Below are positions 1-64,000 of a stretch of DNA of 64,000 nucleotides, in pieces. Numbering within the stretch: the stretch's first letter is position 1; each line of letters opens with the position of its first letter. The notes beneath the pieces are model-generated. The model saw nothing but the letters and a program-made list of their open reading frames with translations. It had not been told where the DNA came from and did no database searches. Both the position numbers and the translations under genes were made by a program. The stretch covers positions 1,860,001 to 1,924,000 of the forward strand of contig BCHU01000003.1 of NCBI GenBank assembly GCA_001599715.1, read 5' to 3'. This DNA comes from Phaeotremella fagi. Its lineage: Eukaryota; Basidiomycota; Tremellomycetes; Tremellales; Phaeotremellaceae.

Positions 1-21
1 GCTAATTTGAATAAAGACAAG

Positions 22-1965
22 GTCCCTCATTTACAATCTGGTGTTTTGAAGAACGACGCTCCGTCTGAACTCTGGGAGTTCGTCAATCCATTCTTCAAGA
101 AAGATCAACCGCAATTGTTAGCCAAAGTTACAAGAAAGAATAATCGACCAGGAATGCCTAATCAACCTGCACCTGCGGCGGTCAATGGAACGAGAACGTC
201 TGCGAGACAAGCGAATGCTACCGTCAATCAAATTAATGGTCAACATTACCCTGTCCATTTGTTAACCGATGGAACTATTGATGGCGAAGCTGGACCTTTG
301 ATCGTACCCTCTACCGGTCAAACGGTTGATCTATCAGCCATCACATCGGGTATAGCTGCTATACAAAGAACGCAAGCGTCAATAGGGGCAGAATTAAAAG
401 CTTTACAAACGTCAAACGAACATTTATGGCGAGAAGCGTTAGAATCTAGAGAAACCCGTCGCAAACATCAAGAAACCATCGACTTGATCGTCAGTTTCTT
501 GGAAAGATTATTTGGGAAAGAAGGCGAAGGTGTTAAAGGACTTGCGGAGGCTTTAAGGAGAGGTGCAGCCATGGGTAGAAGAGATGACGGATCTGAAGAT
601 ACTGCTGGAAGGAAAAGGAGGAGATTGGGTTTGGATAGAATGATAGGAGACGGTGTCGTGGGTGGTGAAGGCGATGTTATGGATGACGATAAAATTTGGG
701 ATGGAGAGGATGATTTGGTTGAAATTTCGTCTGCAGGTGGGTATCAGCTAAATCACTCGTTTTGCACGTCAACTGATCGTTTCAATCCAGGTTTGAAAGA
801 TCCATTCAAATTTTCACTCCCACCCCGTGTCTCACGAACGAAATCTCGTCAAACCAATCCTACTCAAAGTACCAGTACGACAGATTCATGGAACACGAAT
901 CTATCTCCACGATTCACGACACTGCCTGATGAAATCATTTCAAACAACGCGTCTCCGTTTACACCTGCTTCCACATCCGGTCAAAATAGTAGGGATTCAA
1001 ATACAGGTCGAGAGACTACTTTGGCACCAGGTGGTTTAAGTCCTTTATCAGATATTGGTGGACTTCCTGGGAACAACAACACCGTCACTCAATATAATTC
1101 CGTTCCTTCTACCAATTTCAATCAAGGGATGGGATTTTCTGCTCCCAATGGTAATATCGACAACAACGTTAATGCAGGGAATAATCCATTTACTCTACAA
1201 AATATCTCAACTGGTTCGACTGGGAATACAAATGTAAATTCAAGTTCAACTTCGACAGGATCAAATGTCCCACCACCGATGTCACCGAATTCATCAGCTG
1301 CAGCGGCGTCTGCTTTCAATCTAGATCCATCAATCTTACAAACTACTATAGGATCATTGTTACAATCACCAGCTGCTGCTCAAATGTTCTTGAATTCTTT
1401 GACAGCCTCTGCACAAGGTCAAGCGGCTTTACAAACCCCTAAAGCAGGACCATTGAATTCTAACCTGAATTCGAACTTCAATTCAAACGATTTCCCATTC
1501 CCAAACTTGAACAATCAGTATCAGGATAATAACAATCTTTCTACCATTGGTCAAAATCTAAATTCAAATACGAATAACGATACGAATTACAATCTTGTTG
1601 ATCCGAATTTGAATTTATACGGTCAACTGGCACCGTTAGATCAACAACAGAATCAACATCAACAACAGTTGTTGAACAACAACAACGACCTATTAAACAC
1701 TTATCAAAACGCTCATAACATGAATGGAGATGTTGATAAACTACAAGAAAGTATAGATTCATTCGTTAGATCCATGGGATTGGATCTACCTAACAACGCG
1801 AACAATGGTGTCGATTTGAATCAAAACAATTATAATTATGGAGCTGGAGCTGGAGCTGGGGTCGTTAATGGGAATGGAACTACATTGGGTGATAATGGAT
1901 TAGGTGATGATTTTAACGTTGATGAATTTTTGGAAAGACTTGGGAAAGAAGATTTTGGGAGTTGA
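22..1965 (+). CDS. HSF1: Heat shock transcription factor, 3' part (partial at left edge)
   Basis: DNA-binding activator of heat-shock genes, acting in the nucleus. Bases 1-21 look like an intron end (branch-like gctaat, acceptor caag), so the visible exon starts at 22 in phase 0. Residues 1 to about 35 are the end of the HSF winged-helix domain (VPHLQSG, then SELWEFVNPFF). About residues 102-165 form the HR-A/B trimerisation coiled coil (IQRTQASIGAELKAL, LWREALE, ending FLERLFG). The rest is a long Asn/Gln/Ser-rich activation region with a short acidic C-terminus. A 54-nt in-frame stretch at 737..790 has donor GTGGGT, branch-like CTGAT and acceptor CCAG and is probably an intron, so the protein likely lacks 18 of the residues a straight reading gives. 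The domain pair excludes other winged-helix families; SKN7-type factors would carry a receiver domain instead. Confidence 0.88.
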   Translation, partial: VPHLQSGVLKNDAPSELWEFVNPFFKKDQPQLLAKVTRKNNRPGMPNQPAPAAVNGTRTSARQANATVNQINGQHYPVHLLTDGTIDGEAGPLIVPSTGQTVDLSAITSGIAAIQRTQASIGAELKALQTSNEHLWREALESRETRRKHQETIDLIVSFLERLFGKEGEGVKGLAEALRRGAAMGRRDDGSEDTAGRKRRRLGLDRMIGDGVVGGEGDVMDDDKIWDGEDDLVEISSAGGYQLNHSFCTSTDRFNPGLKDPFKFSLPPRVSRTKSRQTNPTQSTSTTDSWNTNLSPRFTTLPDEIISNNASPFTPASTSGQNSRDSNTGRETTLAPGGLSPLSDIGGLPGNNNTVTQYNSVPSTNFNQGMGFSAPNGNIDNNVNAGNNPFTLQNISTGSTGNTNVNSSSTSTGSNVPPPMSPNSSAAAASAFNLDPSILQTTIGSLLQSPAAAQMFLNSLTASAQGQAALQTPKAGPLNSNLNSNFNSNDFPFPNLNNQYQDNNNLSTIGQNLNSNTNNDTNYNLVDPNLNLYGQLAPLDQQQNQHQQQLLNNNNDLLNTYQNAHNMNGDVDKLQESIDSFVRSMGLDLPNNANNGVDLNQNNYNYGAGAGAGVVNGNGTTLGDNGLGDDFNVDEFLERLGKEDFGS

Positions 1966-2190
1966 AGGTGGTGAGGTAGGATGATGGTTAGATATTGTAT
2001 ACCTGTATTATAGAGAATTAGACTGCAATATTTGGTATCGTTCAATGATCGTCTTCGAGTACAGATAGAGATATGTATTATTGCATGATGTCAGAAAGTA
2101 AATCAGCTCCAAGATAATCAAAATCGAAATAGCCTTGTCCAACTCTACATCCACCATTCCTACATATCTTGCATCTTCCATTTAACTACA

Positions 2191-3198
2191 ATGCCCCCAT
2201 TCATCAACACCCTCCGCATCCCACTCTCACTATCGTTCACACTCCCCTTCCTAAAACCACCACCAACCAGATCATTCACTTCATCATCTTCTTTACTGTA
2301 CCGAGCTGAATGTTCACGGTTTTTAGTTAGACAACCTTCACCGGCGGCTTTTAGGGAATGTCCAACACCTTTGGTCTTTGTTAGGACACCTGGGTTAGGG
2401 GATGAGGAGGAGGAGTAAGTTGGTTACTTCTCTTTGGCTGCTATCTACTTTCGATCCAGGAAATTCCAACACCGCTCCAAAATTCTTTCAAAACGAGAAT
2501 TAGTTTAGCTGACCCACAACTCACATAGTTGGTCAAATTGGTCTGGAATGTTTTCAGAAAAAGGATACACATGTACAGAAATAGATATCTCTCTATCACT
2601 CTCCACCAAAGATCTTCAACCAACAGAGCCAATCGCCCCATTCAAAGAACTGGTATCAGCTCTCAACCAACAAATCCGATTGATGGCAATCCCCTTCCCG
2701 CCAATCCTGATCTCCTCAAATACAGCTTGTCAACTAACTCAAGCTTATATCGAAGATCATCCTGCTTCAGGTTTGGTACTTCTTGATCCGGATTCCCCAG
2801 CTGAGAAGAATGAGGGCGGGTTGATCTCATGGCCTGAATTCAGTTATGAACCTAAATTCCCTATTTTGATTGTTCACGGTGAGAAGGGTGGGGTTGGGGG
2901 TGCACATTTGAAAGCTCTTTTTGGGGCTGCTGAGAATGGGGTGGGGAGAGGTGGGAAGGGCGTTTCTTTGGTTAAATCTGTTGATGGGGTTAGAGGTGAG
3001 AGGAATCGTTTGGTGAGTTGGCGAAGGGCTTTCAGTGTATGGGTGTTTACTGAGATATTTTCTTCTTTTTCATACTTGCTTGTTACATCTATTCTCCTTA
3101 TTATGATTCATATTGATCTACTCCCCTCCTCCCTGCTCACCTTCTCGAACTCCTATCCTTAGGCTGCGGAACGTTGGATGGATAGATGTGGTTTCTAG
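2191..3198 (+). CDS. Alpha/beta-hydrolase-like protein, possibly mitochondrial
   Basis: Predicted 247 aa from exons 2191..2414, 2529..3012, 3163..3198, which close in frame and end AAERWMDRCGF. The N-terminus (about 45 residues) is rich in Ser, Arg, Pro and hydrophobic residues and lacks acids, as in mitochondrial presequences. The body shows an alpha/beta-hydrolase-like pattern: a segment with ISSNTAC where a nucleophile elbow would sit, then GLVLLDPDSP, then a strand PILIVHGEKGG resembling the late strand before the catalytic acid. The canonical GxSxG is not evident, so it may be a non-catalytic member or have an altered elbow. Function unknown. It lies 225 bp downstream of HSF1 on the same strand. 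The fold assignment is inference. Confidence 0.7.
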
Positions 3199-3630
3199 AG
3201 AACAGTGATCAAACAACGGTTTTTCAATCGTTCTTCACATCTTTTATTATTGAATACACATACACCTGTAGCCTATGGATCATACCTCTTTATGCATGAG
3301 ATCAATAATACCATCTATGCATGCCTTACATACAACGTACTGGGTAATACTGTATGAATCTAGGTATAGTTAAATGTCAGGCTCACCATTCAAACATTAG
3401 CGTACTACACGCGATTGTTTTCTTTTCTTCTCTTCCCTTTACTTCTCTTTTCTCACTTATTTCTTCAATCTCTTCTTTATTCCAACAGTTTACTCCAATT
3501 TAACATAGACTCGTATACAGAGAGCCCCGCATCATCCCTCGAACCCAACAGAAACCCTTCCCCAGTCATCAACCCATGCAACTCATCCACTAATCACGCG
3601 TAAATCAAGACTCACTTCCAACGATCCATC
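3199..3630. other. Intergenic, EXO1 promoter region
   Basis: No gene seen in 432 bases. The last 200 bases before EXO1 are pyrimidine-rich (TTTTCTTTTCTTCTC-like), typical of fungal promoters and leaders. Confidence 0.6.
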
Positions 3631-6628
3631 ATGGGTATCTCTGGTCTTCTACCTCTCCTCAAAGAGATACAAGTTTCCGGACATATTTCAGATTTCAAAG
3701 GTAAAAGGTGAGTTCAGCTATTGTCACGAATATCTCGATGATGCGTAGCTGACTGGATCACTTAATTTTAGATTAGCTGTTGATGTAGGTGGTCTCCACT
3801 TTCTTCAAAGTCACGATACTTACCCCATTAGGCATATGTTTGGTTACATAAAGGTGCATTTGGATGTGCTCAAGATCTAGTCAAAGGTGTACCGACGACC
3901 AAGTGAGCTTCCTTTCATGATTGGAATAATAAGCGAGCTCATACCACCAAGATTTGTGGACTACGCAATGTACAGAGTCAAAATGCTTCAATACCACGGT
4001 ATAACCTCTTATATCGTTTTCGACGGTGGTCCACTCCCAGCGAAAAAGGGTACAGAAGTTTCAAGAGCTGCGTAAGTCTTTCTTCAACACCGTTCTCCCC
4101 TTTCATCATTGATCCAGGAATTAGATCACGAAAAGCGAATCTAGATAAAGCTTTAGCTTTAGAGGCGCAGGGCAGATATTCAGACGCTAGGGATGCTTAT
4201 ACGAAATGTGTGGATATAACTCCAGAAATCGCTTTTCAGTTTATCAAGGTGGGTTGATATCCTGTTGGGAAGGCATATCTTACTCACAACACACTTTAGG
4301 CTTTACGAGCTGAGAAGATCGATTACGTCGTTGCTCCTTATGAAGCTGATGCTCAATTGTTCTTTTTGGAAAGAGAGGGTTTGGTAGATGGGATCATCAC
4401 TGAAGATTCAGATTTATTGGTCTTTGGATGTAAACAGGTGAGTAGTGAGATTGAGGGTTACTCCATAGCTAATCGTTATCATTCAATCATAGGTCATTTT
4501 CAAACTTGACAAAGATGGAAACTGCGTTTCAATCAATCGAGAACGTTTCGCTAGAATTCGTGATTTTCCAATGCACGGGTGGTCAGATACACAATTTCGT
4601 CGAATGGCTGTGAGTTGTAAAATTCTGATAAGCTTCAACAACTGACCTGTCGGTCACAGATGCTTTCTGGATGTGATTACCTCGATTCAATACCTGGCAT
4701 GGGATTGAAAACGGCATACAAACTACTGAGACGTCATAAAACCGTGGAAAAAGTGGGTCTAAACTAGCGACAACATCTGATAATCCAGCTATTCCAATCA
4801 ATTCGTTTAGAAGGGAATATGACCATTCCACCTAATTATCAAGAATCGTTTGCACAAGCTGAATTAGCTTTCCTTCATCAAAGAGTGTTTGATCCTTACG
4901 AAGGTAGATTAGTGCCTCTTTACGATTTTCCGGAAGATGGTTTAGGTGACGAGGATGAGCGTTGGATAGGATTGTATGTCGTACCTCTTAGTTATCATCG
5001 GTTTACGAGCTGACGGTCGAAATAGGGATAAACCTGTTCATGTGGCTGCTGGAATTGCGAGGGGGGATTTACATCCAGAGACGGGATTGCCTATTGTTGA
5101 TGCTTGGGAGAAGACGGCTAAAGCTTCGGGGCCGGTTCAGAAAAGCATCAAAAGTGCTTTCATGCCTGCCAAGGCTAAGGTATGTTGACTGTTGCTCATA
5201 TTCTCGTCTATAAAGAGATTGACGCTGCTCCCCAGACCGTACTTGGCGAATCATCCAAGAGCAACGCAGGTCCCATGGACGCTTTCATCCAACGTAAGTG
5301 TAGTCATTCTGAACCACACTCTGCTAACCTCAAACCAGGCTCCAAGAAACGACCAGCTCAAGTCTTGCCTAAAGCAGTTGGCGTTTTTGGTTCAGGTGCA
5401 ATGAATCTCTCTAACGTCCCTGTTGGTGTCATCCCTTTACGTCGTAAAAGACCTCTACCAAAAGACGATGATCTGGATGAACCAGAACGACCAGTTAAAA
5501 CGAGTAAATTCTTCTCCACCTCCACTGCAACCGACAAAACAGAAGATGAAAATCGACTGACTCGATCTTCATCTTTTGGGGATATCGTCGTTCGTTCACC
5601 ATCACCAATGGTCTCTTCGATAGCTTTCACTTCACCCAGAAGAGAAGACGATGACGTCGATATAGCAAGTCAACCCCGGTTGAAACGCTTTGAGGATGAA
5701 TCGATCCCCATTCTTTCGTCACCTTTACAATCTGTATTTTCAAGTCCGGCGATTACGACACCGCCAAAATCAGATTCACGGAAACGACGAGCGAGTAGTT
5801 TCACTTTTTCACCTTCACCCACTAGATCTCGAGATCAAGTTTTGAATAATGACGTATTGATCGACGAATCTTCACCACAACTCTCATCGGTTTTAGCTAC
5901 TCAGAACGAAAACGAAATCACACCGAAAAAGATTAAATTCAGTCAAAGTCTTTCCAAACTTGGAAACATCCTAATTCCAGCTTCTTCGTTATCGTCGTTC
6001 ACGCGAGATGAAGCTCAACGCAGAAGGGAGGTTTTGAGTTCAAGTGATGGATTTGAGGATGAGGTGGTTACTCCATCTTTGGTTGATGGGTTTGGGAGGG
6101 ATGAGATTGATGATTATGATGATGAACAGGAGGAGATGGATGAGGAGAAGATTAAGAAGGAAGAAGAGAGTCGTGAAGCTAGAGCTAGAGCTGTGGCTGC
6201 TGGCTTGAGAGCGAAATTTTCTTTCAAATCAGCGATTCAATTGGTAAGTCAGCTGTAGTTTGAGTGTTAGAAGCTGATTGAAATTTCAGAATTCCTCCCC
6301 ATCGTCCTCACCGTTCACTGGAAATAAAAAACGAATCAGTGTGCTGCAACCTGAACGTAAAGAACCACGACAATTCACGATGATGACTACCAAACCCAAC
6401 TCAAAGTCAGACCAGAAATATCAATCCAAGTCATCACGTATACTTTCCACTAAGGAGATCAACGTTGGTCAGAACGTTCCACCGGTCGTCCTTAAAGCTG
6501 TCAATGTCACACCTAAATTAAGAAAACCTTTACCTGCAGATGAGAACGATAACCACACTCCGTTGAGTACGAGTTGGAAGAGATTGGAACAGTTTAGATT
6601 CAATAAGACTGTTTCTCATAAGGTTTAG
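3631..6628 (+). CDS. EXO1: Exonuclease 1 (5'-3' exonuclease / flap endonuclease)
   Basis: Rad2/XPG-family nuclease for mismatch repair, DNA-end resection and telomere processing. Thirteen exons: 3631..3707, 3772..3784, 3832..3902, 3952..4071, 4125..4248, 4300..4437, 4493..4609, 4660..4752, 4789..4973, 5026..5179, 5236..5293, 5339..6243, 6290..6628; 797 aa. XPG-N begins [11 protein letters not shown]; metal ligands fall at Asp30 ([12 protein letters not shown]), Glu150 and Asp152 (APYEADAQ), Asp171 and Asp173 ([10 protein letters not shown]) and Asp226 ([11 protein letters not shown]). A helix-hairpin-helix ([12 protein letters not shown]) follows. The C-terminal half is low-complexity, basic and Ser-rich, as expected for the regulatory MMR-interacting tail. 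Exon 2 is only 13 nt and encodes LAVD including the first catalytic Asp. The intron before exon 9 is 36 nt. The start of exon 11 (5236 rather than 5218) is the least certain junction. Confidence 0.96.
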
Positions 6629-6816
6629 TCTATACCCATACTTATACCTATGCCTAGCATTGATTTCTAGTTAAACCTCATTAGTATACCATACCACCCA
6701 TACTTTTAGTCCAATTTGTAATCATACAACTTCTGTATTGTTGTAAAGAAGAATGTAGTAATAGACAATTGCACACTGCATATCATCAAAGACAAACGTA
6801 ACCCAACCAACCCCCC

Positions 6817-7367
6817 TTAAGCATTCTGAGCTTCCTCAGCCAAACCACCCCTAGCCAACCTAGAAGCGACTTTCCGATCCCTCTTAACCTCCTTGAAAGA
6901 TTTCAACAACTCCAATCGAGAACTTTCAGCTTCTCTAACGACTTTGTTCGATTCTTTCAATTGAATTTGAACCTCAGCGGGGAGTGTTGAAGGGTTGATC
7001 AATTCCCAAGAATGTTTTTGACTACCTCGGATTCTGGAGGTTGGTTTCGATAGTTTCGACGATGATTTTTGGATATTACCTGAGAACAAGTTTTGGTCAA
7101 TACCCAACCAAAAATCCCAAGATATAGACCAAACCTACCATTCCTATAAATCAATCCCCAGGCTTTACCGAATACCTTTAATCCCCCTTCCTCCTCCACC
7201 CCACCTTCACGCTCACCTGACGGTAACGGTGACGGCTGTCGAAACCTCAATTGACTTTTCGTGATTTTATAGAATTGATATGAAGGCCAGGATGTGGGTT
7301 TGACTAGGGCTTCTAAACCGTTGTTGGGGAGTTTGGCTAGTAGTTGGGGTAATTGGGTTTTTGACAT
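6817..7367 (-). CDS. Conserved small basic protein with C-terminal coiled coil
   Basis: Predicted 163 aa; exons 7367..7139 and 7079..6817, separated by a 59-nt intron with GTAGGT donor, TTGAC branch and CTCAG acceptor. The N-terminal third (ALVKPTSWPSYQFYKITKSQL) and a FGKAWGLIYRNG block look conserved and aromatic-rich. A Gly/Glu/Pro linker separates them. The C-terminal 60 residues (PAEVQIQLKESNKVVREAE onward) are a highly charged amphipathic helix, probably coiled coil. I do not recognise the family. Its neighbour KGD4 is divergently transcribed from a 386-bp shared promoter, and the basic N-terminus would suit a mitochondrial protein, but that is inference only. It converges on EXO1 with 188 bp between stops. 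Confidence 0.75.
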
Positions 7368-7753
7368 TGTTCAAGGATAATTGAATTGGCTAGGTTGGAA
7401 GGAAATGTTTTGAAGATTTTGATTTTTGATTTTTGGATGTGATTTTTTCTTTTCTTTTGGTGGTTTCGATGATGGTGAAAATGAATTATCCTTGTAGACA
7501 ATTTCTTTGGTCCGCTATCCCTCTATGTATTTGTGTTGTATGCAAGGTATTGTATGATATTTTAACAAGATATAACTGAAAATCAATATTGTAAGATTAT
7601 AAAAATACAAATTTTCGGTGTTGGTCGGCAATACAATATAGGACAACGGAAACAACGTAGGGGGAGGGGGAAGGGGATACGATTCTATTTCAACGACGAC
7701 GACGACGACAACGATAACAACTACAACCATCTTGGTATCGACCAACTACTACA
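7368..7753. promoter_or_regulatory. Divergent promoter, small coiled-coil gene / KGD4
   Basis: 386 bases between divergent starts, no gene. It contains a purine tract (GGGGGAGGGGGAAGGGG, about 7660-7677) and, in the presumed KGD4 leader at 7691..7716, a CAACGACGACGACGACAACG tract closely resembling one in the MRPL27 leader. Confidence 0.55.
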
Positions 7754-8239
7754 ATGAGAGTCACCGCAATACTACGAGCAAACTATACACCAATGATCAA
7801 ATTCATTGGTCAAAGATCGAAACTCGAACATGGCAAGTTCTTCGATCCGTCATCTCATTGTCTCCAGTACTAACGATCCGTCGACAACAGGAGTTCACGC
7901 ACCTTCACCCCACCCATTAGCTCCCAAAGAAATATCAGACAACTTCAAAGATTTCCTAAGTAAACTACAATCTACATCCAAAGGTTCAGATTCACCTTCT
8001 TCCAATCCCAAATCCCAATCTACTTCGAATCCCGGAGTATTAACACTGGACGCACATTCAACTAAACCTGTGGACTTTGAGAATTTCTGGGATGCTCCTG
8101 GGTATTTGTGGAAGACTAAGGAGTTGAGTGAATTCGAGGTTGAGGCTGTCATGGTGGGTTTTTCGATTAGTTGTTTTTGATATTTTTACTGATGGTTTTT
8201 TAGAGCGGTGGTGCTACTGATATCAGGACGGGGGCTTAG
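7754..8239 (+). CDS. KGD4: Mitochondrial KGD4/YMR31-type subunit of 2-oxoglutarate dehydrogenase
   Basis: Small matrix protein that tethers the E3 subunit to the 2-oxoglutarate dehydrogenase core (also called mitochondrial ribosomal protein YMR31). 125 aa from exons 7754..7832, 7891..8153, 8204..8239. Family signatures are YTPMIKFIGQRS near the N-terminus, HAPSPHPLAP in the middle and a C-terminal FEVEAVMSGGATD ending in TGA before the stop codon. Intron 1 (58 nt) begins GCAAGT instead of GT, with a strong TACTAAC branch and CAACAG acceptor. No GT donor keeps the frame, so this is a GC-AG intron. The Ser-rich stretch in exon 2 is longer than in the yeast protein. A longer in-frame reading that starts in the intron (7806 or 7830) would lose the conserved N-terminus and was rejected. 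Confidence 0.92.
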
Positions 8240-8372
8240 GTGACGGGATGGAGTGAGGATAATGGTGGAGTTGAAGTGATGGACGATCGCTAAAGCTACG
8301 ATAGAATGGTCCAAGTAAAATGCATATTCCTAATCGTCTATAAGACCACCCCGGGGCTCTTCACCACCCCTC

Positions 8373-9632
8373 TTAAACCCTCTTGGAGTATTTATGTACA
8401 CACTCCAAAAACCAACCCATATCCTCAGGTTTAACCTGTGGAGTAATCCCATGACCTAGATTAGCGATCCAACCACCCCCAGCCAAATGGAACCTTTCAC
8501 AGACTCTCTTAACTTCCAACTCGATCCCTTCCCTCCCACCATAAAGAATAACAGGATCGAAATTACCCTGTAAACAAACCTCTCCACCGACGAGCTCACG
8601 AACTTCAACTGGATCCACACACCAGTCTAAACCTAGGGTGTCGTATCCGGTTTCCTTGGGGTTCTTTAGGAGTTTGAGTGAAGAAGGGGCGTTGGCACCT
8701 TTGGCGAAGAGGGTTATTGAGATTCGGGGATGATTGAGTTTTTCGAGGATTTGATGGACTTTAGCGGAAATATGTAGAAGAGGTGGGAGGGCGAAAGTTT
8801 GGAATTGATAAGGTGTAAGTTCACCTGCCCAGGAGTCGAAGACTTGGAGCATCTGTCAGAGAGCGAAGTTAATATCGATCCATTGAAATGATTTCATTTG
8901 TGACCCACCTGAGCACCAGCTAACACTTGACCAACCAATAAATCAGCACAGACATCTGCGATCCGTAATAACAATTTTTTACTATCCTCAGGATATCTGT
9001 ATAACCATTCTTTAGATTTTTGAAAAGTTTTACTACCACCTCCTTCGACCATATAAGCCATCAAAGTCCACGGCGCACCACAGAATCCTATCAATGGGAC
9101 CCGTCCATCTAAACCTCTACGAGTCAATGTAATAGCTTCAAACAGATATCCTAGTTCCTTCTCTACGTCGACGTCTTGTTTTAATCTCGAGATATCATCT
9201 GGTGTGACTAATGGATCAGGTAGGACTGGTCCCTTTGATGGTTCCATGATTACTTCCAAGCCCATTGCTTGGGGTACAACGAGGATATCACAGAATATTA
9301 TCGATGCGTCGAGTAGAGGATATCGATCAATCGGTTGAAGTGTTAATCCAGATGCTATACTTGGTGTTTGACAACATTCAAAGAATGAATGTGATTTTCG
9401 TACTTCAAGGAATTCTATTGTAATTGCCGTCAGACATTGAATAACGATCATTGCAAGACGTACCAGGTAGATATCTTCCTGCCTGTCTCATTACCCAAAC
9501 AGGCGCTCTCTCAGTTTCTTCACCTTTAGCAGATCGTAAAAGAAGTTCATTCTTCATAGGTGGCCAAGAGACTTCCTTCCAAGTTGAGATGTTTTTGATT
9601 TTAGGAATTTCATGATCGACAGTTGAAGACAT
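8373..9632 (-). CDS. HEM12: Uroporphyrinogen decarboxylase
   Basis: Decarboxylates uroporphyrinogen III to coproporphyrinogen III in cytosolic heme synthesis. Exons 9632..9464, 9414..8909, 8852..8373 give 384 aa, close to the usual 360-370. The substrate-binding N-terminal signature [10 protein letters not shown] spans the first splice junction. The catalytic Asp region is [18 protein letters not shown], the second signature is [13 protein letters not shown], and the C-terminal half carries [27 protein letters not shown] and ANLGHGITP. All core motifs are intact and no organelle presequence is present. Introns are 49 and 56 nt with GTACGT and GTGGGT donors. Confidence 0.97.
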
Positions 9633-9970
9633 TTTCCTCGTCGATGCTGTTTTATAACTTTTGAATTGGATATTGAGATTGAGGGTATTGGTATTGATCC
9701 TGGGGAGTGGGATTTGGTTATGCAGTTTGGATGCTGTCCCTCAAAAAAGAGTGTTTTATGGTTTGAAAAGTGATATTGAGATGATGAAAAAAGTTGAGAT
9801 CACTGAGACGATGATCCGAAATTTCAGTGGCACTCAACATGGGTACATGGTCTGGTCATTTCATTTCTGCATTTCATATCACTTTATCTATCTACATCTA
9901 CGACTATAATCACAATCGCATCTATCTCAGCACCTGTATACCTCTTATCATAATACCACTACACTGTCAC
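9633..9970. other. Intergenic, HEM12 promoter region
   Basis: 338 bases between the HEM12 start and the end of the upstream dehydrogenase gene. Open frames here are short and lack homology or splice support; nothing else is seen. Confidence 0.55.
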
Positions 9971-11279
9971 TCAAACAGGAAGCAATCCTTTAGGAGGTGG
10001 AATCGCAGGTTCACCAGTTGGTGTCTAATCATTATATCAATCTATTATCCTCATCCAACCCGATCAACTCACGACATAACAAGCATGAAGACCACCATCG
10101 ACCATAAAGTCAGTTCCGTTGATATAAGAAGAATCGTCGGATGCCACTACAAACCCAAAGTCAGTAAATAATCTTTATAAACGGTGAGATCAAAGCCTAC
10201 AGAAAACAACGGCTTTAGCTTGTTCGACGGCTTCACCGAATCTTCCCATTGGGTTATGAACCAATCTCCGATCAAGTTTCTCTGGTGTGTTCAAGAAATC
10301 CATTAAGAGTGGTGTACGAATTGGACCGCTGATACCTGGGTAAGTTGATGGAACTCGAAAAACTGAGAAAAAAGGATGGACGTACGGACATAAAGCGTTG
10401 AATCTGATTCCCTCTCTCGCATGAACCATAGCCAATTCTCTGGTCATAGCCAAGACAGCACCTTTTGATGCTGTATCTATTGAGTTCTCGAGGTTAGTCA
10501 TACGACTCATGAGAATGTGATTTTTGGACCTTACAAGCAAGTTGTGGAGTTGCCGCACCGAGTTTGGCGACGAAAGAAGCGACGTTGATGATTGATCCAC
10601 CGACATTGAGACCTTTCTCAGGTTCTGCTTTGTTCTAAAGTAATGTTAACGGTGTTACCATAATTGGAACCCACTTGTCTCATCGCGATTACTGCGTGTT
10701 TGCATCCAAACCAAACTCCCTTGACGTTGATAGCTTGGGTGAGATCCCAAACCTTCTCTTCGGTGTTGACAGCGTCATCATCACTGTACGCTCGTGTAAG
10801 TATCATAACAACCCCCAAAGGAAGATGGAGGAATGACATACGCTCCATGCATGATCCCAGCATTATTAAACTAAATCCAAATAAGTAAATCAAAAATCTA
10901 AAATACTCACCAAAACATCCAATCTACCCCACGTAGAAACAGCCAAATCAACCGTTGCCTTAACATCACTCTCTTTACTAACATCACATTTGATCGAGAC
11001 GGCCGCACAACCTTTGAATTGTGAATTAACATATTCAGTAGCTTTGACTACAGCTGCCTCATTGATATCAGCTAATACGACGTGGGCACCTTCAGCGGCG
11101 AATTGGAGTGAGGTCTCGAGACCTATACCACTGGATGTTTAGTGATGAATAGGTCGGATTGGGGCTTACGATCCTGCACCGGTTACTATGCAGACCTTTG
11201 GATTGTTTTTAGTCTTTGGATTGGACGAGATGGTTAGGGTTGGACTTACTTTGTTAGCTAATCTTAGACGTGCAGACAT
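9971..11279 (-). CDS. Short-chain dehydrogenase/reductase (classical SDR)
   Basis: NAD(P)-dependent oxidoreductase of unknown substrate. Ten exons: 11279..11250, 11195..11170, 11130..10911, 10870..10842, 10783..10675, 10634..10535, 10476..10386, 10328..10201, 10146..10073, 10024..9971; 286 aa. The nucleotide-binding TGAGSGIGLE is at residues 15-24, acidic VLADIN follows strand 2 (suggesting NAD preference), NNAG is at 94-97, the catalytic Ser lies in INVASF, YxxxK is at Tyr172-Lys176, and the post-catalytic loop reads CPGPIRTPLL. The C-terminus YVTPTGEPAIPPP is typical of fungal SDRs related to 2,5-dichloro-cyclohexadienediol dehydrogenase-like proteins. Nine introns of 39-58 nt make it one of the most fragmented genes here. 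Intron 7 uses the second of two nearby acceptors (CAG at 10329), which restores the conserved loop. Confidence 0.93.
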
Positions 11280-11651
11280 GTTTTATGTAGATGATTTATG
11301 GAAAGAAGTTGACTGTAAGAATTTGGATGGAATGCTAAGCGAGATACGACGATTGTGGAGGGAGGTGATAGGTGGCACCGTATTTCATCATTCATCGACT
11401 CATACTCCTCATCTCTTCCGAATGCTCTTGTAGAACTTCACTCTGACATGCCTATCGAGAATGGACATCGTAGCAGACTACAGAAGAACATTTCAACTAA
11501 TCCTTCAGTCGATTTTGACCATAATTTCTTGAATAGCAACTCCAGGTATGCCAATTATGGCATTCTATCTCACAAAATCATACTGTGGAAGTAGGGGATA
11601 ATTTTCATAACGCATCATCAAATCCAAGCTTCAAGACGTTCCCAAAAGTGT
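11280..11651. other. Intergenic
   Basis: 372 bases between the SDR start and the stop of the JmjC gene, both on the minus strand. Presumably the SDR promoter and JmjC terminator; no gene or repeat seen. Confidence 0.55.
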
Positions 11652-14600
11652 CTAACCAACAATATCCATCGCCCCATCCCCATCTCCATTAACGTCAACC
11701 AACCCCTCCCCACCCAAATCAATCGGCATCGAAATCTCCTCCTCCCCAAACCCTTCACCCATAGCAGCCCTAGCAGCCGAAACAGCCAGATCAAGCGGTA
11801 ACGCCCCCCTCTTGATCAAATTAGAAATCGTAATCTGAGATCGATTCGTTGGCAACGTCGAGGTTGAGTTCGAATCCTTCCAATCCGGATTGGCTTCATT
11901 TATCTTAGGTTCCTTGTCCCTGTGTTTAATTGGTTTAGTTGCATCAGAGGGTGTTGGAAGTTTCGGGATTGGTTCTTGTTGGGTCAATGAATGTTGGAGT
12001 AATCTGTCAAAGAGCTTTTGTTTGGTTTCATTGGTTTTTTGCAGTGGTTGGGTTTGGATCTCGGGTTGGGTTTGTGTTGGGGGTTCTGAGATTGGGTTTG
12101 CCGTTGGGTTATCAATGATATCTGGAACACGAGTTTCACTCGATTCATCTTCCTTATCTTCCCTCAATGAGCTGATTGCTGGTGAATTCCTGATATTGGA
12201 TGTTGACGTCGATATCGAAGAATGCGGTATGACTTCATGATCACCGTTCTGGAGTGAGAGTAGATGTGCAGCCCTAGCTGCTTGTTGGTCACTCAACAAT
12301 CTAGCTTCTTGATCGCGAATGTGTTTGGTTTGTCTAACTGACGTCCATGCGAACCTACAATTCTTCTTTAGTATTAATTCAACGAATTTGATAAACGTAT
12401 TTATACACACCACATGATATTGTACAACTGCAACACATCCTCTTTCCACACCAACACCGTATTCTCATTTCGAAAATCTTTCGTCAACTCCTGACAACGA
12501 GCGACGTTATCTGTGAATTGTTTTAATTATCTTTTCCACGTCTCCAAAACCCTCTACTCACGAGGACTAACGAAATCCAACGCGATCTTGATACAATCAG
12601 CAAGATTACAAACCTGATGAGCGCATCCTGCAGGAATAAAAACAGCTTGTCCCTGTACCGAACCAATCAGTTTCACTCCATCTCATAAAAGTAACAAACA
12701 CTCACAGGGTACTGATAAACTCTCCAACTAGCCACTCCAAACTCTTTCAACAACTCCTTCCGTAATTTAGCATCAAGGTAGAACAATTGTGAATGTATCG
12801 GATCAGTGAATTTAAATTTCGAACTGAATTTCTTTCTTAGGAATGATCGGATACTATCTGCATCCTCTGCGCGGAAGAGATCCCAGACTGCACAGCCTGG
12901 TTGATCGTTTGGTCTATCCGAGGCGTAGAGCATAATGTTGATAGCGTCTGCTACGTCCATGTGAAGTCGGGTTCTGGATTTTGTTAGCTTGAAATCTGAA
13001 GTGGTGAGGAGACGGGTACTTGCGATCCGAATCCACCTGTTGCCTCTATCGCTTCCTGATTCGTTAATTTTCGCCTTCGATTGTGAACTTACAAATGCGT
13101 TATACATCTTTGGCCCAATATCAGGTCGAGTTTTCCCAGGTGGGAACTGTAGGAATATAAATTAGATGGATCTCACTACAAGAAGGTAATTACGTACATG
13201 TGAATACAAGTTCAAGACTCCGTTACGTCGAGTATAATCAGGTACAGGAAGGGAATCACAAAAATCGTTGTATAACGTAGGATAAGCTGATTGGAAATCA
13301 TTACTCGATGGCCAATCCTAAAACATTCATCAGTTTTCTTATCCAGAATGACTAGTTTATTGAACTCACCTTCAATTTCAAGATAGCCCCAGTTCTATTT
13401 TCCGTATCTTTAAATTTTTCAAAAAACTGTCCAACCTTCATTGGATGAATTGAATTGTTCTGACAATCGACCACGTCTAAATTGGAATTCAGTTAGAGTA
13501 CATAAAACATGGATTTAACTGGTCACACTTTACTTACAACAATGTTCCGTGCCAAACTGTTCAATGAATCCATCAGGTGTCCATTGTAATTTAAATCTTT
13601 CAGCTAAACCATCAACGACGATCGGTTCACCTTTACCCCAAAGAATATCGAATTTATCGTTATCAAGATCTTGAACGTCGATTTTCATAAACGGTAGTAA
13701 GAATTTCTCTAGACCAGCTGGATCCGGTATTGCCAAAGCTGTAGAATGAGTAGTTTTGGTATAAAGCGAAGAGATATCTTCGTCCGTAAGCACTGATGAA
13801 TCCATTGCACCATTAACAGCGATTTTTTCCGGTAGAGATTCTAAAAAATTCAAAATCGATTGACGCAATTCAACCTCTTCTTCCGATACGATGTTTTCTT
13901 TCCCATCCCCCAATCCAAGGATATTTAGCCGTTCCTCAATCGATTCTGTCCCCTCGAAAACGTGATCGACAAGAGCTAACCAATGTTGACGTAACTCCTC
14001 CAGTGGGAATCGAGAAACCGCTTGAAGATCTGATCTGATATGAAAACTTGGAGGTTTGGCTGCAGATTTGGCTGCAGATCCTTCCACAACTTTACGAGGT
14101 TTTATTTGATCAACCAATCTGACAACAGGTTTTCGGGTTCTACGTCCGGATGACTCTTGAAGATCAGAACCGGGTTGCTGAATAGCGTCGTTGACGGTTA
14201 ACGGTGTGTTTTCAGATGCCGCTTCACTTTCCCCTTCCCCTTCCACGTCCCCTTCACCTTCACGTTCAACTTGAGTTTCCTCTTCCGCCTCCGCTTCCGC
14301 CGTCTCCTTCTCCTTTTCCTTCTCAACCTCCTCGACAAAACCAGGAGGTAACACAGCCCCATTAGAATCCAAATTACCCATTTTAGCTAAAAATGCAGCC
14401 GAAGGTCCCCCCGTACACCTAAGTAATCGAGGTCGAACATTATCCGGTAAAGGCCAAGGTGAATCTCTGAGTTTATCGTTTGAATCAGGGAAATAATTTT
14501 CACATTGGATACAGAAATCTCTTCCGCATTTTTTGCAAAAGAAATATCCACCAAAGATTGTTGATGAGCAGAAATCTTTGTTGTTGTGTTAATTTCATCG

Positions 14601-16304
14601 CTTTGCTCGGGGAGAAAAAGAGACTTACCACAGACTGATCTATGTTGGGCTGCGTCTACTACCCTTGTTACTGCTTTTCTGTTTATTGAATGTTTGAGTT
14701 CCCTCGTGATGAGTGGTAAGAGTAGCGGAGCGACTGTTCGTTCAGTTCTCGATATATGTGTCTCGTTCAATGGGACATTGAACTCTGTAGGTAAAGCAGT
14801 CATTTCACCTTCCCAATCTGCATCTTCAAACGGTGCTAAACCCAGTATATTCGTCGTATCAGGATCAATCCTACGATCATCAACATAGACTCTCCATCCA
14901 ACACTTCGTTTACTCACCTGAACACCCGATACCCCCTAAATCGACAAGAATCACCGCTAATCTTCGCGACGCATTGGGTACATTTCCCCCATTTCTCATA
15001 TCGAGGTCGCAGACAAGGTGCTAGTTGGATCTCTTTCGTTTTGCCTTTGAGAAATTGTTTGATTTTATATTCTGGCATGGCTTTGGTTCCTGGAGGTTCG
15101 GGTTATTTAGTATAGTTTGAAACTGAAAAGATAGTACTCACGATTAATCATTTTCTCTGGAGGTTTGGAGCCTCCCTCATGCGTTATACCTAATGAAGCA
15201 TCTATGTTTTTACGATGTCTGATTGGACCTAACGTATTTTGTCAGCTTCAAAACGTCAAGAGTTTCGTGAAAGAAGTCACCTTTGACAGGTTTCCCGTCT
15301 GGTCCCAGCGGTTTCTCTTTTTTAGGTTTCTTCTTGACTTTAGGCTCCTCCTCAACCGATTCACCTTTATAACTAACCAAACTCTCTAAATCATCTTCAA
15401 CAACTTTGACCGCTGTAGCAGTACTACCTTCTCTAGATCTCTTTTTCCCCTTTTTGGTTATCATTTCCTCTTCTTTGTTGACTGATTGTATCGGAGGCGA
15501 TTGAGAACGTTGTTTTGCAGAATTGGAAGACTCTGCTGGAAGAGAATGGAATCCGTTGGTTGCAGCTTTAGGAGGAGATTTGGGAGTACTGTCAATAACT
15601 GTACTATCCAGATTAGGCAGTGTTGATGGTAATTCAGGAAGAGGGGTTAAAGGTGAACCAATAGCTGAATAACATTAGCGAAAGGTTTTCATGGACAAAA
15701 GAGGGCAAGAAGACTTACAAGCAGCGTCTTCGTCGTCTTGAGCCAAGGTTTCAAGGATTTGCAAAAGTGCTGGATCCTGCATATCCTCTTGTTTTTCGGC
15801 ATTTGGATTTTCGACATCAACTTTCCCAGGTTCATCCATCTCTGTCCCTTCCTCCATCACGATCTCTGCTGAATCAACCGGAGTATCGTCACCTTCAGCT
15901 GGAATTGTTTCACCGACTTGATCCGACCCTTGAGCTTCCACAACAGTCTCTTCTGTATCAATTCCTTTAGATAGTTGAGCCGTATCCTTTCCAGTATCAA
16001 TACCCTCGTAAGTTTCTTCCAACTCCTCCTCCTCTTCCTCGTCGTCGTCATAATCAACGGTGAAATCATAAGAAGGAAAAGGAGTTATTTCGATTTCCAA
16101 ACCATCGTCAATGTTATCATTTTGATCGTTTTCCTCATCCCCGTCGACTTGATAGCTAATTTCATCATCTTCATCGCCCTCTACGCCAGCTTGGATAGAA
16201 GCTATGGCAAGATTCAAATTCGTTTCATCGTTCTCGTCGTTGATTTGAGATGTGTCGTTGTCGTCTTCGATCATGGCTACATCTTCCTGTGGATCGTTCG
16301 ACAT
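11652..16304 (-). CDS. KDM3-type JmjC histone demethylase
   Basis: Fe(II)/2-oxoglutarate dioxygenase of the KDM3 (JHDM2) group, expected to remove H3K9 methyl marks in the nucleus. Fourteen exons: 16304..15719, 15664..15281, 15228..15142, 15089..14918, 14870..14629, 14575..13538, 13476..13370, 13317..13198, 13146..13093, 13036..13020, 12973..12706, 12652..12562, 12510..12411, 12354..11652; 1322 aa. Order: acidic N-terminus (to about 195), basic and Ser/Pro-rich linker, zinc-binding regions with CTQC...SCRF (about 380-405) and [12 protein letters not shown] (about 500-515), Glu-rich linker, then JmjC. The iron triad is complete: His940 and Asp942 in [12 protein letters not shown] and His1037 in [12 protein letters not shown] 17-nt exon sits directly before the HxD exon; its boundaries are inferred. 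The Ser/Thr/Pro-rich tail is low complexity. The ligands suggest an active enzyme. Confidence 0.9.
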
Positions 16305-16568
16305 GATTCTTTTTGGAGATTATATGATATGTTGACGTCAAGACCCCATTAAGATGAATAGATCACTGGGTTATGATATGGTATCTTATGAAATTAATTG
16401 AGAAGATTGAGGTCAGTAGAATGTGATGCATGTTGAAATAAGAGAGATGTTATGACGTCTAACTGATCCCCCCATATAAATCAACAACATTTAGCAGTAC
16501 CATTCTACCCACCATTTCTCTCTTCATTCTTCATCTATTATCACTCAAACAAAAGCTCATTAGACATC
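16305..16568. promoter_or_regulatory. Divergent promoter, JmjC gene / SRRM1-like gene
   Basis: 264 bases separate the two divergent starts. The last 70 bases before the + strand gene are pyrimidine-rich with TCATTCTTCATCT. No other feature seen. Confidence 0.5.
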
Positions 16569-18198
16569 ATGGGTGACGCAGGTGAGTACTAGAGCGACAG
16601 AACACAGATGAGACCACCATCTAACCAACCCAAACCAGGTATGCGCGGTACAACCGCAGCACAAGACAGTGTAAGTTCAGTTCTCCCCTATCAGTTTCCA
16701 TAAGATTCTTCAACTAATCCTCATCTCCTTTCTCATCTCAGAGATTCGCAAACAAAGAAGCTCTAGCTCTCAAAACCACGAAATTCCCAAAACATTTCGC
16801 TGAAAAAGTCGATCTACGTAAAGTCAACATTTCAGTCTTGAGACCATGGATAGCTAAACGATGTACGATTCTGATCGGTATCGAAGATGATATAGTTGTG
16901 GAATTCGTTTTTGGGATGTTGGAAGATAAGGAGACTCCTGTATGTTGTTTTGTTTTTCTTGTTGTTTCACCCCCTGATGCTGTTTTCAGATTCCTGATCC
17001 TAAGAAAATGCAAATCTCTCTAACTGGGTTTATGGATAAATATGGTGCTGCTACGTTCATGGATGAATTGTGGACATTACTTTTATCTGCTCAAAAGACT
17101 GTTGGAGGTGTGCCCGCGGAGGTAAGTTGTTGCAATATATATATACTGACAACTTCCAGTTTATCGCAGAGAAGAAAGCTGAATTAGAGAGAAACCAAGT
17201 TTCAGAAAAAACATTACAAGATCAAATGCTTGCACGTAAATCTGCTATTGCCCGTGGAAATGCATCAGATTCATTCGACAGAAGACGTGTAAGTTTTCAT
17301 ATTTGACTTCACGATTCCTCTCTTCTGCCCCATACTGAAATTGTGAATGCAGGACGATCGGGAGCGTGATAGACCCCAAGTTCCACGTCCAGGTGACAGA
17401 TCAGAAAGAGGATTAGATAGATTACCCCGTCGACCGTCACCAATCCGAGATGAAGGTTATCGTCGAGACCGAGAACCACCACGTAGATTTGATAATCGGG
17501 ATCGAGACCGACCTAGAGATTCAGGTTATTCCAATAGAAACCGATCAAGATCGAGGTCAAGATCACCACCACCATACAGACGTCGGTCGCCATCCCCGAA
17601 ACGACCATCTAGATCTTACAGACCGAGATCACCGTCTCCGAGACGACGTTCGCCTTCACCTGTGCGACGACGATCTCCTCCCCCTCGCAGAGAAAGGGAG
17701 AGGGAGAGATCTATCACACCACCAATCCGTTCTCGACGGGTTCCATCTATCGAGAGGCAAAAAGCGAAGAGAAGAGAGGATACGCCCCCTTATCGAAAAT
17801 CCGTCTCAAGGTCTAGGTCGAGATCAATATCTAGATCACCATCACCACGTCGTAGAATCTCTTCATCCCCACCACCCCGTCGTAAACGAGACCGTTCATC
17901 CGAATCTAGATCAAGATCTAGATCACCGAAACCGAAACCAAGAGCAAGATCTAATTCACGTACACCAACTCCAGACGATATCGGTCGACAAAGTAAGAGT
18001 CGATCGAGATCGACGATAACTCCACCTAGACGACGTCAACCCTCCAGATCTAGATCTAGGTCTAGATCTGGATCACCACAGAGGAAAGAGGAGGTGATCA
18101 AGAAAGGTAGAGGGAGATTCACTGAGGGTGAGGGTGTTAAGAAAAGTAAATTGGAGGGACCGTTGAAAAAATCTAAATGGGCTGAGGAGGATGATTAG
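16569..18198 (+). CDS. SRRM1: PWI- and RS-domain splicing protein (SRRM1-like)
   Basis: Nuclear splicing co-activator related to SRm160. Exons 16569..16581, 16639..16670, 16742..16939, 16990..17121, 17160..17288, 17353..18198; 449 aa. The PWI domain occupies about residues 25-120 with the signature LRPWIAKR and the following EDDIVVEFVFGMLE, and LTGFMDKYGAATFM. A short linker ARKSAIARGNASDS leads into an Arg/Ser/Pro/Asp-rich region of about 250 residues with many RSRS, SPSP and RRR runs. Exon 1 is only 13 nt (MGDA plus one base). The C-terminus LKKSKWAEEDD is typical of spliceosomal RS proteins. The RS region is one uninterrupted exon. The family is clear; orthology to SRRM1 rather than another PWI-RS protein is likely but not proven. 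Confidence 0.92.
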
Positions 18199-18451
18199 GG
18201 GGTTAGGTGCGATGTTGAGAGTGATGTATGCATGCATTCGTATAGAGAATTTCAGTGATCACTGAGATGTCTTCGTGAACTTTGAGAATCTGTTTTGTGT
18301 TCATTCTGGGCATTTTTGCGAGAGAATTCAAAGTCAAAGTTGAATTTCTGAACGTACTCAAAGGAAGACGAAAAGCATGAACAAACAACCCAAAAACCAA
18401 TATTCATCTAACAAAAGATCTAATCTAAGTTAATTTAATCTAATCTGACCA

Positions 18452-19933
18452 CTAATAACCCTTAGCAGGATCGATAACATTGAAAGCGCCCTTGCCCTCC
18501 CTAATCCTCTCAACATTAGCCATCAAAAGTTCAGCACCAGCTTCGAAATAGCCTACAAAGTCACCTGAAGTGTGAGGTGTAATGATGACTCGTGGATGGG
18601 TGAAGAGGGGATGGTTCTCTGGTAATGGTTCTGGATCTGTTACGTCTAGTGCTGCGCCGTAGAGTGGTTTTTCGGGGGCGTCGAGGGCGGAGATGATGTC
18701 CTCTAAAGGTATATTGGTTTAGGAATGGTGATGGAGAAAAGAGAGGGGAAGGGAGACTTACCGGAATGAATCAAATCTCCTCTTCCTACGTTTACGAAGA
18801 TTGCTTTTTCTGGGAGAGCGGCTATAACACGAAATACACGTTAGTAGGTTATTGGTGAGAACAGTGAAAGTGGATCTTACCCAAATGCTCAGCTGTCAAC
18901 ATCCATCTAGTCGCTGGGGTGGATGGAAGACTGGCAATGAGGATATCAGATTTGGAAAGGAATTCTTTGAATGATTCTGGATCGCTTGAGGAGTAATACG
19001 CTGATGGGATTGAACCTAGACGTTTCGTTCACTTCGTTAGCTTGATCTTAGCGGTTAGATGATGGACTTACCATCTTGATCACCGGTGTTGGGGATGATG
19101 TACTATCTCATTCATCAGCCATTTTTTTCGTACCAATGAACTAGAACTCGACTTACACCATCATCAGCCCTCTTTTGACCATTGGAATTAGCAGCTATAA
19201 CATTAACGTTGAAAGCTTTCAATAATCTAGCAGTTTCTCTCGCGATATGTCCATATCCCTATACAGTGTTAGCTAATGCCCAAAAACGCTTGAGAGATTG
19301 ACTTACAAGTAAACCAGCAGTTTTACCTCTCATAGATAAGAAAGCAATGTTGGTACCGTTATCAGCTGGAGTTTCGTTGATCTCAGCTCTAGTTGGCCAT
19401 CTAGCGTTTGACTGGTTGGGTATCAGTTTCAGCGTCATTTCATTGATTCAACAATCTGAAATCTGTACTGACTCTAGCTAGATAGGTTTGAGTGTGGATA
19501 CTCATGTAGAGATTAACGATTTGACCAATGATATATTGTGGGATACTGAGTGAATGAATACCTATCATCTCATCAGTCCCACCCCGACCCAAAAGAAAAA
19601 CTCAAACCCACCAGAAGCCCCACAAATACTAATCTGTTTCCTAGCCTCTTCACTACCCATAACAGGAGCTTCCAAAGCCTTGTTAGCTCCAGCACTGCTC
19701 AACTGCACATATCTGAGATTAGGAACTTCAGCAACAGAAGTAACATAAGCTGGTACACCCAAATATCTAGTGAACAAGATTTCAGTTTCGTATAATACCT
19801 CAGCTGGGATTCTGTTCTCAAGAGTAGCTTGGGGGTAATAGTGCACCTTGTCGAATTTCGTTTTTAGGATCGCCAAGGATTCCGGGGCTAGACCCATGGT
19901 TACTGTTAAGACTTTTAGGGAGGGGGGTGACAT
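18452..19933 (-). CDS. D-isomer-specific 2-hydroxyacid dehydrogenase family protein
   Basis: NAD(P)-dependent 2-hydroxyacid dehydrogenase, substrate not predictable. Eight exons: 19933..19612, 19561..19473, 19411..19307, 19258..19157, 19102..19072, 19015..18881, 18821..18762, 18702..18452; 364 aa. The Rossmann motif GLLGYGHIARETARLL is visible, with GxGxxA in place of GxGxxG. The catalytic Arg is in FVNVGRGDLI, the Glu region in DVTDPEPLPENHPLF, and the active-site His in ITPHTSG. SLPSTPATRWML precedes the Arg motif as in glyoxylate/hydroxypyruvate reductase-like members. Exon 5 is 31 nt. Intron 2 uses donor GTCAGT. The gene converges on the SRRM1-like gene (253 bp between stops). Confidence 0.93.
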
Positions 19934-20166
19934 TTTGCTTGCGTTGGGGGTTGTGTTTAGGTATGTGTTTGGATGATTTGGAGATGGGATAGATAGATTT
20001 ATATCCCAGAAATTAATTTTTATTATCTAATATGGCGATATCGAAACGCCTCTTCCATACGCTTATACCCGTCGCTTCGGTCGAACCCGAAACCCGATCT
20101 TATCAGATTCAATCTCATTATCCAATCCAATCCCACCCCCACCACCACCACCAGCACCTCCAAGAC

Positions 20167-22725
20167 CTATCCCTGCGCAATCTCCCCATCATAAGAATTA
20201 CTCTTATGTTTAGGTAAAAACCTGAACGCCTCGTCACTCTTCCCTAAAAACATTTCACTGATCTTAACCCAATCCCCAGCGAACGGACTGCTAAGTAACG
20301 TCTCTAATTCGTTTCTACCCCGATACTGAGGTGGGCGTTCGTTCAGTTTCGGAGGGAGGGTTTCGAGGATCCCAATAGGGATGTAGCGGTGTTGGAAGGA
20401 TAGGGATTCACAGAGGAATCTTCTGGTTATGTTGACTCCTTGGGTATCTGAGCCCCAGTGGGTTAGACCGAATTCTGCGAACTAGGGGGAGTTAGTTCGT
20501 TCAACTCTAGAGTTTTTCACTCACTTTCCTAATCCCCTCTAATCTCTCTGTAGCTGAGATATCCCATTCACGTCGTTCTTTGATCTCAGTAAATATCCAC
20601 GGTTTAATCAATGCACCCCTGGCAACCATGATTCCGTCTACACCACTAGCCTAAAACGGTTCTTCGATTAGTAATAATTACCAAAGATCAACTTGTACCC
20701 ACCTCCATTTCTTCATAATAACTCTGCGCAGAGAAACAATCTCCGTTACCGAAGATCGGGACCGGTGGTAACCCGTTATCAGATAATGTCTCACGTAAAG
20801 TCGTAGCGCAGGTTTTTATGTAATCCCAATCTGCCAATTTCGAGTATCGTTGTTGACGCGATCGACCGTGGAGCTAGATCTTTGTAAGAAAGTATGCATG
20901 GAACGAGAGGATCAGACTTACAGTTAAGGCACTTGCTCCCCATTCGTTGACAAATCTAGGAATCAATTTATGAGCGTTGGGTTTGTTGTTCGCAACTCCC
21001 GTACGCTAAAGATTAGAGCTGTTCATGAATGCAAACTGACGAATTTAACGGTTAGAGGGACTAGTCGTTAGTCGCGTTTCTAGGTATCACCTACTATCTC
21101 CTAAAGCACGGTTCATGCCCACAAGTATCCTTCCGAGTCTAGTTGCAGCGTCCATAACTAAATGTATAAGCCAAGATCTTCGTTCAACACCTACGTGCAC
21201 TACCAGCACCTTGATTAAACACCAAATCAATAGGACATCCCTATAACCGTTAAAAAAGTTCATGCACCACCTAAATACTCACCAAATTGATATCAACGAA
21301 ATCAACATTATTGCCAATCTCTTTACGTATAAGTTCTGCTGCTGGTACCATTCTGTTCGGATAACCACCAGCCAGTTGGATCCCAAACGTTTTTTCTGAT
21401 TCATGTCGTCTAACCAACGCCCATTCTTCATTATGTCCAGAGACTAGTGGTTGTGCCAAAGCCATTTCTGAAATGGTGATACTTGCTCCGTAGGTTGTAC
21501 AAAGTCTTCTAAAAGGCTGTATACGTTTGATGAGTAAGAACCTTCGAAGGAAAAAATGATGGACTGACCAAATTCCCAACTGTCGTCAAAGGTGCTAAAT
21601 AAAGTTCACCGCGCCAATCCAATCGTTTCTTCTCCTCTGGTCGAAGTGGAACGTCTATCGCTTCATTCTCACCGGGAACGTAACCAGCGGGTTCCTCGTT
21701 GAAAGCATCTTCTTCGTTCATAGCTTCTTCCTCCGCGTTGATCGCTCTTTTTGGTTTGGATTTGATTTCACGTACAAGGTCGAACGGTCTTTCGGGATCG
21801 ACTTTTTGTAGATACGCTTTAGAGAATGGATAGGTGTACTAGAGAGTGTGAGCTGGATATTTTGGATGGATGTGACTTACACTGCCGTTTTTGAGTTTCG
21901 ATAAGACATCCAGATTAGCCCAATTGGTTTCTTTATTCCTCCAATCATCAACATTCTCTTTCTCAGTTTCAGAAATCAACTCCCATCTTCCAAGTGTCTT
22001 AGTTTTTCCATTTGAAAATTCTTCCATGGTTGGGTTAAGATCGTCACCTTGAATCTCAATCTTCCTAACATGTCCACCAAGGAATCGACATCTCCATCCG
22101 AAAGGACAATAACCTAAATCCTGGAAAACAGGACATCGCGTCATCAAAGAGATGGATCTACCAACGATATCTTTCTCATCACCACCAAGAATCTCTTCGG
22201 GAATATCAACAAATGATTCAGAAGATTGTTCACCCGATTTCGGGGTACCATTCAATTCCCAATTTGGATCAAAATAAATATCTTTTTTCTTGATTTCAAA
22301 AAAATCTTTCCAGTTGTGTGAATATCTACAATCGTTTCTCGTGCACCCGGTATCCGAACTCGAGGAAGTTTCCCATGCACGACATAATCTGATGTTCTCT
22401 CTTACCAGAGGAAATTCACGACCTTTATTCTGACCCTTTTTAGATTTTTTCGATCGTTTCGAATCTCTGGAATCCTCTCTACCTTCTGCTGCGTCATCTT
22501 GATTAAGATGGGAATCTGTTGAGGAAAGATCTAAACCTGAAGTTGTGGATACTATTGGGGCTGTTTTAACGATGTATCTAGATTCACGATTTAGTTTGGG
22601 TCCTACTATTTGGAGTAGCTTCCTGCTTACTCTGGTTTGATAGCTGCCCATCCACTATTCCTAGTATCTGGTTTATCAGTTAACTTGGTCTCTGGTCTTG
22701 CATTCTTTGTTGGATCATCAGACAT
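20167..22725 (-). CDS. DUS3: tRNA-dihydrouridine(47) synthase
   Basis: FMN-dependent enzyme that reduces U47 in tRNA (and some mRNA uridines). Eleven exons: 22725..22631, 22577..21881, 21838..21569, 21516..21283, 21240..21195, 21157..21095, 21060..21041, 21005..20922, 20873..20703, 20650..20525, 20481..20167; 706 aa. N-terminal GWAAIKPEY is followed by a Lys/Ser-rich linker and two CCCH zinc fingers (around CRAWETS...CRYSH and [10 protein letters not shown]...GGH). The TIM-barrel Dus domain has [29 protein letters not shown] with the catalytic Cys, [18 protein letters not shown] and IFGNGD, then [14 protein letters not shown]. Exon 7 is 20 nt. Introns 3 and 7 begin GTCAGT. The last intron-exon junction restores [10 protein letters not shown]. 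Family and length match well. Confidence 0.95.
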
Positions 22726-23262
22726 TTTTAGTTGTTGAAATTGAATGTAAGACCTCCGAATTTGTATCAACAGATTTTAACTTCAACTTTTGTCAAGCGG
22801 AGCCCCTTTGATGGATTCTTTACGTAAGAGTTCACCTGGTCCTTTCAAAGTGGCGCCACACGTCGTACCCCACTGGTGGTTCCTTGGTCGTCATCAGCAC
22901 ACCCACACTCGCAGTTTCGTCAATGTGTATTGGTGAGTCATAGAATTCTATTTCTGTACTTCAGAGCATTCTGGAGGAACATGGAACGTCATGAACGTCA
23001 TGTGTTCATGTGTTGTGAGCAACGTTGGGTGTGTTTCAAAGGCGGAGAGGGGGAAGGAGGAAGTAAACACAACTCGTACCTGTGACCACTTGTACATTCA
23101 CTGCATGACACAATCACTCAATGACAACATCACATCAAATTCGGACACAGACAGCCTGTGAGATATATAAGTTGACCGTTTTGGTACGAACGTTCTTCCT
23201 CCTCTCACTCGCAAACTTATACTTATTTATCCCTAAACATAAATATATAAACTACAATCAAA
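22726..23262. promoter_or_regulatory. Divergent promoter, DUS3 / CsbD-like gene
   Basis: 537 bases, no gene. A TATA-like GATATATAAG lies at about 23162-23171, roughly 95 bp upstream of the CsbD-like start. STRE-like pentamers (CCCCT near 22803, AGGGG near 23047) occur on opposite strands. A TATA box with STRE-type sites would fit a stress-inducible gene, which is inference. Confidence 0.5.
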
Positions 23263-23688
23263 ATGGCAGCACCACACGGACAGTGAGTAAAGCTTTCACT
23301 TCATATAGTTGGCCGTATTTACTGATCAACTATCCTTGTGTAGCACTGGAAGAGACGCCGTCATCGGTGGATTAGCAGGACATGAAGGTGGTCACGGACA
23401 GTAAGTTGGATCAACTCCCTAACCCACTCCACACCTGTATATAACCAACAATATCACCCTTTTCCTACCTAACAACACCCACTGACACCCCGCAGTACCG
23501 CCAGAGACGCAGCCATAGGCGGTCTCGCCGGCCACGTCCACAAAGACCATCAACAAGACCGCGCAGCGGCTGGTACAGGTCCCGGAATCGGCGACAAGAT
23601 CAGCGGCGGTGTTGACAAACTCGTTGGCAAGGCGACCAACAACCCTAGCAAGGTTGCTGAGGGCCAAGCAAAGACTGGTACCTATTAG
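23263..23688 (+). CDS. Small Gly/His-rich CsbD-like stress protein
   Basis: Predicted 89 aa from exons 23263..23282, 23344..23400, 23496..23688. Exon 2 encodes TGRDAVIGGLAGHEGG and the start of exon 3 encodes TARDAAIGGLAGHVHK, an obvious tandem repeat. Both introns split a His codon after its second base (CA|C and CA|T), so the repeat looks like an exon duplication. The C-terminal 40 residues (GDKISGGVDKLVGKATNN, then KVAEGQAKTG) resemble the CsbD general-stress family. No signal peptide; the composition is hydrophilic and Gly-rich, like hydrophilins. The promoter has a TATA box. Function unknown; a role in stress tolerance is inference from family and composition. Confidence 0.82.
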
Positions 23689-24126
23689 GTAGTTGTAGTT
23701 GAGAACGATGTTGTAATGATGGAAATATGAATTTGAAGTCGGAAGCTTTGAGATTTGTCTTGTGAATGTGGCACGAATTTTGGCTTTCGCCAGTGAAATC
23801 GTCTTTGATCTCTGTCTTGACTCTGCTCTTCTAGGAGTTGTTTTGCTTGCTATATCACAGCCCTCACAGACTGTCGTCTACACCCTCGTGTGTACACTGC
23901 TGTATGCATGGAATAAACTTGGATGGGACTCTGACAATGAAAAGTGTCTTACGTAACACTTTCACCTGCCACATGCGGCTTGATAGTATCCAGGGCGTCG
24001 CGCTGGAGTGAATTCCAATAGATTCTATTCTCTTCTTCATTCTTTTCACTTCTCATATCTATCTCCTCACCCCATCCCTCACTCACAACACCTTCCCCCC
24101 CTTTACATCATTGGAGACTCGCCATC
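23689..24126. other. Intergenic, SEC61 promoter region
   Basis: 438 bases with no supported gene. A pyrimidine-rich leader (CACCTTCCCCCCCTTT) lies just before the SEC61 start. Confidence 0.55.
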
Positions 24127-25854
24127 ATGGGCTGTAAGTTTTTCAACCTTTTTCCAATCACGTTTCTAGCTGTACTAACAACCCCACTCCAGTTCGTTTC
24201 CTAGAACTCGTCCGACCTTTCATGAGTATCCTCCCAGAGGTTACTGCACCAGAAAGAAAGGTATGTTCCTAATCTCCATGACAAAATTAACACCTCCTCA
24301 GGTCACATTCAATCATAAAGTCCTATGGACAGCTACAACATTACTTATTTTCTTGGTTTGCTCTCAAGTCCCGCTATACGGTATCATGTCTTCAGATTCC
24401 TCTGATCCACTCTATTGGATGAGAGTCATCCTTGCCTCTAACCGTGGTACCCTCATGGAACTCGGTATCACACCCGTTGTCACGTCTGGAATGATCATGC
24501 AATTATTGGCTGGTGCTCAACTCATCGAAGTCGATTTCAGTTTAAAAGATGATCGCGCTTTGTTTGGTGGAGCTCAAAAATGTAGGTTTCCCGTGTTTTC
24601 CACGGTTGTGTCGGAGATTTACTCACACCTCCAGTGTTCGCTCTTATCATCGCTCTCGGTCAAGCTACCGTCTACGTCCTCACCGGTCTCTACGGTTCAC
24701 CTTCATCCCTCGGTCCAGGTGTTTGTCTTCTTCTCATCCTCCAATTGGTCTCAGCTTCATTAATCGTTCTCCTACTCGATGAACTCCTTACCAAAGGCTA
24801 CGGTCTCGGTTCAGGTATCTCTTTATTCATCGCTACCAACATTTGTGAATCTATCGTTTGGAAGGCATTCTCACCAAACACCATCAACACAGGTAGAGGA
24901 CCAGAATTCGAAGGTGCCATCATCGCACTCTTCCATCTCTTGTTCACTTGGAACGATAAATCAAGAGCTCTCAAAGAAGCCTTCTATCGTGAAAGATTAC
25001 CTAACGTCATGAACTTGCTTGCGACTGTTGCCGTTTTCGCCGCAGTCATCTATTTGCAAGGTTTCAGAATCGAAATCCCAATCAAATCAAGTAAAATGAA
25101 AGGTCAACGTGGAAACTATCCCGTTAAATTGTTCTACACTTCAAACATGCCTATCATGCTTGAATCAGCTTTGACTTCTAACGTTTTCCTCGTTAGTCAA
25201 ATGTTGGCTAGTAGATTCCCTGATAACCTTTTGGTTAAATTGTTAGGTGTCTGGGAGGTAGGTTATGATGTCCGAGATTTAGACTGCACTAACATCCTGT
25301 AGCCATTGGAAGATTCAACTCAACTTTCAGCTGTATCAGGTATCGCATACTACATTTCAGCTCCCCACTCAATCGGAGCTGCCCTCTCAGATCCATTCCA
25401 CACCGTAGTCTACATCACCTTCATCGTGACTGCCTGTGCGATCTTCTCAAAGACCTGGATCGAAGTTTCAGGAAGTGGACCAAGGGACGTCGCCAAACAA
25501 CTCAAAGAACAAAACATGACTCTTGCTGGTCATCGTGATGCGTCCATTTACAAGGAACTCAAAAGAGTTATCCCAACTGCTGCTGCCTTTGGTGGTGCTA
25601 CTCTAGGTTTACTCAGTTTCGTCGCTGACATGATGGGTGCTTTGGGATCTGGTACCGGTATCCTCATGGCTACTACCATCATTTACGGATGTAAGTGATG
25701 AGATATGTACGGGTTTATGGTTACTGATGAATGACTTTAGACTTTGAACTTGGTGTTAAAGAAAACGCTGGTCCAGAAGTAGCTGCCTTGGGTGATCTAT
25801 GTGAGTCATGGCGTTCATAGCACGGTTCAAAGCTGACTATCTATAGTGTTCTAA
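24127..25854 (+). CDS. SEC61: Sec61 translocon alpha subunit
   Basis: Ten-helix channel of the ER protein translocon. Exons 24127..24133, 24193..24260, 24302..24581, 24635..25257, 25303..25690, 25741..25800, 25847..25854; 477 aa, the usual size. Diagnostic stretches: [15 protein letters not shown], the plug region [43 protein letters not shown], the cytosolic loop [17 protein letters not shown] and [19 protein letters not shown], and the C-terminal [14 protein letters not shown] and [11 protein letters not shown]. The first coding exon is 7 nt (ATG GGC T) and the last is 8 nt (ending TTC TAA); both are needed to close the reading frame and give the family termini. It acts with SEC62 (54896..55992) in this window. 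Confidence 0.97.
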
Positions 25855-26374
25855 ACAATGTCGCTGAATGAATTTGGTGGAGACGGTGAGGAAGAGAGGA
25901 AAGTGCGTGCTGCGAGGAGGGATGGGAATCTTGGAAAGAGGGAGGAGGTTGGAAATCAATCAAAATTAAAGAAAAGAAAACCAAGGATCGATACGGTCTC
26001 GTTATTTGAGATTTTGATCAGGTCTTGGGACTTGTTAGTATCATTTATAGCATTGTGAAAGATAACACACAGCATGGTGTGGTATATGAATGAAATGGAA
26101 TGATTTGAATGGATGGTAGGGGTGCATTGCCTTCGAGTGGAGGTCATCTAAAACGTTCTATTCCTTGACATCTACATTCACATTCTCGCAGTCATTTATT
26201 TCAACGCAGCCAGTCAGATACTTAGGATATCACAATGACTCTCAACTAGTTTCACTGTTCTCAATCTCACTTCTATATGATGGACAGATAAGGCTACATA
26301 GAAACAGCAAAGGACACATTATCTTATCAACAAATTCTTATTTCTTACGTCAAAAAATCGAATCTCTCAAAAAC
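25855..26374. other. Intergenic, mannosyltransferase promoter region
   Basis: 520 bases. An in-frame extension of the next gene reaches back to 26165 but has no ATG, so it is treated as leader. No other feature seen. Confidence 0.5.
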
Positions 26375-28510
26375 ATGTCCTACGATCTAGAATCTCTACC
26401 AAGGACGACCAACTCGATCCCAAATCCCAATGATCAAGCTACAGATTTCTTACTGGACAATTATGAGGGACAAACGTCGAACCCAATAAAACGTCACAGG
26501 AGCTCAAGAAGTTCTCCTATTCATTTCATATCGACGATCCTGAAACGAGCTTTGAACAGACCTTCAGGTCTTTTACTCCTCCTCCTATCCCTCTCAGCAC
26601 TATATTTCCTCTCAACGTTTGTATTCCAAAACAATGATTCAGGAGATCTACCATCAACATACAAATCCTTCAAAATACCAATAAAAATAACCCAACATTC
26701 ATCCTTACTTTCAGAGAGATTGACTGAATTCCTTCAAAGACCTGTGGAGAGTTTTGAAATTTCTTTGGAAAAGAATTTGATTGGGTGTCCGAGTGGGGTT
26801 AGTGATGGTTTAGTCAATCCTGATCAACTTAATGGGGATGGAGAATTTTGGAGGGGGATGAGTAGTGAAACCGTTTTTGAGAAACGGGTTTCTTTGGTTA
26901 GGTATCTAGAGGGGGTGCTGGAGAGTGGATTGGATTTGGTGGGGAATGATGATTTGGATGGACGAGGGATAGTGTTGACAGGTGGGAATTCTGTATGTCC
27001 CCCAAAAACTCTACTCTTGACAATATTGATTGTACTCTAGGACACGACTGAACGTCTACTCACTTTGATGCGCATTCTACGTCATTACAAATGTAAACTC
27101 CCAATTGAAGTTTTCCATTTCCCAGGTGAACTCACGAACGACGCTCATCGACGTGAAATCGAAGATCTAGATGGGAAAATTAGGGTTATCGAGGGTATAA
27201 CGAAAGATGATGGTGCTTGGAAGGTGGGTCAGGTCTACTCTTTTCACCTTTATTTTCGTGTTAGCTGAGCTTCTTGATAGAATTTCCAGGTTAGTTCATT
27301 TATCACGGTTGCTTTAGGTTCTGGCTGATCAATGTGACAGATTAAAGGTTTGGCTATCGTTCTGTCATCTTTCAGAGAGGTTTTGTATTTGGATTCGGGT
27401 GAGTTATTGATTCTACTTCACCTTTTTGGTTTTCGTCAATGGGAGTGTGGAGGAAGTTCATCGGGTTGCATGATGTTCGACAGGCGATCACTTGAACTCC
27501 ACACCTTCGTGAACGTCAACCTCACCCCAAACATCAACTTGACCCATATTCCACACCCACTAACCTACCCCTTCCCAGACAACATCCCACTCCGAGATCC
27601 AACCTACCTATTCTCCGCACCGCACTATCTAGAAAATGGACGAGCGATCTTCTGGCCAGATCTCTCTAAAGACCACAATTCAAATTCAATCTGGCGTCTC
27701 GTAGGACAACACTGTACCCTCAACCAATGGACCTTCGAAAGTGGTCAAATCATAATCGATAAACTAGGGAATCATGGTTTGAACTTGGCATCTCTGTGGT
27801 TGGCAGCTGGTATGATGCAAGATAGGGATTTCTGGTTTCACATGTGTGGAGGTGATAAAGACACTTTCCGTTGGGGTTTCGAGATTCTTGGTAACGTTTA
27901 TGGGAATAGTTTGAGATGGATGAGTGCTTTGGGGATCCTTAACTCTTATGAGGGTGGGAGATTTTGTGGACAGTACGTCGGGTTTATGGGAGTTGATTTA
28001 TGACCACTGATAAATTTGGCAGTACCACTTTACAATATGATATTGTCATTCCTGCAGGGGAAGTGAAACCTCCGCCAATGTTTGTTCATTCGTGAGTGTA
28101 TTTTCTGACTCAAGACAATCGGAGTCATATTATGATGACCTCGCAACCCCGCTACCATTCCACTCCTCCACCTAAACCTCCAAATCAAACCCCACTAACA
28201 CCCACGTAGAAACCTCCTAAAACACCTCGGTGGCGGTCTCCAAAAAGGCAAAGTCTTCACACACGTGAAAAGACTCTCCAAAGACAACTATTCAGAAACG
28301 AGCGCCAACAACGCTCATCTCTGGGTGTATCAGGGCAACTCACGAGGAATGTGTCTAGATCTGGAACTCCAACCTCGAACAGAGAGTTTGGAGGAATTGC
28401 ATAGAAACGGTCAAGAGGTTTTGACGCTTGATGTGGAAGATGAGGGCAGGTGGTTTGAAGGGTTTGAAAATGTTTTTGCTGAGTTTGGGGGAAGAGTTGG
28501 AGGTTGGTAG
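26375..28510 (+). CDS. GT71 (MNN1-type) alpha-mannosyltransferase
   Basis: Golgi type II membrane glycosyltransferase adding alpha-linked mannose to glycans. Exons 26375..26992, 27041..27223, 27281..27289, 27341..27398, 27579..27972, 28023..28091, 28210..28510; 543 aa. A single transmembrane anchor sits at about residues 64-83 (GLLLLLLSLSALYFLSTFVF) after a basic cytosolic tail. The catalytic region shows GIVLTGGNSDTTERLLTLMR, KLPIEVFHFPGEL, NFQIKGLAIVLSSFREVLYL, the metal-binding LDSDNIPLRDP and ESGQIIIDK. Exon 3 is a 9-nt micro-exon (AATTTCCAG, Asn-Phe-Gln) flanked by ATAG and GTTAGT; skipping it would lose three conserved residues without a frameshift. The start is the first ATG before the cytosolic tail. 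Confidence 0.92.
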
Positions 28511-29031
28511 GGTGGTTTATCCTTTTGATAGATTTAGATGGGATTTTTCTTTTTAGGTAGGGTCGTTGGTTTATTGATTGAACTTGATGATTCGATTTGG
28601 TGGACAGTGCATGAGACGTATATGGCATACAAATAGAGTGCTCAGAGAGAATTGATATGCAGTTTCCATACAAAGACACCCCGCAGCCTATTCTACCAAA
28701 CCAATCCCGATCACACCCGTGGGATTCGATGAATTGGATTTCCATCACAGTTTACCACAACGGACTACCCTTCAACGATTGAGTGAAGCTATGAGACCTA
28801 TGTACGCAGTGTTAGAGTAATTGATTTGTCGATCCTACAAGCACCTTTTCGACCACTGTCGAACGCCGCCACCAATAAATTTGATTCCGTCCACCACATT
28901 TAACATATAAAAATAAAAGTGGACGATACTCAGCGACAACGATACATTCAACAACGACGACGACGATAACAAGAATAAGAATAACAATACGAAAAGGAAT
29001 CAAGAGAAGAAAGTAAATAGGACACACCATC
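28511..29031. other. Intergenic, MRPL27 promoter and leader
   Basis: 521 bases without a gene. A CAACGACGACGACGATAAC tract at 28952..28970 resembles the KGD4 leader tract. The TATA-like ACATATAAAAATAAAAG at about 28902 lies 130 bp upstream of the start. Confidence 0.55.
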
Positions 29032-29812
29032 ATGCAAACTACAAGATCTTTATGGGGAGCTTCGAGATTACCGTTAACTCCTAAACGGGGGAATAAAGAT
29101 TTTTACAAAGGCAAGTAGGGGTTATTTGATTTCTTCGATGTGATTGTATTTAAGCTGGGGAGAAGGATGAGATGAAGTGGGGGTATTTGTAATATCACTC
29201 GAGCGTTTATCTTGTTCTTCGATATTGGAATGACGGATTACGATTTCCATCAACCCTCAATTTCCAATTTTTCGTTGTTTTTTGCTAACCCCCCTTCCCA
29301 TAGGTACCGGTCAATCATCTCTAGTGGGACAAAGAACTGGTCCACCAGGTAAACACGTTATCAAAGGAACAGCGAAATATCGAATCTTAGATGAGAAAGT
29401 CAGATATTTCGTTGGACCCGGATACGAAGCTTTAAACAATATCGATACCGTATGTCCCATCCCCATCCCCATCTCCCACCATAAAATCAATATTGATAAA
29501 ATACAGTTAAAACCATACGTCTCAACTACCTCACCTTCCACACCCAAACCTAAAAATCTCCCAACTTTCTCTCCTCTACTCACTAAGTCCTTGAATCCAG
29601 ATATCAAACTTACCGAGAAAGTTCAGAAAGAATTTTCGAAGCGGTATAGGAATCTTTCGGTTGATCAGCGTCAGGCGTTGGTTATGGATAGTAGGAGACG
29701 ATGGTGGGAGGCCATTTCTCGACGGGAGGTTAGGGATGGGACTGGGGCTGGGGCTGGGGTTTCGCAGGAGGAGGCTTTGACTAGGGAGGTTGAGGAGAGG
29801 GCGACGCAGTAG
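29032..29812 (+). CDS. MRPL27: Mitochondrial large-subunit ribosomal protein mL41 (YmL27)
   Basis: Structural protein of the mitochondrial 54S subunit. Exons 29032..29110, 29304..29449, 29507..29812 give 176 aa. The N-terminus is a presequence-like segment leading to KRGNKDFYKGTG, the mL41 signature; KVRYFVGPGYEALNN and LKPYV follow. Intron 1 (193 nt) has a GCAAGT donor (AAAG|GCAAGT), and only this junction restores the conserved TGQSS frame, so it is a GC-AG intron. A 57-nt in-frame stretch (29450..29506; GTATGT donor, TTGAT branch, ATACAG acceptor) interrupts the conserved block and is almost certainly an intron; if retained the protein is 195 aa. The C-terminal region (KEFSKRYRNLSVDQRQAL) is an extension relative to short orthologues. 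Confidence 0.88.
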
Positions 29813-29912
29813 GGGTTTTTAGGTTGCCATGTAATTTTCGCATTTTCATGTTGGTTCAAGGTTTATTCATCATTCAAATCGTGCATAAGAAAATTATTCC
29901 ATTACTCTACAC

Positions 29913-32360
<2,448 letters not shown>

Positions 32361-32775
32361 GTTGGAGTAATTAAGAGTAGAATGAAGAATGAAAGAACGA
32401 GAAATGGATTAGAATTGTGATATTTAAATGTACTACTCGTCTACCAGCCAACCGCGATGCGTGGAAGTGGTGGTGCGTGAATTTGATTCCGTGTGTGGCA
32501 CTTCAACTATCTCCTCACCTATGGAATGCCCAACGTACAGAAGGATCTGATTCAATGGTGCTCAGTTTCTGTATCATTCACCTCCTCAAGACGACTTGCT
32601 TAATTGATAGAGCTAAAGTGGTTGTTACAGTTGTCCTTATACTGCTAATTTTGGTTCCGGAGGTTGGCAATGCAATGTTGTTGACACGAAATCTTCCACC
32701 TATGCTGTGTTTTAGAAAGTCTTGTTTTGTGGGTCATGCAGAAGGAAAGGAGTTAAGACAATTCGTCCTACGATT
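32361..32775. other. Intergenic, SEC23 promoter
   Basis: 415 bases. A 120-codon open frame on + (32417..32779) has no homology or splice context and overlaps the SEC23 promoter; not called. It marks the left edge of the accessory-looking region. Confidence 0.5.
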
Positions 32776-33103
32776 ATGAAGTTCCTGATCATCTAGGTCA
32801 TCTCCTTGAATTCGGGTATTATTACTATACAGGAGCTCCTTTAGCAGTTTCTACCTCTTGCGCATCCACAGTGAGTAAGTTGATTTTTTCGATCAATTGG
32901 AACCAAATATGAATGCATAGCTGATAACCTCACTCTTCCAGTTGACAGCTGATACATGCAGTGCTCCACCAACTTCTAAACCCTTCAAGAGGAATTTCAG
33001 ACGTGAGATATCAAAACAAGAGAATTTAATCCGTGAGAGACAGTTCAAATTTTTGGATATACCTGTCCTGAAAACAAGCCTAAGCTTTCTGGGGCTGAAA
33101 TAG
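32776..33103 (+). pseudogene. Relic of the secreted six-cysteine protein family
   Basis: A degraded fourth member of the array that follows. ATGAAGTTCCTGATCATC then TAG at 32776..32796 resembles a family signal-peptide start (MKFL) cut by an early stop. About 32814..32870 reads YYYTGAP...TSCAST and ends at a GTGAGT donor, matching the position and phase of family exon 2. 32942..33103 is exon 3: CSAPPTSKPFKRNF, then IRERQFKF, clearly homologous to the intact copies, but ending in an unrelated tail instead of KKAELEVEE. The cysteine-bearing first exon is missing. The splice signals around intron 2 survive, so decay may be recent. It could still be transcribed; coding of a functional secreted protein is unlikely. 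Confidence 0.75.
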
Positions 33104-33607
33104 AGAGTTGTCTATACCGCTAACGAAAGTTGCCTTTTCTGTGGTTTACTCCCTCATGAGGTCTGTCTGCATACCATATGCTCGCGATACCGGGCGAAAT
33201 GCAGATGTCTTTTTTTTGGCACTTTCGAAGCGGAACTGAATTACAAGTTACTGCAGATCTGCCGTAACCATAAGTTACTCGATTTTCCCATGCCGACATA
33301 ACACAGGAACAGAAAGAAAATGATCCTTTATCCTGGAATCTTGGCCTTGGATTCCCCGCCACAACGATGCAACCTTGGCAGTGTCGTAACCTTGGACGTC
33401 GACCTTCGATCTTTTTATAGTTATTCTCGTTCAGCTGTTGCTCGCTGTTCGTTTGTTCAACGGTTTTTATGCCAAAAGCCATTGCGCATGTAACGTTCCG
33501 CAGAATAATATAGAGATCTGGCTTCATCGATCTTCTCCTTTTTTCTTTTCTTCCCCCTTGTTTTTCTTCCTATCCTATTCCTCCCAAAAACACTTATCAT
33601 TCGCAAC
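33104..33607. promoter_or_regulatory. Promoter of secreted-protein gene A
   Basis: 504 bases, no gene. A TATCCTGGAATC element at 33329..33340 resembles elements upstream of genes B and C. A strong pyrimidine tract (TTTTTTCTTTTCTTCCCCC) lies just before the start. Confidence 0.45.
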
Positions 33608-34190
33608 ATGAAGTTCTTATATCTGGCCCTCATTTCAACTTCAGTTGTCGTCTTTGGTCTTCCAACAACAGTAGAAAACGCCAAACGTTACTCTGTCTCA
33701 GGTTCAGCCAAATGTTATTTCCAATGTCCAAATAGCGTCACCGTTAATAGTAAGACTTATCCATACGATTTCGTTCAGCCTGGCGGTGACTACGTTGTGT
33801 GCTAGTAAGTCGTACAATCGCAATGATATACATTGTTACTTGTACTGTACAGCTTAGTAAATTGAATAGCTCAGTTTGATTGACCTAAATTTAGCTACAC
33901 TGATTCGTCGGGTGTAACTGATCCTTATTCCTGTTTGTACGAGGCCGCTACGGGAAAATCAGAAAATTCGTATTGTCCAAATGCGGTGAGTTCTCATCGC
34001 GGATGTAGACAGACCATGCTAATCATCAAATAATTAGGCCTCTCAAGGTTGTGGTGTACCACCAAACAATCGTTCTTTTAGACGAACACTTAACAGCGAG
34101 CTGGAACGTGAAAGCTCAGGAGCTGAAAAATTGATTCGTGCAAGACAATTCAAATTCTCCAAGAAAGCTGAATTGGAGGTTGAAGAATGA
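33608..34190 (+). CDS. Small secreted six-cysteine protein A (array member 1)
   Basis: 146 aa from exons 33608..33804, 33895..33985, 34038..34190. Signal peptide to about residue 17, then a short propeptide LPTTVENAKR ending in a Kex2-type Lys26-Arg27. The mature core holds six Cys in the order CxxxC, C, C, C, C, with KCYFQCPN, VVCYY, SCLY, YCPN and GCGVPP. A second dibasic site follows in NNRSFRR, before a charged C-terminal tail with LIRARQFKF and KKAELEVEE. Intron 1 splits the codon after VVC (TA|C) and intron 2 falls after CPNA, exactly as in genes B and C and in part in the divergent copy at 39085..39604. I recognise no named family. Secretion and proteolytic maturation are inferred from sequence. 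Confidence 0.88.
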
Positions 34191-35468
34191 GATTGTACAA
34201 GTCTAGGAGGTGTGTTGTATACTGTACTTGTACATACTTTCTTTCCTCGAGGGGTTTCATGTTCCCGCTTAGCCCTCGTGTTCATTGATAATTAGATAAG
34301 ACGGTAGCTAAAACATATATATTACATATGCAATTCCATCGCTCTTTCCTCCAATCGAAGCTCAGGAATCCTGGACAATACCTTAGTGCAAGTTGTATCT
34401 ATAAGTTATGGGATGAAACACGAACTAATATATTAACTCTTCAAGAGCTTTACCCCAATAACTTGATATATCAAGGTAGCGTAGTCCTTATCTTAAGTTA
34501 CCCTTCTTAAGCATGTTGCATATCTACCGTAATTGAATCCATATTCACATACCAGCACTTGGTACAGCAATACATGCAAACGAACCTATCACCTAGAACG
34601 AACCTGAACCGCTAGCCGCAGCGATCTTTCTTTGACGGGGGCATTTCTCACTTTGCGAAAAACCGAGCTTAGACCTTGAAGTTTATTACGATACTTACCG
34701 GACTTGCTTATTTTGCAGACCCCGGTTGTCCTTCTTCCGTGAGTGACAAACAGCCTCTCTTACTGCTGTGAAGTGTTTTCTCTGACCTTTACCTGTACAG
34801 GACATCAGGGTGTATCGTGTTGAAAAGCAAACTTCGGATATTGATACAAAGATCCATGCGTTGTACTCTTGCAACATGGTGAACTTGATCGTTTATGCAT
34901 TCAACAAGGGTAGGATTGTTGTTTGGAGAACTGGGATTGTACTGGCATCATGCTAAAAGCGTGGGACTTTCTACTGCACATTCTGAGGATGTACTGCTCG
35001 CTGATTCTTGTAGGTCTGATGTTGTTTTTGTGATGAAAGTATCGCAAGGATTAGCTGCAGTTTTCGGTTGTGATCGCAAGGATATCGTAGATTACATAGA
35101 TGAAGAACAACACACTCCAAAAGTTGTTTGCCTTTAAGCTTAGACAGTTTAAACATGCCGTTATCCATTGATAAGTATCCTGACCCATTTCCTGGATTCT
35201 TTACCTTAATTTTCAGCCACTAAGCGATTTGACGAAACCTGTGGCTACTGTATGATCATAGTAGGCCTGGACAGCAGACTTCCTGGACAGGGATGCACCT
35301 CCGAAAGAAAACCAGCAAGCTAAGTACACCGATCCGTGCTTGGCACCGTTGTTGGGTTTCCCTCAAGCATCAAAGAAATCAAAGAAAAGTCGTCCACCAA
35401 CGCTTTTCTTTTCCATTCCTTCCTTTTTTTTTTTTTTGAGAAGATCTCCCAATTCAAACCCATATAAA
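34191..35468. other. Long intergenic gap, promoter of gene B
   Basis: 1278 bases with no supported gene or family relic. TCCTGGA-type elements at 35190..35196 and 35281..35286 resemble those upstream of A and C. A T-rich run (TTTTTTTTTTTT) precedes the start of B. Confidence 0.5.
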
Positions 35469-36020
35469 ATGAAATTCTTATACTTAACTCTGATTTCAAC
35501 TTTGGCATTCGCCCTCCCAACACCCGTAGACAACGCTAAACGATACGCTACCTCCGGAACAGCGAAATGTTATTACACTTGTCCTGATACTAATGATTTT
35601 GGAGCTGGACCTTGGAATTTCGCATCTGTTGATACCAGTTCATCATCTTACAACATTTGTTTGTATGTTTGTTTCTGTTCTTTGGGAAGTGTTCCCTTCC
35701 CCGCTGACACACGTTGATTTAGCTATCAGAATCCTAGCAATGCCAATTCACAGAGTGGATGTGCTTACCACCCCGATACAGGAGTGCAATACGGATCTTC
35801 AACTGGATGTCCAGCATCTGTAAGCTGTTCCTTATACAATGGAAATAACGATATTGATATTGACATCCCCGTTTAGCTTCCAGTAGGCTCTTGTGGTGCA
35901 CCACCAACATCCAAATCTTTCAAGCGAGCTTTGGAACGTGAAATCTCCGCAGGGGAAAGATTGATTCGTGCCAGACAATTTAAATTCACTAAGAAAGCTG
36001 AATTGGAGGTTGAAGAATAG
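35469..36020 (+). CDS. Small secreted six-cysteine protein B (array member 2)
   Basis: 144 aa from exons 35469..35662, 35723..35819, 35877..36020. Same architecture as A: signal peptide MKFLYLTLISTLAFA, propeptide PTPVDNAKR with dibasic Lys24-Arg25, core with KCYYTCPD, NICFY, GCAYHPDTG, GCPAS and SCGAPP (six Cys), a second dibasic site in SFKR and the tail EREISAGERLIRARQFKF then TKKAELEVEE. The tail is nearly identical in A and B, suggesting recent duplication or gene conversion of exon 3, while exons 1 and 2 differ more. Introns are at the same positions and phases as in A and C. Confidence 0.88.
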
Positions 36021-36510
36021 GATCATAGTCATTGTCGTTATGCGTAATTTGATACAAACAGTACTGGACAGTCTCTCGTGTTCTGATTTCTTGATAAAAT
36101 TGGACGTTAGATTTATAATTTTTGGTACTTTGTAGACCTCTTCGATGTTGATCATGATGTTCGTAAGGGACTCCTGCATTTCAGACGGTAAAATACAGTA
36201 TCTCTGGTAAAGCGAGAGAACACAATAGTTAATCCACTCAGAACCCCAAATCGAGGTATGCCGGCATAAAATTCAGTCAAGTACCTGATCAGCTTTCCAG
36301 TTTCCTGGAATATACAAACAACCCCTGGACCAAGGATCAGCCTTTCAGTCGTTTCTCGCTTTCCGTCTGAAGCCCGAGTAGAGCTTTTACGCTACCTACA
36401 GGACTATTGTTTTGTTTTTCTTTTTGAAGAAATGGAGGCTCTTGCTTTTTTTCTAGTTGTCAACACTTTCTCAGTTAATCAATCACAATTACATCTCTCA
36501 CAAACACATC
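36021..36510. promoter_or_regulatory. Promoter of gene C
   Basis: 490 bases without a gene. It contains TTTCCTGGAATA at 36301..36312, the closest match to the A element, and T-rich tracts before the start. Confidence 0.45.
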
Positions 36511-37070
36511 ATGAAATTCTTTCTCGCTCTTACTCTTATTCCAACCCTGGCGCTCAGTCTTCCTACAGTCGTAGAAAACGCTAAACGTTACGCCGTCTCA
36601 GGTTCCGTCAAATGTTATTTCAACTGTCCAGATAGCATCTATGCCAGTCAAACTTTTTTGTTCGATTACGTCGATTCAGCTACGACTCCCGGTCAATCTG
36701 TGTGTTAGTGAGTGGAGATACTACAATGATGCGATATGAGTTTGACCTGGGATTTTTTTCATAGCTATTATGATCCTAACAACGTATATCCAGATCCTGG
36801 TTGTATCTACGATACCAACAGTGGAGCTTCTCTCTCTGGTAATTACTTGAATGGCGCTTGCCCGGCTAACGTGAGTCAAATCTTTCTGACTTATGACCTC
36901 AACTGAAATTGAATAATTAGGCCGGAGTACAAAGTTGTGGTGCAGCGCCAGGCAATAAATCTTTCAAACGAACATTTGAAGTCGAACGTGAAATCTCAGA
37001 GGGTGAGAAAGCTATTCGGGCTAGGCAATATAAATTCACCAAGAAGAATGACAAAGAGGAGAAGAACTAA
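36511..37070 (+). CDS. Small secreted six-cysteine protein C (array member 3)
   Basis: 150 aa from exons 36511..36707, 36765..36870, 36921..37070. Signal peptide MKFFLALTLIPTLALS, propeptide ending NAKR (Lys25-Arg26), core KCYFNCPD, SVCYYYDPNN, PGCIYDTNSG, ACPAN and SCGAAPGNKSFKR, tail EREISEGEKAIRARQYKF. The end (KKNDKEEKN) differs from the KKAELEVEE of A and B. Exon 2 is slightly longer, and the region between the fourth and fifth Cys has an insertion. The conserved intron positions make common ancestry with A and B certain. Confidence 0.88.
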
Positions 37071-37609
37071 GGTCTGTACTGTGTTTGTTCTCGATAGGTG
37101 TCGCGTTTAGTTGTTGGACATTTGACTTTCGTATTTTCTACTTTAATTCCCCTCCACCCAATTTGTCCTTTCGTCGAGGGAAGAAGTTTTGAAAAGCCAT
37201 ATCCAATATGGCCTCTTCAACCTTCCTCCGCTTCAGAACGTGTCCTTCGATAGATTTTCAATCCTTTCGTCTTTTTGTTATCTTTGGGTTAACTGTATAG
37301 ATGACATATCTTATGATCTCGCAAAAGCGTTTCAAAGTTGAGTGACGATGTTATTCTGAATTCATGAGCCTGTCTTTCTTATCGATCTAAAGCGTGCCTT
37401 CGTTGTCAGCATCATCATCTAATGAGTTCTGGGCATCGTTGAATCAAACAGATAGATCAGTCTTCCAGTCGCAGTCTCCCAATCCCTCTTTCACTTCGTA
37501 GACCTTCCGGGGATCCTTCATAATGACATGCATATGGTGACATCATCAGCATCGAGCTGGATGTTTATTTTATTCTGAGGTTGCGTTCACTTCCTCCATC
37601 TCCATCATC
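37071..37609. other. Intergenic between convergent genes
   Basis: 539 bases between the stops of gene C (+) and SWP1 (-). Unusually long for a convergent gap in this window; no relic or repeat recognised. Confidence 0.5.
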
Positions 37610-38590
37610 TCAAGCCTTTAATCTCTGTTCTCTAAGAGAGCCAAGGGCCATTTTGCCTGTATAAGCGGATACGATTGAAAGGACGAGGAAGGGAGGTAAG
37701 AACTGATGGATTGGGATCAGTTTGCGACGCGCCCTTTCACATAATAGCGACTCACTTGATACAACTTCCATCCCACCCAGTACGTAAAGATCAAACCCTC
37801 CAAACCGACCAACGTTAAAAGGAAAACATAAGCTGACGAAGGTGGGGCTTTGAATCGTAGATTCAAACGGGAGGACTGTGAATTGAAAGTCAGTATTGAA
37901 CATCAACCAAGCAACATACAAGAGCCAATAAGATAGTCCAAGGCGAAAGCGCGATAACAGTTCCAACAGCTGATTTCAACGCGCCAACGGATTTCTCCTC
38001 TTCTCTGAACGTGTGGAAAAGTTCTTGTTGAGCTTGGAACGCTGGTTCGCCTGTTCTTGGAGGGAGATCGTGTTTTTGTCGAACTGGTTTGGTGGTTGGG
38101 AGGGTAACTTCTCCGATTGGGTAGGAGAAGGTGTCTGTGCCCGAGGAGAGAAGGAGGGTGAGTTTGTTGGTACCTTGTAGGGAACCTGGTTTGGATGCGT
38201 TCTACAAGTTGTGTCAGTGAGATTAAACGATGGGGATTTAAGACAACATACGATTACGAACGATGCCTTCCCGTTTGGTTTTACAGAAACTGGAAGACTG
38301 ATTTCAGATGTTGGCGATTCGAAAAGTAAATGAGCTTGATTAGGTATAGATGGTGGATCAAGAGTGAACGATAACTTGAATGTTGATCCAGCGTTGAGGT
38401 TAGTTGCGGGAATGGATGTAGGTGGATCAAGACTGAAGCTAAGTGACAATTCAAAGGGTACAACTTACGTGTAAGAAGCGTCTTTACCGTCTGACGACGA
38501 GATTGAAATTTTTCCTTGCTTTATTGAGAGAGCCTGAGCTGATAGAGTGATTAGAGCAGCTGCGAGAGCATACTTTGAGCAGAACAACAT
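37610..38590 (-). CDS. SWP1: Oligosaccharyltransferase subunit, ribophorin II / Swp1
   Basis: Subunit of the ER oligosaccharyltransferase for N-glycosylation. Exons 38590..38469, 38438..38252, 38201..37920, 37875..37756, 37702..37610; 267 aa. A signal peptide (AAALITLSAQA) precedes a beta-rich lumenal domain, and three C-terminal hydrophobic segments follow (VGTVIALSPWTILLALL, APPSSAYVFLLTLVGLEGLI, FLPPFLVLSIVSAYTG), with YWVGWKLYQ and a basic cytosolic end LREQRLKA. This membrane half is the best-conserved part of the family. Intron 1 is only 30 nt (38468..38439; GTAAGT donor, ACTTAG acceptor), the shortest in the window. The gene is embedded among secreted accessory genes but is a conserved housekeeping gene. 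Confidence 0.9.
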
Positions 38591-39084
38591 GATGAATTTG
38601 AATGATAAAATGAGAAGAAACAAGGCGAGAAAGATAGAAAATAGATGCGTTGTAACAACTGCGAAGAACAACGTGGCAGGCAACGGATAGATGTGGATCT
38701 CCGCGTTTATGAGGCAACTTTGGGAAAAGGAAAAAGAGTCAAAATCTCATGTTCATGTGAATGGGATGAGGTCGACTAGCCATCAGGACCACTACTGCCT
38801 GTTGTGATCACGACACTGCATAAGAATCAAGTTCCCAAAAGTTGTACCTAACGAATATTGAGCTAAGTGCTCCTAAGCCACACAGAAAATGCGTCCAGGC
38901 GGTGAGTTGAAATAAAGCCCTGATCTTCTACCTTTGCGAAACTTCTTCTTGCTAGGTGCAACTGCGTATGTGGTAGTTGTCTGAAAATTGCATCACAATG
39001 TATAGAACTTGGAGAGTTGACAGGGAATTGGGATCAATGACGTGCATCACCTCATGTCTCACTTCCCACAATTTCCGAGATTGC
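38591..39084. other. Intergenic, SWP1 promoter region
   Basis: 494 bases upstream of SWP1 and downstream of the divergent secreted gene; nothing recognisable. Confidence 0.5.
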
Positions 39085-39604
39085 TTAACAAACAACCGCC
39101 GTGCTTTCGCAATAATGATCGTCATCATCCTCAGTGAGAGTACCTGTTGACGTCGAGTAGAAACAACCGTTCTGAGTTGAAGTGGACGTCTGTCATTGCC
39201 AGATCAATGTTTTGCCTTCATAATGGGGCGCCCTCCACAGGGTCGACCAATCAGAAATAACTCACAGATGTATGATCGTAGCTGAGAAAGAAGAATACAA
39301 TTAGCATTCACTAAATATTGGAAAAAGGAAAATTAAACTCTACTTACTAACAATTGGCAGACCCTACACTATACGTTGTAGAAGCGTCAAGCACATAACC
39401 ACCTGTATCGGTTGATGGACAGCAGTAGGTCGATACTGAAGAAGGATCTGTTCGTTTTTTACGAGTTACACTGGCGTTTTGTCTGGATACTATCGATGCT
39501 CGGGTTTCTTGTTTGAGTATTGGTGAGCGTGTTATTTGAGTGCTTTCTTGTGCAGCTACAGAGAAGGCGAAGAGGGTGAGTGAAAGTAGAATTATGGAAC
39601 GCAT
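39085..39604 (-). CDS. Divergent secreted six-cysteine protein D
   Basis: 125 aa from exons 39604..39348, 39281..39266, 39189..39085. Signal peptide MRSIILLSLTLFAFSVAA, then a longer propeptide with several basic residues ending in Lys-Lys-Arg at 49-51. The core has six Cys: STYCCPST, SANCYYD, NGCFYSTSTGTL, HYCEST and a terminal VVC. The first intron splits the same codon (TA|C) after the third Cys as in genes A, B and C, which supports homology despite low sequence similarity. Exon 2 is 16 nt (YDHTS). It lacks the C-terminal IRARQFKF tail. A run of four Asp follows the fourth Cys. Function unknown. Confidence 0.8.
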
Positions 39605-40078
39605 GTTTGGAATTGACTGTAGGATGAAGATATCTGAAAGCTCGATGGGAGTATTAAGGGAGCATTAATTACCATGTATTTCGAGCTCGCTTTACTTTTT
39701 GTTACTCAAGGGGACACTTGTTTTACGACCCAAGCTCTACAAATCGGCTCAGTCTCCTATTTTACTATTTTGAGGTGCTGTGCATAAGCCACAAGCCATC
39801 GCCACAAATAGATCTCAAGGAAGGTCATCATGTACTGTAGTCTGACCTTGGCGGTCCTCAGGGAACAGAGGTGGTGAATTTTGTAAATTATTTTACTTAC
39901 ACAATCCTCAGGAGGTACAGTAGGGACAGATCAACAGAATACGTAGATTTACTCCTTTTTCTGGATAGTTACTGCGAGTGAGTACCAATCGACACTCGAG
40001 ATTGATTGGGCCCTCGTCAGGGGGTGATGAGCTACTTGAAACGAGGAACGATTGCATCCGAGATTTGCGCAACAGATT
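39605..40078. other. Intergenic, promoter of gene D
   Basis: 474 bases between gene D and the next gene on the same strand; nothing recognisable. Confidence 0.5.
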
Positions 40079-40655
40079 TTACTTTTGAGCCTCTTTCCAC
40101 TCTTGGATCGCTTTATCCGCAGCCTTCGCTCTAATAAGAAGTCAGTCATGTATATCTGTAACACCCCTGCCGACACTCACGCTTCCAAACCTCTGGGAAA
40201 GCCACAATACCCTGAAATCGTAAGTTATCGTCTAATCTTCTCTGACTCACCTGTGATCATAAGCAATGCTTCTTGAATTTCAGTCTCTGTTAAACCATTA
40301 TTCAAACCCCCTTTGACATGCGAGCTTAACTGATTGACTTGACCCATAGCTGCACAGATCCTTGAACAAGTCAGGATATGAAAACAACGACACCTACGTC
40401 ATTACCACTAAACTCCTTTGTTTCCATTCCAATCCAGGTCTTGACCATAGCCCGTCGAACGCATTTCGAGTAACAAAATCTTGAGTAGGTTGAACGAACG
40501 GTGTAATACTTGCTAGATAGGTATCCGCTGCTGGTCCAGTTAGTTTTCGGAGCTAAGGGGATGTAAGCTCGGTTTTCAGGTGCGAAGCTTACATTTTCAA
40601 TACCGGACTGTTTGAGGACTTCTCGTGCTGCTTCTATTTCTTGTTGAGATGGCAT
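40079..40655 (-). CDS. Carboxymuconolactone decarboxylase-like (AhpD-fold) protein
   Basis: 136 aa from exons 40655..40593, 40552..40398, 40360..40251, 40211..40181, 40130..40079. It matches the small CMD family: an N-terminal helix, WSRPGLEWKQRSLVVMTICAAM, then SSHVKGGLNNGLTETEIQEA and ITGYCGFPRGLEA. Two Cys are present, in TICAAM and GYCGFP, but not as the AhpD CxxC pair, so it is more likely a decarboxylase/lactonase-like member than a peroxidase partner. Exon 3 starts at 40360, which restores MTICAAMGQ. Introns are 37-50 nt. No signal peptide. It may act in aromatic catabolism, but no pathway genes are adjacent. Confidence 0.88.
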
Positions 40656-41032
40656 TTTTATAGCAAGGATAAAGAAATGAATTTGTTGGTGGTACTGACT
40701 ATTTGTAGGCGTGAGTTGGTGGAGGGGGAGGTGGAGGTGTTCTTTAGAGTTTCCGAGGTTTATCCTGATGCCACTTGCATTGCCACAGCGACTTTACGAA
40801 AATAATCTCAAGTGGAAGGAAGTCTCAAATGTATATTTTCTGGTAGACAATGATATATAGGGAGGTCTCAACCAATCAAGAAGTGCATCATAAGCCCTGA
40901 CACTCGCCCAAATATTTTGTGCATCTCTCCTTAACGACCCCTACATATCAAACACCGCATCAAGTTGACCTTCATCTTCCTAACAGCCCCGCAACAAGAA
41001 TCACCGAACCTAAGTTTACTGACCTGAGTTTA
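40656..41032. other. Intergenic
   Basis: 377 bases with the promoter of the CMD-like gene and the 3' end of the first collar gene; nothing further seen. Confidence 0.5.
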
Positions 41033-41791
41033 CTATGGTCTTGTTGGATATGTTCCAGAAACAGCGATACAATAGGTCATTGCGAGGAAAGGTTGTTGGG
41101 GGAGAACAGCTGTACCGACGACTGGGATGTTGAGGGGAAGAGCTTGACCACCGGTAGTGTCACCACTGACAGTGACGGAACCTGTAGGAACAACAGACAC
41201 AGTTTGGGAACCACCGTTAACAGTCACGGAAGAAGCACCAAGACCTGCAGAGAAGATTTGAGCTTCTCCTTGACCTGAGGCAGGTCCTTGGACGAGATAA
41301 CCGCCGTTGGCAGCACCAACGCCACCTGGACCGGCACCTATTGGAATTTGGTTGACGAAAGTGCCGGATGAAGATTGTCCAGAGAATGTTGCTGGGTGAG
41401 TGTGAGCTGGTAAGTTGGTTGAAGCGATGACGGCGGAACCAACAGCACTGAGACCCTTGCCGGTGAGCGGTAGACTGTACGAACCTCCAGCTTGACCAAA
41501 TGTAGTTATTGGCAGACCAGCAGATTGACCAAAGTTGGTCGGGAAGCGACCGATAAGATTGGGAACACCAAATGTAGTTCCAGCGGTACCACCGTAGGTG
41601 TTACCCACAATAGCGTAAAGAGGGGTGTAGGCTTGGATAGAGTACACTGCCCCGTTACACATCACCCAACCGTCGGGACAGTAGTTACCGGCGAAGAGCA
41701 TGATTTGACCAACATAAGGGTCAACTTGAGCTTGGACCGAGTGAAGGGAAGCACCGAGGCCGAGAAGAAGGATGGTCAATTTGGAGAGCAT
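41033..41791 (-). CDS. Secreted tail-collar (MdpB-type) protein 1, probable bacterial origin
   Basis: Intronless, 252 aa. A signal peptide (LTILLLGLGASLHSVQA) is followed by a complete microcystin-dependent-protein / phage tail-collar domain: VGQIMLFAGNYCPDGWVMC, NGAVYSIQAYTPLYAIVG, NTYGGTAGTTFGVPNLIGRF, then a central spacer with LPAHTHPATFSG. Later come Gly/Ser/Thr-rich beta repeats and the family end motif FLAMTYCIAVSGTYPTRP. The family is overwhelmingly bacterial and phage. Lack of introns, against several per kilobase in neighbouring genes, supports horizontal acquisition, as does the second copy next door. Two Cys close to the N-terminus (CPDGWVMC) could form a disulfide. Extracellular location is inferred; function unknown. 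Contamination is unlikely because it lies between intron-bearing fungal genes. Confidence 0.88.
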   Translation of the reverse strand: MLSKLTILLLGLGASLHSVQAQVDPYVGQIMLFAGNYCPDGWVMCNGAVYSIQAYTPLYAIVGNTYGGTAGTTFGVPNLIGRFPTNFGQSAGLPITTFGQAGGSYSLPLTGKGLSAVGSAVIASTNLPAHTHPATFSGQSSSGTFVNQIPIGAGPGGVGAANGGYLVQGPASGQGEAQIFSAGLGASSVTVNGGSQTVSVVPTGSVTVSGDTTGGQALPLNIPVVGTAVLPQQPFLAMTYCIAVSGTYPTRP

Positions 41792-42529
41792 TGCGGTTGA
41801 ATGTTGGTTCTGTTTTTGGGGGATGAGTGAGATGTCATCTCAAACAAGCCATATATATATGTCTTTTCCACAGACGAAGGCTTACCATAAGCAGAAAGCT
41901 ACAAACTTTGTCCGGTTCTAGTATTGACTGATTCAAAAAAAGACGCAGAATGCCACCTCAATCTTATCAATGTTTCAGGTCGTTTTGAGGGATTCCAGTG
42001 ATGACCGAATACTGAGTATGGAGATGTACGTCCATTTGGGACACCAGGAACTTTGGCGAAATCTTATTTTAGAAGTTAAGGTTTGTAGTCAGCCAACGAG
42101 TGTTGCCGTTTTTATGGCGTCAATCCTGAGAAGGAACAGTGCCTAGGTATACCTATTTTGGGATGTTTGGACGAGAACAACGTTGGACCAATGCATGGCT
42201 GGTTGAGAGGAGGATACATGCATATCGAATGGTCACAGACTCACTTATCACAGGCGATATGCTAACTGCATACCGAGAATAAAGTTATAACCATGGCCGA
42301 GGAACGGTTTGTGATCTTGACCGGGAGAGTCACTCGCCCTGTGCTAAACGTACCTCGGTGCTGGCGTCATTATGCTGTAAAGAATTTTATGGCAACACAG
42401 TCTTACAACGACCTAGTGGCAGCAACACAATGCATTGTCCAGTGGCACGACGAACCAAATATCCACAAAACCATCCTACTCCAACAATTTATCACTCTGA
42501 CCAAAATGTGAACCTTCTCTAAACCTAAC
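41792..42529. other. Intergenic between the two tail-collar genes
   Basis: 738 bases. A TATA-like CATATATATATG lies at about 41851-41861, 60-70 bp upstream of collar gene 1. The short + strand frame at 42293..42511 has no support. No repeat or mobile-element end recognised. Confidence 0.55.
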
Positions 42530-43285
42530 CTAATTTCGGGATGGGAAGATACCTTGGGTACAGATTAGGTAGTTGATAGCCAGGTAAGGGGGTTCTACGT
42601 TGTTCACACTACCGCGAGCGTTGAGATTTACATTGATTGGAGCACCAGAACCTGTGCTTGCTTGAACGACAACGTTTCCAGATGCTTGGGTACTGATAGA
42701 TTGAGTACCACCGTTGATGTTGACAGTTGAACCGGTAGTTCCAGCGGGTTGGAAGATGTTCGCTTGACCTGCACCGGAACCTTGACCTTGGGAGAGGAAA
42801 CTGTTATCTGCCGCTTGTGGGACACCACCAGTTTTTAGAACTGGGATTTTACTGTCGAACGTGCTAGTGACAGTCGTACCAGCAAAACTAGCCCCGTGGG
42901 TATGAGGAGGAAGGTTGTCGACTCCAACAGTGATTGAACCGGAGGCTACAACGTTACCAGGGATGATTGTACCAGTGTAAGCACCAGCCATTTGGCCAAG
43001 GAAGTATGGGTTGAGGCCTGGCCCTTGGCCAGCACCGATAGGAAAACGACTTTGTAGATTGGGGAGAGCAAAATTTTGGACTCCATTACCACCGTAGGTA
43101 ACACCGAGTATAGAGAAGAGAGCTTGGTTCTGAGCAATGGGTATAAGTTGACCTTTACAAAACATGTAGTTTGTAGGTTCAAAGTTACCAGCCCAAGGTA
43201 TGATGGTTCCCATTAGACATTGAGCATTGATACTGTGAAGGCACAGAGAGAGTACAGCAAGGTAGGAAAAGAGTTTGAAAGACAT
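42530..43285 (-). CDS. Secreted tail-collar (MdpB-type) protein 2
   Basis: Intronless, 251 aa from the ATG at 43285; a longer upstream reading to 43420 has no signal peptide at its start and was rejected. Signal peptide LFSYLAVLSLCLHSINA, then CLMGTIIPWAGNFEP, GQLIPIAQNQALFSILG, VTYGGNGVQNFALPNLQSRF, GAGQGPGLNPYFLGQMAG, VDNLPPHTHGASFAG and the end motif YLAINYLICTQGIFPSRN. These blocks follow bacterial MdpB proteins closely, more so than copy 1. The two copies share order and length but have diverged widely, so duplication is old or there were two acquisitions. Same strand as copy 1. Its divergent promoter is shared with the two-module secreted gene at 44022. Confidence 0.9.
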   Translation of the reverse strand: MSFKLFSYLAVLSLCLHSINAQCLMGTIIPWAGNFEPTNYMFCKGQLIPIAQNQALFSILGVTYGGNGVQNFALPNLQSRFPIGAGQGPGLNPYFLGQMAGAYTGTIIPGNVVASGSITVGVDNLPPHTHGASFAGTTVTSTFDSKIPVLKTGGVPQAADNSFLSQGQGSGAGQANIFQPAGTTGSTVNINGGTQSISTQASGNVVVQASTGSGAPINVNLNARGSVNNVEPPYLAINYLICTQGIFPSRN

Positions 43286-44021
43286 GTCTTTGGATTTGGT
43301 GTGGGTGGGTGGTGAAATGATGGGGGGGGGGAAAGAAATACTGTCGCCAGACAGACACATTATAAGCGTCTTCCAAGATGGCATGGGAAGCGCTGTCTCA
43401 GAACAACTGTCTTTTACCAAAAGAGTTGGATTAATTGATCAGCATCTCCATGAATTGATTGAGGCGTAAAGAATGCGGGAGACGGGCAGAGCCAAGATTC
43501 TACATCTCAAATCCGGTCACATATGCCAAGAAATTGGATGTATATTTATGAATTGATCTAATTGCTGCTACTCATTCAGTTGGTTTTGATTGAATCACTG
43601 GAAACGATAGTCATGTTATTTTTATGTAACTTATAGAATGCTCATAACAACAAACGCAGAGTGCTAACCTACGTACATACTGATCAAACTTTAATCTGAC
43701 TGAATGCTTATTTAGTTTACCCTTAACATTCCTGACACTGGCACCTCTGCTCCGTGGCCCATGACACTGGAACCGAATTATTTTAACCCTGTGCCGTTCC
43801 ACCAATTCGCTTAGTCCCCGGTTTGGGATTGCATTGAGTTTGGGACCCTTTGTCCAATGTCAACAACCAAAAGTTGGAACAAAAAACTCGAAAACTCTTT
43901 TTTTTGACGTTACCTACTGATGGTCATGTCGTCAAGTTGACAGCCTTTTGACTAAGATACATAATGCATAAGGTCATCATCATGCCCCCTAAGTTCTTGC
44001 ATTCTCACTCCCTCACTCACC
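43286..44021. promoter_or_regulatory. Divergent promoter, tail-collar gene 2 / two-module secreted gene
   Basis: 736 bases between two secreted-protein genes read outward. A G-run (GGGGGGGGG, about 43322-43330) lies 40 bp upstream of the collar start. The TATA-like ACATTATAAGCG (about 43359) fits the collar gene. No gene seen. Confidence 0.5.
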
Positions 44022-45105
44022 ATGACCAGACTCGTTTTATTCACCGTTATTGCTCTATCGGCCTCTGCTCTGGCTGCAACTGTCGGTTCCAAGGGTTCTG
44101 AAACGTACACATGTCCCGATCGTGAGACGATGGAAATAGCTTACTACGACTATTGTGAGTGGCTTCTTGGGGTCAAACTCATAGGTCACTAGGTGCACCA
44201 AGTGTTGGCGCAGCAAATCTAAATGCGATATCGTCCTACGTTGATTATAGTCACACAACTCCTGTCAATTACAAGACCGTGAATAATAATGATTTCGCGT
44301 TGGGTTGTGGGTACACAGACGGAACAGTGAGTCAAGCGAAAGACATATACCTAACGCTTGTAGACCTCATTCATTTGTGTATACTATGCTGGAGGTGGCG
44401 TAAGTTGAACGATTAGAGCTATCTGTTGACCCATGTAGTCACCTTTAACGCTCAGTCAATCAGACAGTTCTAGTACAAGCTGCCCTGCTGCACCTGGAGT
44501 TACACCTCAACCGTCTCCAGGAGTTAATTATCGAAAAAAGAGAGCAAACACGGGGATAAGTAAGTTGCTAAAAACGCGGCGCCTGCAGAGGGCGTCGCCA
44601 CGCAATCGTACTAGCGCTTATTGCTCTTACCTGCAGCTCCGCTGTTCACCTGCCCATTCACAAGTGACAATCCATCGTATTACATGACCGGCGTCGAGAT
44701 CGATGGTGGACAGTTTTCTGCTGATTACGATGGAGGAAATGGAGGGGCTACCAGCAATCTGTTTTATACATGTACCATGGGTGAAGGGACCGATCTGACA
44801 GGTTGCTACTATACTCAGGTAAGTGTTGCGTTGTTTTCAGGCTGCATTTTCTGACCAAAATACAGGATGCCAGCGGTGCTATCACCTATCAAGGTTTTTC
44901 CTATGATGGAACAGAAGCAATCTGTCCATCAACGTTATGTTCCGCGGTGAAGACTGGATCCAATAACATGAGAAGAAACGTTTTCATGGAGGGCGCAGAA
45001 TCCACTTTGAAAAGACGTCAAGTTGATACCGGACTCTTGAGAGATAAACTTAGAAGCAGGATGGAGAACGGTTCTGTGAACGGGGCTAGGAAATTGAGGA
45101 GGTAG
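44022..45105 (+). CDS. Secreted two-module cysteine-rich protein
   Basis: 269 aa from exons 44022..44154, 44193..44326, 44439..44559, 44637..44818, 44866..45105. Signal peptide TRLVLFTVIALSASALA. Module 1: YTCPDRET, DYCAPS, GCGYTDGT, TSCPAAPG. After a Lys/Arg stretch (YRKKRANTG), module 2: LFTCPFTSD, FYTCTMG, GCYYTQDASG, AICPSTLC. Both follow the order C-P, C, G-C-x-Y, C-P of the six-cysteine proteins A to D, so this looks like a tandem fusion of the same module. The basic RKKR between modules is a plausible Kex2 site that could separate them. The C-terminal 45 residues are basic and helical (TLKRRQVDTG, LRDKLRSRME). The exon 2-3 intron (112 nt) is the least certain junction. Confidence 0.8.
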
Positions 45106-45361
45106 TTGGTGTCATTGGGTTTTATGATTTTAACGATAGAACGGACACTTTGTACGATTTCGTAATGTACATTCTCATCATACATGTTTCAGAGCAGGAT
45201 GACGATCAAGGGTCTTCGCCGTTAGTCCGTACACACAACCATGTCCTCGAGACACATGTAGCCCGCTCTGTTCGGATTTTGCGATGAAAGGAGCTCAGTT
45301 AGCAAAGGGTGCTTACTATCTTTCAAAACAGTAATGTTTTTCGCTATTCTGACACCAAAAA

Positions 45362-46508
45362 ATGAATAAACTTCTCGACAATTCTTTCGCGCCCATTGCT
45401 TTGACTCTAATGGGAGACCTTTCATTTGTGGTTATGGAAGGGTTAGTGCAATATTTGGAAAGAGTACACAGTGTTCCAGCCGGGCAAGTAGTTTTGGGTC
45501 GAATGGTGAGCTTAAAAGCTTTTACAATCGAGTTCAGTCTTTCTAGGTCACCTCCTGACACTTTGCAGATCCTCTCTCTTGTTATATCCCTCATACTCGG
45601 AGGGAATCTTTTGAATGGTTCTGCATTGAATTGGGCAAGAGGGTTTACAAGCCTTATCAGCGTATCTTGTATCTTCATCTCATACAAATATATCAGTCTT
45701 TCCGAAGGGTTATCAATCTATCATCTTAAACCGGTTCCAGTGGCGATTTTGTGTTGGTACTTTCTGAAAGAGGATATCGCGAAAAGGCAAATCATCGCTT
45801 GCGGTGAGTATTGATCTTGCGAGGGGACACTGACATGTCGAAGTGGTCTCGATCGGGGCTGTATTGTTGATCTATCAACCAGGGTTTCAACCTTCATTTG
45901 GATACGTCGTGGCGATATTGAGTATGCTGACCGGGGCGGGTACAAGTAAGTGATTTTCGAATAGCGTTGCTTACACTTCTAGCGTTCTTGTTGAGACAGA
46001 TCGATTGCCCTGTTCAAACTACTTTGGCAATTTATTCAGTCTGCTCGATTATCTTTTCACCCGTGTAAGCTTAGATGGAGGATCAGGAACTGAAGACAGT
46101 GTGATCTACTTGGAAACAGAACCCATCCAGTACAAACTCCCGGTAGTAGCTTGGCTAGCCTTCATTGTTTTAGTGGTACGTCTGACGGTATAATGTAGTC
46201 CATCTGACTACGAACTATCACAGGCAACAGGGATTATGGGTCAGTTCTGCATGTGTCTAGCACTGCAAAAGGAGACTGGTACGAAAATCGCTCTGTTGGG
46301 ATACTTTCAAATCGTCTTCTCAATCGGTTTCCAGTTTCTCATGTGGCACACTGTACCGAGTGTGGTCAAGGTTATGGGCATGGGGATCATCATTGTTGCT
46401 GGAGTATTTGGTGCTATTGAGAAGTCGAAGGAGAGAACAGATTCGGCGAAGGAATACGAGTTGGTGGAGCAGAGAGACGATGAGGGTTCATCCCAGGAAA
46501 GTGTATGA
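45362..46508 (+). CDS. DMT/EamA-type multi-pass membrane transporter
   Basis: 307 aa from exons 45362..45505, 45569..45803, 45844..45945, 45983..46064, 46100..46175, 46224..46508. About nine or ten hydrophobic segments in two repeats, typical of the drug/metabolite transporter superfamily: LTLMGDLSFVVMEGLVQYL, VPAGQVVLGRM, LHKPVPVAI-type half-repeat end (read here as YHLKPVPVAILCWYFLKE), VVSIGAVLLIYQPGF, YVVAILSMLTGAGT, VVAWLAFIVLVATGIMGQF and a final VMGMGIIIVAGVFGAIEK. The C-terminus is charged and cytosolic. A 35-nt intron (46065..46099) resolves what otherwise looks like a frameshift. Related to SLC35G/EamA solute carriers; substrate unknown. Confidence 0.87.
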
Positions 46509-46758
46509 TCGACTGTTGAGATTAGTAATGTATCTTCTCTTTTCAATATGCTGGAAAGGCTCAAGGACAGCACTGAGGGTAATCACGCCTCTACCGCTTC
46601 ACGGCAACAAATCACTCGCAATTAAAACATCAATTTCAAGCTTTACACTATGAGATTCACTCCACTGACGCACTCGTACTTTTTTATGGAAACTACAAAA
46701 ACTACCTCAGACTCCTCTTCCTCTTACCAAACAGTTCAAAGGAGCGGATCCTTTCACA

Positions 46759-47367
46759 CTACTGGTTCTCTTTCGAAGACTGTTTGGATCCCTCCTCTGA
46801 AGTGAGGGGGGCTGCTGCGGAAACCCCACTCTTCTTGATTTGATCTTGCTCCTCCATCATCCTGGACAGCCCAGAGAACATGCCCTCGACCCCCGCCTTC
46901 AAATTTTTGGAGTAGTTTTGGAGAATTGAAAGAAACCCCGGTTCATCCCAATCTGGTTCGTCCTCATCTGAGCTCCCAAGATCTCCCCGGTATTCTACTA
47001 CTTTGAAATAATTGTTTCTGAAATCAGAAATGCCTGAATGACCTTTTGATCGGGAAAGTCTGAGACCGATTTTGCGAACACCAGACACAAGTAATGAAGC
47101 AGTCGAACGGTGGTGGAAATCTCTGGTGGCAAGATAGATGTCGATGGATTCGACCAGTTGGTTTGTTTCGTTCTCGATATCAACCATGATGTTAGAGAGC
47201 TGAAGGGTTTGCTCTTCACTAGGAGTGCCGGTGATCCCCAACTTTTCGTCAACGAAAGGGGTGAGGCGAGTAAATTGTTTGTCGAGATGATGGAGACGAG
47301 ACTTCATGTGCTGAGTGTAGTCTGATCTATCTTCAGCATATTGTGCAAGTAAGTAGGATGAATCCAT
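46759..47367 (-). CDS. Orphan intronless protein, tandem pair member 1
   Basis: 202 aa, single exon, start at the first ATG (MDSSYLLAQ). Mostly helical with heptad-like stretches: HMKSRLHHLDKQFTRLTPFV, LSNIMVDIENETNQLVESI, then HRSTASLLVSGVRKIG. An acidic SSDEDEPDWDEPGFL segment and LKAGVEGMFSGLSRMMEEQ follow, with a Ser/Lys-rich tail. No signal peptide or membrane segment. Paralogous along its whole length to the next gene. I do not recognise the family; it may be lineage-specific. The coiled-coil prediction is by eye. Confidence 0.75.
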   Translation of the reverse strand: MDSSYLLAQYAEDRSDYTQHMKSRLHHLDKQFTRLTPFVDEKLGITGTPSEEQTLQLSNIMVDIENETNQLVESIDIYLATRDFHHRSTASLLVSGVRKIGLRLSRSKGHSGISDFRNNYFKVVEYRGDLGSSDEDEPDWDEPGFLSILQNYSKNLKAGVEGMFSGLSRMMEEQDQIKKSGVSAAAPLTSEEGSKQSSKENQ

Positions 47368-47839
47368 GTTTTTGTTTTCTACTCGTGTTCAAGACTGTGA
47401 TTTCCTGGTGAGAAATAGTAGGAGAAAGTAAGTGAAGAGGGATAAAAAAAGAGACAAAGTTTACTTGTTTTATCTCAAGACCCAGCTGGAGAGGTCAAAG
47501 GAAGTTACTGTAGCTATCATAGGCTGACAGGCTCCAATGTCTGCATGAAAGGACAACATGAAAGGACAAAACTGAAAGGATGACCTCATGGAAACTGCTA
47601 GAAAATCCTTACATATTCGATATATCAGAATTTCTATCACAAAGTTGACACTCTTTCCACCACTTTGTAGCAGTAAAGTTACCTTTTTCATTGAACTATC
47701 AAGATCAAGCTTTCACTTCACTGACACATTCATTCGTTACTAAAAAAATTACCAAAACTACCTAAGACTCGTCTTCACTTTACCACCACTCACTAACCTC
47801 CCTACCAAACAATTCAAAAGAGCCGATCATTTCACACTA
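47368..47839. other. Intergenic part of the tandem duplication
   Basis: 472 bases containing the promoter of pair member 1 and the 3' flank of member 2; both halves match flanks of the other copy. No other feature. Confidence 0.6.
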
Positions 47840-48418
47840 CTAGTTTTTCGAAGAATTCATTTTGTCCCACTCCTTTGAAGAGATGGGAACTGCTCTCTTC
47901 CCAAGCAACCCTAATTGACTTTGGTCGTACTCCATCCGGAGCAGCTGACTGAACATCCCCTCGACCCGCAAATCGAGGTCTTGTGAACAGCTTCTGAGAG
48001 TTGACAGGAAGGTATTCCCCGGTTTCTCCCAATCTGACTCTTTTTGAGTTTGCTTCAAAACATCTTGCTGGACGATTTTAGCTTTGGTAAACCCATTCTT
48101 GAATTGAGAAGTGGCCGAATCATCCCATTCATGATGGGCACCGACATGGACCTTCCGAATACCAGAATCCAATAATGAACCAGTGGAACGACTGAATTTT
48201 TGGTTCTCGAGATAGATGTTGATGAATGAGACCAGCTCGTCTTTTGAATTCTTGATGGCATTCAAGATTGGACGGAGGTCTTTAGTTTGCTGCTTGGTAA
48301 GATCTCCGTTGGTCTCGTTTACCAGACTGGTAAGAGGCTCGAATGTTCGGTTGAGGCGATCGAGAAGCTCTGCGTGTTGTTTGTATTGTGATTGATTGTA
48401 TGACGGGAGGGTCGACAT
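47840..48418 (-). CDS. Orphan intronless protein, tandem pair member 2
   Basis: 192 aa, single exon (MSTLPSYNQSQYKQHAE). Aligned with member 1 it keeps LLDRLNRTFEPLTSLV, ILNAIKNSKDELVSFINIYL, RSTGSLLDSGIRKV, an acidic-aromatic ESDWEKPGNTFL, and LRVEGMFSQLLRME, but lacks the Asp/Glu cluster and has a shorter tail. No signal peptide. The common blocks suggest a helical bundle with a conserved SLL-SG-RK turn. Duplicated together with its flanks. Function unknown. Confidence 0.75.
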   Translation of the reverse strand: MSTLPSYNQSQYKQHAELLDRLNRTFEPLTSLVNETNGDLTKQQTKDLRPILNAIKNSKDELVSFINIYLENQKFSRSTGSLLDSGIRKVHVGAHHEWDDSATSQFKNGFTKAKIVQQDVLKQTQKESDWEKPGNTFLSTLRSCSQDLDLRVEGMFSQLLRMEYDQSQLGLLGKRAVPISSKEWDKMNSSKN

Positions 48419-48847
48419 GATTGTCTATTCGTGCTCAAAGCTGTGATTGACTTGTAGAAAGTAGTATGAGTGAACACAAAAAGAAAATGAAGGATAATGA
48501 CAGAGAAGAGCCTTCTCGTCTTCTAAATGAAGACCCAGAGAGGTCAAAGGAACTAGCTGTCATAGACTGACAGGCTCCACTACCTAAAAGGACAAAAACT
48601 AAAAGGACTCCCTCCTGGAACTGCTAGAATATCTTTACATGTTTGATAAATCAGATTACCTATCACAAAGGTTACACTCTTTTGTGTACTTGCTTCATGT
48701 GAGAGATTGTCAAAGCCACTCACTTTCACAAACCGCCACATTCAAATACGTCATCACAGGGTTACTATCCATCCAAGAAGTAAAAGAGGATATGATCTTC
48801 AGATCCAACATCCATAAATTAAGTTTTTAATATCAACAATATCACCA
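48419..48847. promoter_or_regulatory. Divergent promoter, pair member 2 / membrane-protein gene
   Basis: 429 bases, the left 270 of which match the upstream flank of pair member 1. Nothing else seen. Confidence 0.55.
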
Positions 48848-49962
48848 ATGTCAAGCTACGACCCCCCAGTAGAAGATCTAATAACCCCCCAGGAGTTCAA
48901 AGCTTCAATGCGTCTAGTCAGACTCCAGATAGCTATCCCTATAAGTGTTCTCATTTCCATGGGAGCCAATCTGGTTTGTGCTCTAGCCATCAAACCTGGT
49001 CTGGCCGGGATTTCAGCTTTGAAACCTACTCTCCTCACTCCAAATTCTTATTTGATTGGGTTTTATTGGGTTGTGTTGTATATCTTGCAGAGTGGGTCGA
49101 AGGTTTTCTGGGATGGGAATTATACTGACTGTATTAGTCGGATTCTGTCTTGAGCTGCTTCTTGTACGGAAGGATGAGACCAAGGTGGGGACTTTACTCT
49201 CAACGTTACTGATACCAGGAAACACTCGTTAACGGTGTCGGACTTCGTTTCGCTATTGCCAATTGGTTGATGGCAGGGTGGGCTGTATGTTGGACACTCC
49301 AGGTGTTTATCGTTTCAGAAGTTTTAATCTTGTTAAACGTGATCAACGTGTGAGTATTTCCAACAACAGGATCATTCTGACATGCACCCAGACTCTCCAT
49401 CTTGATCACTCTCATCCCCCACCCCCCATCATTCAAAAGACCACTTGACGCTCTATTCATCCATTCACCGATGATGCTGTTGTTCTCAATCCTCTTCCAA
49501 GTAGATTGGTTACACAACGGATTCGTAGCTTTGAACTGGATCATCAGGGATGAATCTCAACTTGGTCGATACACTTGGCAAGCTGTTGGATCGATCGCCG
49601 CTGTCAATTTGATAGTTGCTATATGGGAAGCAGCCAGACGTTCTTAGTAAGCCTGTCACTGGTTACATAATCCAGAACTAACTTCGTATAGCATCATGAC
49701 AGCTTCATCTGTTTATCTGCTATTCTCCATCCTCCTCTCTTCGCCAAGAACGACTCCGACATTACCAACAACAGCTCTACCCAAACCAACACCTTTACTT
49801 ATAACTTTAATCGTCTGTTTGGTACTTCATCCTGTCGCTTTGATTGCCGGATTGGCCTGGAAGAGAACCCGTGAAAGAGAAGGTAGAATCAGACTTGAGG
49901 AAGAGGTTGAGAGAGCTGAAGAGAGGGAGGCGGAAGCTGAGATCGCCGCCGGAACTGCTTAG
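48848..49962 (+). CDS. Multi-pass integral membrane protein of unknown function
   Basis: 299 aa from exons 48848..49091, 49138..49184, 49219..49349, 49440..49646, 49692..49962. About seven hydrophobic segments: ISVLISMGANLVCALAI, SYLIGFYWVVLYILQIGF, FAIANWLMAGWAVCWTLQVF, EVLILLNVINV, LLFSILFQVDWLHNGFVAL, VGSIAAVNLIVAIW, VYLLFSILLSS and a last LLITLIVCLVLHPVALIAGL. It ends in a cytosolic Glu/Arg-rich helix. The layout resembles fungal DUF1774-type membrane proteins, but I cannot confirm that. The 34-nt intron 2 and the second exon (47 nt) are needed to keep the KDETKETLVNGVGLRF reading. Confidence 0.82.
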
Positions 49963-50170
49963 GTGAAGTGAGACGAGAGCTAGGAGGATCTGTCGTTGAT
50001 GTAGAGCGCGCTAGTCGGATTATGAAGATACCCAGTTGCAACAAGTTTACAACCAGACGTCGGTGTCAAGAGAAAGTCTTTACCGCTTATACTACGAATA
50101 GTACTAACATCCACGTCGATGACATATGGTACCTTCAAATTCATACTAATCATTAACCATCTACAAACAC

Positions 50171-52855
50171 TCATCTAGAATCAGCTAACAAAATCTCCTC
50201 AAGAGCGTCAACAACCTCAACATCCAATTCGAACCCTCGCAACCGACTCAAAGTAACTCCCAGCGTAGAACCTTTATTCACGACATCAAGTATTTTACCT
50301 TTAACGTCGATACCGAGTTGGAAAGAATCGAGTAGGTCGTATACGATTGCTTTGACGTCGTTATGGAGAAGTTGGGGGTTAGCACCCAATTCAATGGATT
50401 TACTGGTAAACTTTCCAAGATCGATTAAAGTGTTGTTCTTGATCTTCTTGTTTTGATAAGTAGGTTCACAGGAGACTACATGTAACAACCAGGATTTCTC
50501 GATTGGTGAATCGATTTCCAAAACCCCCGTTTTTTGAGTGTACCTAATAGTCATCTTGTTAAATTTGACATCCTGAATTTCAGCTCCTTTACCGTCGTCT
50601 TCGTAAAGCACGAATTCAGCGTCTGAACCAACGACCAAGATGATTTCGATGATCTCTGGATTTTCAGTCCCATTCTGTAGATCACTTTTATCGATTGGCA
50701 AGATCGTTCCTTGTTTTGCTAGAACCGGGATCTGATTCAACAAACGATGTAATCGTACGATCCTATCTCCTTCATAGACTACACCGGTGAAGATATCAAC
50801 CCAAACCCCAGGTGGTAACCAAGTTGGAGCGACTCCTCTGAGGGTTGATCGATCTCTTGGTGAAGTGATCGGAGAAACCAACAGATCACCAAAGAAATAT
50901 TCGTTCTTGTGTTGATAAGCTAATTCTTCATTGGGGTACTCGTGATATACAGGTTTAATCAATGTTTCACCTGTTCTAGCTGCTTCCACTGATTTGGTGT
51001 AGATGAACGGGATCAGACGGTGGCGGAGTTGCAGGGCTTCTTTCATTACCTGTTGGGTTTCTGGGGAGTGACGCCATGGTTCGCGCGTGTTGTAGGGGTT
51101 TATGGAGGAATGTAGTCGGAGGATAGGCGAGAAGACTCCAAGTTGCGTCCAACGGGCCATCAGTTCGTTATCCTGGTATTAGAGTTTGTTAGATATTTAA
51201 CTGACTCACCTTGTACCCGTGATAATGTCCCCCAATGTCGTTTGACCACCAGCCAAATCCAGCGTTAGAAGCTGTAGCTGTGAATTCAGGCTGGAAATGC
51301 AGGGATTCCCAGGTGATATGGGTGTCCTGGGATTTACACTCAGTGTCAAAAGTTCGAACCCTCGCTTCGACTCACACCTGAAAACCCGATTGGATATCTT
51401 TGACTACCTAAACCTGCGAATCTTGAGAACGTCATACATCTGTTCCCTCGCCAACCGCTGTCCAAGAAATGGAAATGGTTGAGAATCCATAATGGATCTA
51501 TGCCCACTTGTTTGGAGTAGGTACCTGGAGATGGGTTAGTGGAGCATGACTGGGTAGACTTACCCTGTTGCCAATCTAACCACCAAAGGTCGATACCCTA
51601 CGATCGATCAGTTAGACCCTCACCTGGACCCACCTGTTCCTCTAGCGTATGCGACAAAACAGTAAAATAAGCAGCCATAAACTCCTTATCAACAGCGTTA
51701 AACCCAATTCCAGTTCCTTCACTAGCATCTCTACCCAAAGCTTTACACATTTTCGGATAGATCTCTTCGAAACTTCTAACCCCATCTGCTGGATGGGTGT
51801 TGACCGAGATCTTTAAGTTCAAGTCGTGCAGTTGTTGAAGGAATTTTTCGGGGTCCGGGAATAATTTTTTATTCCATCTGAAGTCGGGTGGGGTTTGAGC
51901 TTTGTCTGGATCGGTTCACTCACGTATAACCGGTCCAACCTGAACCTTGACCTTCTGGGATGTCGTCCACTAAATGCCAGTCCATATCTAAAACGGCTAC
52001 CGATAATGGAATCTCTTCCTTCTTGAATCGTTCCATTACACCAAGATATTCCTCGGCAGAGTATTTGTCTGGTCTAGATCAACAATTGGTTTTAAAAGCT
52101 ACAGGTGACATACAATATCTTGACCACCAATTACCTAACGCCCATCTAGGCAACAAGGGTGGTTTACCAGAAATCTCGTTGAACACTTTTAACGCTTCCT
52201 TGTAATCTCGTCCGTAGGCGAAGAGATAGTAATCTTGTCGATTCGGTTGACGGGAGCCTACCCAGTTGTCTGTCAAGATCATTGACTTTGAGTCGTCGAT
52301 GAAAGCGAACCCTTCCTGTAAATTGTCAGCGCGAATACCACAGTTGAACACTCACTTTTGATAGAATCCCCGCCTCCAATTCACATCTTCCGTTGACGTC
52401 GTCCAACGTTCGTGCTGTTCCTCCCAGATTCGAGATGGGGACTCCAAACCTCCATTCTGAAGTGTGGTTGCCGACTAGACAACTGTCAACAAAACAAATA
52501 CACCTCAAAAACAATTCCCTAACCCACGTTTAGAATTCAACACAACATGTAAACCACTAGGACTAAATTCCTTCCCGTCATAACTCAAATGGAATCTTTC
52601 AGTATAAACATCAATCCCACCTTGACCATCTTCGATAACCTTGAATTTAGGTGTCGCTAGATTCCTGTTGATCACAAAAGTCGACGCTCGATCTTCGAAA
52701 CCTATTTCGTTGGGTGGACTCGATTCCAATCGAATCAAGCCTGGGGTGAGGATTGTGATTCTATGGTTTTGGAATTGGAGGGTCGATTCTTTCGGGGCTT
52801 GCGGGGTGAACTTTAGAGGGGGCAGAGAGGATAACCATTTCTCAGAGAGTGACAT
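50171..52855 (-). CDS. GH31 family alpha-glucosidase, probably cytosolic
   Basis: Retaining glycoside hydrolase acting on alpha-linked glucose or xylose. Nine exons: 52855..52528, 52474..52356, 52315..52114, 52068..51924, 51877..51634, 51597..51564, 51524..51376, 51326..51210, 51172..50171; 779 aa. N-terminal beta domain with NLGGTARTLD, then GFAFIDDSKSM, LPRWALGNWWSRY and LDMDWHLVDD. The nucleophile loop GIDLWWLDWQQG, with its catalytic Asp, lies on a 34-nt exon. RFAGLGSQRYPIGFSGD carries the acid/base region, then GFGWWSNDIGGH, PILRLHSS and FGDLLVSPI. Distal beta domains end the protein. No signal peptide, so it may act on cytosolic glycans, glycogen breakdown products or imported oligosaccharides. 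DWQQ rather than DMNE places it apart from secreted maltases. Exon 2 begins after the second of two close acceptors. Confidence 0.93.
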
Positions 52856-53241
52856 CTTGGTTTGGTTACTCCAATCTCTCTTGGGCTTCAGTCTTATGCT
52901 TACTTATACTGTATCTTCGTAGATATGGATACCTCTTGAGTTGGACCGACGATTCACCGTCTCACTATCCAGCTGACATTTCTACGTCACTAGTGCCAAA
53001 AGTGACCGATTATTATCCGGTCACAGTATCTACGCCATGCTTTCGAGAACATGCATAAATGTCTTAGAATTTTATGGGATGAACCCTTTGTGCAGTAGCA
53101 TAACGCCGATCATAACTCCGCCACTATGCCACGAGAAGCCAACTCCTCCACCTCCTTGCTCGATGTAATAAATGACAATCAAATTTCAATTCCACTTTTA
53201 CATCTTACCATCATCTATATCTTATCAATTTCATCTTCACC
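52856..53241. promoter_or_regulatory. Divergent promoter, GH31 gene / RNA15
   Basis: 386 bases between outward-facing starts. A near-palindromic TGACCGATTATTATCCGGTCA lies at about 53002-53023. No gene seen. Confidence 0.5.
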
Positions 53242-54740
53242 ATGCCCCCTTCAGGTGGTTCAAGAACTATATTTGGTGAGCTATAGTAAGAAAATTCGGA
53301 CGTAGCTGACATTTTACCCAGTTGCAAATCTTCCTTTGTTAGTTCCCTGCTCTTCGTCTTGACCATGAACTAACCCATTTCCAGTGACGTCTCTGAAGAA
53401 CAACTCGCTAATGTTTTCGCTGAAGCTGGACCGGTTAATAATGTAGAGTAAGCAGATGTCGCAGAAGGAGACACCATCTGACTGTACTGATAGAATCAAA
53501 TTCGATCCAGCAACTGGTAAATCAAAAGGCTACGCCTTTGTTCAATTCTACGGTAGGTCCAAAAGTCATAGGGACATAGTGCCTAAACCCCTTCTAGACG
53601 ACGCAACAGCTCTCTCAGCAGTGAGGAATCTGCAATCAGTCCCAGTAAACGGCAGGAATCTCCGTGTCGAACCATCAACAGACGAACCTACACATCAAAG
53701 AGGGACGCTGGGCGGACGACCTGGTCGAGGCAGAGGAGGCGGTGGGGGACCAGATTTCGGACGTGAAAGGGAAAGATCACCACCGCCCTTCGTTAGAGGT
53801 GGCTACAACCCACCTAGATCTGATGCATTTTCAAACCAGCCACCACCTCAACAATCTTTACCACCACCTGCTGGCCCACCTGGACATCTGGGAGGTAGAA
53901 TCGATATCGCTGCGCTTCCACCTGGAACGGATTTACCGGGTACTACCCCACTTGACGCCATCAGTAAAACTCTGGCTGCTGTTAGTCCAGGTCAAATGCA
54001 GGAGGTTATGGCTGGTATGAAGGTGGGTGGGGTTTGGATACCGTTTTACTGACTAGATCGGAAGACTTTAATCACCACACAACCAGATCAAGCTCGTCAA
54101 TTGTTAGCCAACAAACCTCAACTAGCTTATGCTCTGTTCCAAGCTATGCTTCTGATGAATATAATAGATCCAGCTGTTTTACAGGTATGCTATTGTTCAA
54201 TGTCACAAGAGACTAACGCCTCCAGCGAATCACACCGGTCCCAGCACCACCCGCTGCACAATACCAAGCCTACCCACCAGCCGCAGTTCCAGCATCCATA
54301 CCACCCCCAACCCAAAACTATTATCCACCCCCACCAAACCAATCTTACAGACCACCACCACCAGTCAACCCATCGCCTGCACCTTACGCACCACCTTCAC
54401 AGACTTATGCACCTCCTCCACAACAATATCAACCCCCACCACAGAGTTATCCCCCTCCTCCACAGAACGACGGTTTGGCAGCTGCACAAGCTGCGCTGGC
54501 TGGAACGAATTTACCAGAGGATCAGAAGGTGCGTGCAGTCTGTTGCCGTGGGCTATACTGATTAGACATTTCGTTCAGGCAATGTTGCTTCAAGTTCTCA
54601 GTCTTACAAACGATCAGATCAATGCTTTGGACGCAACGCAGAAAGCTTCAATCATGGCTTTGGTACGTTGTCTAGGTGGTATATTTAACAGAACTAATGA
54701 ATTCGTTTAGAGACAACAATTCCTTGGAGCTGCAGCTTAG
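53242..54740 (+). CDS. RNA15: Cleavage stimulation factor 64 kDa subunit / Rna15
   Basis: RNA-binding subunit of the mRNA 3'-end cleavage and polyadenylation machinery. Nine exons: 53242..53275, 53322..53337, 53385..53447, 53494..53552, 53598..54022, 54065..54184, 54226..54528, 54579..54662, 54711..54740; 377 aa. RRM at about residues 8-85 with RNP2 IFVANLPFD, SEEQLANVFAEAGPV and RNP1 KSKGYAFVQF. An Arg/Gly and Pro-rich linker leads to the hinge (TPLDAISKTLAAVSPGQMQEV, then TQPDQARQLLANKPQLAYAL) that binds Rna14/CstF-77. A Pro/Gln/Tyr-rich stretch follows, and the C-terminal three-helix domain LLQVLSLTNDQINALDATQ that contacts the cleavage factor Pcf11. Exon 2 is 16 nt and encodes part of RNP2. 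Confidence 0.95.
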
Positions 54741-54895
54741 GTGTTTGAGAACTTTTTTGGAGGGTATGAAGCGAGGAAATGGGATTGAGACGCACGCAGT
54801 ATTTTCGTATCGAATGAAGAAACTTCATTATGCACATGTATAAATAGATCGCCGTAACGGCTTGACTAAGACCATGGCGTAACCCTAGCATTCGC

Positions 54896-55992
54896 CTAAG
54901 CCTCATCATCATCAATCTCTTCAACAGTAGCAGATTGAACATGTCTCTTAGTCGTCGTCGTCGAATCCAAATCAACCTCTACGGCTGAACTCGTCCCCTT
55001 TGAATCTGATTTCTCCTTTCTGGATTTACTGGAACCGGGAATCTTCTTTTTACGTTTCTTGGGGGGTTCATCGTATGCCCATCCGGGGATGAAAGAGTCG
55101 ACCTGGTTGTATTAGTTGGAGTGGAGAAAGAGCCAAAACCAAAAGCACTCACGAATCCAACATCTTCGAATAGATTCGGGAAGATCCAAATAGCTTTTGG
55201 GAACGCGACCAAAGTGAAGACGTAAAATATCAATCTAAAGATACTCATAACGATGAAAGCTCCGATGAGGATCAAAGCGCCTATACTGAGATACCAGACT
55301 CCCAAACGTAATTTAACGGGCCAGAGGGGGAACATGACTCCAGTCAACATTATGGTGATCATGGCTATTCCACCTAGGATCGTTGTTAGAGGTGAACCCT
55401 CGTAGAACCAGGCGTAGTGGGTTAATTCTTCGAACGATTGTTGCGGGGAGAGTTGGATTGGTTTAGGTGAACCTGAGGGGAGAGGGGTTTCGGGGGTAGG
55501 TCGATCGACACGTAGGAAGAAGGCGCTGTGGGTGTTAGCTACAGCGAATTATCTCATGGGCGACTCACTAGGGTAGGAGTTTTCTCATTATCTCTTTAGC
55601 TTCCTCTTCGGTTTTTATGACGGGCACTTTCTTGAGTTTTTGATAGGCAGGTCCTTGAAGTGTACGGAGAGCTGTTTTACCTGAAAACAGATGAATATCT
55701 TGTAACCGAAACAAAGGTGTCACGACTTACCTCTGAAATAATCAATTCTTTTCCCGTTCAAAACCCCAGTTCTAACTTTCGGACCATTCTTTCCTCTCAA
55801 GAATTTGATGACGTTCTTTAGTTCTGGCGTGACCTTGATGCAGGGTTAGATGTGTGATGTTGGATGATACATTCATCGATTCTTTACTTACACGTTTTCT
55901 GTTGATTGCCTATGGTTAGTAGTCGATCTTTCGGGGTTGTTGGTTACTCACTGTGCTTCCATGACTGGTGTTGCATCGTTCAGTGATGCCAT
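54896..55992 (-). CDS. SEC62: ER translocation protein Sec62
   Basis: Component of the Sec63 complex for post-translational import through SEC61. Exons 55992..55952, 55909..55894, 55833..55731, 55680..55569, 55525..55153, 55102..54896; 283 aa. N-terminal cytosolic domain VIKFLRGKNGPKVRTGVLNG and KRIDYFRGKTALRTL, then two transmembrane segments (AMITIMLTGVMFPLWPV and LSIGALILIGAFIVMSIFRL) and a C-terminal tail with FPNLFEDVGFVDSFIPGW, a Lys-rich run (PPKKRKKK) and an acidic end. Exon 2 is only 16 nt; its donor reads GTGTAAG, with a second GT two bases in, and only the first choice keeps the frame (QSTENVTPELKN). Confidence 0.93.
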
Positions 55993-56162
55993 GGTGAGTT
56001 GAGTGTTTGTTATGGATGGAAGAACAAAAGAGAAGTAGTTGGAAGAGGGGTTAATTCTAATTGAATCGTTGCTGTCAAATGGTTGCGTGGCACGTGGCAT
56101 GCCTTTCATCTATCAAATCAGGCCAGAAAAATCAATGAAAAGTGTTCATCCGCATGCATGAT

Positions 56163-57270
56163 CTATCGCAAACTGTCTCCAAATTGTTTCTTTGCACTTC
56201 GTAGAGGTGCCCCTCGTCTCAACAGCAACACTAACATGACGGAGGTTGCGGCTGACAATGATAGCCTATTGGTTAGGAGTGTCACGAAATGCGACTCACC
56301 AAGTGACAGCATATGTCGCATGTTGGTTTCGTAATTCGATATGAGGTGGTCTACCAACTGGTATACCTTCCTGCATCAATACCGTGGAGGGAGTTTCTCC
56401 GTCTAAAATCATAAGTCAGCAAAGCTAAGCAACCAGATAAATCAGACGTACGATCAATAACATCGACTAAAACAGGTTGAACACCTTTCTCCGTACCCCC
56501 AACAAACTCAGCCATCCCAACCCGATCCTTCCAAAACCAAATATTCTCAACCAAATCGTTGTCAGGTGCCCACCAAGATTTTTCCTCTTCTCTGGTCAAC
56601 ATCCCCTCGATAATCACTTCCTGATCTATCTCATCTGGACGTAAACCTGGTGCATACTGTTCACCGTCTCGAATTGCTTTGGATCTCGTCGTAGTTATGA
56701 AACCTCGATTGACTAGGATTGTAGATGATCCTGGGACCGTTTTGGATCGGACAAAAGGAAGGATTAGGTTGTACCCTGGAACTCCGTCTTTTACTTGTGG
56801 ACCAAGTAGGATAGGTGGAGACGCGAATTGACCACGAAGTAAGACTCTCCTAAATGAGAATTCTGGTAAAGCCGACATACTACGTGGTGTTAGTATATCA
56901 TCGTAGTAATAATCAAGACCCACTTGATGATTCCAGGTAGAACCATCGGATCTTTCATCAAATTCTGATCGACCTCTTCGATAAGTGCGACTTTCCATTT
57001 TAGACGTTGAATCTGCCAAACGCCAAGAAACCCTGTTAGTATGGGTACGAAGATTAAGACGATCGTAGTGGGTCGTAGTAAGTTCCTAGTGAATGAAGAA
57101 GACGATGAGGAAGAGGAGGAGGAAGAGTTGGAGTTGAATCGGACTGGATTCGAACGAAGAGTAATTCCTATTCGATTTTTAATTTGAAAATTCGCTGGAT
57201 ATCTCGAGATCGTCCTTGGTGTTGCTACTACCCTGGTACAAGATGTGAACAACGTTGTTAGTGGTTTCAT
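56163..57270 (-). CDS. SHY1: Cytochrome c oxidase assembly factor Shy1 / SURF1
   Basis: Inner mitochondrial membrane factor for complex IV assembly. Exons 57270..56924, 56879..56452, 56402..56300, 56265..56163; 326 aa. An N-terminal presequence with a poly-Ser run precedes TM1 (PTTIVLIFVPILTGFLGVWQ) and the SURF1 signature WQIQRLKWK. FRRVLLRGQF, ILVNRGF and the loop VPVGRPPHIELRNQH-type segment (read as GIPVGRPPHIELRN) follow. The C-terminal TM2 is SLSAATSVMLVLLL with RRGAPLRS after it. The first intron removes an in-frame open stretch; the correct join gives NMSALPEFSFRR. All family blocks are intact. Confidence 0.95.
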
Positions 57271-57480
57271 TTTCTTGATTATTAGTTTTAAGTATGTCTG
57301 AAGATGATGATCGGAATTTTGGATTTTGTCATTTGTATGGACAAATTTGATTCCGTTGATAGTCCAGTCAATCAATAACAACAACAACAACAACGGTAGC
57401 GACAACGATATCTTGAATAACATCAACGACAGTAGACATGAGAATTGACCTACCCCCACATCCAAGGTGACATAACCACC
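57271..57480. promoter_or_regulatory. Divergent promoter, SHY1 / STN1
   Basis: 210 bases. An (AAC)n tract, AATAACAACAACAACAAC then GGTAGCGACAACGATATC, lies at about 57374-57411 on the STN1 strand, similar in composition to the leaders of KGD4 and MRPL27. Confidence 0.5.
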
Positions 57481-59281
57481 ATGCAGCTCAACCACACCCT
57501 CTCATCTCTTCAAACATGGACTTATAGACCTCAAGCCATAGCCAAATGTTTCGTCTCTGATGTTTACAACCTATCCACGGTCGTGGCCCAAGGTCAAGAG
57601 AATGTGGTCTATGGTAGAGGTAAGCCTCATCGCCTGGATAGTCCACTGAGTACTGATCGTGCAACAGATGTTTTCTTGTTGAATCAGTTTCCTTGTAGGA
57701 TGGTAGAAATCGTTGGATGGGTTGCGGGTGTTGACGATAAAGAATCGAAATTGGATATCACCTGTAGGTCTTACATACCAAGATGGAGTTTGTGTTGATA
57801 ACAAAGAATAGTGGACGATGGAGATGGTCAAAACGTTTTGATCGTAACCATAAAATTGGAATTGAAAGTTCATTCAAAAGCAAAACCAGCACCAACCCCG
57901 ACGATCAATGGAAATTCAAAATACTATCTACCCGCTAAAGATCGAGTGAAGCGTAATCTCAACACTGAATCGACCCCAGCTTTACCGCGCTCAACTCTAA
58001 AGACGTATAACAGGGTCGATATTCGGGTGGGAGACACGGTCAAGATCGTTGGTAGAGTCGAAGAATGGTTTCGGAAACGGTACGACGGTTCTGGTGATTG
58101 GGTCAGACAGGTCGTAGTGGACCAAGCGTCTGGTGGGAGTTTTGGTATGTCCCCTTTGAGATGGTTTTGATGTTTTGTTAATGGATAATGAAGAGATTGT
58201 CGATTCGGAAGAACATTTCAATCATTGTTCCAAAGTCCTTGAACTTCATCGGAGTGTTTATTCAAAGGTGTTTGATATTCAGCTACAGAATCAGACGCAA
58301 TCTATACCATCATCTGGACTATCTTCGTATCCGGATTTCAGTGATACATTGAATACTTCAGAGATAGGTTCAGAGATATACGACAGAGAATACGAAGCTG
58401 AGGTAAGTGTCTTCAATGTGACAATCCTAACTCAATCATAGCTGCGGGATCCAACCAAATTGAAATCGAGTCATTTAACTGAACAAACGTTCAAAAGGTA
58501 CTTACTGGATTACATGTCAAAAACTACTATTTCAGTTTTCGAGACAACGGACACCTCTGAAAGAATGATTCTTTTAGGAGACTTATTCCCCGAATTCAAT
58601 TTTGGTCAAATCAGTCAAACAAATCCTGAGGTTCTATCGGATAGTCTAAAAGAGAACCAAAGTCAAGAAGATTCGTATTACCGTTCAAAAACTAATACCA
58701 AACTCCAACCCAACGCGTTAATCTACCACACCCTCCCCAGTCTACTCTCCAATCCGACTCTCAAAACTTTAGCCACTTTGATCATAACCAAACAAAACAA
58801 GAAACGGGAGAGATCACGTCGAGAAAGAATAAAACTTGGGACATTCACACTGAAAGATCGGGAGATTGAGGATGAAAGATTGAGCAAGGGGTTGAGTAGG
58901 ACTCATTATACACTTGACGAGAGGGAGTTGGAAGTTGCAGTTGTGGGATTGTTTAGATGGGGGCTAAGATGTGTTTCGGAGGATGGCGAGGTTGTTCAAA
59001 TCACCACCAAGACGGATGGATATATCCCCCTACCGAATGTAGTATTATTACCGCTAATCAAACAACTCCTACTCGAAGAAAAACAATCCCGCGAAAAATA
59101 TTTTTATTCAAAGAACGATACAAGGAGATATAATGGTCTAGGCGTTGATGAGGTCTGGGCACTTTTACGTGGATGTGAGACGAGATGGGAGAGGGTCGAA
59201 CGGTCTCTTGTTGAGGATGTTTTGAAGTTTGGCTTGGGGGGGAATGGGGTTGTTCGCTTTGGTGAGGGGTTTTGGGTTTAG
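57481..59281 (+). CDS. STN1: CST telomere-capping complex subunit Stn1
   Basis: OB-fold protein that caps telomeres and regulates fill-in synthesis with Cdc13/Ctc1 and Ten1. Exons 57481..57619, 57668..57763, 57812..58144, 58194..58402, 58442..59281; 538 aa. N-terminal LQTWTYRPQAIAKCFVSDVY leads into the OB fold, with the diagnostic FPCRMVEIVGWVAGVDDKE, then LDDGDGQNVLIVTIKLEL and VRVGDTVKIVGRV-like (read VDIRVGDTVKIVGRVE). The middle (residues about 195-290) is variable. The C-terminal region (TLDERELEVAVVGLFRWGLR onward) fits the winged-helix pair of Stn1. Fungal Stn1 proteins diverge strongly, so this is based on pattern rather than close similarity. EXO1, which resects uncapped telomeres, is also in this window. 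Confidence 0.85.
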
Positions 59282-59774
59282 GTTTGTAGATTATTGTATG
59301 AGAGTTTATAATTCGGCAATTGATGACTTTACGACATGGTACTGTGATGCATATTTAACGAAAATACTTGGGAATATGGAAGTTGTAAGCTACATGATAC
59401 TGAGACTCTGTTAAACTACTTTATTGGATCGTTTCACCGCTCCTAGGGTGATTCAGTTAGAAGTTGGTAGAATCCTATGAAATGACATGAGTTGGTGTGT
59501 ATTTTCGTAATGGTGTTTTTTTGTCATGGATAAATGAATGTGCGAATGAAGTCGAGTCGTGGGAATATATACAATGACTTGGAATATGTAAATGAAGGAT
59601 ATTTTGAGTCTGGTGTCTTGAAATTTCGGATTACATGAACATGAATTGGATATATGTATTTGTGTTGTGAGTCGTCATTTGTCGTATGGTGAAAACCATT
59701 TTGGTCGTTGAGTATTTTCGTCCAGCGAATGCTTTTACCGTTTGACCACTCCATCCTCCCTCCCCATCCTTCCC
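59282..59774. other. Intergenic between convergent genes
   Basis: 493 bases between the stops of STN1 (+) and the next gene (-). AT-rich, no gene recognised. Confidence 0.5.
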
Positions 59775-60899
59775 CTAAAATCCGAGACAATTTACAAAAG
59801 TTCTCACACAAATCCCACATCTACAAACGTCGTCCTCGACCAATACTTGTTTACGTCTGAAACGACAGAGCTGTCTAGCCTAAGAGTCATGATGATCAGT
59901 ATAAATGCTAAGCTCAAGGACATACCAAAAAAACAATTTCATTCGAAAAATCGTCTTTGGAACAAAAGTCGAGACAGATTATACCGTATGCTACCCAGTC
60001 CAATGTCCAGATTTCACTTGGTTTGTTTGAATTATCGAGTGTCGTCATAAAAGATACCATGTCTTCGGACGGTTTGTAAGGGATTTTCAATTGATAATAT
60101 AACCATGTCATTAAAGCTTCGAATTCTCTTCTTTCAATCAAGGTGATAGGAATTTGACGTTGTTGGGATCGAACGAATTGTTTTTCCATCTTTTCGTAAA
60201 TGTCCATCAAGGATAATCTATCGTCATGGTGTTTTCGGTACTGTCGTACATGTTGGTATTTTGGTTGAACTTCCCGTCGACCATGGTGTTGATGTTGATG
60301 GAGAGGCGAGATTTCGATAACCCATTCAGAACTAGGTTTTGGGGGTTCAGAATTGAATCTAACCTGTTCTTGTTGAAGAAACGTTTTATAGGTGTCATCT
60401 TCGATCAATTCCTCTTCTTCCTCTGATTCTTGAAGATCAGGTTCGGAGCTTCTTTCTTTACCTTTGGAAGATGGTGATGGTGGTGGGACCAAGAATCCTA
60501 GGGTTGTGTCTTTGATAGAATTCCAGACTGTCGATTGGGGAGGTAATGGATCATTTGGGGTGTAGGGTGGGGAGGACGGTGGTAGACTGATATGGGACAA
60601 GGCTTGGATCGGTGAACTGAGATTGTCGTGATGTTGCAGATGGATTGAAGGGGTAGGAGTTGGGGATGAGAGTAGATTGCAATAGGTGTTTCTATCGTCA
60701 GATGAAGATCTCTGTTGACGATCAAAAGAATAAGCTGAGTGATGGTAAGTAGATGATATCACTCAACGTTGCACTCACTGGGATTGCGATCCTCATTCTC
60801 GATGGATCTTTCAGATCTACCAACATATTCTTCATCCGTTATTCTAATCCAGTCCCCTACTGACCTATTTCTAGGTGTATGATGATGATTTGGATGCAT
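59775..60899 (-). CDS. Uncharacterised Pro/Ser-rich protein with a C-terminal Cys cluster
   Basis: 344 aa from exons 60899..60779, 60734..59926, 59879..59775. Residues 1-40 are hydrophilic; 45-130 are Ser/Pro/His-rich (ISLPPSSPPYTPNDP); an acidic block ESEEEEELIEDD follows. About 185-260 is a helical region with LSLMDIYEKMEKQF and LIERREFEALMTWLYYQLK, then an aromatic stretch WTLDWVAYGIICLDFCSK. The last exon adds ARQLCRFRRKQ and VCRCGICVRTFVNC, giving Cys in a tight cluster that could bind zinc or be lipidated. No family recognised. No signal peptide. The first exon shares a 197-bp divergent promoter with BTS1. Confidence 0.72.
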
Positions 60900-61096
60900 T
60901 GTTTTGAATGATTTTGGTAAGAAATTGATGCAAAAGATTGATGAGGTTATTGTTGTTGCTGGACCATCCGGTTAAGACAAAACCGAGGTAGTAGGCGTGC
61001 AGATCTGGCGTGCCTATCCTACTGTCTAACACGCCTAATTACCACTCTGCACTATAACTACCTTTCACCTATCATCACCAACAGTCACCAACTACG

Positions 61097-62347
61097 ATGG
61101 ATTATTCAAATTTAACATCGTATATAACATCACCAAAATGGTCAGAAAAGCAAGAGCAAGTGAGTAACAATAACAGGCAACGAGACACCGTCTAACTCCC
61201 GACAGACACTACTCGAACCTTACACCTATATATCAGCTAATCCAGGTAAAGAAATCCGAACAAGATTGATTCAAGCTTTCAATCTATGGCTGAACGTCCC
61301 CGATGATGATTTGGTAGTGATAAGATCTGTAGTTAGGATGTTACATAACGCTAGTCTGTTGTGGGTGAAATTGTATAACAAATTGGCCACCTCTAACTCA
61401 CCCATAGGATGGACGACGTGGAAGATGATTCTCAATTGAGAAGAGGGATCCCAGTCGCTCATTCCATCTATGGAATCCCACAGACTATCAACACGGCGAA
61501 TTACGTTTATTTTCAAGCTTTCCAAGAATTGGTCAAGCTGAGAAGTAGGAATAATGACGGTGGCAAAGGGAAGGAGAGGGATGATGGTGACCAAGAAGAT
61601 CTGATGGCTTTGGTTACGGGTTAGTATCGAGACCCACGCTGTACTGATCGTCAGAGGAACTACTTAATCTTCATCGTGGTCAGGGATTAGAACTTCTTTG
61701 GAGAGATAGTTTGACATGTCCAACGGAGGAGGAATACGTTCAAATGGTTTTAGGCAGTAGGTTGGATCTGGGTAACCAAGACTGACCATCAGAGACAGGA
61801 GGGTTATTCAGAATAGCGGTTAAATTAATGATGGCCAAATCGGAATCTAAAGTGTAAGTTTGTTTCATGGATACAACTGAGAACTCAAAGTGATTACGTC
61901 CCCTTGGTCAACCTGATATCGATTTATTTCCAAATTCGAGACGATTACATGAATCTACAATCTACCGAAGTGAGTAATTGTATTTGATTGAGCTTACGTT
62001 CTAGTACGCGGATAATAAAGGTTTCTGCGAAGATTTGACAGAAGGGAAGTTCAGTTTCCCAGTTGTCCATGGTGTTAGGGCGGACACGTCGAATAGACAG
62101 TTGTTGAGTGGGTATTACACTGATGCCTAATTAACACCACACAGATGTTCTTCAAAAACGAACCACGTCGGTTTCACTCAAGACACACACCGTTAGTTAT
62201 CTACGACATCACACCAAATCTTTTGAATACACTCGAGGGGTTCTGAAACAGATCATGAGTCAGATGGAAGATGAGGTAAAGAGGTTGGGTGGGAATAGGG
62301 AGTTGAATGGGATACTCGCTTTGTTGGGTGTTCCGGAGGGGTCATAG
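61097..62347 (+). CDS. BTS1: Geranylgeranyl diphosphate synthase
   Basis: Trans-prenyltransferase making C20 diphosphate for protein prenylation and isoprenoids. Eight exons: 61097..61159, 61206..61360, 61408..61619, 61655..61756, 61793..61853, 61891..61969, 62005..62107, 62145..62347; 325 aa. Conserved regions: [20 protein letters not shown], the first Asp-rich motif [15 protein letters not shown] (DDxxD) followed by [39 protein letters not shown], and the second Asp-rich motif [13 protein letters not shown], then [19 protein letters not shown]. Residues before the first motif (HNASLL) are small, as in C20-producing enzymes. A Lys/Asp-rich insertion after FQELVKLR is unusual. Introns are 34-52 nt, and several (35-37 nt) are ultrashort. 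Confidence 0.96.
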
Positions 62348-62605
62348 GGCAGTTCTATTCCAAGTCCACACCGTTAACGTTAGTTACGATCCTGTTTACT
62401 TATGATTGTACTTCTAGTGATTATGTATTTTTATCTATGACAACAAATATGAGTACAATCGATGACCAACTCTTCAAGGATACAGCGATCCTCCCATACA
62501 TGACTGAGATGGTACACCGAGCCAACGCCAGTGAGTGAGAGCATCCGTTACTCATGTAGTGAATCACACCTCTGAGTAAACATAAACCCAAAAGACCCAA
62601 ACACT

Positions 62606-63291
62606 CTAAAAAGAACCCCGAGGTACCTGTGGTAAACCTACGTGAATCAGCACCACATACCCAACCCAAACCAACCTTTAGAAACCTCTTTAGCCTTAGC
62701 CCCCAATTCTCGTTTCCTCAATTCACTCTTCCTCATCTCGAAAATACTTCTGTGTAGTGTGTATTTCTTATGGGTAGGTGGTGGGATCGCTGGTGTAATT
62801 GGTATCGAGGTGGTGGGTGTTGGTTCAGTTGATTTTGATTTTTTATCGTCTTTGTCGTTATCTTTATCTGATTTAACGGTTTTCTTCTCTTCCTTGTCTT
62901 TGTATTCTTTGATCACTTTTTGGATCTCTTCTGGTGTGGGTCCTGTAGCTACAGGTGCTTGGGGGATCAACGTTGCACTGGGATATCTATGTTAGTTGGG
63001 GTCTGATTTCGATGTGAATTGGATCTACATACAATCCACTATACATATTAGCCATTGACAGTCTTTTTGAGTAACATGGGCCACTCACGGATCAGTCAAA
63101 TGGTTATCACAAGTGTAAATGAAATCTTCAGTTTTCAACGTGGATAAAACAGTTTGTGTGGGTCGACGACAGATGTAACATGATCTTGGATTTCCTGTTT
63201 TCTGCAGTTGAAGTTGGATTGAGCCATGGTCTTGTCATGGACACAGGCTACTTACTCTTTCGTAATAGACGTTCTGAAGTGTTGACGACAT
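62606..63291 (-). CDS. VFA1: Vps4-associated protein Vfa1
   Basis: Small endosomal protein that binds the ESCRT-disassembly ATPase Vps4. Exons 63291..63256, 63201..63089, 62986..about 62680, plus a short last exon ending at 62606. N-terminal zinc-binding region LQNVYYERKTGNPRSCYICR, RPTQTVL and FIYTCDNHLTDP, with a CxxC and C-x2-H pair, then a charged Lys/Asp-rich linker and the C-terminal motif HRSIFEMRKSELRKRE that contacts the Vps4 MIT domain. The last junction is uncertain: a GTATGT donor and nearby GTTGGT compete, and the preferred end reads GLPQVPRGSF. Family assignment rests on both termini. Confidence 0.82.
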
Positions 63292-63398
63292 GATGGATAC
63301 AGTACTTGAAATGGATGGTTGTTGACGAAGAAAGGAAATGTTACGGTTAACCAACTTAAATTGTTATTGTTCACTTTCATTTTTACAACCATCTTTCA
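63292..63398. promoter_or_regulatory. Compact divergent promoter, VFA1 / UPF3
   Basis: Only 107 bases separate the divergent starts, the shortest divergent gap in the window. T-rich TTGTTATTGTTCACTTTCAT precedes UPF3. Confidence 0.45.
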
Positions 63399-63968
63399 AT
63401 GACTTCTAATCAAACTTCCACTTCAGCTTCAGCTTCAACCTCAACTTCAAGCACCAGAAACAAACTAGTAATCCGTAGACTACCCCCTACATTGCCTGAA
63501 GAAATATTCTGGAAATCTGTTCAACAATGGGTAAACGACGATACATGTCTATGGAAACAATACATCAAAGGGAGATTAGGTGATGAGTGGGTTACTTTTC
63601 ATACACCTCACTGACGCTATAGCTACGGTACCCATCCAACCTACTCCAGAGCCTACGTCCTCATCCCAAATCTAGATGCACTGGTTGCATTCCATAACGG
63701 ATTCGATGGCCATATCTTTAGATCAAAAGCTGGTATGTTTGATCTTACGCTGAGCTGATGTATAGGTATCGAATATCAAGCGGTCGTTGAATTTTCACCC
63801 ATGCAAAAGACACCTTATAAAATCAAAGTCAAACCTGACGCTAGACAATCGACTATTGATAACGGTAGGAAATCAGTTTTTGGACAGACTAACATTCAGA
63901 TCCAGATTATTTATCGTTCATCGAGAGTCTCTCTGCTCCACCTACAAAGCTTGCTGTGGAAGTCGCTC
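63399..63968 (+). CDS. UPF3: Nonsense-mediated decay factor Upf3 (partial at right edge)
   Basis: RNA-surveillance protein bridging Upf2 and the exon-junction complex or ribosome. Visible exons 63399..63586, 63623..63732, 63766..63864, 63900..63968; a GTGAGT donor follows and the gene continues past the window. A Ser/Thr-rich N-terminal stretch precedes the Upf3 RNP-type domain: NKLVIRRLPPTLPEEIFWK, YSRAYVLIPNLDALVAFHNG, FDGHIFRSKAGIEYQAVVEF, SPMQKTPYKIK and DPDYLSFIESL. These are the standard Smg4/Upf3 blocks in order. Introns are 33-36 nt. Basic C-terminal region not seen. Confidence 0.92.
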
Positions 63969-64000
63969 GTGAGTACAAATCAAAGTCGACGGACTGATCC

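Follow-up and report, generated by a model that had tools for sequence, protein, structure and literature searches.

Collar proteins have been described both from phage tails and as bacterial proteins of unclear role, and horizontal gene transfer into fungi is likewise known. The short tail fibre protein gp12 of phage T4 (1ocy, 5iv5) is a 527-residue virion component with a collar fold, a His-x-His (HxH) motif and a C-terminal strand that returns to the base of the molecule. Stand-alone collar proteins in bacteria, variously called ‘microcystin-dependent protein’, MdpB-type or ‘tail fiber protein’ and ranging from about 160 to 260 aa among the matches described here, carry a single N-terminal Collar domain, an HxH motif and a GxxPxR-like C-terminal end, and some also look secreted. 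Collar-domain names are found in BFVD for the eukaryotic giant viruses Cafeteria roenbergensis virus and Orpheovirus (E3T4R8, A0A2I2L5J8, A0A2I2L5Q4), and a collagen-repeat protein of Pithovirus also matches there; such giant-virus proteins may form a link from phages to eukaryotes. From a eukaryote itself, a table of putative effectors of the rhizarian plant parasite Plasmodiophora brassicae lists one Phage Tail Collar Domain protein, Pb4_109755, of 191 aa, which, going by its description in that table, is also a putative secreted eukaryotic collar-domain protein (PMC9530463).

No fungal collar protein or family was found among the open-access papers listed, as judged by titles and the openings of abstracts. 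The genes described here lie in a window of 64,000 nucleotides of the Phaeotremella fagi genome (contig BCHU01000003.1, here C3, positions 1,860,001 to 1,924,000 of the forward strand). Their products share size, domain layout, HxH motif and, for the most part, C-terminal end with the bacterial stand-alone proteins; they differ from them in belonging to a fungal host, in forming their own clade, with one possible bacterial member (P0003), and in the signal-peptide-like N-termini of all five copies found in the genome. The explanation we favour, with rather better than even confidence, is that a fungal ancestor acquired one bacterial gene of this kind, which then duplicated and dispersed, and whose products are exported as metal-holding trimers with ligand-binding heads.

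Five uninterrupted collar genes in an intron-bearing genome

The window contains, just as a sequence-only reading of this DNA had reported, two intronless ORFs on the same strand, here C3a and C3b. Each matches Pfam Collar (PF07484, curated cut-off 24 bits) at about 84 bits; their features are as follows.

41033–41791, minus strand: C3a collar gene, intronless ORF of 252 aa, Pfam Collar 83.8 bits, recovered in the own-genome search
41729–41791, minus strand: C3a signal-peptide-like N-terminus, residues 1–21, a hydrophobic stretch with the cleavage site set by eye
41540–41710, minus strand: C3a Collar domain (Pfam), residues 28–84, AlphaFold pLDDT means of 84–96 per ten-residue block
41396–41404, minus strand: C3a H-T-H (HxH) motif, residues 130–132, aligned with T4 gp12 445–447
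41036–41395, minus strand: C3a C-terminal half, residues 133–252, a beta-rich insert and closing strand in the AlphaFold model, the structure match resuming at the end, to residue 246
41851–41860, minus strand: possible TATA-like stretch, read from the sequence, some 60 bp upstream of C3a
42530–43285, minus strand: C3b collar gene, intronless ORF of 251 aa from its ATG, Pfam Collar 83.9 bits, recovered in the own-genome search
43223–43285, minus strand: C3b signal-peptide-like N-terminus, residues 1–21, a hydrophobic stretch with the cleavage site set by eye
43040–43210, minus strand: C3b Collar domain (Pfam, AlphaFold), residues 26–82
42896–42904, minus strand: C3b H-T-H (HxH) motif, residues 128–130, from the sequence
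42533–42895, minus strand: C3b C-terminal half, residues 131–251 (AlphaFold), structure match to residue 245

The longest ATG frame in 40001–44000 spans 284 codons, where 500 mononucleotide shuffles reach at most 190, and the C3b frame is open further upstream of its ATG. Collar is the only Pfam family in either protein (E 0.001), NCBIfam gave zero matches even at E up to 1, and Rfam at its gathering threshold returned nothing within the window. The signal peptides noted in the sequence-only reading correspond to hydrophobic, signal-peptide-like starts ending ...A-Q; among the landmark blocks it listed, the C-terminal GxxPxR is present, but its ‘HTH’ is a His-x-His motif and not a helix-turn-helix.

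A search of the organism's own assembly (22.6 Mb, 24 contigs) found five Collar genes, not two, all above the Pfam cut-off and all unbroken frames of 245–252 aa with one N-terminal Collar match each, a total size that fits the stand-alone MdpB type. On contig C3 (1.97 Mb) about 66 kb separate the window pair from the contig end, and the remaining copies lie singly on C1 (2.41 Mb), C11 (1.06 Mb) and C15 (0.42 Mb). The GxxPxR-like end is kept in four of the five, the window pair included, while C11 ends GIFPTLST. The genome itself has introns, since its conserved genes match piecewise: in the window, where frames for Sec23 and Sec61 accompany the collar pair, that for Sec61 matches only residues 120–328 of a 480-residue chain. 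The Prp8 and IMPDH matches are likewise broken up into several pieces, with stops. An IMPDH exon has its nearest match in 4af0, from Cryptococcus neoformans, at 372.7 bits, with 305.8 bits for the different protein that follows; this and several STE3 matches fit a host in the Basidiomycota. STE2 gave no match, a blank that does not establish its absence, and a Prp8 exon scored best against human chains, which was of no help in placing the host. In codon use the copies resemble their host, with GC3 of 0.31–0.40 compared to 0.30–0.43 in six host exons, and a pooled effective codon number of 45.1 compared to 44.5.

The copies are strongly diverged. Identities of the other four to C3a are 37, 45, 45 and 52%, the lowest being that of its neighbour C3b and the highest that of the C1 copy, with which C3a also pairs in a 93-row tree (UFBoot 100/SH-aLRT 81); the duplication proposed for the window pair is thus not a fresh one, and a recent event is ruled out by the 37% identity. 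The sole repeat of at least 25 bp reported in 38500–46000 is a 36-nt stretch inside both ORFs, 75% identical. Across the ten copy pairs dN is 0.42–0.73 and dS 1.2–2.2, dN lying below dS; as dS is near saturation, the copies can be described only as old and constrained. An old, vertically inherited fungal clade with introns had been named as the pattern that would speak against transfer, and of this the age is indeed seen, while no intron-bearing collar copy was found among the five in this genome.

Predicted fold, export and possible role

Structure matching of AlphaFold models places the gp12 collar fold in the predicted monomers of both C3a and C3b, which bears out, for monomers, the collar fold expected by the sequence-only reading. 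The HxH motif occurs in all five copies, and H130 and H132 (C3a numbering) do not vary in any of the 67 rows of alignment A2. To the other 66 rows, its fungal kin included, C3a is 29–51% identical. The likeness to gp12 extends to the aligned place of HxH and to the returning C-terminal strand; in contrast to gp12, the fungal proteins are without the long shaft of the fibre, and the head inserted in them is a different one.

Hydrophobic N-termini are present in all five copies, weakly in C11, which passes a crude hydrophobicity test narrowly, and the five proteins are apparently secreted, as far as their sequences indicate. It had been suggested that eukaryotic secretion signals were added after transfer; however, some bacterial relatives already have signal-peptide-like starts (P0149, P0151, L053, L072 and L034, the last from a Curvibacter MAG), so that secretion could be inherited from the bacterial ancestor. 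The same crude test is passed by 30 of 170 bacterial rows, and also by some plain signal-less starts. N-glycosylation sequons, which might have pointed to an adaptation for secretion, gave no support, with none in three copies and one in each of the other two.

We infer that the proteins act as secreted homotrimers, each with a base made by the collar, a metal on its axis and a variable head for binding. Every chain would carry a signal peptide for export, and three of them would then knit together outside the cell, the C-terminal strand returning to join the conserved collar in the base. The three HxH motifs would together supply six histidines to hold a metal ion on the trimer axis. The variable beta-rich insert, approximately residues 133–235, would then form the outer, ligand-binding head, whose ligand would most likely be a glycan, whether on a microbe, on the substrate or in the wall of the fungus itself. 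This suggests a bacterial gripping device used by the fungus outside its cells. Binding of glycans or microbes is a guess by analogy. In its most specific form the family would consist of metal-pinned trimeric lectins, secreted and with variable heads for recognising different microbial surfaces, by which the fungus would hold bacteria, compete with them or farm them; this is a tentative proposal that we think doubtful. If that proposal were true, these proteins would be the fungal equivalent of the receptor-binding proteins of phages.

The same anatomy would also suit structural parts of the fungal wall, capsule or spore coat, in place of binders of other organisms: trimers, once secreted, could link wall glycans to one another, and the divergence of the copies could serve to mark different cell types; this is a possibility to be taken seriously, albeit not the one we would expect. 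A small family of secreted collar proteins in a fungus would show clearly that a eukaryote had adopted a receptor-binding fold of the bacterial or phage type. Because the genes are short and intronless, trimerisation, metal content and ligand are directly testable, and the fungal proteins could also reveal the role of the widespread bacterial stand-alone collar proteins.

Relatives and origin of the copies

A first protein search gave 62 matches, the best being P0001 (46% identity over 98%), and a profile search gave 3386, adding P0063 among the 120 matches listed. P0001 (253 aa) and P0063 (251 aa), both from one source (‘lgn’), have signal-peptide-like N-termini that look eukaryotic by eye. 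In the 93-row tree (rows of 195–262 aa, with six short rows added and seven dropped, namely the long-branch rows of a 177-row tree and their group), a single clade (UFBoot 99/SH-aLRT 98) unites the five copies with P0001, P0063 and P0003. This eight-row clade is kept, starred, both in the quick 177-row tree, built from database proteins of 150–270 aa with at most two matches to the pattern [ST]x[FY]GG plus 78 of the 80 locus ORFs kept from a prokaryote genome scan, and in a tree with 62 viral rows. In all three trees, midpoint-rooted and with moderate backbone support, the fungal clade sits among bacterial stand-alone collar proteins, which agrees with the horizontal acquisition and bacterial-type origin originally put forward; on these sequence comparisons the genes most likely came from bacteria, long ago, and were kept. 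Over kept columns C15 is 59–61% identical to a short database protein, P0139. Members of its own clade are no closer to it, in keeping with slow change in the collar part. The C15 C-terminal half, used as a query, found one protein, P0173, which falls outside the fungal clade.

The grouping of P0001 and P0063 with the five copies raises the question of whether the family is older and wider in eukaryotes and partly inherited vertically, with no single transfer into this lineage, and the collar-domain protein in the Plasmodiophora effector table (PMC9530463) points the same way. We consider this unlikely, given five intronless copies in an intron-bearing genome; weaker counter-evidence is that the organism-naming rows, among the 62 of the first search and the best 120 of the 3386 profile matches, are all bacterial, in a database that may hold few eukaryotes.

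Another possible source is a phage tail-fibre gene or a eukaryotic giant virus instead of a bacterial stand-alone gene. The occurrence of collar proteins in phages and, by their BFVD names, in giant viruses, including the Pithovirus match, would be in keeping with this, as would the PHROGs matches, in which tail proteins account for 12 of 14 and 8 of 9 families. Sequence comparison disfavours a phage source: with C15 as query, coverage of at least 80% was reached in 14 of 72 plasmid records versus none of 296 phage records, and none of the 62 IMG/VR rows in the viral tree falls within the fungal clade, 54 of them grouping together away from it. These rows represent 62 of the 73 viral loci with a matching ORF, of 80 fetched, trimmed to the matched stretch. 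We rate a viral origin as quite improbable.

Two or more separate transfers, of which the sequence-only reading had mentioned a second, would accommodate the low identity of C3a to C3b and the place of P0003, a protein of 203 aa without a signal peptide that sits, with weak support (UFBoot 91/SH-aLRT 60), on a long branch within the clade next to C3a and C1; moreover, the five copies with P0001 and P0063 stand apart from all other rows in only 6% of 200 bootstrap trees. However, AU tests do not reject a single clade, either of the five copies (p 0.763, the constrained tree scoring 21 log units above the free search) or of the seven rows (p 0.566, the constrained tree again scoring above the free one), so a second transfer is not needed, and we hold multiple acquisitions to have little likelihood. 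Bacterial contamination or a chimeric contig, which bacterial-type intronless ORFs in an intron-bearing genome might bring to mind, is ruled out by five different copies on four contigs, each within a much longer contig, with host-like codon use and hydrophobic N-termini throughout.

Neighbouring genes

Ten ORFs scanned in the window and in the C1 and C11 flanks gave no match to a virion family. The collar pair is flanked by frames at 39347–39604 (minus strand) and around 44023–45105 (plus strand), both with secreted-like starts and several cysteines, the latter apparently split by introns as judged by eye. A second pair of adjacent uninterrupted ORFs, of 202 and 192 aa and 39% identical, is present at 46759–47367 and 47840–48418 (minus strand); it has no Pfam match and a weak third copy on contig C1. 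A carboxylesterase fragment lies near the C1 collar copy, and near the C11 copy a protein at L094:1450–1947 (minus strand) is rich in cysteines, looks secreted by eye and bears repeats of the TNF-receptor-like and ephrin-receptor-like kinds. Elsewhere, matches to STE3 pheromone receptors occur on contig C3 at 584–591 kb, where several are clustered, and on C12 at 638 kb, perhaps indicating a mating-type region.
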